From Xanthobacteraceae bacterium (GTDB lineage: Bacteria > Pseudomonadota > Alphaproteobacteria > Rhizobiales > Xanthobacteraceae), in NCBI GenBank assembly GCA_024508855.1, contig JANINJ010000017.1, positions 1-57,491 of the forward strand: DNA of 57,491 nucleotides, in the 5' to 3' direction. The translations under genes and the position numbers were made by a program. Each line of letters begins with the position of its first letter. The first letter of the stretch is position 1. The notes under the pieces are model-generated. The model had not been told where the DNA came from. It saw nothing but the letters and a program-made list of their open reading frames with translations, and did no database searches. Shown here piece by piece: positions 1 through 57,491 of the stretch.

Positions 1-377
1 TTGCACACGAGGCTGCGGACGCATCGCGCGTCCGGCGTTCCGCGCGCCCTCTCAAAAAGAGGGCGGGACGTTCATCGCACACCTCGGGCGCAATTGCGCC
101 GCGAGATCGTGAAGTTATGTCTCAATCGCTGCCGCTGTTTGACATTCGAATACGAACGAGACCGCAATCGATCGTTGCGATCGTTATGCACGACGCATCC
201 ACATCACCAGCGTCGTCCCTGCGCAGGCAGGGACCCATAACCCCTGGCGGTCGTGATGGAGGGATTGCCATTGTCCAAGATCATGATCGCTGGCCGTATC
301 ATCAGCGACACGGCGTATGGGTCCCTGCCTGCGCAGGGACGACGGTGTGGATGGAGAGAGGCAACACCTTATCAAGC
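1..377. other. Intergenic region, no supported gene
   Basis: No convincing gene lies in this stretch. The open frames here either run antisense into the histidine kinase downstream or have Arg/His-rich, non-protein-like composition. Its one clear content is the perfect inverted repeat at 211-344, listed separately. Whatever lies to the left of the window may end or start here, but no start signal or terminator with a T-run is visible. Confidence 0.6.
211..344. repeat. Palindromic intergenic element, perfect 29-bp arms
   Basis: The left arm at 211-239 is the exact reverse complement of the right arm at 316-344. Each arm contains the core GTCCCTGCCTGCGCAGGGAC, itself palindromic. A 76-bp centre separates the arms. 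The arrangement resembles the dispersed REP/BIME-like palindromes of Bradyrhizobium-type genomes. It lies just beyond the 3' end of the histidine kinase gene, where an RNA hairpin could protect or end the transcript. The function is inferred. Confidence 0.8.
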
Positions 378-1748
378 TTACGTCGCCTCAACCGTACCGC
401 CCGGAATTCGCGCTTCGACCGTCACGCCGCCAGCGGCCGAAGCCACCGTCACGGATCCGCCGAGCGCCATGACCCGCTCGCGCATTCCCGTCATGCCGAG
501 GCCGAATTTATGGTCGGCCGGCAGACCTGTTCCGTTATCGGACACGCGTACCAGCGTCGCGTTGCCCGCACGACCGTCGTGCGCCGTCTCCGGTGCGATC
601 GTCACGTTGACCTGCGTCGCACCGGAATGGCGAAAGGCATTGGTCAGCGCTTCCTGCACCACGCGATAGATCGTCAGTTCGACCGTTTCGCTGACCGATC
701 CGAGCGGCTCCGCGATTTCGGTTTCCACCGTCACGTCCGGATGGGCGTTGCGCCAGAACCGAACCAGGGCAGCCAAGGCTTCCTCCAGTCCCAGATCGCT
801 GAGGCCCGCCGGCCGAAGTTTGTCGAGCACGCGGCGATTAAACTGTTGTAGCGCATTGACCTGATCGAGCATGGCGGCGCCATGTTTGCGCAATCCGGCG
901 AGATCGGGCGCGGCCGCATCGGCCATCCGCATCAAGGACGTCGCATGCGCCCGAAGCGCGAAAAGATAGGGGCCGAACTCGTCGTGCAATTCGCGCGCGA
1001 TTTCCTTCCTCTCGACGTCCTGCAACGACACCACGCGCTCCGCAAGCCGCTGCTTGTCCGCAATCGCGCCGCCTAACGCCCCGGCGAGATGATTCAGCTT
1101 CTCGCAGATCACCGCGATTTCGGCCGAGCCCGTGGTTGCCACGCGGGTATCGTAACGGCCGGCCTCGATATCGGTCATGGCCTCGGCAAGCGACTGGAGC
1201 GGAGCCAGCGCGCGGCTGACCACCATCACTGTAAGAATCAGCAAAACAGCCGCGACGGCCAAACCGACCTGCAGTTGCGTCACGATGCCATCCCAGATTT
1301 CGGCGATCTCGTCCGTCGGATGCGAGGCGATCAGCAGCGTCCCATAGGGTCTACCATCAATGACGATCGGAACACGCACTCTGGTCTGCGCCGGCCGCAC
1401 CATGGTGACGAACCACTCGGGCGGGGCATCGAACCGGCTGTCGATCGCGCTGTCCGGCTCCGCTCCTTTCGCGATGCCGTCCCGCTCAAGCGTCACGCTG
1501 ACATGGCGCAGCTTCTGCAATCCATCGACGATGGCTTCAAGCTTGAGCTCGGGATCCGGGCTTCCCTTCAAGTCGGCCAACGACGCGTCGATGAACTCGC
1601 GCGCCAGCCGAACGACGCTCTCGTCCTCCGCCTGAATGCGCGGCCCCGCTTCCAGCACCAGCCGCCCGATATTGATCGCGAGGCCCAGGAGAAGGACCAG
1701 CGCGAACAGGAGATTCAGGCGCGTCCGCAGGGAAGTTTTCTGCCACAT
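378..1748 (-). CDS. NarX/MoxY-like sensor histidine kinase
   Basis: This is a membrane sensor kinase of the HisKA_3 (NarX/LiaS) class, about 456 aa. Visible parts are a membrane segment at about residues 10-29, a periplasmic sensing region of about 125 aa, a second membrane segment at about 158-178, a HAMP linker, the phosphoacceptor box ARELHDEFGPYLFALRA with His255, and a C-terminal ATPase domain with DNGTGLP and GLGMTGMRER. The chosen ATG has GGA about 10 bases upstream; a longer frame would add 61 basic, unlikely residues. It is divergent from a LuxR-type response regulator 129 bp away, which is its probable partner. The form resembles kinases next to PQQ alcohol dehydrogenase loci (MoxY, FlhS), and such a dehydrogenase lies 5 kb away. 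Control of that locus is inferred. Confidence 0.85.
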   Translation of the reverse strand: MWQKTSLRTRLNLLFALVLLLGLAINIGRLVLEAGPRIQAEDESVVRLAREFIDASLADLKGSPDPELKLEAIVDGLQKLRHVSVTLERDGIAKGAEPDSAIDSRFDAPPEWFVTMVRPAQTRVRVPIVIDGRPYGTLLIASHPTDEIAEIWDGIVTQLQVGLAVAAVLLILTVMVVSRALAPLQSLAEAMTDIEAGRYDTRVATTGSAEIAVICEKLNHLAGALGGAIADKQRLAERVVSLQDVERKEIARELHDEFGPYLFALRAHATSLMRMADAAAPDLAGLRKHGAAMLDQVNALQQFNRRVLDKLRPAGLSDLGLEEALAALVRFWRNAHPDVTVETEIAEPLGSVSETVELTIYRVVQEALTNAFRHSGATQVNVTIAPETAHDGRAGNATLVRVSDNGTGLPADHKFGLGMTGMRERVMALGGSVTVASAAGGVTVEARIPGGTVEAT

Positions 1749-1877
1749 CCACTCGTTCCAATGGCGCCCGACGCCCCGCCGGAGCGTTGACAGACGAAAA
1801 CAGCGACGATCTAATCGACGATAGCGTATTTCGAAGCAACACCCATAATCCACGCGTAAAACTCGTCGATCGTCATC

Positions 1878-2525
1878 ATGGCAAAATCCAAGACACAAAA
1901 GAAGCTGCGTGTTCTGATCGTCGACGATCATCCGATCGTGATCTCAGGCTGCCGTGCGATGCTCGCGGACGATACGGATATTGTCATCAGCGAAGCGGCC
2001 GATGCGGACAGCGGCGAAGCCTCCTTCACTGCCGAGACACCCGACGTTTGCGTGATCGACATCAACCTGCCGGGCGTCTCCGGCTTCGAGCTGGCGCGGC
2101 GAATCCTGCGGCGCGATGCCGACGCGCGAATCATCATGTTCAGCATGAACGACGATCCCATCTTCGCGGCGCGGGCGATCGAGGCCGGTGCCAAGGGATA
2201 CGTCTCCAAATCGGGCGACCCCAGCGATCTCGTCAGTGCGATCCGCGCGGTGGGCACCGGCGGCACCTTCCTGCCGCCCTCCCTCGCTCAGAGCCTGGCA
2301 TTTGCCGGCCCGGCCTTCGCATCGAGCCGGCTGGCCAAACTGACATCGCGCGAGATCGAAATCCTGCGGCTGCTCGGCGCCGGGAAAAGCCTGTCCGAGA
2401 TCGCGTGGATGATCAACGCGTCCTACAAGACCGTGGCGAACACGTCCTCGATCATCCGCCACAAGCTCGGCGTTCGCTCCTCTTCCGAGCTGGTGCGCGT
2501 GGCGATCGAGGCTCGGCTGGCTTAG
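1878..2525 (+). CDS. LuxR/NarL-family response regulator
   Basis: This 215-aa two-domain regulator has an N-terminal receiver with the acidic pair VDD at about residues 15-17, phosphoacceptor Asp61 in VIDINLPG and the conserved Lys in GYVSKSGD. A LuxR-type helix-turn-helix (LTSREIEILRLLGAGKS, then SYKTVANTSSIIRHKLG) fills the last 65 residues. It is transcribed away from the histidine kinase and would be phosphorylated by it. It converges tail to tail with the ABC transporter operon, only 8 bp apart. Its spacing and class fit a MoxX/FlhR/AgmR-like activator of alcohol oxidation, which is inference. The ribosome-binding site is weak. Confidence 0.88.
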   Translation: MAKSKTQKKLRVLIVDDHPIVISGCRAMLADDTDIVISEAADADSGEASFTAETPDVCVIDINLPGVSGFELARRILRRDADARIIMFSMNDDPIFAARAIEAGAKGYVSKSGDPSDLVSAIRAVGTGGTFLPPSLAQSLAFAGPAFASSRLAKLTSREIEILRLLGAGKSLSEIAWMINASYKTVANTSSIIRHKLGVRSSSELVRVAIEARLA

Positions 2526-2533
2526 CTTCCGCG

Positions 2534-3295
2534 TCAGGCGCTGGCACTATCGGGAAAATATCCCGGAACGCGCGAACGCACTTCCTCTGCAATCCGATCG
2601 ATCTCAGCTTTGCTGCGCGCCCCGCGTGGTGGCGGCAACGGAATCTCAGCGATGACGCCGGCGGGCCGCGTCGACAGAAAGAACAGCCGGTCGGCCAATT
2701 GAAACGCATCGTTCAGGTCGTGGGTCACGAGCAGCGTCGTCACCCGCTCCCGCTGCGTCAGCGTCGTGAGTTCTTCGCGCAATCGTGCCGCGACGGCAGC
2801 GTCGAGCGACACGAACGGCTCGTCGAGCAGCAGAAAATCCGGCCGCACCGCGAAGGCCCGCGCAATCGCCACGCGACGCGCCAGCCCCAGCGACAGTTCG
2901 CCCGGATAGTGCGACAGATGCGAGCCGAGCCCCAGCGTCTCGATCAGGTCATGGAGTTCTTCCAGCGATCGCTCCGCCGGCAGAACGAGACGGATGTTGT
3001 CGGCCACCGTCCGCCACGGCAGCAGGCGCGGCTCCTGGAAGACGATGCCCAAGCGGCCTCGCCCCGGAATCTGCCGTTGACCACGAAAGTCTGGATCGAG
3101 ACCGGCAGCAATGTGCAGAATGGTGGTCTTGCCGCAGCCGGAAGGGCCGATCAACGCACCGAAGGAAAATGCATCGAGCTGCAGTCGAAGATCGCGAATG
3201 ACTTCGACCGGCTTGCCCTCGGCCGAAACATACGTCTTCGTATCGATGCGGATTTCAAGCGGCCCTGCGGCGCCATCGGTTCGTACGTCGTTCAA
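2534..3295 (-). CDS. ABC transporter ATPase (nitrate/sulfonate/taurine type)
   Basis: This is the ATP-hydrolysing subunit of a NitT/TauT-type importer. Walker A is GPSGCGKTT at about residues 50-58, the Q-loop is in VFQEPRLLPW, Walker B is FLLLDEPF and the switch His is in VTHDLNDA. The signature helix reads LSLGLARR instead of the usual LSGGM/LSGGQ, a notable variation. The start is uncertain. A TTG at 3295 gives 253 aa and begins close to the domain; an in-frame ATG at 3352 would add 19 residues lying inside the permease gene. The gene is last in the order binding protein, permease, ATPase and overlaps the permease 3' end, so it is probably translationally coupled. Confidence 0.88.
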   Translation of the reverse strand: MNDVRTDGAAGPLEIRIDTKTYVSAEGKPVEVIRDLRLQLDAFSFGALIGPSGCGKTTILHIAAGLDPDFRGQRQIPGRGRLGIVFQEPRLLPWRTVADNIRLVLPAERSLEELHDLIETLGLGSHLSHYPGELSLGLARRVAIARAFAVRPDFLLLDEPFVSLDAAVAARLREELTTLTQRERVTTLLVTHDLNDAFQLADRLFFLSTRPAGVIAEIPLPPPRGARSKAEIDRIAEEVRSRVPGYFPDSASA

Positions 3296-3992
3296 GCGGC
3301 TGCACCAGGAATGTTTCAATGGCGAGCATAAGCGCGACGAACGAGATCGCATAGCTCAAAATCCGCGTCATATCGAACAGCGAGAACGACGATCCCAATA
3401 CGAAGCCGACGCCGTTAGGCCGCCCAAGCAGTTCGACGACCAGCACGATCTTCCAGATGATCGACAATCCGGAACGCGACACTGCCGCAAGATAGGGCGC
3501 GAGTTGCGGAAGCACGACGTTGCGCAGCTTCGATTGCCACGTGAATTGAAAGGCGCGCGCCATTTCGTCCAGATTGGGATCGAGCGAGCGCGCACCTTCC
3601 CGCGTCACCACGATGACGTTGGGAAATTTGTTGAGCGCTACCGCGATGATCGCCGCGGTCTCGTTGAGGCCGATCCAGATATAGGCGAAGATGATGATGA
3701 CCAGTGCCGGCAAGTTCAGCAGCACGACCAGCCACGGATCGGCATAACGATCGATCGTCGGAGAACGGCCCATCGCATAGCCGGCGGCGACGCCCAGCGT
3801 GAAAGCGATGGCGAACGCCGCCGCCACCCGCGCCAGCGTGCAAGCCATTTGAAACGGCAATTCACCCGTTCGCGTATCGGCGACGATCGCTTCGCCGACG
3901 CTCAACGGACTTGGCAGCAGCGGCGACTGCACCAGCCAGGCGATCAGCGCCCACAAGCCGAGCAGCGCCGCCAGCGAGAGAACCTTCGCCAA
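3255..3992 (-). CDS. ABC transporter permease (NitT/TauT family)
   Basis: This 245-aa inner-membrane protein has five to six hydrophobic segments, starting with one within the first 20 residues. The cytoplasmic coupling (EAA) loop is around GARSLDPNLDEMARAF, typical of BPD_transp_1 permeases of nitrate/sulfonate/taurine importers. A TTG start is supported by GGAGG about 7 bases upstream; the nearby ATG at 3999 is out of frame. The gene follows the binding protein with a 3-bp gap and overlaps the ATPase. With them it would form a periplasmic-binding-protein-dependent importer. The substrate cannot be read from the sequence. Confidence 0.88.
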   Translation of the reverse strand: MAKVLSLAALLGLWALIAWLVQSPLLPSPLSVGEAIVADTRTGELPFQMACTLARVAAAFAIAFTLGVAAGYAMGRSPTIDRYADPWLVVLLNLPALVIIIFAYIWIGLNETAAIIAVALNKFPNVIVVTREGARSLDPNLDEMARAFQFTWQSKLRNVVLPQLAPYLAAVSRSGLSIIWKIVLVVELLGRPNGVGFVLGSSFSLFDMTRILSYAISFVALMLAIETFLVQPLERRTNRWRRRAA

Positions 3993-3995
3993 CGT

Positions 3996-4961
3996 TCATC
4001 CTCCAGACGATGAACGATGATAATACATGCCGGGAGGAATTTCCTTCACAGAACCGAGCAGCGCTGGACCGGCGATATCCGTCAGCGTCCGAAACAGCGT
4101 GCGCGCATCGGTTTCTTCCGCAGCGATTGTGCGGCGCGGAATGCCTTCTCGCGTGCGATCACGGTAGGCCAGGAACGTCGCCTGATCTTCTACCTGCATC
4201 AAGGGACGGAGCGCCTCCCACTCAGCATCCGATTGCTGCAAAATATCATTGGCCTTCTGCGCGACGGTCAGGAAGCGTTCGATGGCGTCCTTGTGGGCCA
4301 ACGCAAATTTTTCGGAAAACACGTAACCCGTCAGTGCCAGCGGCTCCTTCAAACCAAGATCGGTCTGCGCCTCGCGTACATCATAAAGCGGGCGATAACC
4401 GCGCGCTTCCAGTCGCGCGCAGAAGTTCCAGTAGTTGAGATTGGCCTGCGACTCTCCTTGCAGCGTCTTCTGGAACATCAGCGGCGGCGCGCCATATTGC
4501 AACGTCACGCCACGCTTGAGATCAAGCCCGCGGCGGATTGCGGCGGCCTGCACGATGAGCCAGCTCTTGTCCAGTGGGCCGCCTGCCACGGACAGCGTAT
4601 GCCCTTTCAGATCGGCAAGACTGTGCAACGGCGCGTCCTGCTTGACCATGATCGCACCGATCGCAGTCGAATAAGGGTAGAATTGCAGCCTCGTTCCGAG
4701 CGCTCGCTCGCGCGCCACCCACAGCCAGTCCACCACCGCAACGTCCACCGATCCCGCGTTGAGCGCAAGCTTGCCCGCGTCCGGCGACGACAATTCAGTC
4801 AGCTTCAGATCCAGGTTCGCGGCACTAGCCAACCCGTGCCGCTTGATGACGTCGAGTTGCCAGGCGAAGGTACCGGTCTTCTGCACGCCGATCCGCAAGA
4901 TATCGGCGGCATAAGATGGGGTTGCTGCGAGCAGCAGAATGGCAACGATCGTTCGAAGCAT
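3996..4961 (-). CDS. ABC transporter periplasmic substrate-binding protein
   Basis: This 321-aa exported protein has a cleavable signal peptide: hydrophobic TIVAILLLAATPSYA, with cleavage after the Ala at about residue 18. The mature part begins DILRIGVQKTG and has the bilobed NMT1/TauA-like form, with SLADLKGHTLSVAGG and ALAHKDAIERFLTVAQKAND recognisable. It is the first gene of the importer operon. Its position between an alcohol-dehydrogenase locus and a two-component pair suggests the importer serves PQQ-linked oxidation, for a cofactor, metal complex or substrate. That is context only; an ordinary organosulfonate or pyrimidine-type importer is equally possible. Confidence 0.85.
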   Translation of the reverse strand: MLRTIVAILLLAATPSYAADILRIGVQKTGTFAWQLDVIKRHGLASAANLDLKLTELSSPDAGKLALNAGSVDVAVVDWLWVARERALGTRLQFYPYSTAIGAIMVKQDAPLHSLADLKGHTLSVAGGPLDKSWLIVQAAAIRRGLDLKRGVTLQYGAPPLMFQKTLQGESQANLNYWNFCARLEARGYRPLYDVREAQTDLGLKEPLALTGYVFSEKFALAHKDAIERFLTVAQKANDILQQSDAEWEALRPLMQVEDQATFLAYRDRTREGIPRRTIAAEETDARTLFRTLTDIAGPALLGSVKEIPPGMYYHRSSSGG

Positions 4962-5051
4962 TGCGCGTGATTTCCAGACCTGTCTGCATCGACGTTGCCG
5001 CCGCTGACGATGATTTGTCTCACCCTATCATGCCGGACAACGGAGAGCGAT

Positions 5052-5780
5052 CTAGCGACGTTTGGCCATTCCGCTGGTCTCTGTGGGCCGGGGGTCAACG
5101 ATTGCAGCATCGTCGGCTTTGTTACTGACGCGTTTCTTCGGAACCGGCAAATCGATCTTGCCGATCTCGATGACCGCCTTGTTCCGGCTGAACAGCTTCA
5201 ATTTGCGCAGGATTTCCGTCACATGTGCCTTGACGGTGGACTCCGCGAGTTTGAGTTCGCTGGCGATGTGCTTGTTCTGATAGCCGCGGCGAATCAGGTC
5301 CAGCACCCGAAGTTGCTGCGGCGTCAGTTCCTGCAGACGTTGCCGCAGCGCCTGCGTGAAATCGGCGTCGCCGCGTTCACCCGAGACGACGAAATTCTTC
5401 GGCACGGCCACCGACCCGCTCAACACGCAGTCGATTGCCTGAGCCAGTTCGCTCTTTGACGTCGATTTGGGAAGATAGCCTGCGGCACCGAGTGAAAGCG
5501 CCTCGCTGACGACCTGTTGATCCTCATGGCTTGAGACGATCGCGACCGGCAGCCGCGGATAGGTCTCGCGCAGGCGCATGAACCCGGAAAATCCAGTCGC
5601 ATCGGGCAGCGATAGATCGAGCAGCGCCAGATCGATTCCCTGTTCGTCGGCAAGAATATGCAAGGCGCCCTTGATCGACATGGTCTCGAAGATGATCGCA
5701 TCCGGATGAGACAGGCGCACGGCATTGCCCAACGCTTCACGGAACAGCGGATGGTCATCGATGATCAAGAAGCTCGTCAT
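5052..5780 (-). CDS. LuxR-family response regulator
   Basis: This 242-aa protein has a receiver domain with IIDDHPLFREAL at the N terminus, phosphoacceptor Asp55 in LALLDLSLPD and Lys in GYLPKSTS. A LuxR helix-turn-helix follows at about residues 148-210 (LTPQQLRVLDLIRRGYQNKHIA, then AESTVKAHVTEILRKLKL). A 30-residue Lys/Arg-rich tail ends in AKRR. GGAG lies immediately before the ATG. It is 95 bp downstream of the binding-protein/cytochrome fusion on the same strand and may be cotranscribed with it. No kinase is adjacent; the only kinase nearby is the one at 378-1748. AgmR/ExaE-type regulators of PQQ ethanol oxidation have this architecture. Confidence 0.87.
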   Translation of the reverse strand: MTSFLIIDDHPLFREALGNAVRLSHPDAIIFETMSIKGALHILADEQGIDLALLDLSLPDATGFSGFMRLRETYPRLPVAIVSSHEDQQVVSEALSLGAAGYLPKSTSKSELAQAIDCVLSGSVAVPKNFVVSGERGDADFTQALRQRLQELTPQQLRVLDLIRRGYQNKHIASELKLAESTVKAHVTEILRKLKLFSRNKAVIEIGKIDLPVPKKRVSNKADDAAIVDPRPTETSGMAKRR

Positions 5781-5875
5781 CTCCTGGCCTCGTCAGCGGC
5801 TAGCCGGATCACCCAAGATCGCGTCGGAATCCATAGACCGCCAGCAAACAGATCGCGAGCGTCAAATGCGTCCCG

Positions 5876-7087
5876 CTAGTTTCCTCCGGGCGTTTGCACC
5901 GTCAAGAGATAGGCATAGACGTCATTCAGCTGTTTGTCGTCGAAAACATCCTTCCACGCGGGCATTCCTTTGGCGGGACGTCCCTCATGAACCGTCTTCC
6001 AGAACGTATCGCGCATGTCGTCGCCGTATTTCAGCTTGAGGCGACGAAGATCAATGTGCCGTTCGCTTTGCACCGCATCGGGGCCATGGCAATGCGCGCA
6101 CGTCCCGTTGAAGACCTCATGGCCGGCGTTCACCGCCTCGGCGTCGTTCGCTGGCGTGGCAGCCGCTGGCGTCGGCGACGGAGCCGTAGTCGAATCTGCA
6201 ACAACGAGAGGCTTCACAGGAGCCTCCGCCGAAGCCAACTGGACATTTGGCTGCGCGAGTGCGGTGAATTTCACCGGCGCATCGTCGGGCAGACCGTATT
6301 TTTCAGCGAGGCCGGGAATCATCGCTTCCAGCTGCGGCAGAACCGCATCAACCTGGTCGCGCAACACGGTCGACCCCTTGGCGAAGCCGATGGCTACCTG
6401 CCACAACAGGCCCTCGCCTTCCACGCTCTGGATATCGTATTTGCCACCATGTTCCGTCTTGTTGAGCCAGCCTGCGACGGGGCCCCAAATAAATGCTACA
6501 TCAACCTTGCCTTGATCAAGCGCCTTCATCCCCTCGTCCGGGCTGAGCACCGTGACCTTTTCAATCTCGTCGCGTTGCGCCAGCAGGTTTTGCGGCGTGG
6601 TCTCGTATTGAACGGCAACGCGCAGTTGCTTCAGGTCGCCGATGCCGGAAATCTTGCGGCCCTTCGTCGTGACCAGTGCGTAGCCCTCCTTCATGATCGG
6701 CTTGGAGAAGATTACCGCAGGACCCATAAAATCGGTCGTTGGAGTCAGCCCGATCATGGCGTCGCACTGCTTGCCGAGCAGCGTCACCCGCACCGTTCGC
6801 TTGCCGAAATAGGACTTGTACCAATCGTAAACGACCGGCCGGTCGAGCGCCTTGCCGAGAGCCTGCCCGATCTCGAGATAGAATCCCGGGGTATTCGGAT
6901 TATCGCTTGAAAACGGCAGGTTGGTAGGATCGGCACACAACCGGAGCGGCGCTCGTTCGTCGGCACCGGCCTTTGAGGCCGGCGCCAGGAGTGTAAGGAC
7001 AACAGCAAGAGCCGAAATGCTTACGGGAGCGCAAGAAGTTCGGTTGTTGAGAGACAGACCGTCCCGGCTCAAAAAATTCGCAAGCAT
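5876..7087 (-). CDS. XoxJ-like binding domain fused to cytochrome c (XoxG-like)
   Basis: This is a 403-aa periplasmic protein with a signal sequence (hydrophobic SISALAVVLTLLAPASKAGA). Residues about 45-275 form the quinoprotein-dehydrogenase-associated solute-binding-protein-like domain: LRLCADPTNLPFSS at the start and DVAFIWGPVAGW near residue 200. That is the family of XoxJ/MxaJ. A Pro/Ala/Thr linker (about 290-315) leads to a class I cytochrome c domain with haem motif CAHCH at 330-334 and probable Met375 ligand in GMPAW. In known methylotrophs these are two genes, xoxJ and xoxG; here they are one chain. GGGAG precedes the ATG by 7 bases. It lies 21 bp after the PQQ dehydrogenase in the same operon, so it should accept electrons from that enzyme and assist its maturation (inferred). 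Confidence 0.87.
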   Translation of the reverse strand: MLANFLSRDGLSLNNRTSCAPVSISALAVVLTLLAPASKAGADERAPLRLCADPTNLPFSSDNPNTPGFYLEIGQALGKALDRPVVYDWYKSYFGKRTVRVTLLGKQCDAMIGLTPTTDFMGPAVIFSKPIMKEGYALVTTKGRKISGIGDLKQLRVAVQYETTPQNLLAQRDEIEKVTVLSPDEGMKALDQGKVDVAFIWGPVAGWLNKTEHGGKYDIQSVEGEGLLWQVAIGFAKGSTVLRDQVDAVLPQLEAMIPGLAEKYGLPDDAPVKFTALAQPNVQLASAEAPVKPLVVADSTTAPSPTPAAATPANDAEAVNAGHEVFNGTCAHCHGPDAVQSERHIDLRRLKLKYGDDMRDTFWKTVHEGRPAKGMPAWKDVFDDKQLNDVYAYLLTVQTPGGN

Positions 7088-7108
7088 TTTCGACTCTCCC
7101 TGTTGGAG

Positions 7109-8827
7109 CTATTGCAGCGCGAACACGAACAGCGAACCACCTTCCGGTGCAGCCGCCGTCATCTTCTTGCCGACCTCGCCAAGGAACGCTGGAATAGATG
7201 CCGTGCGGCCGACCACGATCGCGACGTACTGCTTTCCGTTGACCGAGTAGGTCACCGGGCCGGCGCCGATACCGGAGCCGAGGTTCTTCTTCCACAGCAC
7301 CTTGCCATCCTTGGCGTTGATTGCCCGGAAGTCGCCGTGCAGGTTGCCGGAGAACACCAGATTGCCACCGGTGGTCAGCGTGCCACCATTGAACGGCAGA
7401 TCTTCCTTGATGCCCCAGACCTTCTTTTGCTTGACCGGATCCCAGGCAACGAGTTCACCGAGATATCCGCCCGGGCCTTCCTTGGTCGGGAATTCAGCAC
7501 CGAGGTAGAACACGCCGCGCTTGTAAGAGACATCACCGACCGACCAGTCCATGCAGACGTTGTTGGTCGGCATATAGACGAGGCCGGTTCCCGGATTGTA
7601 CGACATCGGCTGCCAGTTCTTGCCGCCGATCAGGTTTGGACAGATGTCCTTTGCCGGATGGCCCGGGCCGGGACGCTTGTCGGGATCTTCAACTGCGCGC
7701 ATGGTCTTGATGTCCCATGACTTCGCCCAGTTGGTCGACGGCACGAATTTCTCCGCCGACAGAACCTTGCCATTCTCGCGATTGGCAACGAAGAAGAATC
7801 CGTTACGATCAGCCTTCATCAGGGCAGGAACGGTTTTTCCATCGATTTTCAGATCGGCGAGGACGTTCTCGTTGACGCCGTCATAGTCCCAGGCATCGGC
7901 TGGCGTGGTCTGGATATGCCACTTGATCTTGCCAGTGTTCGGATCGAGCGCCAGCGTGGTCGACGTATAGAGATTGGTCAGCTTGCCGAAGTTGCCATCA
8001 CCGGTCGAACGAACACCGGTATTCCACGGCCCCGGGTTACTGGTGCCCCAATAGACGGTATCGGTCTTGGCATCGTACGAGCCGACCAGCCAAGGCGCGC
8101 CGCCGCCATGCAGGCCGGTATCACCCTTCCACGTATCGCTGCCCTCTTCGCCCGGCGCGGGTGTCGTAAAGGTCTGCCAGAGCTGCTTGCCGGTGTTGGC
8201 ATCGAATGCCTGCAGTGCGCCGCGTACGCCGTATTCACCACCGCCGAAGCCGGTGATGACCTTGTCGCGCACGACGAGCGGCGGCGACGTGATGACCGAG
8301 CCCTGCTTGTAATCGACGACCTTGCTGGTCCACAATTCCTTGCCGGTCTTGGCATCGAGCGCCGTCAGCTTGCCGTCGAGACGGCCGACGTACAATTTTC
8401 CATCGGCATAGGCGACGCCGCGGTTGTTCACGTCGCAGCAAGCGTATTGCAGCACGTCATCCGGAATTTCCGGCTCATAGGTCCATTTGCGCGCGCCGGT
8501 CGCAGCATCGAGCGCGTAAACGTACTTCGGACCCCAAGAAGTCGTGACGTAAAGCGTATCGCCGATAACAACCGGCGAGGATTCGTTCGAACGCAATGAG
8601 GCGAGCGAGAAGGAATAAACCAACGAAAGTTTGCCGACGTTCTCGGCATTGATCTGCTTCAAGGGGCTGTATCGCGTATTAGCGTAATCGTGGCCCGCAA
8701 CCGCCCACTGATTCGAATCGGACGCCGCCTTGGTAACCGTGTCGTTCGCGCTGGCGCTGAACGACCCGGCGGCAAGACTGGCGAGAATCGAAACGCCAGC
8801 CAGGAATCCCCTGCTTCTCAACCTCAT
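7109..8827 (-). CDS. PQQ-dependent alcohol dehydrogenase, lanthanide-type active site
   Basis: This 572-aa periplasmic quinoprotein oxidises alcohols with PQQ. A signal peptide (GFLAGVSILASLAAGSFSASA) precedes an eight-bladed propeller with repeated TGK-x-x-W motifs. The vicinal Cys130-Cys131 (YACCD), metal ligands Glu198 (GGEYG) and Asn264 (TSNPGPWN), and catalytic Asp314 with the additional Asp316 in WDYDGVNE are all visible. The Asp two residues after the catalytic one marks lanthanide-dependent members such as XoxF, ExaF and PedH. The middle part (HGGGAPW, NLYTSTTLALDPNTGKIKWH) and the ending GGSLFVFAL look closer to the ethanol-type ExaF/PedH than to XoxF. GGAGGAAG precedes the chosen ATG by 3 bases. 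No C-terminal haem is present, so electrons leave via the fused cytochrome encoded next. Confidence 0.93.
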   Translation of the reverse strand: MRLRSRGFLAGVSILASLAAGSFSASANDTVTKAASDSNQWAVAGHDYANTRYSPLKQINAENVGKLSLVYSFSLASLRSNESSPVVIGDTLYVTTSWGPKYVYALDAATGARKWTYEPEIPDDVLQYACCDVNNRGVAYADGKLYVGRLDGKLTALDAKTGKELWTSKVVDYKQGSVITSPPLVVRDKVITGFGGGEYGVRGALQAFDANTGKQLWQTFTTPAPGEEGSDTWKGDTGLHGGGAPWLVGSYDAKTDTVYWGTSNPGPWNTGVRSTGDGNFGKLTNLYTSTTLALDPNTGKIKWHIQTTPADAWDYDGVNENVLADLKIDGKTVPALMKADRNGFFFVANRENGKVLSAEKFVPSTNWAKSWDIKTMRAVEDPDKRPGPGHPAKDICPNLIGGKNWQPMSYNPGTGLVYMPTNNVCMDWSVGDVSYKRGVFYLGAEFPTKEGPGGYLGELVAWDPVKQKKVWGIKEDLPFNGGTLTTGGNLVFSGNLHGDFRAINAKDGKVLWKKNLGSGIGAGPVTYSVNGKQYVAIVVGRTASIPAFLGEVGKKMTAAAPEGGSLFVFALQ

Positions 8828-8994
8828 CTGCTTCCTCCAATGTTTGCTGTCACTACGTCCAGCTTTCAATGAGCCGGATCGCAGCGCGTATTTGCAAAGC
8901 GCTGATGGGCGAGCCGCAGCTGCCATCGCGCGGGAATACAGCATTGGATTTTCGCTGCACGGTATAGGCGGAAGGTAGTAGTCCTATTATTGTT

Positions 8995-9009
8995 CGGGAA
9001 ATAATCCCG
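8995..9009. promoter_or_regulatory. Inverted repeat in divergent dehydrogenase/barrel promoter region
   Basis: Arms CGGGA (8995-8999) and TCCCG (9005-9009) are separated by five A/T bases, about 170 bp before the dehydrogenase start and 110 bp before the barrel-protein start. Next to it, on the dehydrogenase strand, are a short ACTACTAC run and a CTATAC that could act as a -10. It is a candidate site for one of the two LuxR-type regulators. Nothing in the sequence proves this. Confidence 0.3.
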
Positions 9010-9116
9010 GCTTCGAGCATCGCGGCATGCGCTTACCGTCGGACACGGACAACTTCCTGAAGGCGCGAAGTGCGTCTCGGCTATCGGGTCGAGCTTGCAA
9101 AGCTGCTCTTCAAGCG

Positions 9117-9977
9117 ATGGGAGCAACATCTCTGCGCTTGCTCTTGCTTTGTGTGGTTGCCGCCGCGGCGACAGCGAGCCACGCCGATGAAATCGAGACC
9201 GAGCACTTGTTCGGATTCACCACCGGCACCGATGTCGGGAGCGTCGGCGAGCGGGAATTCGAAGGTTCGACCACCGCACGGTTGGCCAAGCGCTCTGGAA
9301 ATTACAGTGCCGCATCGCAGATGTTCTCCGCCGAATTCGTGCCGCTACCCAACCTCCGCACCGAATACAGTGCTACTTTCGTCGCCCATGACATCTCCGG
9401 CGTGAGCGGTTTCGACAATCGCAGACAACTGGCGATTGGTGGGTTCTCCGCGGATTTTCGCTACCAGCTTCTCGATCGGGCCAGCGCCCCGTTCGGCTTC
9501 GCGATTGGCGCCGAGCCGCACTGGAGTCGCATTGAGGACGTATCGGGCGCGTCCGTTCGGGAATACGGGGCCGATTTTGTCGCGGCATTCGACAAGGAAG
9601 TCGTTCCGAACCGGCTCGTCGCAGCCTTCAACCTGCTCTACCAGCCGGATGTCTCGCGCTCGAAGACGACGGGCACGTGGTCGCAGGAATCGACGTCCGG
9701 AATCGCCGCAGCGGCGATGGCGCAGATATCTCCCGGGATATTCTTCGGCCTCGAAGGTCGCTATCTGCGCCACTACGACGGTATCGGCTTCGATGCCTTT
9801 GACGGTCATGCCGCCTTTCTGGGGCCGACGCTATACGTCAAGCTATCGCAGCGGGCATGGGTCGCCGCAGCCTGGAGCGCGCAGATCGCCGGTCACGCGA
9901 CCGGTACGCCGGGATCGCTGGACCTGGTCCATTTCGAACGTCATCAGGTCCGTTTCCTGTTTGGCCTGAATTTCTGA
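9117..9977 (+). CDS. Outer-membrane beta-barrel protein of unknown function
   Basis: This is a 286-aa exported protein. The ATG at 9117 is followed directly by a clear signal peptide (RLLLLCVVAAAATASHA). The rest shows alternating polar/aromatic strands (such as YRYQL-type segments and FFGLEGRYLRHYDG) and ends in ...FLFGLNF, with the terminal Phe typical of outer-membrane barrels. An earlier in-frame ATG at 9027 would spoil the signal peptide. It is divergent from the PQQ dehydrogenase, sharing a 290-bp intergenic region. It may be a channel or sensor for alcohol or metal entry, which is inference from context. I recognise no named family. Confidence 0.75.
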   Translation: MGATSLRLLLLCVVAAAATASHADEIETEHLFGFTTGTDVGSVGEREFEGSTTARLAKRSGNYSAASQMFSAEFVPLPNLRTEYSATFVAHDISGVSGFDNRRQLAIGGFSADFRYQLLDRASAPFGFAIGAEPHWSRIEDVSGASVREYGADFVAAFDKEVVPNRLVAAFNLLYQPDVSRSKTTGTWSQESTSGIAAAAMAQISPGIFFGLEGRYLRHYDGIGFDAFDGHAAFLGPTLYVKLSQRAWVAAAWSAQIAGHATGTPGSLDLVHFERHQVRFLFGLNF

Positions 9978-10222
9978 ATGCGGTCAATTTTCGCGTTGAA
10001 AATTGCTGCACTGCAAATTCCTCCGGTCGCACCCATTTCATCTCATGCATCTACAACATGGTTCCGAAGTGCCCGGCAAACTCCGCCCGCGCCTCCGATC
10101 CAGTCGAAACTTTCCAAGGGAAATCCAGCGCTTAGTCCACGGTTGCCTACTACCAAGATCGCTGTTGCCAAGTTGCATGGCCGTGCTTCTAATTGGAACA
10201 ATGCAAGAAATGGGAGGACTAC

Positions 10223-10708
<486 letters not shown>

Positions 10709-10794
10709 CGACTGCGGGCGACCGTTCGAACGAATTCAAAGCCGCCGCACTTCGATGGAAACGGCGGAAAACACTCCGGTAGGGAGAGAGAAAC

Positions 10795-13140
10795 ATGGGT
10801 GTCGAAGGTATTGGCGCAAGCGTTGTGCGCAAGGAAGACAGGCGTTTCATCACCGGCAAGGGCCGGTATGTCGATGACATCAAGCTGCAGGGCATGACCC
10901 ATGCGCATTTTGTCAGAAGTCCGCACGCCCACGCGAAAGTAAAGGGCATCGATTCATCCGCAGCCTTGAAAATGCCGGGCGTCGTCGCAGTGCTGACGGG
11001 TCAGCAGATCGTCGACGACAAGGTCGGCAACCTGATCTGTGGTTGGGCTATCCATTCCAAGGACGGCACACCGATGAAAATGGGCGCATGGCCGGCAATG
11101 GCCCCGGAAACGGTGCGCTTCGTCGGACAGGCTGTCGCAGTGGTTATCGCCGAGACCAAGAATCAGGCGAAGGACGCCGCCGAGGCGGTCGTCGTCGATT
11201 ACGAAGAACTCCCTGCGGCCTCCGACATTCGTGCCGCGATTGCGCCGGGTGCGCCGCAGTTGCATCCCGAAGCGCCGGGCAACGTCGTCTACGATTGGGA
11301 AATCGGCGACAAGAACGCCACCAATGAAGCCTTCAGCAAGGCCGCAAATGTGGTGACGCTCGAGCTTACCAACAACCGCCTGGTGCCCAACGCAATGGAG
11401 CCCCGCGCGGCAATCGGCGACTACAATGACGCCGAGGAACACTTCACGCTCTATACGACATCGCAGAATCCGCATGTCGCACGTCTGGTGCTGTCGGCCT
11501 TCTACAACATCGCGCCAGAACACAAGCTGCGTGTCATCGCGCCCGACGTCGGTGGCGGGTTTGGATCGAAGATCTTCATCTATCCGGAAGAAATGGTGGC
11601 ATTGTGGGCCTCCAAGAAGGTCAATCGTCCGGTGAAGTGGACCGGCGATCGCACCGAAGCCTTCTTAACCGACGCACACGGTCGCGACCATCTGACCAAG
11701 GCCGAACTGGCGTTCGACAAGGACAACAAAATCCTCGGACTGCGCGTGAGCACCCACGCCAATTTCGGCGCCTATATGTCGCTGTTCTCGTCGTCGGTGC
11801 CGACCTATCTCTATGCGACGCTGTTGTCGGGCCAATACAACATTCCGGCAATCTACGCCGAGGTGATGGGTGTCTACACCAACACCTCCCCCGTTGACGC
11901 CTATCGCGGCGCCGGACGCCCCGAGGCGAGCTTTGTCATTGAGCGTTTGATGGAAACCTCGGCGCGGCAATTGAAGGTCGATCCGGCCGAACTTCGCCGC
12001 AAGAATTTCGTCACGGTGTTCCCGCATCAGACGCCCGTCATCATGGCGTACGACATCGGCGACTTTAATGCCTCGCTCGATGCCGCGCTCAAGACCATTG
12101 ACTATGCCGGCTTCCCGGCGCGGCAGGCCAAGGCCAAAAGCGAAGGTAAGCTGCGCGGTATTGGCTTCTCCTGCTACATCGAAGCCTGCGGTATCGCTCC
12201 GTCGAAAGCGGTGGGCAGCCTCGGTGCCGGCGTCGGCCTCTGGGAGTCCGCAGAGGTGCGGGTCAATCCGGTCGGCACCATCGAAATCTTGACCGGCTCG
12301 CACAGCCACGGGCAAGGTCATGAAACGACGTTCTCGCAATTAATCGCCGAACGTCTCGGCGTTCCGATCAGCCAGGTGCAGATCATCCATGGCGACACCG
12401 ACAAGGTGCAGTTCGGCATGGGCACTTACGGCTCGCGCTCTCTGGCGGTCGGCGGTTCGGCCATCATCAAGGCGATGGAGAAGGTTGAAGCCAAAGCCAA
12501 GAAAATTGCCGCGCATGCGCTCGAAGCGTCGGAGGACGACATCGTCATCGAGAACGGCGAATTCAAGGTGACGGGTACCGACAAGTCGATCGCGCTGCCG
12601 ATGGTCGCGCTCGCTGCCTACACCGCCCACAACCTGCCGGACGGCATGGAGCCGGGCCTGAAGGAAAGTGCGTTCTACGATCCTTCCAACTTCACGTTCC
12701 CGGCCGGCACCTATATCTGCGAGCTTGAAGTTGATCCGGGGACCGGCAAGACGTCCTTCGTCAACTTCGTTGCCGCCGACGACTTCGGACGCCTGATCAA
12801 TCCGATGATCGTCGAAGGCCAGGTTCACGGCGGCCTGACCCAGGGCATCGGGCAGGCGCTGCTTGAAGGGGCGGTTTACGACAGCACCGGCCAGCTCGTC
12901 ACTGCGTCATTCATGGATTACGCCATGCCGCGCGCTGACGATGTGCCGTCCTATAAGCTGCAACACACGACGACGCTGTGTCCGGGCAATCCGCTCGGCG
13001 TCAAGGGATGCGGCGAGGCCGGCGCCATCGGCGCATCCGCAGCAGTCATCAACGCCATCACAAACGCTATCGGCAACAACAAGCTCGAGATGCCGGCGAC
13101 ACCCGACCGGGTGTGGCACGCTATCCACGGCCAGGCGTAA
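10795..13140 (+). CDS. coxL: Form II CO-dehydrogenase-like large subunit (molybdenum)
   Basis: This 781-aa catalytic subunit binds the molybdopterin-cytosine-dinucleotide cofactor. Its active-site loop reads AYRGAGR at residues 369-375. That is the signature of form II, not the AYXCSFR loop of true form I CO dehydrogenase with its Cu-binding Cys. The conserved Glu of the molybdenum site is in GCGEAGAIG (about Glu741), and DVGGGFGSK at about 251-259 is typical of the family. The substrate is therefore uncertain: an aldehyde, a heteroaromatic compound or possibly CO. GGGAGAG precedes the ATG. It lies between coxS and coxM. Confidence 0.93.
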
Positions 13141-13152
13141 GGAGGACGCACC

Positions 13153-13953
13153 ATGTACGAGACCCATTACCATCGCGCCTCCAGTGTCGAGGACGCTGCC
13201 GCGCTGTTCGCCAAGGGCTCCGACGCGAAGTTCCTTGCCGGCGGCCAAACCCTGCTGCCAGTCATGAAGCAACGCCTCGCCGCTCCCACCGATGTCGTCG
13301 ATCTTGCCAAGATACCGGCCATGATCGGCGTCGAAGTCAGCGGCGATACCGTGACCATCAAGGCGGCGACAACGCATTATGATGTCGCCACCAACACGGC
13401 GTTGCAAAAAACCCTTCCGGCGTTGGCGCATCTTGCCGGGATGATCGGCGATCCCGCGGTGCGCTATCGCGGGACCATTGGCGGTTCGCTCGCCAACAAC
13501 GACCCGGCGGCGGATTATCCTGCCGCCGTGCTGGCGCTCAACGCCACGGTGAAAACCAACAAGCGCAGCATTTCGGCCGAGGATTTCTTCAAGGGCCTAT
13601 TCACGACGGCGCTTGAGGACGGCGAGATCATCACCGCGGTTTCGTTTCCCGTTCCGGCCAAGGCCGGCTACGCCAAGTTCCGGCATCCGGCGTCGCGTTT
13701 CGCCCTGACCGGCGTGTTCGTCGCGAAAAGCAAGTCCGGCGACGTTCGCGTCGCTGCGACCGGTGCTTCGCAAAACGGCGTGATGCGCGTGCCGAGCATC
13801 GAGCAGGCGCTGAAGGCAAACTGGTCGGCCTCCGCACTCGACGGAATCAAGGTCTCAGCCGACGGCCTGATGTCGGACATCCACGGTGCGGCCGACTACC
13901 GCGCCAACCTCATCAAGGTGATGGCGCAACGCGCCGTGACCGAAGCTGGATAA
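13153..13953 (+). CDS. coxM: Molybdenum hydroxylase FAD subunit, CoxM type
   Basis: This 266-aa subunit binds FAD and hands electrons to the respiratory chain or another acceptor. The two FAD-binding loops are visible as [15 protein letters not shown] near residue 35 and [17 protein letters not shown] near residue 112. The C-terminal CO_deh_flav_C domain follows. It is the last gene of the operon, 12 bp after coxL with GGAGG before the ATG. A strong terminator follows within 30 bp, so no coxD/E/F/G-type maturation genes are cotranscribed. Confidence 0.93.
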
Positions 13954-13978
13954 AGAGCTCTCCCGCAGAGGACCACTC

Positions 13979-14009
13979 CGGCGCGCAGCAATGCGCGCCG
14001 TTTCTTTTT
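13979..14009 (+). terminator. Rho-independent terminator after coxM
   Basis: An 8-bp perfect GC stem (CGGCGCGC at 13979-13986 with GCGCGCCG at 13993-14000) and a 6-base loop are followed at once by TTTCTTTTT. It lies 25 bp after the coxM stop, closing the S-L-M operon. Confidence 0.9.
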
Positions 14010-14048
14010 GCAGCGGCATTGTTGGTTCGTTCCGACGGCCCTCGATGA

Positions 14049-14077
14049 TTGACTAATATCGCTTCATAACATATATT
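14049..14077 (+). promoter_or_regulatory. Sigma-70-type promoter of the DUF1971-DUF6522 pair
   Basis: TTGACT at 14049-14054 and TATATT at 14072-14077 are separated by exactly 17 bases, close to the consensus and lying 65 bp before the gene. The -10 is covered by the dyad at 14068-14090, so a repressor bound there would block it. Confidence 0.7.
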
Positions 14078-14090
14078 GTTTATACATCTT
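14068..14090 (+). promoter_or_regulatory. NsrR-like 11-1-11 dyad operator candidate
   Basis: Half-sites AACATATATTG (14068-14078) and TTATACATCTT (14080-14090) flank one central base. Each half agrees at about 8 of 10 defined positions with the NsrR pattern AAnATGyATTT and its complement. The site overlaps the -10 box of the promoter of a DUF1971 gene. The Escherichia coli homologue yeaR is a known NsrR target. An NsrR gene is not in the window, so this is a prediction. Confidence 0.45.
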
Positions 14091-14141
14091 TATGCGAACA
14101 AGTCATTTGCGTCGCAAACGAACAAGAAAGCCGGGCTTCAA

Positions 14142-14450
14142 ATGTCGACGATCCCTGCCCAACTTCCTGCAAATTTCATCGCCTACGGCCGATCACCTGA
14201 CTTTTCCTCCGACAACCTGCCGACGAAATTGCGGACCGCTCATTCGACCAAGGCCGGAACCTGGGGCCTGCTGCATGTCCTCGAAGGCACGCTACGTTAC
14301 CGGCTGGAGCCGCCGCATCAGGCCGAACGGCTGGTGAGCGCAGGAGAAACCGTCGTGATCGAGTCCGAGGTCCCGCATCGCGTGGAATTCGTGACGCCGG
14401 GCCGGATGTTCGTGGAGTTCTATCGCGAGGATACGCCGAATGCAGGTTGA
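14142..14450 (+). CDS. DUF1971 (YeaR/TehB-like cupin) protein
   Basis: This small 102-aa cytoplasmic cupin belongs to the DUF1971 family, related to E. coli YeaR and the extra domain of some TehB proteins. The pattern includes STKAGTWGLLHVLEGTLRYR, SAGETVVIESEVPHRVEF and FVEFYRED, the usual cupin turns with His in VPHRV. The ATG at 14142 starts right at the family's usual N terminus (MSTIPAQLPAN). It overlaps the next gene by 11 bp. Homologues respond to nitrate and nitric oxide; the dyad over its promoter fits that role. The biochemical function is not known. Confidence 0.8.
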   Translation: MSTIPAQLPANFIAYGRSPDFSSDNLPTKLRTAHSTKAGTWGLLHVLEGTLRYRLEPPHQAERLVSAGETVVIESEVPHRVEFVTPGRMFVEFYREDTPNAG

Positions 14451-14706
14451 GTTTGCCGGCAGCGAAATTCTGGTGGACGCCGCGCTCATCGCCCCTTTGC
14501 TGCGGGTATCGCCGGCGGATGTGTCGGCGCTATTACGGCAGCGCATCATCACAAGCGTTTGCGAAGGCGGGATCGACGAACATCAGGGCCAATACCAATT
14601 GAGCTTCTTTTATCGCAATCGGCGGGCGCGCCTCCGCGTCGATACGTCCGGTCGCGTTCTCCAACGCTCCACCACGCAGATCGCTCAGCGGCCATCGAAC
14701 CGTTGA
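14440..14706 (+). CDS. DUF6522 family small protein
   Basis: This 88-aa protein contains EILVDAALIAPLLRVSPADVSALLRQ and EGGIDEHQGQYQLSFFYRNRRARLRVD, matching the small DUF6522 family often seen beside denitrification or NO-stress genes in Alphaproteobacteria. Its ATG lies inside the end of the DUF1971 gene (11-bp overlap), so the two are cotranscribed and probably translationally coupled. It has no signal peptide or membrane segment. The function is unknown. Confidence 0.7.
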   Translation: MQVEFAGSEILVDAALIAPLLRVSPADVSALLRQRIITSVCEGGIDEHQGQYQLSFFYRNRRARLRVDTSGRVLQRSTTQIAQRPSNR

Positions 14707-14797
14707 TGCCATCGAATCGAATGGCGAACCGCGCGGGATGAGATATCATTCTGCCGGGTGACCATTTATCGATGGCGAAGCCGGCGGATGGACAATC

Positions 14798-16123
14798 GTG
14801 AGCAATAAAGGATCGAGCGGCGACACCTCCGAAGCGGGCAAGCTTTCGCTCACGCAGCACCCGCTCCGCACCGCCATTCTCGGCGAGGTTCACGCCCGTC
14901 CCTTCGCGCCGCTTGCCACGCCGAAACGAGTTCTCCATTTCGGATTTCTGACCGACGAAAGTCGTGCAAAAGACGCCCGCCGGAATCTGGAAGCATTTTG
15001 CGCGGAGCACGGAACAGCCACCCCTCAGCCTTCCGATAAACATTTCCGTATCGCGTTCGGTACGACTTCATTGCGCTGGGAGCAGCATTCGGAATTCACG
15101 ACCTACACCTGGGAGATCAGCGCCGACGACAACGATCCGCCGTTCACCCCTGCGGCGACGGGGTTGCTGTCCAAACTTCAGCAGCTTCCGCCGCCTGGAT
15201 CGCTGCTGGTCGCCATCGACCTTCATCTGCTGCCGCAGCAAGAACCGGCAATCGCGATCGAACGATACTTCGACCGTCCAAGCCTGGCGATCGCAGAGAA
15301 TGCCGATGGCAAGGCCACCTATGCAACGGACTTCCGGGTAGACTCCGAAGGCTTCGTTCGCATCCTTGTTCTCGACCGGGGACTGGATCGAGAGCGTGCC
15401 GGCGCGCTGGTGCAGCGTCTCCTCGAAGTAGAAACCTATCGCACATTGGCGCTTCTGGCGTTACCCGAGGCGCAGCGCCTGTCACCCCAGATCGCGCGGA
15501 TCGAACGGCGTTTGGCGGAAGTCACCAATGAAATGCGCAAGGCCAATGATCTTGCGAACAATCATCACCTGCTCGATGAACTTACCGATCTGGCCGCCGA
15601 TCTGGAAGCCGGCGCGGCCGCCAGCGTCTACCGGTTCGGCGCGACGCGCGCTTATGACGAAATCATGCGGCAGCGACTGCAGACCATCGGAGAACGAAAG
15701 ACTCCGGGAATATCAACCTGGACGTCCTTCCTTGCGCGACGGATGGCACCGGCGATGCGCACCTGCGCAACCACCGAGTCGCGTCAAGCCGCGCTTTCGC
15801 TCAAACTATCGCGCGCTGCGGACCTGTTGCGTACCCGGGTCAACGTCGAGCTGGAAAAGCAGAACCAGGACCTGCTGAAGTCGATGAACGACCGCACCCG
15901 CATGCAGCTGCGGCTTCAGACGACGGTCGAAGGCCTGTCGGTTGCAGCCATCACTTACTATGTGGTGAGCCTGTTCGGCTATCTCGCCAAGGCGCTGCAT
16001 GAAGCGCACCTCGTGGTATACGATCCTGCCTATATGACCGCCGCGTTCATTCCGATCGCGGCATTTGCGATCTGGTGGACCGTTCGGCGGATCCGCAAAC
16101 ATCACATCACGCACGACGATTGA
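14798..16123 (+). CDS. DUF3422 family membrane protein
   Basis: This 441-aa protein has the DUF3422 start pattern (LTQHPLRTAILGEVHARPF, then TPKRVLHFGFLTDE). A long soluble and partly coiled region (about residues 200-370) contains ARIERRLAEVTNEMRKANDLAN. Two membrane segments lie near the C terminus (about 380-400 and 410-430), followed by a His-rich basic end. The start is GTG with GGATGG upstream. The family is common in Proteobacteria and uncharacterised. It is 91 bp after the DUF6522 gene on the same strand and could belong to the same transcript. Confidence 0.85.
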   Translation: MSNKGSSGDTSEAGKLSLTQHPLRTAILGEVHARPFAPLATPKRVLHFGFLTDESRAKDARRNLEAFCAEHGTATPQPSDKHFRIAFGTTSLRWEQHSEFTTYTWEISADDNDPPFTPAATGLLSKLQQLPPPGSLLVAIDLHLLPQQEPAIAIERYFDRPSLAIAENADGKATYATDFRVDSEGFVRILVLDRGLDRERAGALVQRLLEVETYRTLALLALPEAQRLSPQIARIERRLAEVTNEMRKANDLANNHHLLDELTDLAADLEAGAAASVYRFGATRAYDEIMRQRLQTIGERKTPGISTWTSFLARRMAPAMRTCATTESRQAALSLKLSRAADLLRTRVNVELEKQNQDLLKSMNDRTRMQLRLQTTVEGLSVAAITYYVVSLFGYLAKALHEAHLVVYDPAYMTAAFIPIAAFAIWWTVRRIRKHHITHDD

Positions 16124-16169
16124 TCTGTACAGAACGGGCCTTCGTTCGCTTTCGCCACATCGGCGAAAT

Positions 16170-16889
16170 CTACGCAGTAGCAACGCGCAATGTCTGGCAC
16201 GCATCGTCGAAACCGGCATAGCTCTCGATCACCGCATCGGCACCGAGTTCGCGCACCGGAATACCGGAAAACCCGAACGACACACAGATTGACCTGACAT
16301 TTGCGGCCTTGGCGCATTTCACATCGGCGCTGCTATCGCCAACCATGATGGCATCGTCCGCCTTCACACCAAGCTGCGATAATGCATCGAGCAGCGGCAC
16401 CGGAGACGGCTTCAGCGCTCGGCCCGGCTTGCCACCGACGATCACATCAATGCGATCGCTAAATTCGAGTCCCTCGATGATGCCACGTGCCAGAGCTTCG
16501 GTCTTGTTGGTGCAGACTGCGGTTCGTACGCCACGCGCTTTCAATACATCGAGCACGTCGAGCGCTCCATCATACAGATGCGTCGATTCGGTCAAACGAC
16601 CGCTATAGATAGTTTTGTAACGATCGACCGCAGCCGACAATTCTTCAGGCGAAGTATCGAGCTTCCGTACGCGAAGTGCCCGTTCGACCAAAAGCGCAAT
16701 GCCGCCGCCAACGAAACCGATGGTTTCCATCCGCGAAAACGGTGCGAGCTGTCGCTCCGCCAGTAATTCGTTGAGAGACGTTGTCAGATCGCCCGAACTA
16801 TCGACGAGCGTCCCGTCGAGATCGAACACCACCGCCAACGGCCAATTACGCGTACGCCTGGCAGAAACATCATTCTCCATTTGAAGCAT
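16170..16889 (-). CDS. gph: HAD-family phosphatase, phosphoglycolate phosphatase-like
   Basis: This is a 239-aa haloacid-dehalogenase-fold hydrolase. Motif I is VVFDLDGTLVDS with the nucleophile Asp, motif II is the Thr in AVCTNKTEA, the motif III Lys is in GRALKPSPVPL, and motif IV is MVGDSSADVKCAK. The helical cap between motifs I and II (about 75 residues) is the type of phosphoglycolate phosphatase, which removes 2-phosphoglycolate made by oxidative DNA repair or Rubisco. Two ATGs 9 bp apart are possible; the upstream one has GGA 7 bases before. Related HAD phosphatases cannot be excluded. It stands alone, tail to tail with the DUF3422 gene. Confidence 0.85.
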   Translation of the reverse strand: MLQMENDVSARRTRNWPLAVVFDLDGTLVDSSGDLTTSLNELLAERQLAPFSRMETIGFVGGGIALLVERALRVRKLDTSPEELSAAVDRYKTIYSGRLTESTHLYDGALDVLDVLKARGVRTAVCTNKTEALARGIIEGLEFSDRIDVIVGGKPGRALKPSPVPLLDALSQLGVKADDAIMVGDSSADVKCAKAANVRSICVSFGFSGIPVRELGADAVIESYAGFDDACQTLRVATA

Positions 16890-17027
16890 GCAATCCGGTG
16901 AAGACAAATCCAGCCGTTGTCGTCGAGACACTGTAAATATCGGGAACCGTACGCCCGCGTCGCGTGACCACATGATACACTTTTCGCAACTTATCGCGTT
17001 TCCCGACTATCGCAAGTGCGACAGCAG

Positions 17028-19352
17028 TCAGCGGCTGGCTGCGGCGTCGGCCGCAGCACGCGCCAGGTTATTCTCGTACTGTACGCGGGCTGATTGATAT
17101 TGCTTCGGCCACGCTTGACCGGCGAATCCGATCTTCGCCGCTTCGTGCATCACAAACGACGGATCGGCCAAATGCGGGCGCGCGATGGCGCACAGATCCG
17201 CGCGGCCTGCCGCAATGATCGAGTTGGCATGATCCGCTTCGGAAATTGCGCCGACCGCAATAGTCGCCACATGTTGCTCGTTGCGAATCTTGTCCGAGAA
17301 CGGGGTCTGGAATAGCCGGCCGTAAACCGGCTTTTCTTCCTTCACCACCTGCCCCGACGAACAATCGATCAGGTCCGCGCCGGCGTCCTTGAACATACGG
17401 GCGAAGATCGCGGCATCTTCCGGCGTATTGCCCCCATCGAACCAATCGTGCGCCGACAACCGAACCGACATCGGCTTGGTCTGCGGCCATACCGCCCTGA
17501 TCGCATGAAACACCTCCAGCGGGAACCGGGCGCGATTCTCATGACTGCCGCCATATTCGTCGGTGCGATGATTGGTCAACGGCGACAGAAAGCTCGACAG
17601 CAAATAACCATGGGCGCAGTGTAGCTCAAGAATGTCGAAGCCAACAGCAATTGCCCGCTTCGTCGCAGCGACGAAATCCGCAACGACACGATCCATATCC
17701 TTCCGCGTCATGGCACGTGGCAGATCGGAGTGCGGCAGATACGGCAATGCCGACGCCGATATTAACGGCCAGCCCCCTTGCTCCAGCGGCTGATCGATTC
17801 CCTCCCATGCCACCCTGGTCGATCCCTTGCGGCCGGCATGTCCGAGTTGAATGCCGAACTTCGCCGGCGTCGCCGCATGCACGAAATCGACGATGCGCTT
17901 CCATGCCGCCGCCTGTTCGTCGTTCCACAAGCCGAGACAGCCGGGCGTGATGCGCGCATCGGGCGACACGCACGTCATCTCGCCAAAGATCAATGCAGCG
18001 CCACCGGTAGCGCGTGCACCAAGGTGAACCAGATGGAAATCGTTCGGCATGCCGTCTGCTGCCGAATACATCGCCATCGGCGATACCATGATGCGGTTAT
18101 GAAGGGTAAGATCGCGCACCTTGTACGGCGTGAACATCGGCGGTGGCGCGCTGCCGTTGGAAGCGAACTCAGCCCCTGCACGTTCGGCAAACCAGCGCTC
18201 GTAATTCTCCAGCCAGGTCTTGTCTCGCAACCGCAGGTTTTCGTGGCTGATGCGCTGGGATCGCGTCAGCATCGAATACATGAACTGCTCGGGTTCCAAC
18301 GTATCGGCATAGCGCTGCCCCACTACTTCGAACCATTCCATCGCATTGCGCGCCGCGTTCTGGATACGCGCGACATCGACGCGGCGAATCTCCTCATAAG
18401 TCCGCAGTACGTCCGGAATGCTCTCGCGCCCATGGCCTGCAAGATCGAACTGCCGCGCCAGTTCGATGGCATCATCGATCGCCAGCTTTGTGCCGGAGCC
18501 GATGGCAAAATGCGCGGTGTGCGCGCTGTCGCCCATCAGCACCACGTGGCTGTTGCCGTTGAAGTGGCTCCAGGTCTCGCAGATCAAACGCCCGAAGTTC
18601 AGCCAGCTCGAGCCGCGCAGATGCCGCGCATTGCTCATCAGCTTGTGGCCGTCGAGCGTTTCAGCAAATAGCTCTTCGCAGAACGCGATCGACTGATCCT
18701 GATCCATCTTGTCGAGGCCATGCGCCTTGAAGACATCCTCCGTCGTCTCGACGATGAAGGTCGAGGTGTCTTCGTCGAAGCGATAGATATGAGCCTGGAA
18801 CCAGCCGTGCTGCGTCTTGCGGAAATCGAAGGTGAAGGCATCGTAGCGTTTGTTCGTGCCGAGCCAGACGAAGCGATTGGGCCGGATCACCATATCGGGC
18901 TTGAACACATCGGCATATTTTGCGCGGATGCGCGAATTGACGCCATCGGCAGCAATGATCAGGTCGGCGTCGGCGAACTCTTCATCGTCCATCACCTCGT
19001 GCTCGAAGACCAGTTCGACGCCGAGCGCCAGGCAGCGGTCCTGCAGGATATTGAGCATGCGCTTGCGGCCGATGCCGACAAAACCATGCCCGGTGGTGCG
19101 GATGGTCCGCCCCTTGAACAGCAGCTCGATATCATCCCAATGGTTGAAGGCGCTTTCGATCTCCGCCGCGGTTTGCGGATCCCATTGCCGCATCGACTGC
19201 ATGGTCGCATCGGAAAATACCACGCCCCAGCCGAACGTATCGAACGGCCGGTTGCGTTCGACGACCCGAATGTGGTGCCGCGGATGCAGGCGCTTCATGA
19301 GGAGTGCGAAATAAAGGCCTGCCGGCCCGCCTCCGATGCAGACAATTCGCAT
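17028..19352 (-). CDS. Bifunctional salicylyl-/2-aminobenzoyl-CoA monooxygenase-reductase
   Basis: This is a 774-aa fusion. Residues 1 to about 400 are an FAD aromatic monooxygenase ([10 protein letters not shown] at the N terminus, the second FAD motif [18 protein letters not shown]). Residues about 405-774 are an Old-Yellow-Enzyme FMN reductase ([37 protein letters not shown]). This architecture is that of 2-aminobenzoyl-CoA monooxygenase/reductase of aerobic anthranilate degradation and of proteins named salicylyl-CoA 5-hydroxylase. It would hydroxylate and partly reduce an aryl-CoA. GGGAGAG precedes the chosen ATG; a longer frame adds 54 unlikely residues. It is divergent from an acyl-CoA dehydrogenase, with an aryl-CoA ligase close by. 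Confidence 0.9.
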
Positions 19353-19394
19353 TGCGCTCTCCCGTCGACCTGGATCACCATCGAATGACATCAC

Positions 19395-19423
19395 ACTATT
19401 CTCCAAGCCAGATATTATTTCAA
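19395..19423 (-). promoter_or_regulatory. Candidate promoter of the bifunctional monooxygenase gene
   Basis: On the minus strand, TTGAAA (19418-19423) and AATAGT (19395-19400) are 17 bases apart, in the divergent gap before the acyl-CoA dehydrogenase. The -35 matches 5 of 6 consensus positions and the -10 matches 4 of 6. Confidence 0.35.
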
Positions 19424-19540
19424 GCTTAAAATGTTTTCCGACCGGCCGCCTCTGCCAAGGGCGAATGTGATGCGCGCCCGCGTCACTGGCACGCCCGCTC
19501 CGAATATGCTTCAAACGCCGGTATCACACGGAGAAACGGC

Positions 19541-20689
19541 ATGACCTATCGCTCGCCCTGGATGACGGATGAACTCGATACCTTTCGCGAGCAGTTTCGC
19601 CGTTTCCTTGCCAAGGACCTCGCGCCGCACGCCGAGCGCTGGCGCAAGGAGAAGATCACGGATCGTTCCGCCTGGCGCTCGCTCGGCGAAATGGGCGCAC
19701 TGCTGCCGAGCGTGCCCGAAGCCTATGGCGGCCTCGGCGCCAGCTTCGCCTATGACGCGGCGGTGATCGAAGACATCGAAACGGTCGTTCCGGAAATGTC
19801 GACGCCGGTCAGCGTCCACAGCAATATCGTCGCCCACTACATCAACGAATACGGCGATGAGGAGCAGAAAAAGCGCTGGTTGCCGAAGATGGCCTCGGGC
19901 GAATGGGTCGGCGCGGTTGCAATGACCGAACCGGGCACCGGGTCCGATCTGCAGGCCGTGCGCACCCGCGCGCAGAAGGAAGGCAACACCTATCGCCTCA
20001 ACGGCTCGAAGACATTCATCACCAACGGGCAACTGGCCGACCTCATCGTCGTCGTCGCACGCACCGGCGATCAGCCTGGCGCCAAAGGCATCTCGCTGCT
20101 GGTGCTGGAAGCGGAAGGCAACGATGGCTTCCGCCGGGGCCGCAACCTCGACAAGATCGGCCTCAACGCCTCGGATACGTCGGAGCTGTTCTTCGACAAT
20201 GCCGTGGTGCCGGCGGAAAATCTGCTGGGCGAGACTGAAGGCCAGGGCTTTATCCAGCTCATGCAGCAACTGCCACGTGAGCGGCTCGGCCTCGCCATCG
20301 GCGCCGTCGCGGCAATCGAACGCGCCGTGCAGGTGACCATCGATTACACCAAGGAGCGCAAGGCGTTCAATCAGCCGATCATCGCGTTCCAGAATTCCGC
20401 CTTTACGCTGGCCGAACGCAAGACCGAGGCCTTTATCGGCCGCGTATTCCTCGACTACTGCATCATGCAGATGATCGCCGGCGACCTCGATGCAGTCACC
20501 GCCTCGATGGCCAAATACTGGTGCTCGGACAAGCAGGTCGAGACCATCGACGAATGCCTGCAACTGCACGGCGGCTACGGTTACATGCAGGAATTTCCGA
20601 TCGCCCGGATGTTCGTGGACGCCCGAATTCAAAAGATCTACGGCGGCACCAACGAGATCATGAAAGTCTTGATCGCGCGGTCGCTGTAA
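19541..20689 (+). CDS. Acyl-CoA dehydrogenase
   Basis: This 382-aa flavoenzyme has the standard three domains: an N-terminal helical part, a middle beta domain with VGAVAMTEPGTGSDL and KTFITNGQLADLIVV, and a C-terminal helical domain with LQLHGGYGYMQEFPIARMF and IYGGTNEIMK. It introduces a 2,3-double bond in an acyl-CoA using FAD, with electrons passed to ETF. GGAG lies before the ATG. It is divergent from the bifunctional monooxygenase and tail to tail with the aryl-CoA ligase. In the aerobic 2-aminobenzoate pathway acyl-CoA dehydrogenases are likewise clustered, so a role on a ring-derived cyclic or opened CoA ester is plausible but unproven. Confidence 0.93.
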   Translation: MTYRSPWMTDELDTFREQFRRFLAKDLAPHAERWRKEKITDRSAWRSLGEMGALLPSVPEAYGGLGASFAYDAAVIEDIETVVPEMSTPVSVHSNIVAHYINEYGDEEQKKRWLPKMASGEWVGAVAMTEPGTGSDLQAVRTRAQKEGNTYRLNGSKTFITNGQLADLIVVVARTGDQPGAKGISLLVLEAEGNDGFRRGRNLDKIGLNASDTSELFFDNAVVPAENLLGETEGQGFIQLMQQLPRERLGLAIGAVAAIERAVQVTIDYTKERKAFNQPIIAFQNSAFTLAERKTEAFIGRVFLDYCIMQMIAGDLDAVTASMAKYWCSDKQVETIDECLQLHGGYGYMQEFPIARMFVDARIQKIYGGTNEIMKVLIARSL

Positions 20690-20710
20690 GCTGCAGTTCG
20701 CCGATGCACT

Positions 20711-22357
20711 CTAGCGTTGCGGCGGGCAATGCGACCGAAGCAACGCCTGGCGGTCGATCTTGCCGGTGCCGGTCTTCGGCAATTCATTGAGAAATTCGAT
20801 CTGCCGCGGATATTTGTAGGGCAACAGCTTGCGCTTGACGTAATCCTGCAAAGCTTTCGTCGTATGGGGTTCATCAAACCCAATGGTGTTCATCACCACC
20901 GCGGCAGCAAGCGTCATGCGACGATCCGGGAGCTCGACGGCCAGCACGGCGCATTCGCGAACATCCGGATGATCGGCAAGGCACAGCTCGACTTCCAGCG
21001 GATACACCCACTGCCCGGAAATCTTGATGAGATCGTCCGCGCGTCCACGAAAGAAATGAAATCCGTCGCTGTCGCGAAGAAAACGGTCTCCGGTGTAAAT
21101 CCATCCGCCGTCGCGCACCGTCTCGGCTGTCTTGTCGGGCCTATTCCAGTATAGCGGCGTATTGGAATCGCCCCGCACCCACAGAATTCCCTCCTCGTTG
21201 TCGCCGACGTCGCGGCCATCCTTGTCCCGCAGCATCAACTCATAGCCGGGTACGCGAAGTCCCGCCGCGCCGAGTTTCTTCCACTCAGGGCGGTTCGACA
21301 GATAGATGTGCAGCACTTCGGTCGACCCGAGCCCTTCGACGATCTCAAGCCCGGTAAGCTCCTTCCAGCCATTGAACACGTCGGCCGACAGTACTTCGGC
21401 AGCGGATACCGAGAGCCGCAACGACGCGAAATCGGTAGTCGCAGCGGACGCGGCCTTGGTCAGCGAAGTGTAAAGCGTAGGCAGACCGAAGAAGACCGTC
21501 GGTCGAAACTTCCCGATGGCAGCAAAGATGGTGTCCGGCTTCGGCTGCCCCGGCAGCAACAGCGCGGCAGCTCCAATTGAGAATGGAAATGTAATCGAGT
21601 TGCCGAAACCATAGGCAAAGAAGATTTTCGGTACCGAGAAGCAGATGTCGTCCGGCGTCAGTTTCAGCACATTCTGCGCGAACGCCGCCTCGCTATAGGC
21701 CATGTCGTGCTGCAGGTGAACGATGCCCTTGGGGCGGCCGGTCGAGCCCGACGAATACATCCAGAACGCCATCTCGTCGCGATGGGTATCGGCTTCGTCC
21801 AGCGTATCGGGGAAATTGCGCAACCAGTCGTGGGCGACAATGCAGTGCGTCACCGCGTTGTCGCCCGGAGCGCCATTGACGATTACCAAGGTGCGCAGCC
21901 CGGTCGCGGCGCAAGCCGTCGCGTCGAACCGTGACGAGAATTCGGCATCGGCCACTGCAACCGCGGCTCCAGAATCCGACAGATAGAACTGCAGCAGATC
22001 CGGCGGCGTCAGCGTGTTGATCAGCAGCGGAACGAAGCCGGCGCGCACGGCACCGAAAAAGGCTGCGGGATAAGCCGGCGTGTCGTCGAGGAACAGCAGC
22101 ACGCGATCGCCGCGTGCAAGGCCCAGCGAGCGAAAGCCGTGGCCCCAGCGCGATGCCTCGGCGCAGAGTTCGGCATAGCTGCGCGACCCGGCAGGACCGA
22201 CGACGGCGAGCCTGTCCCCGCGCCCGGCGGCAAGATTGTCGAACAGGACGCGGCTGGCGTTGTAACGCTCAGGCATGGTGAAACCGATCTCGATTGCGCT
22301 GGCGCTGTCGTGCGGGACCTGATCCGCGATCATCGAGGCGTTATCCTGACCGCTCAT
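20711..22357 (-). CDS. Benzoate-CoA-ligase family aryl-CoA ligase
   Basis: This 548-aa AMP-forming enzyme activates an aromatic acid with ATP and CoA. The P-loop reads YSSGSTGRPKGIVHLQHD. The later motifs are YTGDRFLRDSDGFHFFRGR and DDLIKISGQWVYPLEVE, with the catalytic Lys in LPKTGTGKIDRQAL near the C terminus. The family signature is that of benzoate, 4-hydroxybenzoate and 2-aminobenzoate CoA ligases. Its ATG overlaps the stop of the upstream FAD monooxygenase (ATGA), showing tight coupling. Salicylate or anthranilate is the most likely substrate, given the two monooxygenases beside it; this is inferred. Confidence 0.92.
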   Translation of the reverse strand: MSGQDNASMIADQVPHDSASAIEIGFTMPERYNASRVLFDNLAAGRGDRLAVVGPAGSRSYAELCAEASRWGHGFRSLGLARGDRVLLFLDDTPAYPAAFFGAVRAGFVPLLINTLTPPDLLQFYLSDSGAAVAVADAEFSSRFDATACAATGLRTLVIVNGAPGDNAVTHCIVAHDWLRNFPDTLDEADTHRDEMAFWMYSSGSTGRPKGIVHLQHDMAYSEAAFAQNVLKLTPDDICFSVPKIFFAYGFGNSITFPFSIGAAALLLPGQPKPDTIFAAIGKFRPTVFFGLPTLYTSLTKAASAATTDFASLRLSVSAAEVLSADVFNGWKELTGLEIVEGLGSTEVLHIYLSNRPEWKKLGAAGLRVPGYELMLRDKDGRDVGDNEEGILWVRGDSNTPLYWNRPDKTAETVRDGGWIYTGDRFLRDSDGFHFFRGRADDLIKISGQWVYPLEVELCLADHPDVRECAVLAVELPDRRMTLAAAVVMNTIGFDEPHTTKALQDYVKRKLLPYKYPRQIEFLNELPKTGTGKIDRQALLRSHCPPQR

Positions 22358-23508
22358 GATCGCACCTCACGCGCAGGCGCCGTTTGTCGCGATGCTTCGT
22401 AGCGTGACATGAATGCCGGGGACATCACGCGCAGGCGTTGATCATCGATCCGTCCGGAACGGGTGATGTAACTGTAGGCGAAATCTATGATGTCGCGTTT
22501 CATGTGTTCGGGGAACTTCTCGTACCAGTCGGCGCTGGTGCGAGCGGCCGCGACCAGCTTCTGCACGATCGGTTTGCGCTCCGCCTGATATCGCGCAAGT
22601 GCAGCAGGAAGATCGCCGGGCTCTGCTTCCAGGGCCTTGGTCAGCGCGAGCGCATCCTCCATCGCCAGCCGTGTCCCCGAACCGATCGAGAAATGCGCCG
22701 AGTGCAGCGCGTCACCGATCAGCACCATGTTCTTGAACGACCAGTTCTCGTTCCAGACCCAAGGGAAATTTCGCCACACCGACTTGTTCGAAATCAGCTT
22801 GTGGCCGCCGAGCGCGTCCGCGAACACGCGCTCGCAGATTGCCTGGGACTGCTCGACCGTCTTTTCCGCAAAGCCGTAACGCTGCCACGTCGCCCGATCG
22901 CACTCGATCAGGAAGGTGCTCATATCGGGCGCGTAACGATAATGGTGTGCGTTAAAGGTGCCGAGGTCGGTCGCAACGAAAGTCTGCGATAGCGTATCGA
23001 AGCGCTTGGTGGTGCCGTACCACGCGAACTTGTTGCTGGCGTAGGAGAGCGAGGTTCCGAAATCGCCCTCGAAGGTACGGCGCACCAGCGAGTTGAGGCC
23101 ATCGGCCGCGACGATCAGGTCATAGCCCGCGAGGTCGTCCACCGATTTGATGTGCGTATCGTAGTGCGCCGTCGCGCCGACTGCCGTCATGCGAGCCTGC
23201 AGCGCCTGCAACAGCTTCAACCGGCCGATCGCCGAGAAGCCGACGCCGTCGATCGCGACGCTGTCGCCATGAATGTTGAGCGTGATGTTGCTCCAGCTCT
23301 CCATCTCTGCGGAAATGGCATCGGCCGTGTCGGGATCGTCGGCGCGCAGGAATTCCAGCGCCTGCTCGGAGAACACCACGCCGAATCCCCAGGTCGCCCC
23401 GGCCGGGTTCTGCTCGAACAGTTCGACCTGTGCTTCCGGATGACGCCGCTTCCAAAGATACGCGAAATAGCGGCCTCCGGGCCCTCCGCCGAGAACGGCA
23501 ATTCGCAC
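22354..23508 (-). CDS. FAD-dependent monooxygenase, salicylyl-CoA hydroxylase-like
   Basis: This 384-aa flavoprotein corresponds to the N-terminal half of the bifunctional enzyme at 17028-19352. It has an FAD Rossmann motif (VLGGGPGGRYFAYLWKRR) at the N terminus, DLIVAADGLNSLVR near residue 130, and NMVLIGDALHSAHFSIGSG near residue 265. It lacks the reductase half. A GTG start is chosen because GGAGGGAG sits 4 bases before it. It forms an operon with the aryl-CoA ligase (4-bp overlap) and is divergent from the IclR regulator. It probably hydroxylates a benzoyl-CoA-type ring. Confidence 0.9.
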   Translation of the reverse strand: MRIAVLGGGPGGRYFAYLWKRRHPEAQVELFEQNPAGATWGFGVVFSEQALEFLRADDPDTADAISAEMESWSNITLNIHGDSVAIDGVGFSAIGRLKLLQALQARMTAVGATAHYDTHIKSVDDLAGYDLIVAADGLNSLVRRTFEGDFGTSLSYASNKFAWYGTTKRFDTLSQTFVATDLGTFNAHHYRYAPDMSTFLIECDRATWQRYGFAEKTVEQSQAICERVFADALGGHKLISNKSVWRNFPWVWNENWSFKNMVLIGDALHSAHFSIGSGTRLAMEDALALTKALEAEPGDLPAALARYQAERKPIVQKLVAAARTSADWYEKFPEHMKRDIIDFAYSYITRSGRIDDQRLRVMSPAFMSRYEASRQTAPAREVRS

Positions 23509-23523
23509 GCGCTCCCTCCATAT

Positions 23524-23556
23524 TTGACATTATGCAATTCATTCCACAGTATACAA
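23524..23556. promoter_or_regulatory. Overlapping divergent promoters, monooxygenase operon and iclR-type gene
   Basis: On the minus strand, TTGTAT (23551-23556) and CATAAT (23529-23534) with a 16-base spacer would drive the monooxygenase-ligase operon. On the plus strand, TTGACA at 23524-23529 is a perfect -35, with a weak AGTATA at 23548-23553 for the regulator. The overlap would let one IclR-family dimer control both directions. Confidence 0.35.
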
Positions 23557-23618
23557 AATGGACGCTTGAAGCAACCGGCCTGCATCACATCACGGCAAAT
23601 TCCAGACGAGACAGCGCG

Positions 23619-24467
23619 ATGCGAACGCCAAAGCACCGATCCCAGAGCCGGAGAACCGGCGGACCGCCGACGACGACACGCGCCCCGAAAGCAGCAGCGA
23701 AAGCTTCGTCTGACGCTCCGCGGCGCGGCATTCAATCGGTCACTATCGGCTTCCGCGTCCTGGCTGCACTTGCAGCAGAACCGGGACCGGCGCCACTTAA
23801 CACCATCGCTGCGCGCGCAAGTCTGTCGGCCTCGCAAGCACATCGCTACCTCGCCAGCCTTGTTGCATCGGGCATGGCGGCGCAGAATGCAGCATCAGGG
23901 CGATACGAACTGGGCCCGCAGGCCATCCAGGTTGGTCTCGCCGCACTGGCACGCACCGATATCTTCGCCGAGGCCGATCCTGCCATTGCAGCGTTCACGC
24001 GCGATACCGGACGCACAGCGCTGGTCGCGGCGCGCGGTCCGGCCGGCCCGACCATCGTGCGCTGGCACGTTGGGCGCATTCCCGTCATCACGTCGCTCGC
24101 CGTGGGCTCAGTCTTGCCCCTGCTGCGGTCCGCCACCGGCCATGCCTTCCTCAGCTTCATGAGCGATGAGGAAGTTGCCGGCGCCGTTGAACAGGAAGAC
24201 GCGTCAGGGCAATCCGGGGCGGCAGTCAATGCCGCCGCCATACGCAAGCAGGTGCGCGGCAGCATGTCTGCGTCGGTCGATGAACTGCTCATCCCGGGCC
24301 TGCGGGCGACCGCCGTACCGATCCTCGATATTCAGGGCCGAGCCGCGCTGGTGGTGACGATGATCGCGACCGGCGCCTTCGCTCGCGAGCAGGACGCGGC
24401 CATCATCGACAAGCTTCAATCGGTATGCAGGGCGCTAACCGAACGCTTCGGTGGACGCTGGCAATAG
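23619..24467 (+). CDS. IclR-family transcriptional regulator
   Basis: This 282-aa protein has a basic, low-complexity N-terminal stretch (about 45 residues). A winged helix-turn-helix follows (SVTIGFRVLAALAAEPG, ASLSASQAHRYLASLVASGM). The C-terminal IclR effector domain contains PVITSLAVGSVLPLLRSATGHAF and VDELLIPGLRATAVPILD. The start is the first ATG preceded by a GAGAC-type site; an upstream in-frame ATG would extend into the divergent promoter. It most likely controls the monooxygenase-ligase operon beside it, and possibly the whole aromatic-CoA locus, in response to an aromatic acid or its CoA ester. Confidence 0.9.
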   Translation: MRTPKHRSQSRRTGGPPTTTRAPKAAAKASSDAPRRGIQSVTIGFRVLAALAAEPGPAPLNTIAARASLSASQAHRYLASLVASGMAAQNAASGRYELGPQAIQVGLAALARTDIFAEADPAIAAFTRDTGRTALVAARGPAGPTIVRWHVGRIPVITSLAVGSVLPLLRSATGHAFLSFMSDEEVAGAVEQEDASGQSGAAVNAAAIRKQVRGSMSASVDELLIPGLRATAVPILDIQGRAALVVTMIATGAFAREQDAAIIDKLQSVCRALTERFGGRWQ

Positions 24468-24555
24468 CCACGCTTCCATACGGCTGCCATCGCGCGGCGC
24501 AACCAAAGAACCTCGTGTCAGAAACCTAGCCAACCGGTAACGGCTCGAACCGGCA

Positions 24556-25014
24556 CTAAGCCCACGCAATGCCGGCAGTGATGGCAGGCCCGTCGTCATT
24601 GCTGGATCGTCCAACAGCGCGTTCTCGGCTGCTCGTGCTACGCTCCCGCCGATGCCGGAAATCCAGTCGCTGTGCTGCCACGACGAGGCTGCTTGCCAAT
24701 CGCGCGATCCGCGCAGCAGTCGTTCTGACGACGAACAGGAGTGTCGCGACGCGCCCCAAAATGCCAAGCAGAACCAGCATCGAGAAGATATCGATATAGG
24801 CGAGCAGATCACCAACCAGCATCAACTCGGGCGGCACCGGAATGCGATGATAGTAGGCGAGTACAATAATGACCACGGGGATGAGGGCGATCATCCGTCG
24901 CAATGTCAACCGGTCCAGCAACGCGGCTAGTTGCACCACAAAGACATCCCAGAGCCAGTCACCAAAACGCGCCGGCTCATCGATCGTCCATTTTCTCCAA
25001 AGCGCCTTCCACAT
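24556..25014 (-). CDS. Small membrane protein of unknown function
   Basis: This is a 152-aa protein. An amphipathic start rich in Trp (MWKALWRKWTIDEPARFGDWLW) precedes two or three hydrophobic segments at about residues 40-60, 65-85 and 90-110. The rest is a basic, Ser-rich cytoplasmic tail. GGAAGCC precedes the ATG directly. It lies 61 bp downstream of the antiporter gene on the same strand and might be cotranscribed. I recognise no family. Confidence 0.65.
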   Translation of the reverse strand: MWKALWRKWTIDEPARFGDWLWDVFVVQLAALLDRLTLRRMIALIPVVIIVLAYYHRIPVPPELMLVGDLLAYIDIFSMLVLLGILGRVATLLFVVRTTAARIARLASSLVVAAQRLDFRHRRERSTSSRERAVGRSSNDDGPAITAGIAWA

Positions 25015-25075
25015 GGCTTCCGCCCGCATCTACCGACACGAGAACCTAGCATATCACGGCAGAACGGGCCGCACC

Positions 25076-27340
25076 CTATTCTGGCTGCCGTGCCTCGCCG
25101 CTCGATACCAGAAGCACCGAGACCTTGGAGTGCCGCAATACGGCTGCCGCGACGCTCCCAAAATTCAACGTATCGCCCGCAATACGATCGACGCCCATGA
25201 CGATCAGATCGGACCGAACACCCCTCGCTTCGGCGACAATCGCGACATCGGGAGAGACGTCGCTATGAATTGCGGTGGTCACCGGTACGTCGTAAGTCGA
25301 CGCGAACGAGACGATATCCTTGAGGATCAGTTCGTCCTGCGGCAAACCCATATGGGGATGATGACGCCGCCGCGCGCCCTTGTCGCGCGTGGTCGAGACG
25401 TAAACCACATGCAATGGCGTCGAACTGGCGCGCGCCAGCGCGATCGCGACTTCGGCACCACGCCGCGAGACGCCGCTGCCTGAGACCGGAACCAGAATCC
25501 TGAGATCGTTATTGGCAGGCTGCGCAAGCTGGCGGCCCTTCCCGGTCACCATCGCGAGCGGCCCTTCGAAGCCCGACGTTACGTCGTTGACCTTCTTGTC
25601 GAACTCGCCCTTGTCGCCAAGCACCTTGTCTATGCCGACGACGAGCAGATCGAAGCCCTTGCGTGCTTCCTCGACGACGGCCTCGCCGGCGTCCTTGCTC
25701 TCGCGGGCCCGCGTCGTGACATCGATATCGCGGGCCTTCTCCTCGTCGGCATTGGCCGCAACCTTCGCGGCGTTCTTCACCGCGCTCTCATGGCTTCCAT
25801 CTTCGTCGCGCTTGTCTTGCTGCATCTTGGCTTGGGCGCCGATATGCAGCACGGTGATCGGCAAGCCACGGCCGCCGGCCAGCAACCCGGCAACGGTCGA
25901 CGCGAACCTGGCATTGGCGCTTTCGTCCACCGCAAGCAACAATCGCTCCAGATTAGCGACGAAACCCTTCTCCTCCAGCTCCTCGCGTTCCAGCCGGGCT
26001 TTCTCGTCCTTGCTTGGCGGAAGCCGAGCAAGCGCGGCCCGCAACATCGGCGGCATCGCCATCGTAGTCAGGATCGCCATGGTGACGATCATCGAGAACA
26101 GGTTCTGACTTAATACGCCCATCGACAGGCCGATGGTTGCGATGATGACCTCGGTAGAGCCGCGGGCGTTCATGCCACTGGCAAGCGCCAGCGACTCCCG
26201 CTTCGTCAGGCCGCCGAGCGCACCGCCAACGAATGCGCCGCCAAACTTGCCGATACTGGCAATCAGGATCAACGCCACCGTCAGCGCCAGCAATTGCGGA
26301 TCCTTCAGCACCGTAAGATTTGCGCTCAACCCGGCAAGACCGAAGAATACCGGCATGAACAGACTGGTGATCAGCCCACGCAGCCGCTCGTCGATCTGCT
26401 TCGTCAGGATGGGGGACTCGCCGACGAGGATGCCCGCAACGAACGCACCGAGCACGGTATGGACGCCGATCAGATGCGTGATCATCGCCATCACGCCCAT
26501 CAGCAACAGGATCACGGTAATCACGGCCGCCGAACTGACCAGATGATCGTTGGCCAGACGGATAAGCTGGAATACAAGGCGCCGTCCGATCGTGAAACTG
26601 ACGGCCAAAAACGCAAGCGTGCCCAATACCGCTTGCGCCAACGAGGCGAAATCCAGGGTCCCGCGCGATGCCAGACTGAAGATGATGGCAATGATGATCC
26701 ATCCGATGGTGTCATCGATGACCGCGGTCGCGATAATGATCTGGCCGACATTGCGGCGCATGAAATTCATTTCGCGAACCACCACGGCGACGATCTTCAC
26801 CGAGGAGATCGAGAGCGCCGTGCCAAGGAATAGCGATGCCACCAGCCTCGCTTCCGGATGCGGAAGCAGACTTTCCGGCAGGAACTGCCCGAGCGCAAAG
26901 CCACACAGGAAGGGCACCACGATCCCGGCGACCGAGATCGTCATCGCCGCCCGGCCGACTTTCCGCACCAGCTTGAGGTCGGTTTCCATTCCCGTCAGCA
27001 ACAGCAGCAACAGGATGCCGAACTGCGCGAGTCCATCGATCAGCGCCTTCTGCTCCGGGTTGTTCGGAAAGATCAGACTTTGCGCCTGCGGCCACACCCA
27101 TCCGAACAGCGACGGACCGAGTAGCAATCCTGCCAGCAGTTCGCCGATCACCGATGGCTGACCGATCCGCTGCATGACCTCGCCGAGGCCGCGCCCGACC
27201 GCGATCAACAGGACAATCTGAACGATAAGGATAAACTCAGACGGGCGCGCCGCACTCTGGCCCGCTGCGTCGGCCACCGAAACCATGGTCAACGTAACCG
27301 CCGTCGCCCATAACGCCGACCAGAACAACTTCCACCGCAT
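25076..27340 (-). CDS. CPA2 cation:proton antiporter with tandem Usp domains
   Basis: This is a 754-aa membrane protein. A signal-like first segment is followed by about 12 membrane helices of the Na+/H+ exchanger (KefB/CPA2) domain, with the ND-type core motif in TAVIDDTIGW and GLGEVMQRIGQPSVIGELLAG near the start. From about residue 450 the cytoplasmic part holds two universal-stress-protein domains. The first begins LERLLLAVDESANARF and contains FDLLVVGIDK. The second begins DLRILVPVSGSGVSRRG and ends DLIVMGVDR...GSVAAAVLRHSKVSVLLV. The second keeps the nucleotide-binding G-x-VD-R/GS pattern best. It probably exchanges K+ or Na+ for H+, gated by ATP or stress signals. The ATG at 27340 begins the signal-like segment; a longer frame adds 24 basic residues. 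Confidence 0.88.
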   Translation of the reverse strand: MRWKLFWSALWATAVTLTMVSVADAAGQSAARPSEFILIVQIVLLIAVGRGLGEVMQRIGQPSVIGELLAGLLLGPSLFGWVWPQAQSLIFPNNPEQKALIDGLAQFGILLLLLLTGMETDLKLVRKVGRAAMTISVAGIVVPFLCGFALGQFLPESLLPHPEARLVASLFLGTALSISSVKIVAVVVREMNFMRRNVGQIIIATAVIDDTIGWIIIAIIFSLASRGTLDFASLAQAVLGTLAFLAVSFTIGRRLVFQLIRLANDHLVSSAAVITVILLLMGVMAMITHLIGVHTVLGAFVAGILVGESPILTKQIDERLRGLITSLFMPVFFGLAGLSANLTVLKDPQLLALTVALILIASIGKFGGAFVGGALGGLTKRESLALASGMNARGSTEVIIATIGLSMGVLSQNLFSMIVTMAILTTMAMPPMLRAALARLPPSKDEKARLEREELEEKGFVANLERLLLAVDESANARFASTVAGLLAGGRGLPITVLHIGAQAKMQQDKRDEDGSHESAVKNAAKVAANADEEKARDIDVTTRARESKDAGEAVVEEARKGFDLLVVGIDKVLGDKGEFDKKVNDVTSGFEGPLAMVTGKGRQLAQPANNDLRILVPVSGSGVSRRGAEVAIALARASSTPLHVVYVSTTRDKGARRRHHPHMGLPQDELILKDIVSFASTYDVPVTTAIHSDVSPDVAIVAEARGVRSDLIVMGVDRIAGDTLNFGSVAAAVLRHSKVSVLLVSSGEARQPE

Positions 27341-27553
27341 ACGCCCCCGCGTCCCCCTGAGTTCCGGTTCGTGCCGTCGAACGAAACGCGATTGTCGCAA
27401 TCCCTGTCTCAAATAGCTAGGGGAGCCGGTCCGATGCGCTCCGCGAAGGCGCCCGGTAGCATCATGCTAACGATGGAACCTGCTTGGCTTCCGGCCGCGC
27501 GCATTATTAGGTGATGGAGCACCTCGCACTGATTCGAGTTCTGGAGTCGTTCC

Positions 27554-28174
27554 ATGGAGACTCTGCCGCTGGTCCTCGATCTTACCGGTACCTTCGTGTT
27601 CGCGCTCAGCGGTGCGTTGGCGGGTGTGAGGCGCAAGCTGGATTTGTTCGGTGTGCTGGTGCTGTCATTCGCCGCGGCGAATTCCGGCGGCATTACCCGC
27701 GATGTGTTGATCGGCGCGGTCCCGCCTGCGGCCATCAGCGACTGGCGCTATCTGGTCGTGTCGCTCGTGGCAGGCCTGATTACCTTTTATCTGTCACCGA
27801 CCATCGAGCGGCTACGTCATCCGGTATTGCTCTTCGATGCCGCGGGGCTCGCCCTGTTCGCAGTTGCAGGCGCGCAGAAATCCCTCGACTACGGCCTGAA
27901 CCCGGTCATGGCCATGTCGCTTGGCATGTTGACCGGAATCGGCGGCGGCATGGCGCGCGACATGCTGCTCGCGGAAATTCCGACGGTGCTGCGTTCTGAA
28001 CTCTACGCGGTCGCGGCGCTGGCAGGTGCCGGCGTGGTGGTCGCCGGTCATATGCTGCGCCTGCCGACAGTCCCGATTGCGATTGCCGGCGTATTGCTCT
28101 GCTTCGGACTTCGCGTCATGGCGCTCCGGCACGGCTGGCAACTCCCGGTAGCGAAATACATCGATCGCGAGTAG
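27554..28174 (+). CDS. TRIC-family (UPF0126, YadS/YicG-like) cation channel
   Basis: This 206-aa inner-membrane protein has seven hydrophobic segments built as two internal repeats plus one. The glycine-rich motifs FALSGALAGVRRKLDLFGV, then GGITRDVLIG, recur in the second half as GGGMARDMLLA. It belongs to the trimeric intracellular cation channel family, which forms homotrimeric channels for monovalent cations. It is divergent from the antiporter gene (213-bp gap) and stands alone. GGAG lies before the ATG. Confidence 0.9.
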   Translation: METLPLVLDLTGTFVFALSGALAGVRRKLDLFGVLVLSFAAANSGGITRDVLIGAVPPAAISDWRYLVVSLVAGLITFYLSPTIERLRHPVLLFDAAGLALFAVAGAQKSLDYGLNPVMAMSLGMLTGIGGGMARDMLLAEIPTVLRSELYAVAALAGAGVVVAGHMLRLPTVPIAIAGVLLCFGLRVMALRHGWQLPVAKYIDRE

Positions 28175-28308
28175 CGCTTAACTCTGCCGCGATCGATCCG
28201 GCCGCCATCGCTCACACAAATACGGCCCACGTGCCATGCCGGACCGCGTGGTTAACGGTTGGTTGATTGTCTTGCCCTACCGTTCCCGTATTTCTTGGCG
28301 AGGCCATC

Positions 28309-29589
28309 ATGAAGCGCACCGTTTTATTGCTTGCAGCAACCGTTTTGATCGGCTCCGGACCGTCGCAAGGCCAAACGGCGGCCCCCAAGGAGAAACTGCC
28401 CAATCCGGTCCCGCAGGCAGCCGCCGCGGAGACGGGAGCCAAACCGACCAAGGACCTTCCGCTGACCGAGGAGCCGACCTTCGACCAGGGCACCGCCGGC
28501 CGCCTCAAGGAGGCAATTCAGAAATACGCTGCCATCGTCGACCATGGCGGATGGCCGGCGATCCCGAAGGAAGCGAAGTTTACGCCAGGCGCCGAGGGCA
28601 CGCATGTTACCCTGCTTCGCCAGCGCCTGATCGTCAGCGGCGATCTCGCTCCCTCGGAAACGTCGGGAAAATTCAACGATACGCTCATTGCAGGCCTGAA
28701 GCACTTTCAGATCCGCCACGGCCTTCCACAGACAGGAACCGTCGGCCCGCGAACCTTGGCCGCGCTCAACATCTCCGCAGAAGAACGCCGCAAGCAGCTT
28801 GAGGCGTCGTTGCTCCGAACATCCACGATCGGCTTCAAGTTCGGCCCGCGATTCGTCGCCGTCAATATTCCGGGGACCTATGTGGAAGCGGTAGAGAACG
28901 ACAAAGTCATCCACCGCTATCGCGTGGTGGTCGGCAAGACCGAAAAGCCCTCCCCCACGGTTGTGACCGAAATCACCGACATCAATCTCAATCCTCGATG
29001 GACCGTGCCCGCCTCGATCACCAAGAACGAGATTGCGGGTCACATGCGGACGGACCCGACCTATCTCAGCCGGATGCATATGCAGTTGTATGACGAGCAC
29101 GACGCGGTGATCGATCCCGCCACCGTCGTCTGGACAGCGGACAAAGCGCCGAGCGTGATCGTGCGTCAGGACTCAGGACCGTGGAATGCGCTCGGCCAAC
29201 TCAAGATCAACATGCCGAATTCCTATGCTGTCTATATGCATGACACTAACCAGAAGAGCCTGCTGAGCAAGGATTACAGATTCGATTCCCATGGCTGCGT
29301 CCGCGTCGATCAGGTGCGCGATCTGGCTGCGTGGCTGCTACGCGATACGCCGGGATGGGATCGCGCCAAGATCGACGCCGTGATAGCAACCGGCGAACGC
29401 CAGACGATTCCGTTATCGAAGAAAGTGCCGGTCGCGTGGATCTATCTCACCGGATGGATGACGCGCGACGGTACCGTTCATTTCCGGGACGACGTTTACG
29501 ATCAGGACGACCAGCTTCTCGATGCCACTGCGGAAGAAAAGGCGTTCTTTGAACAGGCGGCCCGGAACTCCGACACCAGCATCAAGTAA
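28309..29589 (+). CDS. L,D-transpeptidase with peptidoglycan-binding domain
   Basis: This 426-aa periplasmic cell-wall enzyme is of the YcbB/YkuD type. A signal peptide (RTVLLLAATVLIGSGPSQG) and a Pro/Ala-rich stretch come first. A peptidoglycan-binding domain (HVTLLRQRLIVSGDL, FQIRHGLPQTGTVGPRTLAAL) spans about residues 95-165. The YkuD catalytic domain ends in YRFDSHGCVRVDQ, with the nucleophile Cys in SHGCVR. It would form 3-3 cross-links in peptidoglycan or attach proteins to it. GGCGAGG lies before the ATG at 28309. Confidence 0.92.
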   Translation: MKRTVLLLAATVLIGSGPSQGQTAAPKEKLPNPVPQAAAAETGAKPTKDLPLTEEPTFDQGTAGRLKEAIQKYAAIVDHGGWPAIPKEAKFTPGAEGTHVTLLRQRLIVSGDLAPSETSGKFNDTLIAGLKHFQIRHGLPQTGTVGPRTLAALNISAEERRKQLEASLLRTSTIGFKFGPRFVAVNIPGTYVEAVENDKVIHRYRVVVGKTEKPSPTVVTEITDINLNPRWTVPASITKNEIAGHMRTDPTYLSRMHMQLYDEHDAVIDPATVVWTADKAPSVIVRQDSGPWNALGQLKINMPNSYAVYMHDTNQKSLLSKDYRFDSHGCVRVDQVRDLAAWLLRDTPGWDRAKIDAVIATGERQTIPLSKKVPVAWIYLTGWMTRDGTVHFRDDVYDQDDQLLDATAEEKAFFEQAARNSDTSIK

Positions 29590-29643
29590 GCAATTTGCTG
29601 AAAGCGATCGTTCGTCCGCGATGCCTGGAGACTCGAGCCATCT

Positions 29644-31515
29644 TCAGCGAGTGTCGGACCTCACCAACGCGATCAGCGCATCGCCATAGCGTTCGAGCTT
29701 CTTGTCGCCGATGCCGGAGATGGCGCGAAGCTGATCATGCGTTCGCGGCCGAGACACTGCGATGCCTTCCAATGTCGCATCGTTGAAGACGACGTAGGCC
29801 GGCACGCCGTGCTTGCGGGCCATCTCCGAACGCCACGCGCGCAATGCACTCAAAAGAGCATGGGCCGGCGACGATCCATCCAGCACTGGAGATAATGCCG
29901 ATTTTTGCCGCGACCTGGAAGTGCCGCGCCTGCCCGAAACATCGGGGACTTCGTCACGCAGCATCACGGCGGTGTTGCCCTTCAGAACGTCGCGCGAGGA
30001 TTCCGTCAGCTTGAACGCGCCGAACGCCTCGCTGTCCGGCCGCAGATGGCCCAGCGCCACAATCTGGCGCAAAGCGGACCGCCACTGTTTGTCATTCATG
30101 TCGACGCCAATTCCGAATACCGACAATCGGTGGTGCCCGAACTGTTTGACCCGATCGGTCTCGCGGCCAGTCAGGACATCGATCAGATGCGCCGCACCGA
30201 AGCGTTCGCCGGTTCGATACACGCAGGACAACAGTTTTTGCGCGATGACGCCGCCATCGCGCACATTGGGCGGCGACAGGCAGTTGTCGCAATTGCCGCA
30301 TTTAGAATTTTTGGGCGTCTCGCCAAAGTATCCGAGCAGCCGCGTCCGGCGGCATTGCGTGGTTTCAGCAAGGCCTACCAGCGCGTTGAGCTTGTCGAAC
30401 GACACCCGCTTGAAAGCTTCCGCGCCGGGAGACTCATCGATCATGCGCCGCTGCTGCACGATATCGGCGAGTCCATAGGTCATCCAGGCGGCGGCCGGCT
30501 TGCCGTCGCGGCCCGCGCGGCCGGTTTCCTGATAATACGCCTCGATGCTCTTAGGCAGATCGAGATGCGCCACAAACCGCACGTCGGACTTGTCGATCCC
30601 CATGCCGAACGCCACGGTGGCGACAATGACGATGCCCTCCTCGTTGAGGAAGCGGTCCTGATGGCGCGCACGCACCTCTGCATCGAGACCGGCATGATAT
30701 GGCAGCGCGACGATGCCAGCCTTGCTCAAGGCAGCGGCAGTATCCTCGACCTTGGCGCGCGACAGGCAATAGACGACTCCGGCTTTGCCGGGATGACGCT
30801 CGGCGATAAACGCCTTCAGCTGGGTCTGGGCATTCTTCTTGTCGACAATCTCATAACGGATATTGGGCCGATCGAAACTGGCCACGAAACTCGGCGCATC
30901 GTTGAGCGCGAGCCGCTCGACGATCTCCTGCCGCGTCAGTTCGTCCGCCGTCGCGGTCAGCGCAATGCGCGGCACCTTTGGAAAACGCTCCGCAAGCACC
31001 GACAGTCCAATATATTCCGGCCGGAAGTCGTGGCCCCATTGCGATACGCAATGCGCTTCGTCGATAGCAAACAAGGCCAGCCGCGCGCGGCTCAACATCG
31101 CAAGGCAGCGTGGCGTCAGCAACCGCTCCGGCGCGATGTAGAGCAGATCGAGATCGCCGGCGAGCAGGCGCTGCTCGATCTCGGAAGCCTCATCCCACGA
31201 CAGGGTCGAATTCAACACCGCCGCCTTGACGCCGGCTTCAAGCAGCCCCGCGACTTGATCTCGCATCAACGCGATCAGCGGCGACACCACAATACCGCAT
31301 CCCTCGCGCAGCAGCGACGGCAACTGGTAGCACAGCGACTTGCCACCACCCGTCGGCATCAGCACCAGGCAATTGCCGCCGCCCGTCACATGCGCGACGA
31401 TCTCCGCTTGCGCACCGCGGAAGCGCGGCAATCCGAAAACGGAGTTGAGAACCGACAGCGCCTTCGACGCATCAGGTAACATTCGTTCACTGGGAGCGAC
31501 GGCGGGCTTGGACAT
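29644..31515 (-). CDS. recQ: ATP-dependent DNA helicase RecQ
   Basis: This is a 623-aa helicase for recombination and replication-fork repair. Walker A is [12 protein letters not shown], motif II is [18 protein letters not shown], and motif VI is [12 protein letters not shown]. The Zn-binding Cys set is in [12 protein letters not shown] and CGNCDNC. RQC and C-terminal HRDC domains follow, the latter around [20 protein letters not shown], ending with [13 protein letters not shown]. All standard RecQ parts are present and full length. It converges with the L,D-transpeptidase gene. Confidence 0.96.
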
Positions 31516-31922
31516 GCGGCTTGGAAAGTCCGAACTGGAATTTGTCGAGCATGATCAGCGGGACGCATGCTTGCTCAGGGAGCCTCGCAGGAAGCACGCA
31601 ATCGGGCGCTGATCGCCTGATTCGGCGTCAGTTTACACCGATACAACCATCGATGGGCCTCAATCGCGGCGCCGATCTTTTCTTCATAAGGCTGCAGTGC
31701 CTTTTTCAACATGAAGCGAAGCATGATTGCTTGTATTGAGCGGCCGGCGGCTGAAGCGATAACCGGCCGTTAAACTCCCGGAATGGTTGCTGGCCGGGTG
31801 TCCTCATTCCAGTCTCAATTTTCATTGTGCTGCCTTGCTGCGGCCAAATGTGACGCCTTTTTTGCACGCATATTGCCTGGAACCCACGGCAGGGATCGCC
31901 CTCACACGTCCACGGAGCGCCA
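31516..31922. other. Intergenic stretch holding a possible short gene
   Basis: This 407-bp gap between recQ and the Pro/Ala-rich protein gene holds the 49-codon minus-strand frame at 31575-31724. It also holds a hairpin near 31741-31770 (CGGCCG arms around 17 bases) without a T-run. No RNA gene, repeat or promoter stands out otherwise. Confidence 0.5.
31575..31724 (-). CDS. Possible 49-aa small protein
   Basis: A short frame reads MLRFMLKKALQPYEEKIGAA at its start and ends AISARLRASCEAP. The composition is protein-like: an amphipathic basic helix, a Trp-Leu-Tyr-Arg-Cys centre and balanced charges, unlike the Arg/Pro-rich noise of other frames here. It lies 59 bp upstream of recQ on the same strand. 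No clear ribosome-binding site precedes the ATG, so it may be a real small gene, a decayed remnant or chance. Confidence 0.4.
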   Translation of the reverse strand: MLRFMLKKALQPYEEKIGAAIEAHRWLYRCKLTPNQAISARLRASCEAP

Positions 31923-32927
31923 ATGCAACTCAAATTGCAGCACGATGACCCGCACGACGCCATCGCCGCGCAACTCCGCGACCTGGCGCCACGCCTCGTA
32001 CCGAATTCTCCCGACACTGCGCCTGTCACTCAACACGCGCCGGTTGACCAACATGCACCCGTCGCTCAAGAAGCGCCCACAGCGACGCCTGCATCCACCA
32101 ACGAGCCGCCATTGCGCGCAACGCCATTGAACGACAATGCCGGGGATATCAGTCATCCGGCGTTGCGCGTACGGTCAGGCCATCGGATCACGCGCGTGCT
32201 GCTGCTTCTATGCGCCGTCGCTGCCGCGGTGTTCGCCTGGCGCTCCTATGGTGAGGAAGCAAAGCAGAAATTTTCCGAGTTTGCGCCGCAGCTTCTCGCA
32301 ACGGTGCTAGGCCCGACACAGACCACCGCCACCGCTGAACCACAGAACGCGACGCCCCAAGCTCCGGCGCCCCAGGCCGCGGCATCTGAGGCTCCCGCTC
32401 CTCAAGCCGCCGCATCTCAACCGGCCGCCGAACCAGCACCGGCGCAAGACACCGCCGCCACGACACCGGCAACGCCATCTTCCACAGCCAACGCCACGCC
32501 AGCAGCAGAGCAGCCACCAGTACAGGCAACCATCCCACCTGAACTTGCCTCGTCGATTGAATCGATGGCGCGGGAAATCGAAACATTGAAGCAGACGGTC
32601 AATGAGCTGAAGGCTGGCCAGCAACAATTGGGGCGCGATATTGCGAAGGCCGCAGAGCATGAAGCGCCACGCAACGTGACGACGCAGACATCCAAGCCGG
32701 TCCGGCAGCAGCGACGCCAACACGTATCTACGACCGTCACGGCGCCGCATCCCCGTACGCCGTACCTGCCGCCGCAAACCTATTCGCAAGGGCAGAGCTA
32801 TACGCCAAGCACCGTCCAACGCGAGGCTGCCGTTCCGCCACCCCCGCCGCCTGTGCCCGCACAGCTTCCGCCGCAAACAGATGACGACGGCATGAGAGTG
32901 CTTCGGCCCCCGATGCCGGTGCGGTGA
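31923..32927 (+). CDS. Pro/Ala/Gln-rich single-pass membrane protein, unknown
   Basis: This is a 334-aa protein. About 80 mostly polar residues precede one membrane segment (ITRVLLLLCAVAAAVFAWRS, about residues 90-108). Then come a low-complexity Ala/Pro/Gln repeat region containing repeats of APQAAAS, a short coiled coil (SIESMAREIETLKQTVNELK, about 215-240), and a basic Pro-rich end with a run of Pro. It is probably anchored in the inner membrane with the long tail outside. Such proteins are common and poorly conserved in Bradyrhizobium relatives. The function is unknown. GGAG-type bases precede the ATG. Confidence 0.75.
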   Translation: MQLKLQHDDPHDAIAAQLRDLAPRLVPNSPDTAPVTQHAPVDQHAPVAQEAPTATPASTNEPPLRATPLNDNAGDISHPALRVRSGHRITRVLLLLCAVAAAVFAWRSYGEEAKQKFSEFAPQLLATVLGPTQTTATAEPQNATPQAPAPQAAASEAPAPQAAASQPAAEPAPAQDTAATTPATPSSTANATPAAEQPPVQATIPPELASSIESMAREIETLKQTVNELKAGQQQLGRDIAKAAEHEAPRNVTTQTSKPVRQQRRQHVSTTVTAPHPRTPYLPPQTYSQGQSYTPSTVQREAAVPPPPPPVPAQLPPQTDDDGMRVLRPPMPVR

Positions 32928-33097
32928 CGTGACAGTTATTGAATGATGCAAGGTCCGAGTGTGGGTTTGCTTGATCGCCGGCCACTCGCAGAGGAAGCAC
33001 GAACGTAGATACCGTTGTGCAAAGATTTCGCGAGGCGGAATGCTCGCCCACGCGCGGTGTCAATCATACGCACCCTATCCAATGAGCGCACAAAGCC

Positions 33098-33103
33098 TAT
33101 AAT
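33098..33103 (+). promoter_or_regulatory. -10 element of the acyl-CoA dehydrogenase gene
   Basis: A perfect TATAAT lies 37 bp before the ATG of the gene at 33140. No good -35 is seen at 16-18 bases upstream, so an activator may be needed. Confidence 0.4.
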
Positions 33104-33139
33104 TGGCGATCGGTCCGCGCCCATTGGGAGTATTTACGT

Positions 33140-34414
<1,275 letters not shown>

Positions 34415-34507
34415 GTCAAACTGGGGGGCACTCCCGTGTGCCCCCAACCGGCCAACAGATAGATGTGACCGGGCGATAGCGCCAAAGATATCGTAGTCAT
34501 TGATAAA

Positions 34508-34584
34508 TGGCGCGCCCGAAGAGATTCGAACTCCTGACCCCCAGATTCGTAGTCTGGTGCTCTATCCAGCTGAGCTACGGGCGC
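34508..34584 (-). tRNA. tRNA-Arg (anticodon ACG)
   Basis: The minus-strand sequence folds as a full cloverleaf. The acceptor stem is GCGCCCG with its complement, the D arm contains AGCTCAGCTGGATAGAGC, the anticodon loop CTACGAA carries ACG, and the T loop is GTTCGAATC. The 3' CCA is encoded at 34508-34510. ACG is the inosine-modified Arg tRNA reading CGU, CGC and CGA. Confidence 0.97.
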
Positions 34585-34703
34585 GTTGTGTGCGAAGCGA
34601 GCGGGCGGAGCCCGTCGATACCGCATCTGTTCCGGACGGCTTGCAACGTCGCGAAAGCGCGCCATAGCTAACGGCTTAGGATCGGCTTGGCAAGGTCCTG
34701 AAC

Positions 34704-34725
34704 CACCAAAGCTGTCCTTTTGGTG
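34704..34725. repeat. Short hairpin, CACCAAA arms
   Basis: Arms CACCAAA (34704-34710) and TTTGGTG (34719-34725) enclose an 8-base loop. It is the first of two hairpins in the gap between the tRNA and the sensor kinase. Confidence 0.5.
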
Positions 34726-34747
34726 CTAGGTCACGCGACCCGCGTCA

Positions 34748-34778
34748 AAAGCTGAAAAATCAACGGTTTTTCAGCTTT
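34748..34778. terminator. Bidirectional terminator-like hairpin
   Basis: A 12-bp perfect stem, AAAGCTGAAAAA (34748-34759) with TTTTTCAGCTTT (34767-34778), encloses a 7-base loop. The T-rich side makes it terminator-like for either strand. It lies 53 bp beyond the stop of the sensor kinase gene and about 165 bp upstream of the tRNA gene on the minus strand. Confidence 0.5.
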
Positions 34779-34831
34779 CAGACCCATAAAAGCCTTCAGA
34801 CCGCGCATCCCGCGCGATTAATAGGCCTTGA

Positions 34832-36325
34832 TCAAGCCCGAACCCGCTCGCCGCGCAGGCTGGCCAATTCCACCGGACGGTCGGGAATCGCAATCCGGAA
34901 GGTCGCACCGATGGTGCCTTCCACCAGATGAATGTCGCCACCGTGTGCACGCACCAGTTCCGCCGCGATGGCGAGGCCGAGACCGGTGCCGCCGGCGCGG
35001 TCCGACGCCTGGAATGCCTCGAACAGGTGATTGCGCGCCTTCAGCGGCACACCCGGACCGGTATCCGAGACCTCGATGACCGTGACGCTGCCCTCGCGGC
35101 GCCCCGTGACCCGGATTTGTTCGGGGGCAATGTCGCTCTTGGTCTGGCTTTCCAGCGCCTGCGCCGCGTTACGCACCAGATTGAGCAAAATCCGGAACAA
35201 TTGATCCGGATCGGCATCGATCATCAGCCCGCGTTCGATAGCGTTGATCCAGCCGATCGATGCATTCGAGCCAAGTCCGGCCGATTCGCGAACCTCGTTG
35301 ACGATCGGCTCCACCAGCACCATGCGGCGGTCGGGCTCCGCTTCCTGGGCGCGTCCATAGGAAAGCGTCGACTGGCACAACGCGATGGCGCGCTCCAGCG
35401 ATCGCATCAACTTCGGCGCAAATCGCTGCACCCGCGGTTCCGGCACGCTCGCCAGTTGATCGGACAACAGCTGCGACGACGCCAGCATGTTGCGCAGGTC
35501 GTGGTTGATCTTCGAGACCGCGAGACCCAGCGCCGCGAGCCTGCTCTTCTGATGCAGCATCGACACCAGATCACGCTGCATGTCGGACAATTCACGCTCG
35601 GCAACGCCGATCTCGTCGCCGCGGTCCGAGGGTGCAATGATGCTCGCCGAGCTTTCCGGATTCTGATGGAATCCGACCATGTTGGCCGTCAGGCGGCGCA
35701 TCGGCCGCACGAACAGGAAATGCAGGGCCAGATAGACCAGCGCCGCCGTGAGGACGGCAATTCCGAGCGAAAACAGCAGCAAGTTGCGGGAAAACCGGTA
35801 CATCGACTGGCGTAGCGGCTTTTCGTCGACCACGACTTCGATGAACTGCGCGCCATAAGGCGCCGGCCCAATAATGCGGATGGTTTCGTTGCCACTTTCC
35901 AGCATGGTTTCGAAGGCGCCGATCATTGCCGACCAGGCCGTCATGCTGCGCATGTCGACGTCGTGATCGACGGACGACGGCAGATCGGCGCTAGCGAGGA
36001 GGCGCCGCTGCTGGCCCATCTTGATGGCTACGGCCCGTGCCCCGATACTGTTCAGAATCTGTCGGGCCAGCGAATCCGGCACCATGCCGCTGGGCGCAGC
36101 GTCCAGCACCAGGGCTGCGGTATTGGCGGCCGCGATCCGGTCGTTGAGGCGGTTCATCCGGAAATTGGCGATGGCCGGCACGTAGATCAGCACTTCCGCG
36201 ATCATCACCAGCGGAATGGTCAGAAGCAGCAGCTTTCCGGACAGACCGAGCCGTCCCTGCGGCAACAGTCGGGACGGCCCCAACCGCTCGCTGGCCTTCG
36301 GCACGATTTCCATCTGTGATGTCAT
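34832..36325 (-). CDS. Membrane sensor histidine kinase
   Basis: This 497-aa kinase has a first membrane segment at about residues 30-50, a periplasmic domain of about 140 aa, a second segment at about 185-210 and a HAMP linker (FVRPMRRLTANMVGF). The phosphoacceptor helix carries His in SKINHDLRNMLASSQ. The ATPase domain has NLVRNAAQAL, VSDTGPGVP and GGTGLGLAIAAELVRAHGG. The H-box reads HDLRN, with Asp after His instead of Glu. No response regulator is adjacent, so it is an orphan here. Of two close ATGs, the one at 36325 has GGAAGAG directly before it. Confidence 0.88.
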   Translation of the reverse strand: MTSQMEIVPKASERLGPSRLLPQGRLGLSGKLLLLTIPLVMIAEVLIYVPAIANFRMNRLNDRIAAANTAALVLDAAPSGMVPDSLARQILNSIGARAVAIKMGQQRRLLASADLPSSVDHDVDMRSMTAWSAMIGAFETMLESGNETIRIIGPAPYGAQFIEVVVDEKPLRQSMYRFSRNLLLFSLGIAVLTAALVYLALHFLFVRPMRRLTANMVGFHQNPESSASIIAPSDRGDEIGVAERELSDMQRDLVSMLHQKSRLAALGLAVSKINHDLRNMLASSQLLSDQLASVPEPRVQRFAPKLMRSLERAIALCQSTLSYGRAQEAEPDRRMVLVEPIVNEVRESAGLGSNASIGWINAIERGLMIDADPDQLFRILLNLVRNAAQALESQTKSDIAPEQIRVTGRREGSVTVIEVSDTGPGVPLKARNHLFEAFQASDRAGGTGLGLAIAAELVRAHGGDIHLVEGTIGATFRIAIPDRPVELASLRGERVRA

Positions 36326-36456
36326 CTCTTCCAAGGTGCGTCCGGCCCGAAACTGCGTCAAATTACCGATCGATCATGTTCCGATCCAGCGGCCGGGCCG
36401 ATCGTCGCATCGATCGCGAGAGTTCCCGAAACTGAACGGAACCAACTGGATCCCGA

Positions 36457-36885
36457 TTAAAGCTTCACCGCACTTATACTGCCGAGGACATCCTTGACGA
36501 TCGAGGAATTGGCGGCAATCTCGTAAAGTACCACCGCAAGCGCGCCGATCAATAACAAGGAGGCCGAGACGGTCACGACAAACGCCACCCACGACGTCCT
36601 GGCCCCACCGAAGAGGATCAGTTCGAGATAGCCGGCCGTCAACCACGAGAACGACGCGAATATCGCGATCGACAGGGCGACGAAATAGAGCGTGACCACC
36701 ACGAGGCAGATATAGGTCAGGCTGAGCTCCGGCTCGATATGCGTGAGCCAGTAAATGCCCAGCAGCGAAAGCGGCCCGATGAACACCATTCGGGCAAGCA
36801 CGCTGATATAGTCGGACAGCCGCTTCGTGTTGTCGAAGGACTGTGAAATGTCCGGCGGGAACAGGCGGGCGAGCAGATCCTTCAT
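36457..36885 (-). CDS. Small multi-pass membrane protein, unknown
   Basis: This is a 142-aa protein. A polar start of about 30 residues is followed by four hydrophobic segments at about residues 33-50, 55-80, 85-100 and 103-125. It lies 131 bp upstream of the sensor kinase gene on the same strand and may be cotranscribed with it. I recognise no family. The ATG at 36885 is chosen because upstream codons give an Arg-rich, unlikely extension. Confidence 0.65.
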   Translation of the reverse strand: MKDLLARLFPPDISQSFDNTKRLSDYISVLARMVFIGPLSLLGIYWLTHIEPELSLTYICLVVVTLYFVALSIAIFASFSWLTAGYLELILFGGARTSWVAFVVTVSASLLLIGALAVVLYEIAANSSIVKDVLGSISAVKL

Positions 36886-36952
36886 GGGTATGTCCCGATG
36901 TGCGGGACGTCCAGTAACGATTCGCGGTCCGCGCCGCAATCAGTTCGGCTCG

Positions 36953-37103
36953 TCATTGCGGGACTTGACCCGCCTGCGGGGCCGAAGCCCCTGCGGCGCG
37001 GCGTAGGCCCGGCAGTCCGTCCGCTCTTCGAAAGGTGGAGTGCTGCGAGCAAACCAACCGGCCGGTGCGCGATTGTCCGCCATAACCATTTGACCTGCAA
37101 TGA
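36953..37103. repeat. Palindromic dispersed element
   Basis: Imperfect terminal arms TCATTGCGGGACTTGACC (from 36953) and its near-complement ending at 37103 (TGACCTGCAATGA) bound about 150 bp with further internal GC dyads. It resembles the dispersed palindromic elements of Bradyrhizobium relatives. It sits upstream of rpmH and of the divergent small membrane protein. Confidence 0.6.
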
Positions 37104-37167
37104 AAAACGGCCTTGAATCGGGACGATGGCACCAGTCGCCGGAATGGGCGCGAAATCGATCGAAAGA

Positions 37168-37196
37168 TTGACGATGCCGCCGGCCTCCCGTATAAG
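37168..37196 (+). promoter_or_regulatory. rpmH-rnpA promoter
   Basis: TTGACG (37168-37173) and TATAAG (37191-37196) are separated by exactly 17 bases. They lie 137 bp upstream of the rpmH start, with no other gene between. Confidence 0.7.
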
Positions 37197-37332
37197 CCGC
37201 GCCAACTGTCCGCGATAACCCGGTTTGACCGGGAGGCGGCTCGTTTGGGCCGAAGGCGGCTCGGATTTGAGCCAGCAATCGTGGATTTACCTCAATAGCT
37301 TGGCGAATTGCCCGGTCAGCGGAGAACGACCC

Positions 37333-37467
37333 GTGAAACGGACCTATCAACCCAGTAAATTGGTGCGCAAGCGCCGTCACGGATTCCGCGCTCGTCTTGC
37401 GACCACCGGCGGCCGGAAAGTTCTCGCTGCACGCCGTGCTCGCGGACGGAAGCGCCTGAGCGCCTGA
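37333..37467 (+). CDS. rpmH: 50S ribosomal protein L34
   Basis: This is the full 44-aa L34. The sequence from [20 protein letters not shown] to the end KRLSA is the family pattern. The start is GTG, with GGAGAACGAC before it. It lies 23 bp before rnpA, the classic rpmH-rnpA pairing. The reading frame is open further upstream, but the extra residues are not L34. Confidence 0.97.
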
Positions 37468-37490
37468 ACGGCCCTTTACAGGACCTCATT

Positions 37491-37832
37491 ATGGATCGGT
37501 TGAGGCAGCGAGCGGACTTTCTCGCCGTTGCCGGTGCGGCGCGGGCAGCGAGTCCCGCGTTCGTGGTGCAGCGCCGTGCGCGCAATGACGATGGACCGAT
37601 ACGGGTCGGCTTCACAGTCTCCAAAAAGGTGGGCACCGCGACCGAACGCAACCGTGTTCGCCGCAGGCTTCGCGAATTGGTGAAGCGGCTCGACGCCGTA
37701 TCAATGCGTCCCCACAGTGATTATGTGCTAGTCGGCCGTCGGACAGCGCTGAGCCGCGGCTTTGCGATCATGCTCGACGACTTGCGCGTGGCTCTCAACC
37801 GCCTTGAGCGGCAGGCGCCGGCACATTCGTGA
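37491..37832 (+). CDS. rnpA: Ribonuclease P protein component
   Basis: This 113-aa basic protein assists the RNase P RNA in maturing tRNA 5' ends. The RNR signature is visible as ATERNRVRRRLRELVKRL at about residues 50-67, with the earlier FTVSKKVG loop. It is cotranscribed with rpmH upstream and yidC downstream (71 bp). Confidence 0.96.
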   Translation: MDRLRQRADFLAVAGAARAASPAFVVQRRARNDDGPIRVGFTVSKKVGTATERNRVRRRLRELVKRLDAVSMRPHSDYVLVGRRTALSRGFAIMLDDLRVALNRLERQAPAHS

Positions 37833-37903
37833 CATCAAACCTTCGCCATCGACGGGCTATCGCCCTCAATCAGCAACCCGGCCAGAATGACGAGACCTGA
37901 ACG

Positions 37904-39787
37904 ATGACCGACAACCGCAACACCATTATCGCCGTCATCCTGTCCGGTCTCGTGCTGATCGGGTGGCAGTATTTCTTCAACATTCCGCAAATGGAAAAGC
38001 AGCGCGCCGCCGAGCACGCGCAGAGCGAACTCGCCAAGAATGCGGCGTCACCGGCACCAGCTGCGAATCCATCCGCTGCAAATCCATCCGGTACTGCAAC
38101 GAGCACTCCGCCGGCCGCGCCGGGCACCGCGCCGACGGTCAATCAGCCCGCCGCCACAACGACCGTCGTCAGCCGCGACGCCGCGATTGCCGCATCACCA
38201 CGCATCAAGATCGAAACCCCGCGACTGAATGGCAGCATTTCCCTCAAGGGCGCGCGCATCGACGACCTGTCGCTCGTGCAATATCGTGACACCGTCGACC
38301 CGACCTCGCCCGCTATTGTGCTGTTTTCGCCGTCCGGCACGTCGGAGCCTTATTACGCCGAGTTCGGATGGGTCGCGGCCAGCGGCTCGAACACCAAAAT
38401 TCCCGATCAGAACACGCCGTGGCAGCAGGACGGCAGCGGCAGCCTGACCCCCGATCATCCGGTGACATTGAAGTGGGATAACGGCGAAGGCCTCACCTTC
38501 AGCCGGACCATTTCGATCGACGATCGCTATCTGTTTTCGATCAAGGACGATGTTGCCAATACCGGCAACGCACCGGTCACGCTCTACCCGTTTGCCCTGA
38601 TCTCGCGGCACGGCACCCCGCATGTCTCAGGCTACTACATCCTGCATGAAGGTCTGGTCGGCTATCTCGGCGACCAGGGACTGCAGGAATACAGCTACAA
38701 GAAGATCGGCGAAGCCAAGTCTGTGAACTTCAAGGTCACCAACGGCTGGCTCGGCATTACCGATAAATACTGGGCCTCCGCGCTTCTGCCCGATACCGAT
38801 GCGGCCCTGCAGGCCCGCTTCTCGTCGAGCACGATCGGCACGACGCCGACTTACCAGACCGACTATCTCGAGAACCCGCAGACCGTCGCGCCGGGCGCAA
38901 AAGGAACGGCGAATGCCAGGCTGTTCGCCGGCGCCAAGGAAGCCGGCGTGGTCGGCATCAATTTTCCGATCGGCGGTCTCGGCGGCTACAACAAGCAGCT
39001 GAACCTCAACCATTTCGATCTGCTGATCGACTGGGGTTGGTTCTACTTCATCACCAAGCCGATGTTCCTCGCCATCGACTTCTTCTCCCGACTGGTCGGC
39101 AACTTCGGCGTCGCCATCCTGCTGGTGACGGTGCTGGTGAAGCTCATCTTCTTCCCGCTGGCAAACAAGTCCTACGCCTCGATGGCAAAGATGAAGGCGT
39201 TGCAGCCGCAGCTGGCAGCACTGAAAGAGCGCTTCCCCGACGACAAGATGAAGCAGCAACAGGAGATGATGGAAATCTACAAGAAGGAGAAGATCAATCC
39301 GGTCGCCGGTTGTCTTCCCGTCGCCTTGCAGATTCCGGTATTTTTCTCGCTCTACAAGGTGCTGTTCATCACCATCGAAATGCGGCATGCGCCGTTCTTC
39401 GGATGGATCAAGGATTTGTCTGCGCCCGATCCGACCAATCTGTTCACGCTGTTCGGCATGTTCCACTATGACCCGACCCACATCCCGTTGATCGGGCCTC
39501 ATCTGATGCTCGGCATCTGGCCGATCATCATGGGCATCACGATGTGGTTCCAGATGAAGCTCAATCCGACCCCGCCGGACCCGACCCAGAAGATGATCTT
39601 CGACTGGATGCCGCTGATCTTCACCTTCATGCTGGCATCGTTCCCGGCGGGTCTCGTGATCTACTGGGCGTGGAACAATACGCTGTCGGTTCTGCAGCAG
39701 AGCTACATCATGCGCCGCAACGGCGTAAAGGTGGAGCTGCTCGACAACGTCAAGGCGACGTTCCTGGGATCGAAGAAGACGACCTAG
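37904..39787 (+). CDS. yidC: Membrane protein insertase YidC
   Basis: This 627-aa inner-membrane insertase works alone or with SecYEG. An N-terminal membrane anchor (residues about 7-25) and an Ala/Pro linker precede the large periplasmic beta-domain. The five-helix insertase core runs from about residue 375 to 600: FFSRLVGNFGVAILLVTVLVK, the cytoplasmic hairpin SYASMAKMKALQPQLAALKERF, and the characteristic Arg-containing helix and FNPxxGCLP-type motif (INPVAGCLPVALQIPVF). It has the normal length for the Gram-negative type. Confidence 0.97.
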   Translation: MTDNRNTIIAVILSGLVLIGWQYFFNIPQMEKQRAAEHAQSELAKNAASPAPAANPSAANPSGTATSTPPAAPGTAPTVNQPAATTTVVSRDAAIAASPRIKIETPRLNGSISLKGARIDDLSLVQYRDTVDPTSPAIVLFSPSGTSEPYYAEFGWVAASGSNTKIPDQNTPWQQDGSGSLTPDHPVTLKWDNGEGLTFSRTISIDDRYLFSIKDDVANTGNAPVTLYPFALISRHGTPHVSGYYILHEGLVGYLGDQGLQEYSYKKIGEAKSVNFKVTNGWLGITDKYWASALLPDTDAALQARFSSSTIGTTPTYQTDYLENPQTVAPGAKGTANARLFAGAKEAGVVGINFPIGGLGGYNKQLNLNHFDLLIDWGWFYFITKPMFLAIDFFSRLVGNFGVAILLVTVLVKLIFFPLANKSYASMAKMKALQPQLAALKERFPDDKMKQQQEMMEIYKKEKINPVAGCLPVALQIPVFFSLYKVLFITIEMRHAPFFGWIKDLSAPDPTNLFTLFGMFHYDPTHIPLIGPHLMLGIWPIIMGITMWFQMKLNPTPPDPTQKMIFDWMPLIFTFMLASFPAGLVIYWAWNNTLSVLQQSYIMRRNGVKVELLDNVKATFLGSKKTT

Positions 39788-39830
39788 ATCTCGCCGCAAC
39801 GTTTCCGGAGTGCCGGGGACATTCCACTGG

Positions 39831-39886
39831 CGTCATGCCCGGACTTGTTCCGGGCATCCAAGGTCGGGACAAGCCCGACCGTGACG
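39831..39886. repeat. REP-like palindromic unit
   Basis: Two hairpins (GCCCGGA/TCCGGGC at 39837-39855 and GGTCGGG/CCCGACC at 39862-39880) are enclosed by CGTCAT at 39831 and GTGACG ending at 39886. It lies in the yidC-engB gap, a compact form of the repeats common in this family. Confidence 0.7.
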
Positions 39887-39915
39887 GCCTTTAAGGTTAC
39901 GGGCGCAGACGAGGT

Positions 39916-40578
39916 ATGGAAGGCCTTCGCATGGACGCCGAGAACGATCTGATCGAGCAGGGCCGAAAGTTGTTCGCCGGCGACTGGCAGTTTTTCTGGG
40001 CGTCGCCGTCGATCGAAACGCTGCCGCCGATGCAAGGCATCGAAGTCGCGTTTGCCGGCCGCTCCAACGTCGGCAAATCGAGCCTTATCAATGCCCTCAC
40101 TGGCCGCAATGCGCTTGCACGCACCTCGCATACGCCGGGCCGCACCCAGGAATTGATCTTCTTCGAAGGCCCCAGGGACGGCAACCTGCGTCTGGTCGAC
40201 ATGCCCGGCTATGGCTACGCTTCGGCGCCGAAGACCAAGATCGCCTCATGGACCTCGCTGATCCATAACTTCCTGCAAGGCCGCAGCAACCTGGCGCGGA
40301 TCTATGTGCTGATCGACAGTCGCCATGGCCTCAAGGACGTCGACAATGACATTCTCAAGACACTCGACCGTTCCGCGGTCAGCTACCAGATCGTGCTGAC
40401 CAAGGCCGATCAGGTGAAGGCGTCAGAGCTTGAACAACGCATTGCTTCAACCTTGGACGCCCTCAAGGCCCATCCCGCGGCCTATCCCGAAGTCCTGACG
40501 ACGTCGTCGCGCACCGGCGCGGGCATGCCGGAGTTGCGTGCGGCGATGATCCGCCTGCTGGCGGAGCGTGGCGCATGA
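39916..40578 (+). CDS. engB: Ribosome biogenesis GTPase YihA/YsxC/EngB
   Basis: This 220-aa GTPase is needed for 50S assembly. G1 is GRSNVGKSSLINALTG, the G2 Thr is in TSHTPGRTQ, G3 is DMPGYGYA and G4 is TKAD. A second ATG at 39931 would remove 5 residues; both have acceptable ribosome sites. Its stop overlaps the start of the DUF423 gene (ATGA). Confidence 0.95.
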   Translation: MEGLRMDAENDLIEQGRKLFAGDWQFFWASPSIETLPPMQGIEVAFAGRSNVGKSSLINALTGRNALARTSHTPGRTQELIFFEGPRDGNLRLVDMPGYGYASAPKTKIASWTSLIHNFLQGRSNLARIYVLIDSRHGLKDVDNDILKTLDRSAVSYQIVLTKADQVKASELEQRIASTLDALKAHPAAYPEVLTTSSRTGAGMPELRAAMIRLLAERGA

Positions 40579-40955
40579 CGCGCACCGGAATCGCCCGCAT
40601 TCTCGCTGCGTTTGCAGGGCTCATGGGAGCGGCAGGCGTCGCACTCGCGGCAATGGCCGCCCACCTGCCCGACGCCGCGCGCCTGGGCTCCGCGTCGTCG
40701 ATGCTGCTGTTTCATGCCGCCGCGGTCTTGGCGGTTCTGGCGCTAACGGGACGCCGTGTCCTGCATGACCGGATCGGCCTCGCGGCATCCTGCGCCATGG
40801 TTATCGGCGTCTTGCTGTTCGCCGGCGATCTCACTCTGCGGCAGTTTGCCGGATACAGCCTGTTTCCGATGGCGGCACCGACCGGTGGCACGCTCCTGAT
40901 CGCAAGCTGGTTGGTGGTGGCGTTGGCGGCGGCATGGCCGCCCCGCGCGCCATAA
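40575..40955 (+). CDS. DUF423 membrane protein
   Basis: This 126-aa protein has four membrane segments and the DUF423 pattern: an early LMGAAGVALAAMAAH, then LFHAAAVLAVLAL, then GVLLFAGDLTLRQFAG, ending FPMAAPTGGTLLIASW. The family is uncharacterised. It overlaps engB by 4 bp and is 68 bp before argB, so the run from engB may be one transcript. Confidence 0.85.
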   Translation: MTRTGIARILAAFAGLMGAAGVALAAMAAHLPDAARLGSASSMLLFHAAAVLAVLALTGRRVLHDRIGLAASCAMVIGVLLFAGDLTLRQFAGYSLFPMAAPTGGTLLIASWLVVALAAAWPPRAP

Positions 40956-41023
40956 CACGCTTTGCGCCGCGCCAGCCAATCGGCTAGAACGCGGCCACGC
41001 CGCGCAAAACGAGACCACCCGAC

Positions 41024-41920
41024 ATGACCGACGCGTCCAATATCAGCCCGCTCGAGCAAGCCCGCATCCTGTCCGAAGCGCTGCCGCATATGCAGCAGTA
41101 CGATGAGGAAACGATCGTCATCAAGTATGGCGGCCACGCCATGGGTGCCGAGAATGTGGCGCGCGATTTTGCCCGCGACATCGTCCTGCTCGAACAGACC
41201 GCGATCAATCCGGTGGTGGTGCATGGTGGCGGACCGCAGATCGCCACCATGCTGCAGCGGCTAGGCATCAAGTCGGAATTCGCTGCGGGGCTCCGCATCA
41301 CCGACGCCGCGACGATCGAGATCGTCGAGATGGTTCTCGCGGGCTCGATCAACAAGCAGCTCGTCGGCTACATCAACGAAGCCGGCGGCAAGGCCGTCGG
41401 CCTCTGCGGCAAGGACGGCAACATGGTGCGGGCGTCGAAAGTGACGCGCAGCATGGTCGATCCGGATTCCAATATCGAGAAGGTAGTCGATCTCGGCTTC
41501 GTCGGCGAACCCGAAAAGGTCGATCTCACGCTGCTCAATCAGTTGATCGGCCACGAACTGATTCCCGTACTCGCACCGCTCGCAACTTCCGCCACCGGCC
41601 AGACTTTCAACGTCAATGCCGACACCTTCGCGGGCGCCGTCGCCGGCGCGCTGAAGGCCAAGCGATTGCTGTTGCTCACCGACGTGCCGGGCGTACTCGA
41701 CAAGTCGAAGAAACTTATTCCTGAATTATCGATCAAGGACGCGCGCAAGCTGATCGCCGATGGCACCATTTCCGGCGGCATGATCCCGAAGGTCGAGACC
41801 TGCATCTATTCGCTCGAACAGGGCGTCGAAGGCGTCGTCATCATCGACGGCAAGACGCCGCATGCGGTGCTGCTCGAACTCTTCACCAATCAGGGCACCG
41901 GCACGCTGATCCACAAGTAA
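41024..41920 (+). CDS. argB: Acetylglutamate kinase
   Basis: This 298-aa enzyme phosphorylates N-acetylglutamate in arginine synthesis. The phosphate-binding loops are IKYGGHAMG near residue 33 and VVHGGGPQI near 66. The C-terminal [12 protein letters not shown] and [21 protein letters not shown] are typical. The length and N-terminal helix ([17 protein letters not shown]) fit the arginine-inhibited hexameric type. The nucleotidase gene follows after 6 bp. Confidence 0.97.
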
Positions 41921-41926
41921 GACGCG

Positions 41927-42634
41927 ATGAACGCCACGACGCAACGACCAACCCGGCGTTTCAACCATGTCGATACATGGGTGTTCGACCTCGACAACAC
42001 GCTGTATCCGCATCACGTCAACCTGTGGCAGCAGGTCGACGCGCGGATCGGCGAATACATCGGCAACTTCCTGAAGGTGGATGCCGTCGAGGCCCGGCGC
42101 ATTCAGAAGGATTACTACAAGCGCTACGGCACCAGCATGCGCGGCATGATGACCGAGCATGGCGCCTCCGCCGACGACTTCCTCGCCTACGTGCACCAGA
42201 TCGATCATTCGCCGCTGCAACCGAACCCGGCGATGGGCGCAGCGATTGCCCGCCTTCCCGGCCGCAAGCTGATCCTCACCAACGGCTCGACCGATCACGC
42301 CGGCAAGGTGCTGGAGCGGCTCGGCTTCCCGGAGCACTTCGAGGCGGTGTTCGACATTGTCGCCGCCGAACTGGAGCCCAAGCCGGCGCCGCAAACCTAT
42401 CGCCGCTTCCTCGATCTGCATCGGGTCGACCCCGGCCGCGCCGCAATGTTCGAAGATCTCGCACGCAACCTCACCGTTCCGCACGGCCTCGGCATGACCA
42501 CCGTGCTGGTGGTGCCCGACGGCACGCAGGAGGTGATCCGCGAGGACTGGGAGATGGAGGGTCGCGATGCGGCCCATGTCGACCACGTCACCGATGACCT
42601 GGCAGGTTTTCTGACGCGGATCGCCACGGCCTGA
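41927..42634 (+). CDS. Pyrimidine 5'-nucleotidase-type HAD hydrolase
   Basis: This 235-aa HAD phosphatase is of the SDT1/pyrimidine nucleotidase family. Motif I is WVFDLDNTLYPHHVNLW, motif II is LTNGSTDHAGK, the motif III Lys is in ELEPKPAPQTYRRFL, and motif IV is FEDLARNLTVPHGLGM. It would dephosphorylate pyrimidine nucleoside monophosphates or related substrates. It lies 6 bp after argB and 93 bp before dapD, a conserved order in this group. Confidence 0.88.
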   Translation: MNATTQRPTRRFNHVDTWVFDLDNTLYPHHVNLWQQVDARIGEYIGNFLKVDAVEARRIQKDYYKRYGTSMRGMMTEHGASADDFLAYVHQIDHSPLQPNPAMGAAIARLPGRKLILTNGSTDHAGKVLERLGFPEHFEAVFDIVAAELEPKPAPQTYRRFLDLHRVDPGRAAMFEDLARNLTVPHGLGMTTVLVVPDGTQEVIREDWEMEGRDAAHVDHVTDDLAGFLTRIATA

Positions 42635-42727
42635 TAGGCGCGCCATACCGCGCCCGACCTTGACTCTCCCGCGTCGAATCCCGACAAAAGCGTCCGCTCG
42701 CTCCACGTCACGTTCAAGGAATTCCCG

Positions 42728-43573
42728 ATGTCTTTGCAGGCCCTCGAATCCACCATCAATGGCGCTTTCGATGCGCGCGATACCGTCACCGCCGCCACCA
42801 AGGGCGAAATCCGTGACGCGGTCGATCATGCCCTCGATCTGCTCGATAAAGGCGAGGCTCGCGTGGCGCAACGCGAGGCCAGCGGCAAATGGCAGGTCAA
42901 CCAGTGGCTGAAGAAGGCCGTTCTGCTGTCGTTCCGGCTCAACGACATGAGCCCGATTCCCGGTGGCCCGGGCGGCGCATCGTGGTGGGACAAGGTGCCG
43001 TCGAAATTCGAAGGTTGGGGCGAGAACCGTTTCCGCGAGGCCGGCTTCCGCTCGGTGCCGGGTGCGATCGTGCGCCGCTCGGCCTTTATCGCCAGGAACG
43101 TCGTGCTGATGCCGTCGTTCGTCAATCTCGGCGCCTATGTCGACGAGAGCACGATGGTCGACACCTGGTCCACCGTTGGCTCCTGCGCGCAGATCGGCAA
43201 GCGCGTGCACATCTCCGGTGGCGTCGGCATCGGCGGCGTGCTGGAGCCGTTGCAGGCCGGCCCCGTCATCATCGAGGACGACTGCTTCATCGGCGCGCGC
43301 TCGGAAGTCGCCGAAGGCGTCATCGTCCGCAAGGGCGCGGTGCTTGCCATGGGTGTATTCCTCGGCGCCTCGACCAAGATCGTCGATCGCGAGACTGGCG
43401 AAACCTTCGTCGGCGAAGTGCCGGAATATTCCGTCGTGGTGCCGGGCGCACTGCCCGGCAAGCCGATGAAGAACGGCCAGATCGGTCCCTCGACCGCTTG
43501 CGCGGTGATCATGAAGCGCGTCGACGAACGTACCCGTTCGAAAACCAGCATCAACGAATTGCTGCGCGACTGA
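42728..43573 (+). CDS. dapD: Tetrahydrodipicolinate N-succinyltransferase
   Basis: This 281-aa enzyme transfers succinyl from succinyl-CoA to tetrahydrodipicolinate in lysine and diaminopimelate synthesis. A left-handed beta-helix of hexapeptide repeats follows the N-terminal helices ([40 protein letters not shown]). The stop overlaps the ATG of dapE (TGATG), coupling the two steps. Confidence 0.97.
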
Positions 43574-44736
43574 TGTCGAACGACGCGCTCAGCATCGCTC
43601 AGGACTTGCTGCGCTGTCCGTCAGTGACGCCGACGGATGCAGGCGCGCTGGGCGTGCTGGAAGCGCGATTGAAAGACGCCGGCTTCGAGGTTCATCGCGT
43701 GACCTTCAGCGAAGAAGGCACCGCCGACATCGACAATCTCTATGCCCGGATCGGCAGCGGTGCGCCGCATATCAGCTTCGCCGGGCACACCGACGTGGTT
43801 CCCGCGGGCGACGAAGCCGCGTGGACACACGGCGCATTCTCGGGCGACGTCAAGGACGGCTATCTCTATGGCCGCGGCGCAGTCGACATGAAAGGCGGCA
43901 TCGCCTGCAGCGTTGCCGCGACGCTCGACTATCTTGCCGCGCACGGCGGCAAGCCGCCGAAGGACGGTTCGATCTCGTTCCTGATTACGGGCGATGAGGA
44001 AGCCATCGCGGTCAACGGCACCGTCAAGCTGATGCAATGGGCGGCTGCGCGCGGCGAGAAGTTCGATCACTGCGTGTTGGGCGAACCCAGCAATGTCGAG
44101 GAGATGGGCGACTGCATCAAGGTCGGCCGTCGCGGTTCGCAGTCGGGCACGTTGATCGTCGACGGCATTCAGGGTCACGTCGCCTATCCGCATCGCGCCG
44201 CGAACCCGGTGCCGGATATCGCCGCGCTGATCGTGGCGTTGAACGGCGAGCCGCTCGATCAGGGTAGTGCGCATTTTCAGGCATCGAATCTCGAATTCAC
44301 CTCGGTCGATGTCGGCAACGCTGCGAGCAACGTCATCCCGGCCCAGGCGCGGGCCAAATTCAACATCCGATATAACGATCATCACACGCAGGAATCGCTG
44401 CGCGCGCTGATCGAAGCACGCGTGGCTAAAGCCTGCGGCAACCGAATCCGCGCCCGCGTCGAATGGGAGCCGTCGAACGCTGACGTCTTCATCACCAAGC
44501 CCGGCGCGTTCACCGATCTTGTCGTCGCGGCCATCGAGGAAGTGACCGGCCGCAAGCCGGACCTCAATACCGGCGGCGGCACCTCCGATGCGCGCTTTAT
44601 CACGCACTACTGCCCAGTGATCGAATTCGGCCTAGTCGGCCAGACCATGCATCAGGTGGACGAGCGAACGCCGGTCGCCGATCTCGAAAAGCTCACCAAG
44701 ATATATCGTGGCGTTCTGGATCGCTATTTCGCATGA
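43573..44736 (+). CDS. dapE: Succinyl-diaminopimelate desuccinylase
   Basis: This 387-aa M20 metallohydrolase removes succinate from N-succinyl-diaminopimelate. Zinc ligands are visible in [13 protein letters not shown] (His), [11 protein letters not shown] (Asp), [13 protein letters not shown] (catalytic Glu pair) and the C-terminal [12 protein letters not shown] (His). The dimerisation domain lies in the middle. It overlaps dapD at its start and the nucleosidase gene at its end (ATGA), one tight operon. Confidence 0.96.
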
Positions 44737-45293
44737 CCGGCAAGATTCTGGTTCTCACCGCCATCGACGACGAACTAAGCAAGGCACGCGCGCCTGACGG
44801 GTTCGAGGTGATCTATACGGGCGTCGGGAAAGTGAATGCCGCCAGCGCCGCGACGCTGGCGCTATTGGTGTTGCGGCCGTCACTGGTCATCAACTACGGC
44901 ACTGCCGGCAAGATCAACGAGAAGCTGCGCGGTCTCGTCGAAGTCGCCGACGTGATCCAGCGTGACATGATCGCTGAGCCGCTGGCGCCGCGCGGCCGCA
45001 CGCCGTTCTCGCCCGACCTGGATCGTCTGTCCTCCAATCGCGATGGCGTCATCTGCGGCACCGGCGACAGTTTCGTCACCACCACCGACCCATGGCTGGT
45101 CGAGAACAAGGTCGACATCGTCGACATGGAATTGTTCGCCATTGCCCATGTCTGCCAGCGCCACAGCATTCCGTGGCGTGCTTTCAAATTCATCACCGAC
45201 GACGCCAACGACTTCGCCGCCGAGCACTGGACCGCCAACGTCGCCGACGGACAGGACCTGTTCTGGGATGCGGTGAAGGGGCTGAACGCCTAG
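44733..45293 (+). CDS. MTA/SAH-nucleosidase-like phosphorylase-fold protein
   Basis: This short 186-aa member of the purine-nucleoside-phosphorylase fold is shorter than the usual MTA/SAH nucleosidase of about 230 aa. Recognisable parts are [38 protein letters not shown], and [15 protein letters not shown] with the substrate-binding Met-Glu. The catalytic Asp is in ITDDANDFA. It would split a nucleoside such as methylthioadenosine or adenosylhomocysteine. It overlaps dapE by 4 bp. Its stop codon overlaps that of truA on the other strand. Confidence 0.82.
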
Positions 45294-46027
45294 TAATCCA
45301 CGCGCACGAGATAAAGCCCGTCCGGCGGTGCGACGGGCCCACAGGCCTGACGGTTACGCGCCTCCAGCGCGCGCTGCATATCATCCGCGCTCCAGCGTCC
45401 CTCGCCGACCCATACCAGCGAACCGACCATCGAACGCACTTGGCTGTGCAGGAACGAGCGCGCCGACGTAACGATGGTGACGTCATCGCTATCGCGCGTT
45501 ACGTCAAGCTGATCCAGCGTCTTCTCCGGCGACTTCGCCTGGCACTCGGTATCGCGAAACGTCGTAAAATCGTGTTTGCCGAGCAGCCGCTGCGCGGCTT
45601 CGTGCATCGCCGCCGCATCGAGCGGCTTCGGCACGCGCCACACGCGGCCTGCGTCGATTGCAAGATTGGCGCGGCGATTGACGATGCGATAGCGATAGTG
45701 CCGCTTGATCGCCGAGAACCGCGCCTCGAACGTATCCGGCACGATATCCGCCGCCAGCACGCCGATCGGGTTCGGCCGCAGATGCGCATTAAGACCATCC
45801 CGCAGCCGGCCCGGAGGAAATACCTTCGGCATGTCGAGATGAGCGACCTGCGCCAGTGCATGGACCCCGGCATCGGTCCGCCCGGCGCCATGGACCCGGA
45901 TCGATTCGCCGCAGATCGCCTTGACGGCATCCTCCAGTGCGCCCTGCACCGAGCGCCCGTTCTCCTGCACCTGCCAGCCGCAATACGGCGAGCCATCATA
46001 TTCGATGATGAGCTTGTAACGCGGCAT
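45290..46027 (-). CDS. truA: tRNA pseudouridine(38-40) synthase TruA
   Basis: This 245-aa enzyme modifies the anticodon stem. The start [18 protein letters not shown] and the catalytic Asp in [11 protein letters not shown] (about residue 52) are diagnostic. The later RYRIVNRRA and [18 protein letters not shown] are family motifs. Its ATG overlaps the fmt stop (ATGA), which fixes the start. Confidence 0.96.
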
Positions 46028-46959
46028 CAGCCGAACCGCAGCGGTGGCGCCAGCGGCGTACCACGCAGAAAATCGGCCGCCTTCATCGGCGCCTTGCCGG
46101 CACGCTGCAGTTCGAGAATGCGGATTGCGCCATCGCGACAAGCCACCGTCAGGCGATCGTCAAGCAGATCGCCGGGCCGGCCTTCGCCTTTCGCGAGTTC
46201 ACAGCGCAGGACTTTCAGTCGAACGGGCTCGCCTTCGAGCGGTACTTCACACCATGCGCCGGGAAATGGCGACAGGCCGTGAATGTGACGCAGTACTGCG
46301 CGGGCGGATCGATCCCAATCGATCCGCGCCTCGGCCTTGTCGATCTTGGCAGCATAGGTGACACCCTGCTCGCTCTGCTTCGTCAGGCGCAACTGGCCGC
46401 GCTCCAGCGCGCCCATCGCGCGCACCATCAGGTCGGCGCCGAGCGGCGCCAGAGCGTCGTGCAGATCGGCCGCGGTCATCGCATCAGAAATCGGCAGCCG
46501 TTCGGCCATCGCGACATCGCCGGTGTCGAGGCCGACGTCCATTTTCATCACCATGACGCCGCTCTCGGCATCGCCTTCCATCACCGCACGGTTGATCGGC
46601 GCAGCGCCACGCCAGCGCGGCAACAGCGACGCGTGGAGATTGTAACAACCCTGTGCCGGAGCATCGAGAATGGCTTGCGGCAGGATCATCCCGTAAGCCA
46701 CGACCACAGCGGCATCGGCGCCAAAGGCACGAAACTCTTCAACGGCCTCCGGCGTTTTCAGTGTCGATGGCGTCAGCACGGGAATGCCGAGCCGCTTCGC
46801 TTGCTGCGCTACGGGCGTATCTTGCAACTTCATGCCACGCCCCGCCGGCTTCGCAGCGCGCGTGTACACTGCCGCGATCTCGTGGCCATGCGCCACCAGT
46901 TCCAGCAGTGTCGGCACCGCAAATTCCGGCGTGCCCATGAAAATCAGACGAAGTGGCAT
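46027..46959 (-). CDS. fmt: Methionyl-tRNA formyltransferase
   Basis: This 310-aa enzyme formylates initiator Met-tRNA using 10-formyl-tetrahydrofolate. The catalytic region contains [20 protein letters not shown] (Asn, His) and the later [13 protein letters not shown] with the Asp. The C-terminal OB-fold tRNA-binding domain starts near residue 205. It lies 38 bp after def on the same strand, the standard def-fmt pair, with truA third. Confidence 0.97.
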
Positions 46960-46997
46960 GTGTTATGGCCGATCTGTCGCAGCCGGCGGCGCGGCGA

Positions 46998-47531
46998 TCA
47001 TTTCGCCGCCAGCTTCGCCGCCTTGGTGAACTTCTTCATCACGCGGTCGCGCTTCAACTTCGAGAGATAATCGACGAAAAGCACACCGTTCAGGTGATCG
47101 ATCTCGTGCTGAATGCAGGTGGCGTAGAGTCCCTCCGCATCTTCCTCGTGAACCTTGCCGTCAAGATCCAGGAAACGAACCCGGACACGCGCGGGCCGCT
47201 CGACCTCTTCATAATATTCCGGGATCGACAGGCAGCCTTCCTCATAGACCGACAGTTCCTCCGAGGCTGACACGATTTCCGGATTGATGAACACGCGCGG
47301 GCGCGGCTTGATTTCTTCCTCGCCGTCCTTGTCGCGTTTGGCGATATCCATGGTGATCAAACGTAGCGGTTGCGCGATCTGGATCGCCGCGAGCCCGATG
47401 CCGGGGGCGTCATACATGGTTTCCAGCATGTCGTCGGCAAGCTTGCGGATTTCCGCGTTGACGGTTTCAACCGGCTTCGAGACCAGCCGAAGTTGCTTGT
47501 CGGGAATGATAATGATTTCGCGAATGGCCAT
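46998..47531 (-). CDS. def: Peptide deformylase
   Basis: This 177-aa metalloenzyme removes the N-formyl group from new proteins. All three motifs are present: [11 protein letters not shown], the metal Cys in [11 protein letters not shown], and the metal His pair in QHEIDHLNG. It is the first gene of def-fmt-truA. Upstream it is divergent from rmuC. Confidence 0.97.
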
Positions 47532-47700
47532 GGCGGCGATGTAATGCGGGCGGTTGCCGCGGTCAATCTGAAGATCGTCAGCGCAGGCGGGCGCGGTCGG
47601 AGGCCATTATGAGAAAATTAACCATGAAAATCAGGGTTTCATTAACCATAAATGTTCCCTCTTCGTTCGCGTTTGACGCCGAATCGGCTACAACTGCGGG

Positions 47701-48918
47701 ATGAATGAAGTCCTTTTCCTGATCGGCGATGTTCCCGTGACCATGGGGATCGCACTTGTCGCGTTCGGCGTGCTGGCGCTGGTGTTGCTGCTGTCGATCG
47801 TCATTGTCATCGCTCGGTCGGGCCGCACCGGCGCGGCCATGGCCATGGCGCAGGCGATCCGTGCCGATGAACTCGAGGAGCGCCTGAGCGACGTGCTGCG
47901 CGCCCAGAACGAGGCGACCGGGCGCGTCGATGCCATGGGGCAGGCCCTGGCCGGACGTCAGGCCGAGATGGCCCGCGCCGTGAGTGAACGGCTCGATTCC
48001 GTGACCCACCGCGTCGGTCAGTCCATGGAGCAGACCACGCGCAACACCATGGACAGCCTGCGCGTCCTGCACGAACGGCTGGGCATCATCGACAGCGCCC
48101 ACAAAAATCTCACCGACCTCACCTCGCAGGTGACGACGTTGCGCGACGTGCTTGCCAACAAGCAGTCGCGCGGCGCATTCGGGCAGGCGCGGATGGAAGC
48201 CATCGTGCAAGATGGCATGCCGCAGGGCTCTTACGAATTCCAACATACGCTCTCCACCGGCAAGCGACCCGATTGCGTGGTCTTTCTGCCGGACCAGCGG
48301 CCGCTCTGCATCGATGCGAAGTTTCCGCTCGAGGCGATCACCGCGCTGCATGACGCGCGATCCGACGAGGAGAAGAAATACGCCACGCAACGGCTGCGGC
48401 AGGACGTGATGAAACACGTCACCGATATCGCCGAGAAATACCTGATCGCTGGCGAAACGCAGGACACCGCGCTGATGTTCGTGCCGTCGGAATCGGTCTA
48501 TGCCGAAATTCACGACGGCTTCGACGACGTCATCCAGAAGGCCTATCGCGCCCGCGTCGTGCTGGTGTCGCCGTCGTTACTGATGCTGGCGATTCAGGTG
48601 ATGCAGCAAATCCTCAAGGATGCGCGAATGCGCGATGCGGCCGATCAGGTTCGCACCGAAGTCATGAACATGATGGGCGACGTGGAGCGGCTGCGCGACC
48701 GCGTCAGCAAGCTTGGCAGCCACTTCGATCAGGTCAGCGAAGATGTCCGGCAGGTGCTGATTTCGGTCAACAAGATCGGCAAGCGCGCAGCGAAGATCGA
48801 GGAACTCGATTTCAGCAAAGACGATACGGCTGTCGAAGTTGCAACACCGCGCATCGTCAAAGCCGGCAATCCCGATCTGTTTCCGGCGCCGCCACGAAAG
48901 CTGCAGGCCGGAGAGTAA
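47701..48918 (+). CDS. rmuC: DNA recombination protein RmuC
   Basis: This 405-aa protein has an N-terminal membrane anchor (VPVTMGIALVAFGVLALVLLL), then a long coiled coil (about residues 50-150). The RmuC nuclease-like domain contains GAFGQARMEAIV, CVVFLPDQRPLCIDAKFPLEA and VMFVPSESVYAEI-type strands (FVPSESVYAE). RmuC limits recombination between short inverted repeats. The 169-bp gap before it is AT-rich and shared with divergent def. Confidence 0.94.
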   Translation: MNEVLFLIGDVPVTMGIALVAFGVLALVLLLSIVIVIARSGRTGAAMAMAQAIRADELEERLSDVLRAQNEATGRVDAMGQALAGRQAEMARAVSERLDSVTHRVGQSMEQTTRNTMDSLRVLHERLGIIDSAHKNLTDLTSQVTTLRDVLANKQSRGAFGQARMEAIVQDGMPQGSYEFQHTLSTGKRPDCVVFLPDQRPLCIDAKFPLEAITALHDARSDEEKKYATQRLRQDVMKHVTDIAEKYLIAGETQDTALMFVPSESVYAEIHDGFDDVIQKAYRARVVLVSPSLLMLAIQVMQQILKDARMRDAADQVRTEVMNMMGDVERLRDRVSKLGSHFDQVSEDVRQVLISVNKIGKRAAKIEELDFSKDDTAVEVATPRIVKAGNPDLFPAPPRKLQAGE

Positions 48919-49016
48919 TCCGGCCACGACACCCTGCGACTGTTCGCGTAAGTTGGCCACAGGCCCGACCCGATAATGCGGGAGGGAAAGCCGGACGAAT
49001 CTGCTAGCACTGCAGC

Positions 49017-50393
49017 ATGACCGGCGCTCCCGATAGCCTGACCGAGACGGCATCTGCACTGAAACCCCGCGCCTCGTGGCGCGAGGCCATGGCCGTGTAT
49101 CTGCAGCCGCGCGTGCTGATCGTGCTGTTCCTCGGCTTCTCCTCGGGATTGCCGCTCGCGCTATCGGGATCGACCCTTCTGGTATGGATGCGTGAATCCG
49201 GCGTCGATCTCGGCACCATCGGCCTGTTTGCACTGGTCGGCACCCCCTACACCCTGAAATTCATCTGGGCGCCGTTGGTCGATGCACTGCATATCCCGGG
49301 CTTCACCAAGGTCTTTGGCCGCCGCCGCGGCTGGCTGGTGTTCTCGCAACTGCTGTTGATCGTCGCGATCCTGCTGCTGGCGCTGACCGACCCGGCCCGC
49401 TCTCCACTGTTCGTCGCGCTCGGCGCGCTGCTGGTCGCCGCGACTTCCGCGACGCAGGACATCGTGGTCGATGCCTTCCGTGTCGAGAGCCTGCCGGAGA
49501 GCGAGCAGGCCGCCGGCATGGCATCCTACGTCGCCGCCTATCGGGTCGGCATGCTGGTATCGACCGCCGGAGCGCTGTTCATCGTCAGTGCATTCGAGAG
49601 CACCGGCCTGATGCGCTCGAAAGCGTGGATGTGGGGTTATGTCGTGATGGCGGCGATGGTGCTGATCGGCACCGTCACCGCGCTGCTCGCCACCGAGCCG
49701 GAGCAGTCGGCGCGCACCGAAGCCGCGACCAGCGCCGAAAGCGCCTTCACTCGCGTCACCAACGCCGCCATCGGCGCATTCTCGGAATTCCTGTCGCGCA
49801 AGGATGCCTGGGCGGCACTGGCCTTTGTCGTGCTGTACAAATTCACTGACGCGTTTTCCGGCACCATGACGGCGCCGTTCGTCATCGACCTCGGCTTCTC
49901 GCGCAATGACTACGCCGCCATCGTCAAGGGCGTCGGCCTCGCGGCAACCTTGATCGGCGGTTTTGCCGGCGGCTATCTGGCGCGGGCCTATTCGTTGCCG
50001 GCGAGTTTATGGATCGGCGGTATATTGCAGGCGATCGCCAACCTGTCGTTCTCATGGCTCGCGATTGTCGGCGTCAATCAGTGGGCGCTGGCGTTGGCGA
50101 TCACGGCGGAAAACTTCACCAGCGCCATCGGCACCGTCATCTTCGTCGCCTATCTATCGGCTCTGTGCAAAAATCCGCTGCACACGGCAACACAATATGC
50201 ATTGCTGACAGCACTCGCCGCCGTCGGCCGCACCTATCTATCATCGGGCGCGGGTTACGTCGCCAAGGCGACCGGCTGGCCGCTGTTCTTCATGATTTGC
50301 GTCGTGGTAGCGGTGCCGAGCCTGGTCCTGCTGATGTGGCTGCAACGACGCGGCCATTTCGACGGGCTCGGCGAGAAATCGCCGAATAACTAG
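49017..50393 (+). CDS. AmpG-family MFS permease
   Basis: This 458-aa transporter has 12 to 14 membrane segments. The start matches the AmpG family (VLIVLFLGFSSGLPLALSGSTL, VWMRESGVDLGTIGLFALVGTPYTLKFIWAPLVDAL), as does ATQDIVVDAFRVESL. AmpG imports anhydro-muropeptides for cell-wall recycling and beta-lactamase control. Related alphaproteobacterial paralogues may carry other substrates. The stop is followed at once by the 31-bp palindrome. Confidence 0.88.
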   Translation: MTGAPDSLTETASALKPRASWREAMAVYLQPRVLIVLFLGFSSGLPLALSGSTLLVWMRESGVDLGTIGLFALVGTPYTLKFIWAPLVDALHIPGFTKVFGRRRGWLVFSQLLLIVAILLLALTDPARSPLFVALGALLVAATSATQDIVVDAFRVESLPESEQAAGMASYVAAYRVGMLVSTAGALFIVSAFESTGLMRSKAWMWGYVVMAAMVLIGTVTALLATEPEQSARTEAATSAESAFTRVTNAAIGAFSEFLSRKDAWAALAFVVLYKFTDAFSGTMTAPFVIDLGFSRNDYAAIVKGVGLAATLIGGFAGGYLARAYSLPASLWIGGILQAIANLSFSWLAIVGVNQWALALAITAENFTSAIGTVIFVAYLSALCKNPLHTATQYALLTALAAVGRTYLSSGAGYVAKATGWPLFFMICVVVAVPSLVLLMWLQRRGHFDGLGEKSPNN

Positions 50394-50423
50394 AGTCTGT
50401 TTCAACTGTGTTGAATCAGACTC
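50393..50423. terminator. Palindrome directly after the AmpG-like gene
   Basis: Arms GAGTCTGTTTCAAC and GTTGAATCAGACTC pair over 14 positions with one mismatch around TGT, starting at the last base of the stop codon. It is a strong hairpin without a T-run and may act as a transcript end for both converging genes. Confidence 0.5.
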
Positions 50424-50443
50424 GTCGCTTATCTTTTCATTGA

Positions 50444-50488
50444 GCATGATCTTATCCGAAAACCGGTTCCCACTTTTCGGGATCATGC
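50444..50488. repeat. Rhizobiales-wide dispersed palindrome
   Basis: GCATGATC (50444-50451) and GATCATGC (50481-50488) enclose CCGAAAA and TTTTCGG arms around CCGGTTCCCAC. I recognise this unit as one repeated in many Rhizobiales genomes. It ends 1 bp before the recR stop codon on the opposite strand. Confidence 0.8.
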
Positions 50489-50489
50489 G

Positions 50490-51095
50490 CTAGAACAGCG
50501 TCCGCTGACGCATCGCCGCCGACAGCGTCCCTTCGTCGAGATAGTCCAGTTCGCCGCCGACCGGCACGCCGTGCGCCAGCCGCGTGATCTTGACGTTGGC
50601 GTCCTGTAGCAGGTCGGTGATGTAATGCGCCGTGGTCTGACCATCGACCGTCGCATTCAAGGCCAGAATGATTTCGCTCACCTGCGGCCCGTGCGCGCGC
50701 GACACCAGCGTGTCGATCGCGAGATCCTCCGGCCCGATGCCGTCGAGTGGTGACAGGGTGGCGCCAAGCACATGATACAATCCGTTGACTGCATGGGCGC
50801 GTTCCAGCGCCCACAGATCGGATACGTCTGCCACCACGACGATGATCGACGGATCGCGCCGCGCATCGGTGCACACCGTACAGGGATTTTGCGTATCGAT
50901 ATTGCCGCAGGTCTTGCACACCTGAATCTTGTCGATCGCCACCTGCAGTGCCGCCGTCAGCGGCGCCATCAGCGCTTCGCGCTTTTTGATCAGGTGCAGC
51001 GCGGCGCGCCGCGCCGAACGCGGGCCGAGCCCCGGCAGCCGCGCCAGCAGCTGGATCAAGCGTTCGATCTCCGGTCCTGCAACGGCAGACGGCAT
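50490..51095 (-). CDS. recR: Recombination mediator protein RecR
   Basis: This 201-aa protein works with RecF and RecO to load RecA. The helix-hairpin-helix ([19 protein letters not shown]), the four-Cys zinc site (CKTCGN...CTVC) and the TOPRIM domain ([15 protein letters not shown]) are all visible. The ATG at 51095 lies 1 bp after the ybaB stop; upstream extension is basic and unlikely. Confidence 0.96.
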
Positions 51096-51096
51096 A

Positions 51097-51417
51097 TCAG
51101 GTGAGGCCCAGTCCCGGCGGCAGGCCAAGCCCGCCGGTTAATGCCTGCATCTTTTCCTGCATTGCGACTTCGGCCTTGCGGCGCGCATCGTTACAGGCAG
51201 TGACCACGAGATCTTCGAGGATTTCGCGTTCCTCGGCCTTCATCAGCGATGGGTCGATATTGATCGCCTTCACTTCCATCTTCGCGGTCATGCGCACCTG
51301 CACCATGCCGCCGCCGGAAATGCCTTCGACCTCGACGTGATCGAGTTCGTCCTGCATCGCCTTCATCTTCGATTGCAGTTGCGCGGCCTGCTTCATCATG
51401 CCGAGAAAGTCAGCCAT
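51097..51417 (-). CDS. ybaB: YbaB/EbfC nucleoid-associated protein
   Basis: This 106-aa DNA-binding dimer sits between dnaX and recR as in most bacteria. [20 protein letters not shown] at the N terminus and [20 protein letters not shown] in the middle are typical. A 21-bp gap separates it from dnaX. Confidence 0.95.
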
Positions 51418-51438
51418 GATCGATCCTCTTCAATAGGG

Positions 51439-53286
51439 TTACTCATCGTCGCCGTCGAACGACTCCACTGGGTCTTCACCCATGTCGTCAGCGTCCGGCG
51501 TTTCGGGGGCAAGGCGGCGCACTTCGAGAATCCTGGCACCCGGAAACCGCGCCATCACATCCTGCACCCGCGGGTCGGATTCGGCGGCACGCTCGCGCTG
51601 CTCCTGCTGGGATTGCGCCTGGGACCGCAGCGTCGGCTGCCCCTGCTCGTTGGATACGATCACGGTCCAGCGGCGCCCGGTCCATTGCTCCAGCTTGCGC
51701 CCGAGATCGTTAATCAGCGTGCGCGATGCGCTGCGCTCCATCGCGACTTCGAGCCGACCGTCTTCGATACGAACCAGACGGACATCCGCTTCGAGCGCGG
51801 CCTTGGTCTGCAGATCGCGTTTCTCGGCGGCCAGCGCCACCAGTTCGGGAAACGTCGTCAGTCGAAGTTGCGGTGCGGATTGCGTCGCCTGTGCGGGCGC
51901 GGCCATCTGCGGGCGCGCCATCGTCTCGGCACTTCCACGCGGCGCAGATGCTGCGCGCGCGGCAGCTATCTGCATAGCCGATGTACCGGCCGGAGACGTG
52001 CTGCGCGGCGCTGATCCGCCGGACGACACCGGCGACGATCCGCCACCGTTCTGTTCGATCATCCGGATCGCCTCATCCGGCGTCGGCAGATCAGCGACAT
52101 AGGCAATGCGCACCAGCACCATCTCGGCGGCGGCGGCAGGCCGCGTCGCGCCCTGCACCTCGGTGATGCCCTTGAGCAGCATCTGCCACATCCGCGACAA
52201 GACGCGCATCGACAGTTTGGTGGCGAATTCGCGCGCACGCATGCGCTCCGTCTCGCCGAACACTACATTGTCGGCCGTCGCCGGAACGATTTTCACGCGG
52301 GTGACGAAATTGACGAACTCGGCGAGATCGCTCAGCACCACGATCGGATCGGCACCGACGTCATATTGCTCACGAAATTCGCTGAAGGCAGCGGCGATAT
52401 CGCCGCGCGCCAGCGCATCGAACAGATCGATCACCCGTGTACGGTCGGCGAGGCCCAGCATCTGCCGCACATCGTCGGCGCGCACCTGGCCCGCGGCATG
52501 TGCGATCGCCTGATCGAACAGCGATAGCGAATCGCGCACCGAGCCTTCGGCCGCACGGGCGATGATACCGAGCGCTTCCGGCTCGACCTCGACACTCTCC
52601 TGCCGCGCGATATTGCCGAGATGGGTCATCAGCACATCGGCCTCGACACGGCGCAAATCGAAGCGCTGGCAGCGCGACAGCACCGTCACCGGCACTTTTC
52701 GGATTTCGGTGGTCGCGAACACGAACTTGGCGTGTGCCGGCGGCTCTTCCAGCGTCTTCAGGAAGGCATTGAACGCCGCCGTCGACAGCATGTGGACTTC
52801 GTCGATGATGTAGACCTTGTAGCGCGCGCTGGAAGGAGCATAGCGTACGCTATCATTGATCTGCCGCACGTCGTCGACGCCGGTGTGCGAGGCAGCGTCC
52901 ATCTCCAGCACGTCGATGTGCCGGCTCTCCATGATCGCCTGACAGTGCGTGCCGAGCGTCGGCATATGGACCGTCGGCCCCTTGATCGAACCATCAGGCA
53001 GTTCGTAATTCAGCGCACGCGCCAGAATTCGCGCGGTGGTGGTTTTGCCGACACCGCGCACGCCGGTGAGAATCCATGCCTGCGGAATGCGCCCCGTCTC
53101 GAATGCATTCGAGATGGTGCGGACCAGCGCTTCCTGGCCGATCAGATTGTCGAAATTGGTCGGGCGATACTTGCGCGCCAGCACACGATAGTTGCCACGA
53201 GAGGCATCCGGCGCACTGCCGAGATCGAAGCCGCTCTGGCCGTCATCGGAGCTTGGGGGAGTTGCAGGCGTGCCAGCGTCGGTCAT
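51439..53286 (-). CDS. dnaX: DNA polymerase III subunits gamma/tau
   Basis: This 615-aa clamp-loader ATPase has Walker A GVRGVGKTTTAR near residue 60, DEVHMLSTAAFNAFLKTLEEP (Walker B and sensor region), and RVSVRD-type lid segments, then Ala-rich and C-terminal tau regions. The zinc-binding Cys cluster usual after Walker A is missing; only one Cys remains in TLGTHCQAIME. This is also how I recall Rhizobiales DnaX. It is the first protein gene after ffs in the ffs-dnaX-ybaB-recR order. Confidence 0.96.
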   Translation of the reverse strand: MTDAGTPATPPSSDDGQSGFDLGSAPDASRGNYRVLARKYRPTNFDNLIGQEALVRTISNAFETGRIPQAWILTGVRGVGKTTTARILARALNYELPDGSIKGPTVHMPTLGTHCQAIMESRHIDVLEMDAASHTGVDDVRQINDSVRYAPSSARYKVYIIDEVHMLSTAAFNAFLKTLEEPPAHAKFVFATTEIRKVPVTVLSRCQRFDLRRVEADVLMTHLGNIARQESVEVEPEALGIIARAAEGSVRDSLSLFDQAIAHAAGQVRADDVRQMLGLADRTRVIDLFDALARGDIAAAFSEFREQYDVGADPIVVLSDLAEFVNFVTRVKIVPATADNVVFGETERMRAREFATKLSMRVLSRMWQMLLKGITEVQGATRPAAAAEMVLVRIAYVADLPTPDEAIRMIEQNGGGSSPVSSGGSAPRSTSPAGTSAMQIAAARAASAPRGSAETMARPQMAAPAQATQSAPQLRLTTFPELVALAAEKRDLQTKAALEADVRLVRIEDGRLEVAMERSASRTLINDLGRKLEQWTGRRWTVIVSNEQGQPTLRSQAQSQQEQRERAAESDPRVQDVMARFPGARILEVRRLAPETPDADDMGEDPVESFDGDDE

Positions 53287-53422
53287 CGAACGATCCGCAA
53301 TTGAAGTGTCTCACGTGGCCGGCTTGCGGAATAACCGACGCATCCCCGGCGAACGGCACCGTTCGCTGCAGAACATGCGCCTTGTCCGTTGAACAGGGCA
53401 ACAGATCGCCCGAAAACAAGGT

Positions 53423-53519
53423 AGGAGACTGACGAGCGACCCGATCCGGACCTCGTTAGGGCTGCTTCCTTCCGGACCTGACCCGGTTGGCGAGTGGCTC
53501 GTCCACCGCCAATCTCCCG
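53423..53519 (-). ncRNA. ffs: Signal recognition particle RNA (4.5S, small type)
   Basis: The minus strand contains the universal SRP core GGTCAGGTCCGGAAGGAAGC followed by AGCC. Outer pairing is GGAGATTGGCG with its partner CGTCAGTCTCC, giving a stem-loop of about 95 nt. The position just before dnaX is conserved in Alphaproteobacteria. The exact ends are uncertain by a few bases. Confidence 0.93.
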
Positions 53520-53643
53520 GTCCCTATTTGGGGCCAAAGCGGTCAGAAAGCAAGCCGGGAGACGATGGAGGCGGGCATGGTTCCGCTCGGGTTGTTTCAG
53601 GCCCCGCACTCTGCAAAAATGCCGCACCCGCTCGAGATGATGT

Positions 53644-54063
53644 ATGCCCTCCGCCGATTGGTCGCTCCACCCCCAACTTGCCGACGACACCCTGGCGATC
53701 GGCGATCTGGCGCTGAGCCGCGTTCTGCTCAGCAAGGACGCCAACTACCCATGGCTGGTGCTGGTCCCGCGCCGGGCCGGCGCGGTGGAGATCATCGACC
53801 TCGAAGAAGCCGAACAGGCACAACTGATGACGGAAATCGCCCGCGTCTCGCGAGCGCTGAAAGAGGTCACCGGATGCCACAAGCTGAATGTCGCAGCGCT
53901 CGGCAACGCGGTGCCGCAGCTTCATGTCCACTTCATCGCGCGCCATACCACCGACGCAGCATGGCCGCGGCCGATCTGGGGCACGGCGCCGCCGCGAGCC
54001 TACGATCCGCGGGAAGTTGAAAAATTTATCGGTGCGCTACGCGCCAGAATCGGGCTTGATTGA
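53644..54063 (+). CDS. HIT-family hydrolase
   Basis: This 139-aa protein begins with DDTLAIGDLALSRVLL and has the HIT segment as VPQLHVHFIARHTTDAAWP. The first two His of the HxHxH motif are present. The third position is Ile, followed later by His in ARHTT, the pattern of the Ap4A-phosphorylase/GalT-like subgroup rather than classical HINT. It lies 4 bp before nudC, which also cleaves dinucleotides. Confidence 0.85.
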   Translation: MPSADWSLHPQLADDTLAIGDLALSRVLLSKDANYPWLVLVPRRAGAVEIIDLEEAEQAQLMTEIARVSRALKEVTGCHKLNVAALGNAVPQLHVHFIARHTTDAAWPRPIWGTAPPRAYDPREVEKFIGALRARIGLD

Positions 54064-54067
54064 GTTC

Positions 54068-55012
54068 ATGACAACGACAAAAATAACAACTCCATTTCCG
54101 CTGGGCCAGCCCGCCTTCGTTTCCAACGTTCTCGACCGTGCCGCGCATTTGCGCACCGACGACGCGAAACTGTTTGCGCTGGAAAGCCATCGCGACGCGC
54201 GCGCCTACGTGATGTTTCGCGACTCGCTTGTGGTGAAGCAGGACGAAGCTCGCCCGCGAGCGTTGCTGACGATCGACGAAGCGATCAAATTCGGCGCCAA
54301 TCCCGGCACGATTTTCCTGGGGCTGCGCGACGGCGCGGCCGTGTTCGGCATGGGTATCGGCGCGCAGGCCGCCGAGAAGTTGCTCGGCCGCAGCGATGTG
54401 GCGGTGAGCGAACTGCGCGGTATGGCGATGCAGGGCCTGTTGCCGCCGGAGCAGCTTTCCGCCATCGCCATGGCCAAATCGATGGTCAACTGGCACCAGC
54501 GCCACGGCTATTGCGCCAATTGCGGTACGCGCACCGCCATGACGCAGGGCGGCTGGCGACGCGACTGCCCGAGCTGCAAGGCCGAGCATTTTCCGCGCAC
54601 CGATCCCGTCGTCATCATGCTGGTGACCCACGGCAACAAGATCCTGCTCGGACGCCAGAAGCAGTTTCCGCCGGGAATGTGGTCATGCCTCGCCGGTTTC
54701 GTCGAAGCGGCGGAAACCATCGAGGATGCGGTGCGACGCGAGGTGCTGGAGGAATCCGGCATCCGCTGCAGCGACGTCCACTACTACATGGCGCAGCCGT
54801 GGCCCTACCCGTCGTCCTTGATGATCGGATGCACCGCGCAGGCCATCAATGAGGACATCGTTGTCGACCACACCGAGTTGGAGGACGCGCGCTGGTTCGA
54901 TCGCGGCGAGGCCACATTGATGTTGGCGCGTCAGCATGCGGACGGACTAACCGGCCCCCACCCGTTTGCCATCGCCCATCATCTCGTCGGCCGCTGGCTG
55001 CAGCCCGCATAA
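54068..55012 (+). CDS. nudC: NAD(+) diphosphatase / decapping NudC
   Basis: This 314-aa Nudix enzyme hydrolyses NADH or NAD caps of RNA. The N-terminal domain precedes a four-Cys zinc site (YCANCG...CPSC, about residues 150-172). The Nudix box is GFVEAAETIEDAVRREVLEESG. The NudC-specific motif is AQPWPYPSSLM. The ATG at 54068 follows the HIT gene's stop by 4 bp. Confidence 0.95.
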   Translation: MTTTKITTPFPLGQPAFVSNVLDRAAHLRTDDAKLFALESHRDARAYVMFRDSLVVKQDEARPRALLTIDEAIKFGANPGTIFLGLRDGAAVFGMGIGAQAAEKLLGRSDVAVSELRGMAMQGLLPPEQLSAIAMAKSMVNWHQRHGYCANCGTRTAMTQGGWRRDCPSCKAEHFPRTDPVVIMLVTHGNKILLGRQKQFPPGMWSCLAGFVEAAETIEDAVRREVLEESGIRCSDVHYYMAQPWPYPSSLMIGCTAQAINEDIVVDHTELEDARWFDRGEATLMLARQHADGLTGPHPFAIAHHLVGRWLQPA

Positions 55013-55150
55013 CTGCCGGGAACCGGATCGACGCATTGCCGGTTGACGATCCGGAAGCGGCTCCATCGAATGATCGGCTGGAGTGTTCTGCGTCTGATCG
55101 AATCAGAAGCAAAGCTCCAACTTTTGAATTGAGGGGTGATGGAGACGCCA

Positions 55151-56083
55151 ATGAACAGCGCTGCCTCGAAATCCGCGCCGCGGATTTTGTGCATCGGGAT
55201 GCCGGTGCGGGACCTTGCGTTCCGCGTGGACGGCGTGCCGGAACGCGGATTCAAGATTCCCGCGTCGCAGTTTGAGGAGATCGCCGGAGGCAACGCCCTC
55301 AATGCCAGCATCGGTATCGTCCGCCTTGGCGGACGCGCCGCGCTGACCGGCCCGATGGGTGACGCTGGCGAAACGTCCAGCCAGTATATTTTCGACAAGC
55401 TGGCCGAAGAAAGCATCGAGACCAATCATCTCGTACATATGCCGGGCCTCGTCACGCCGATTTCCGCCATCATGATCGACCCGAGCGGCGAGCGTACCAT
55501 CGTGACGTTTCGCGATCCCGCGTTGTGGAAGGTCCATCTCCCCGATCCCGACCTGCTGCTGCAGGATTGCGCCGCCATCCTCACCGAAAGCCGCTGCGCC
55601 AGCTTCATCACCGAGCTTTGCGTCGAAGCCCGGCGGCGGAAGATTCCGGTCGTCGTCGATGTCGACGGCGTCATGTCGCTGCGGGAGGGTCTGCTCACTG
55701 CTTCGTCGCATCTGATCTTCTCCAGCGAAGCGTTGCAACAGACGGCCGGTATCGCCAACGACGCCGACGCGCTGAAAAAGATGGCGGGACTGACCGGCTC
55801 GTTCCTGGCAGGCACGCGCGGCCCGCAGGGCACGCTCTGGCTCGACGATCGGCAGAACTTCCAGGAAACCCCCGCGTTTCCGGTTCACACCGTCGACACG
55901 CTCGGAGCTGGGGACATTTTCCACGGCGCCTTCACCCTCGCCCTGACTGAAGGTCAGCCGTTACCCGGCGCACTCCGGTTCGCCTCCGCCGCCGCTGCGC
56001 TCAAATGCACCCGTTTCGGGGGAGCCTTTGCCTGCCCGCAACGCCCTGAAGTTGAAGCATTTTTGGCGCGCGCGGCGCACTGA
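55151..56083 (+). CDS. PfkB-family carbohydrate kinase
   Basis: This 310-aa sugar kinase has a first motif GGNALNASIGIVRLGGRAAL near residue 43. The catalytic motif DTLGAGDIFHGAF lies near residue 250. It would phosphorylate a sugar or nucleoside; the precise substrate is not visible. GGAG sits 8 bases before the ATG at 55151. It stands apart, 134 bp after nudC. Confidence 0.92.
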   Translation: MNSAASKSAPRILCIGMPVRDLAFRVDGVPERGFKIPASQFEEIAGGNALNASIGIVRLGGRAALTGPMGDAGETSSQYIFDKLAEESIETNHLVHMPGLVTPISAIMIDPSGERTIVTFRDPALWKVHLPDPDLLLQDCAAILTESRCASFITELCVEARRRKIPVVVDVDGVMSLREGLLTASSHLIFSSEALQQTAGIANDADALKKMAGLTGSFLAGTRGPQGTLWLDDRQNFQETPAFPVHTVDTLGAGDIFHGAFTLALTEGQPLPGALRFASAAAALKCTRFGGAFACPQRPEVEAFLARAAH

Positions 56084-56172
56084 GGCATCCAATCTAGAAT
56101 AATTTGAGTTGCGCTAGAAGAATTTCCTATTTAAGAGGTGTTATAGCCTTATAAATGGAATAAATATCTCCA

Positions 56173-56682
56173 ATGACCGATGCCGCCGTCACCGTGCTTG
56201 AAACCAACCGTCGCCTCGATGCGATCGATCGCAAGATTCTCACTGTCTTGCAGGACGATGCGTCGCTTTCGGTAGCCGAGATCGGCGACCGGGTGGGGCT
56301 GTCCTCGACGCCATGCTGGAAGCGCATCCAGCGGCTGGAGGCCGATGGGGTGATCCTGCGCCGGGTGGCGCTGGTCGATCAGAATAAGATCGGCCTCGGC
56401 ATCACCGTGTTCGTTTCGGTGGAAAGCGGCGACCATTCGGACGCCTGGCTGCAGAAGTTCGCCGATGCCGTCAGCGCCATGCCGGAAGTCATGGAATTCT
56501 ACCGCATGGCCGGCGACGTCGATTACATGCTCCGCGTCGTCGTCGCGGACATGCAGAGCTACGACGTGTTCTACAAGAAGCTCATCAGCGCCGTGGCGCT
56601 GAAGAACGTCACGTCGCGCTTCGCCATGGAAAAGATCAAGTCGGTCACGGCGCTACCGGTGCCGGCGGCAAGCGCGGCGTAA
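56173..56682 (+). CDS. Lrp/AsnC-family transcriptional regulator
   Basis: This 169-aa protein has an N-terminal helix-turn-helix (LDAIDRKILTVLQDDASLSVAE, VGLSSTPCWKRIQRLEADGVI) and the C-terminal RAM effector domain. It belongs to the Lrp family, often sensing amino acids. The 90 bp before it is AT-rich with candidate promoter bases. It has no same-strand partner. Confidence 0.93.
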   Translation: MTDAAVTVLETNRRLDAIDRKILTVLQDDASLSVAEIGDRVGLSSTPCWKRIQRLEADGVILRRVALVDQNKIGLGITVFVSVESGDHSDAWLQKFADAVSAMPEVMEFYRMAGDVDYMLRVVVADMQSYDVFYKKLISAVALKNVTSRFAMEKIKSVTALPVPAASAA

Positions 56683-56717
56683 GCATAAGACTGTATCGGC
56701 ATGAGATGACGCAACAG

Positions 56718-56817
56718 CGTCATCCTGAAGCGCGAGGGCAAAGCCCGAGCCTCGAAGGATGAGTATTGAAAGTCACCCTTCGAGGCCCTCGCTACGCTCG
56801 GGCACCTCAGGGTGACG
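56718..56817. repeat. Palindromic dispersed element
   Basis: A left arm starting CGTCATCCTGAAG at 56718 and a right arm ending CTCAGGGTGACG at 56817 are imperfect complements over about 44 bp. Inner GAGGGC/GCCCGAG units appear in both. It lies between converging Lrp and phosphomannomutase genes. Confidence 0.65.
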
Positions 56818-56832
56818 GTTCTCTTTCGGAAC

Positions 56833-57491
56833 TCAGATCTTCTGATTGTACTCGCCGACTTCCGGATGCGTGCGCAGCACCGAGTCCATCGCCTCGAACA
56901 TGTCGCGCATGCGTTGCTCCGACACCGGACTTTCGACCACCACCACCAGTTCGGGCTTGTTCGAGGATGCGCGGACCAGACCCCAGCTTCCATCCTCGAC
57001 CGTGACGCGCACGCCATTCACCGTGACCAGATCGCGGATGGCCTGACCGGCGACCTTGTCGCCCTTGGCCTTGGCGGCTTCGAAATGTTTCACCACGGCG
57101 TCGACAACGCCGTACTTCGTCTCGTCGGCGCAGTGCGGCGACATCGTCGGCGACGACCAGGTTTTTGGCAGCGCCTCCCGAAGGTCGGACATGGATTTGC
57201 CCGGCGCACGGTCGAGCATTTCACATACTGCGATCGCCGAGATCAGACCGTCGTCATAGCCGCGGCCGAACGGCGCATTGAAGAAGAAGTGGCCCGACTT
57301 CTCGAACCCCGCCAAAGCGCCGAGTTCGTTGGTGCGCCGCTTCATGTAGGAATGGCCGGTCTTCCAGTAGGTCGCGGTCGCGCCCTGCTTCTGCAGCACC
57401 GGGTCGGTTACGAACAGGCCGGTCGATTTCACGTCGACGACGAATTGCGCGTTCTTGTGGATCGCCGACATGTCACGCGCCAGCATCACGC
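56833..57491 (-). CDS. Phosphomannomutase/phosphoglucomutase, C-terminal part
   Basis: This partial gene is cut by the window edge; about 219 codons of the 3' part are present. GFEKSGHFFFNAPFGRGYDDG is the sugar-binding loop of domain III. The end TVNGVRVTVEDGSWGLVRASSNKPELVVVVES is the phosphate-binding domain IV. It would interconvert hexose 1- and 6-phosphates for polysaccharide precursors. Confidence 0.9.
   Translation of the reverse strand, partial: VMLARDMSAIHKNAQFVVDVKSTGLFVTDPVLQKQGATATYWKTGHSYMKRRTNELGALAGFEKSGHFFFNAPFGRGYDDGLISAIAVCEMLDRAPGKSMSDLREALPKTWSSPTMSPHCADETKYGVVDAVVKHFEAAKAKGDKVAGQAIRDLVTVNGVRVTVEDGSWGLVRASSNKPELVVVVESPVSEQRMRDMFEAMDSVLRTHPEVGEYNQKI

Follow-up and report, generated by a model that had tools for sequence, protein, structure and literature searches.

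In this Xanthobacteraceae bacterium a J-type periplasmic binding-protein domain and a class I cytochrome c are encoded as one protein, and this J-cytochrome fusion is real and conserved among Bradyrhizobium-like bacteria. The gene lies directly after a PQQ alcohol dehydrogenase gene in the window (the whole stretch of 57,491 nucleotides that was analysed; Table 1). Judged from sequence comparison, the product probably serves the neighbouring dehydrogenase as its dedicated electron acceptor in the periplasm, with a built-in J-type domain that would dock on the enzyme or help it to mature.

Table 1. Features of the fusion gene and its surroundings in the window (kept loci: the best 80 of 89 confirmed loci of a genome scan).
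Feature	Position	Strand	Basis or occurrence
Histidine kinase with LapD/MoxY-like periplasmic domain	378..1931	-	in 6/80 kept loci
LuxR-type response regulator, second	1878..2525	+	in 6/80 kept loci
ABC ATP-binding protein	2534..3352	-	in 6/80 kept loci
ABC permease	3255..3992	-	in 6/80 kept loci
NMT1/SsuA-like ABC substrate-binding protein	3996..4961	-	in 8/80 kept loci, two partial
LuxR-type response regulator	5052..5780	-	downstream of fusion
J-cytochrome fusion gene	5876..7087	-	403-aa ORF, no internal stop; domain matches
Class I cytochrome c domain, residues 318-394	5906..6136	-	PF13442; CAHCH 330-334 and Met375
Variable Ala/Thr-rich linker, residues 273-317	6137..6271	-	alignment conservation
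MxaJ/XoxJ-type periplasmic binding-protein domain, residues 48-267	6287..6946	-	TIGR03871; PDB 6onp; Cys51 and Cys108 invariant
N-terminal region, residues 1-44	6956..7087	-	signal-peptide-like hydrophobic stretch, read from sequence
PQQ alcohol dehydrogenase, non-XoxF clade, 611 aa	7109..8944	-	TIGR03075 685 bits; trees
Divergent 316-aa protein without Pfam or NCBIfam match	9027..9977	+	in 7/80 kept loci
Three-gene CO/aldehyde dehydrogenase-type molybdenum hydroxylase (small, large, FAD subunits)	10193..13953	+	conserved neighbour

Domain architecture and the J domain

The stop codon of the dehydrogenase gene is separated from the start of the fusion gene by 21 bp, and GGGAGA is found 8-13 nt 5' of the ATG. 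The first-pass annotation had given the coordinates and anatomy of the chain correctly, the minus strand being absent from it. The domain search it proposed returned both halves of the protein: TIGR03871 (MoxJ_2) matched with profile positions 2-230 of 232 (E 4.8e-30, under the curated cut-off), and Cytochrome_CBB3 (PF13442) was detected in the C-terminal part (E 1.7e-11; 44.7 bits, exceeding the cut-off of 27). SBP_bac_3 was matched as well (E 3.6e-6). The heme site CAHCH conforms to CxxCH. Ninety-five fused proteins, including at least four duplicates, were aligned; both heme cysteines, His334 and the J-domain residues Cys51 and Cys108 were present in 95/95 sequences and Met375 in 94/95, the exception being one gap, by length that of locus L108, the fusion frame of which ends at a stop soon after the heme site. 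The domain matches and this alignment thus bear out the earlier description of a single chain that combines a J-type domain with a cytochrome bearing CxxCH and the conserved Met and is encoded beside a PQQ dehydrogenase. Residues 1-44 are poorly conserved (0.45), and the location of the protein is probably the periplasm.

The best PDB match of the J part is XoxJ 6onp (residues 18-267, E 3.7e-13), both cysteines of which align with the cysteine pair of the fusion. Six positions (Cys51, Asp53, Pro54, Pro58, Cys108 and Trp201) were found in 24/24 fused J rows, and in 5, 5, 4, 8, 6 and 5, respectively, of 8 separate J rows. The TIGR03871 score amounts to 104.9 bits against a cut-off of 212, the four fused proteins scanned reach 75-110 bits, all far under it, and the identity to the XoxJ encoded in the same genome is 24%; the function of the J domain may therefore have drifted.

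Twenty-two further loci with dehydrogenases 50-74% identical to that of the window were compared. Nine encode a fused J domain and twelve the cytochrome alone, while one lies at a contig end; this 9:12 ratio is no frequency, since the sample was drawn by dehydrogenase similarity. A cytochrome of the same family directly follows the dehydrogenase in 21 of the 22 loci. Being kept with or without J, it is, on these comparisons, the constant companion of the dehydrogenase, as expected of an electron acceptor, and the J domain is the variable one. TIGR03871 matches were identified in 11 of the 12 genomes in which the cytochrome stands alone, and in six of these genomes above the cut-off; G472 carries the fusion itself as well. 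Genome G1290 has only weak matches, and none was obtained in genome G611. Weak matches mean little, because sub-cut-off hits also appear in 5/14 control genomes. Twelve of the 21 loci that could be judged lack J at the fused position; together with the results for G611 and G1290, this shows that some members do without J.

These cytochrome-only relatives, along with a J score far under the family cut-off, are what would be expected if the J domain served only as a passive tether for docking, or were what is left of a ligand-binding domain that has drifted, without any role in maturation, the cytochrome alone being of importance. This explanation is possible but doubtful: where it is fused, the J domain is as conserved as the cytochrome domain (0.78 each in the fused-protein alignment), and its cysteine pair is invariant.

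Two side observations concern the same genomes. G472, a member of the family, carries the fused system alongside a sister dehydrogenase that has a stand-alone cytochrome (L133, L134). In G611, genes for MoxR, DUF58 and VWA proteins are located after the stand-alone cytochrome (L145:5600-12049, MoxR-type AAA). None of the remaining 21 of the 22 further loci showed these genes, and a general replacement of J by these proteins was rejected, L145 being the sole case.

The partner dehydrogenase, its cytochrome and the origin of the fusion

Five TIGR03075 PQQ dehydrogenases above the cut-off are encoded in the genome. A 28-row tree was calculated for the window enzyme, including 4mae and 7o6z (which we take to be SolV XoxF and AP8 XoxF1, respectively), the genome's own XoxF, XoxF-like plasmid enzymes and Azospirillum enzymes. 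The window subfamily was split from the XoxF clade with a support of 100/98. Two Azospirillum dehydrogenases formed a separate clade; L147 matched the ethanol dehydrogenase 6zcw with 921 bits. By these trees, the window dehydrogenase is neither a XoxF nor of the Azospirillum-like ethanol dehydrogenase type. Asp353 (presumably catalytic), Asp355, Glu237 and Asn303 (presumably metal ligands) and the Cys169-Cys170 pair are present in 37/37 subfamily rows. Since the same residues occur in 10/10 outgroup rows, the lanthanide signature is no marker of the window clade. An extra active-site Asp, here Asp355, is used in PMC12628762 as the criterion for predicted lanthanide dependence.

The cytochrome is likewise set apart. 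In the profile search no TIGR03874 (XoxG) match to the fusion was obtained at E 0.001, and the PedF cytochrome c550 model (TIGR04494) reached 36.5 bits, under its cut-off of 122. The PDB matches of the cytochrome part were cbb3 CcoP, the quinohemoprotein alcohol dehydrogenase 1yiq and cytochrome c6, and among the 20 PDB matches listed for the fusion no entry was named XoxG or cytochrome cL. Similarity to the genome's own XoxG is weak (E 0.005), whereas over its C-terminal 93 residues the fusion shares 49% identity (E 1e-25) with the stand-alone cytochrome in G472, the adjoining dehydrogenase of which is 57% identical to that of the window. Identities of 30-33% were found to cytochromes beside 42%-identical dehydrogenases. 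In a tree of 89 columns fused and stand-alone cytochromes formed one group against eight XoxG, PedF and other cytochromes (91/89). As far as profiles and this tree can tell, the fusion cytochrome is not XoxG.

The first-pass annotation had called the cytochrome XoxG-like and had placed the gene in a lanthanide-methylotrophy XoxF cluster; neither assignment is supported. A fusion of XoxJ and XoxG serving a XoxF methanol dehydrogenase would fit the lanthanide-signature Asp, the similarity of the J part to XoxJ 6onp and the best PDB match of the dehydrogenase, 4mae (450.9 bits). Nevertheless, it is improbable. The window enzyme falls outside the single clade made up of the XoxF references and XoxF-like rows used, and the ethanol dehydrogenases 6zcv and 1flg (412 and 411 bits) outscore XoxF 6oc5 and 6dam (377 and 363 bits). 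Moreover, besides the lack of a XoxG-type cytochrome, a separate canonical set of xoxF (604 aa), xoxG (170 aa) and xoxJ (300 aa) is present in the same genome (C2:27958-31343, identical to L127:3959-7344). The gene products of this set scored 266 bits with TIGR03874 (XoxG) and 308 bits with TIGR03871 (XoxJ, above the cut-off), and the best PDB match of its XoxF was 6oc5 with 1085 bits. The partner entry of the latter, 6OC6, is named AM1 XoxF1 in PMC12628762. In the same source, methanol growth of Bradyrhizobium is assigned to the XoxF that is approximately 75% identical to that of AM1, and the passage on seven other PQQ dehydrogenases of one Bradyrhizobium strain assigns no function to them (PMC12628762).

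In the dehydrogenase tree the loci with stand-alone cytochromes form one clade (99/96) with fused rows on both sides. A constraint holding the fused rows together cost 2.6 log-likelihood units and was not rejected (p-AU 0.382). The fused J domains all fall to the same side of a branch in the J tree (87/93), as do the fused cytochromes in the cytochrome tree of 89 columns (94/82). The p-AU value and the latter two trees lead us to prefer a single origin. Long branches were seen for the J row of L137 (3.5 changes per column), for L136/L137 with L147/L148 in the dehydrogenase tree and for several cytochrome rows. With moderate support and these long branches, the trees allow for a single fusion event and subsequent vertical descent, J having been lost once or the sister lineage never having had it. 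Two independent fusions are less favoured, given that the constraint was not rejected and that the J and cytochrome trees unite the fused rows.

A wider scheme can be put forward tentatively and is, in our estimation, rather unlikely to hold in all its parts: this lanthanide-signature, non-XoxF dehydrogenase clade would have its own cytochrome family, to which J was fused once, long ago, so that the acceptor doubles as a maturation factor, with a sister lineage lacking the fused J. If true, only an enzyme loaded or checked by J would be handed its electron acceptor, and fused and unfused sisters would allow the role of J to be tested by domain removal.

Spread, integrity and gene neighbourhood of the fusion

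The genome_contigs collection, described as comprising 84,980 species genomes, was scanned with a four-row alignment as query. The best 80 of 89 confirmed loci, which were kept, belong to Afipia, Bradyrhizobium and several MAGs and show 45-79% identity over the best segment. Within these 80, all loci encode one frame with CxxCH, and the dehydrogenase is located directly upstream on the same strand in every case (the contig of L108 carries only the end of the dehydrogenase). The motif KGMPxW was found in 78/80; L066 lacks the exact string but has the Met aligned, and in L108 the stop precedes the motif. As the scan relied on two short peptide patterns, both inside the J domain, cytochrome-only relatives and divergent fusions would be missed. 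In partial genome samples of the order and the family, full-length fusion matches were present in 4/199 genomes of the order, and matches at E 1e-25 in 16/296 genomes of the family, the own genome being counted in both and the match in G403 being split across two contigs. Nine more distant homologues from four other family groups (30-52% identity) are fused as well. No plasmid-borne fusion was seen: 148 plasmid records matched, none with 80% coverage in one place.

The linker comprises 46 aa in the window protein and 30-66 aa across the fused set, in which its composition is 24% Ala, 12% Thr, 11% Val, 11% Gly and 8% Pro. A long, variable and Ala/Thr-rich segment of this kind would suit cleavage after export into a free J protein and a free cytochrome, in which case the fusion would only fix their ratio. 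We regard this as quite improbable, since the linker is poorly conserved (0.48) and no shared cleavage site is therefore apparent. A frameshift in sequencing or assembly that joined two genes, the objection raised by the first-pass annotation itself, is excluded by the 80 single-frame relatives from different records, codon-position GC being alike in the J and cytochrome domains and the nine distant homologues being fused too.

A LuxR-type regulator similar to that at 5052..5780 was identified in 76/80 kept loci, in 75 of them downstream of the fusion and in L107 upstream and reversed; a regulatory link between the two may be assumed from this arrangement. On the far side of the dehydrogenase, genes for the small and large subunits of a molybdenum hydroxylase (CO/aldehyde/xanthine dehydrogenase type) were found in 68/80 and for the FAD subunit in 63/80 loci. 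Such a hydroxylase is also located beside the fusion in L164, which belongs to another family. It is only a guess that dehydrogenase and hydroxylase might form a route from alcohol via aldehyde to acid.

The complete ABC transporter is encoded in six of the 80 kept loci (L029-L033, L041), and L034 and L035 contain only part of the binding protein. Homologous transporter genes were detected near the distant fused loci L143, L165, L166 and L167 and near neither L163 nor L164, and also near the unfused cluster L137, near L148 and in an Azospirillum PQQ cluster (46-51% identity). Homologues of the NMT1/SsuA-like transporter (window 2534-4961) thus recur beside differing PQQ dehydrogenase clades. 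The unfused relative L137 (8674-16675) harbors the ABC transporter, a homologue of the 9027-9977 protein and a 42%-identical dehydrogenase; its cytochrome (117 aa) and binding protein (312 aa) are encoded by separate genes.

Proposed function and known systems

In the reading considered probable here, the protein would be exported and loaded with heme. The dehydrogenase would use PQQ and, going by its Asp355 signature, a lanthanide to oxidize an alcohol, and the C-terminal His/Met cytochrome would accept single electrons and pass them on towards a terminal oxidase. The J domain would dock on the immature dehydrogenase and aid cofactor loading, as proposed for XoxJ/MxaJ; alternatively, the flexible linker may simply hold the cytochrome near the dehydrogenase. 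J proteins have been proposed to bind the apo-dehydrogenase and to aid cofactor insertion, as put forward in PMC12997753. According to the same source, the roles proposed for MxaJ/XoxJ range over maturation, regulation and modulation of the dehydrogenase-cytochrome interaction (PMC12997753). That the fusion ties maturation to electron transfer, as the first-pass annotation suggested, is a possible, putative role.

Several systems resemble the window cluster in part. In quinohemoprotein alcohol dehydrogenases (1yiq, which matches both window proteins) a cytochrome c is likewise fused within a PQQ alcohol-oxidizing system, there to the dehydrogenase itself. A fusion termed XoxG:J or cytochrome cGJ was reportedly described for Methylacidiphilum by Versantvoort in 2019. 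The Methylacidiphilum XoxGJ is presented as a fusion and as the electron acceptor of XoxF (PMC6688271, PMC8498564, PMC8170126), so that the statement of the first-pass annotation that J and cytochrome are two genes in described clusters was too general. The likeness is a J-type domain and a cytochrome c in one chain within a PQQ dehydrogenase operon. By analogy, the window protein may be a J-assisted electron acceptor. As far as described in these sources, the partner is XoxF in Methylacidiphilum and a non-XoxF enzyme here, and the J part, truncated there and accompanied by a separate xoxJ in the operon (PMC6688271), covers nearly the whole TIGR03871 profile in the window fusion. In addition, the cytochrome here is not XoxG-type, unlike that of cGJ, and the domain order, J followed by cytochrome in the window, probably differs, judging by the name cGJ alone.

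Dehydrogenase, cytochrome and J are clustered as in the window in the XoxF-XoxG-XoxJ systems of Methylorubrum, Bradyrhizobium and the genome studied here (C2:27958-31343), yet these comprise three genes, with a TIGR03874-type XoxG and a XoxJ above the TIGR03871 cut-off. The PedH/PedE-PedF-PedG system of Pseudomonas and the PedF-type clusters of Azospirillum also bring together a cytochrome c550, a non-XoxF PQQ alcohol dehydrogenase and a binding protein of J-like type and, as in the window, have genes for an ABC transporter or a response regulator in the vicinity. They differ in that the genes are separate and that the two Azospirillum dehydrogenases belong to another clade. Plasmid operons of Methylocella tundrae and Methylocystis iwaonis (L146:7944-16137, L149:4225-12711) contain separate J and cytochrome genes beside cytochrome oxidase genes. 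These three-gene operons are arranged as dehydrogenase, J, cytochrome, and their dehydrogenases fall into the XoxF clade. For Methylophilaceae, the gene order F-J-G is given in PMC4109929. This order, found in Methylophilaceae and on the Methylocella and Methylocystis plasmids, could be the one from which a J-cytochrome fusion arises.

In a literature search of limited scope, no paper on this proteobacterial fusion was recognized, and none reporting biochemistry, expression or a substrate for its clade came to light. A J-cytochrome fusion as such is already known from Methylacidiphilum (methanotrophic Verrucomicrobia); the window variant is new in its partner clade, its cytochrome type and its nearly complete J domain. 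It marks a clade of non-XoxF PQQ dehydrogenases with lanthanide-signature ligands. With a natural fusion in many Bradyrhizobium and sisters that have only the cytochrome, comparing or trimming the domains offers a direct route to the function of J.
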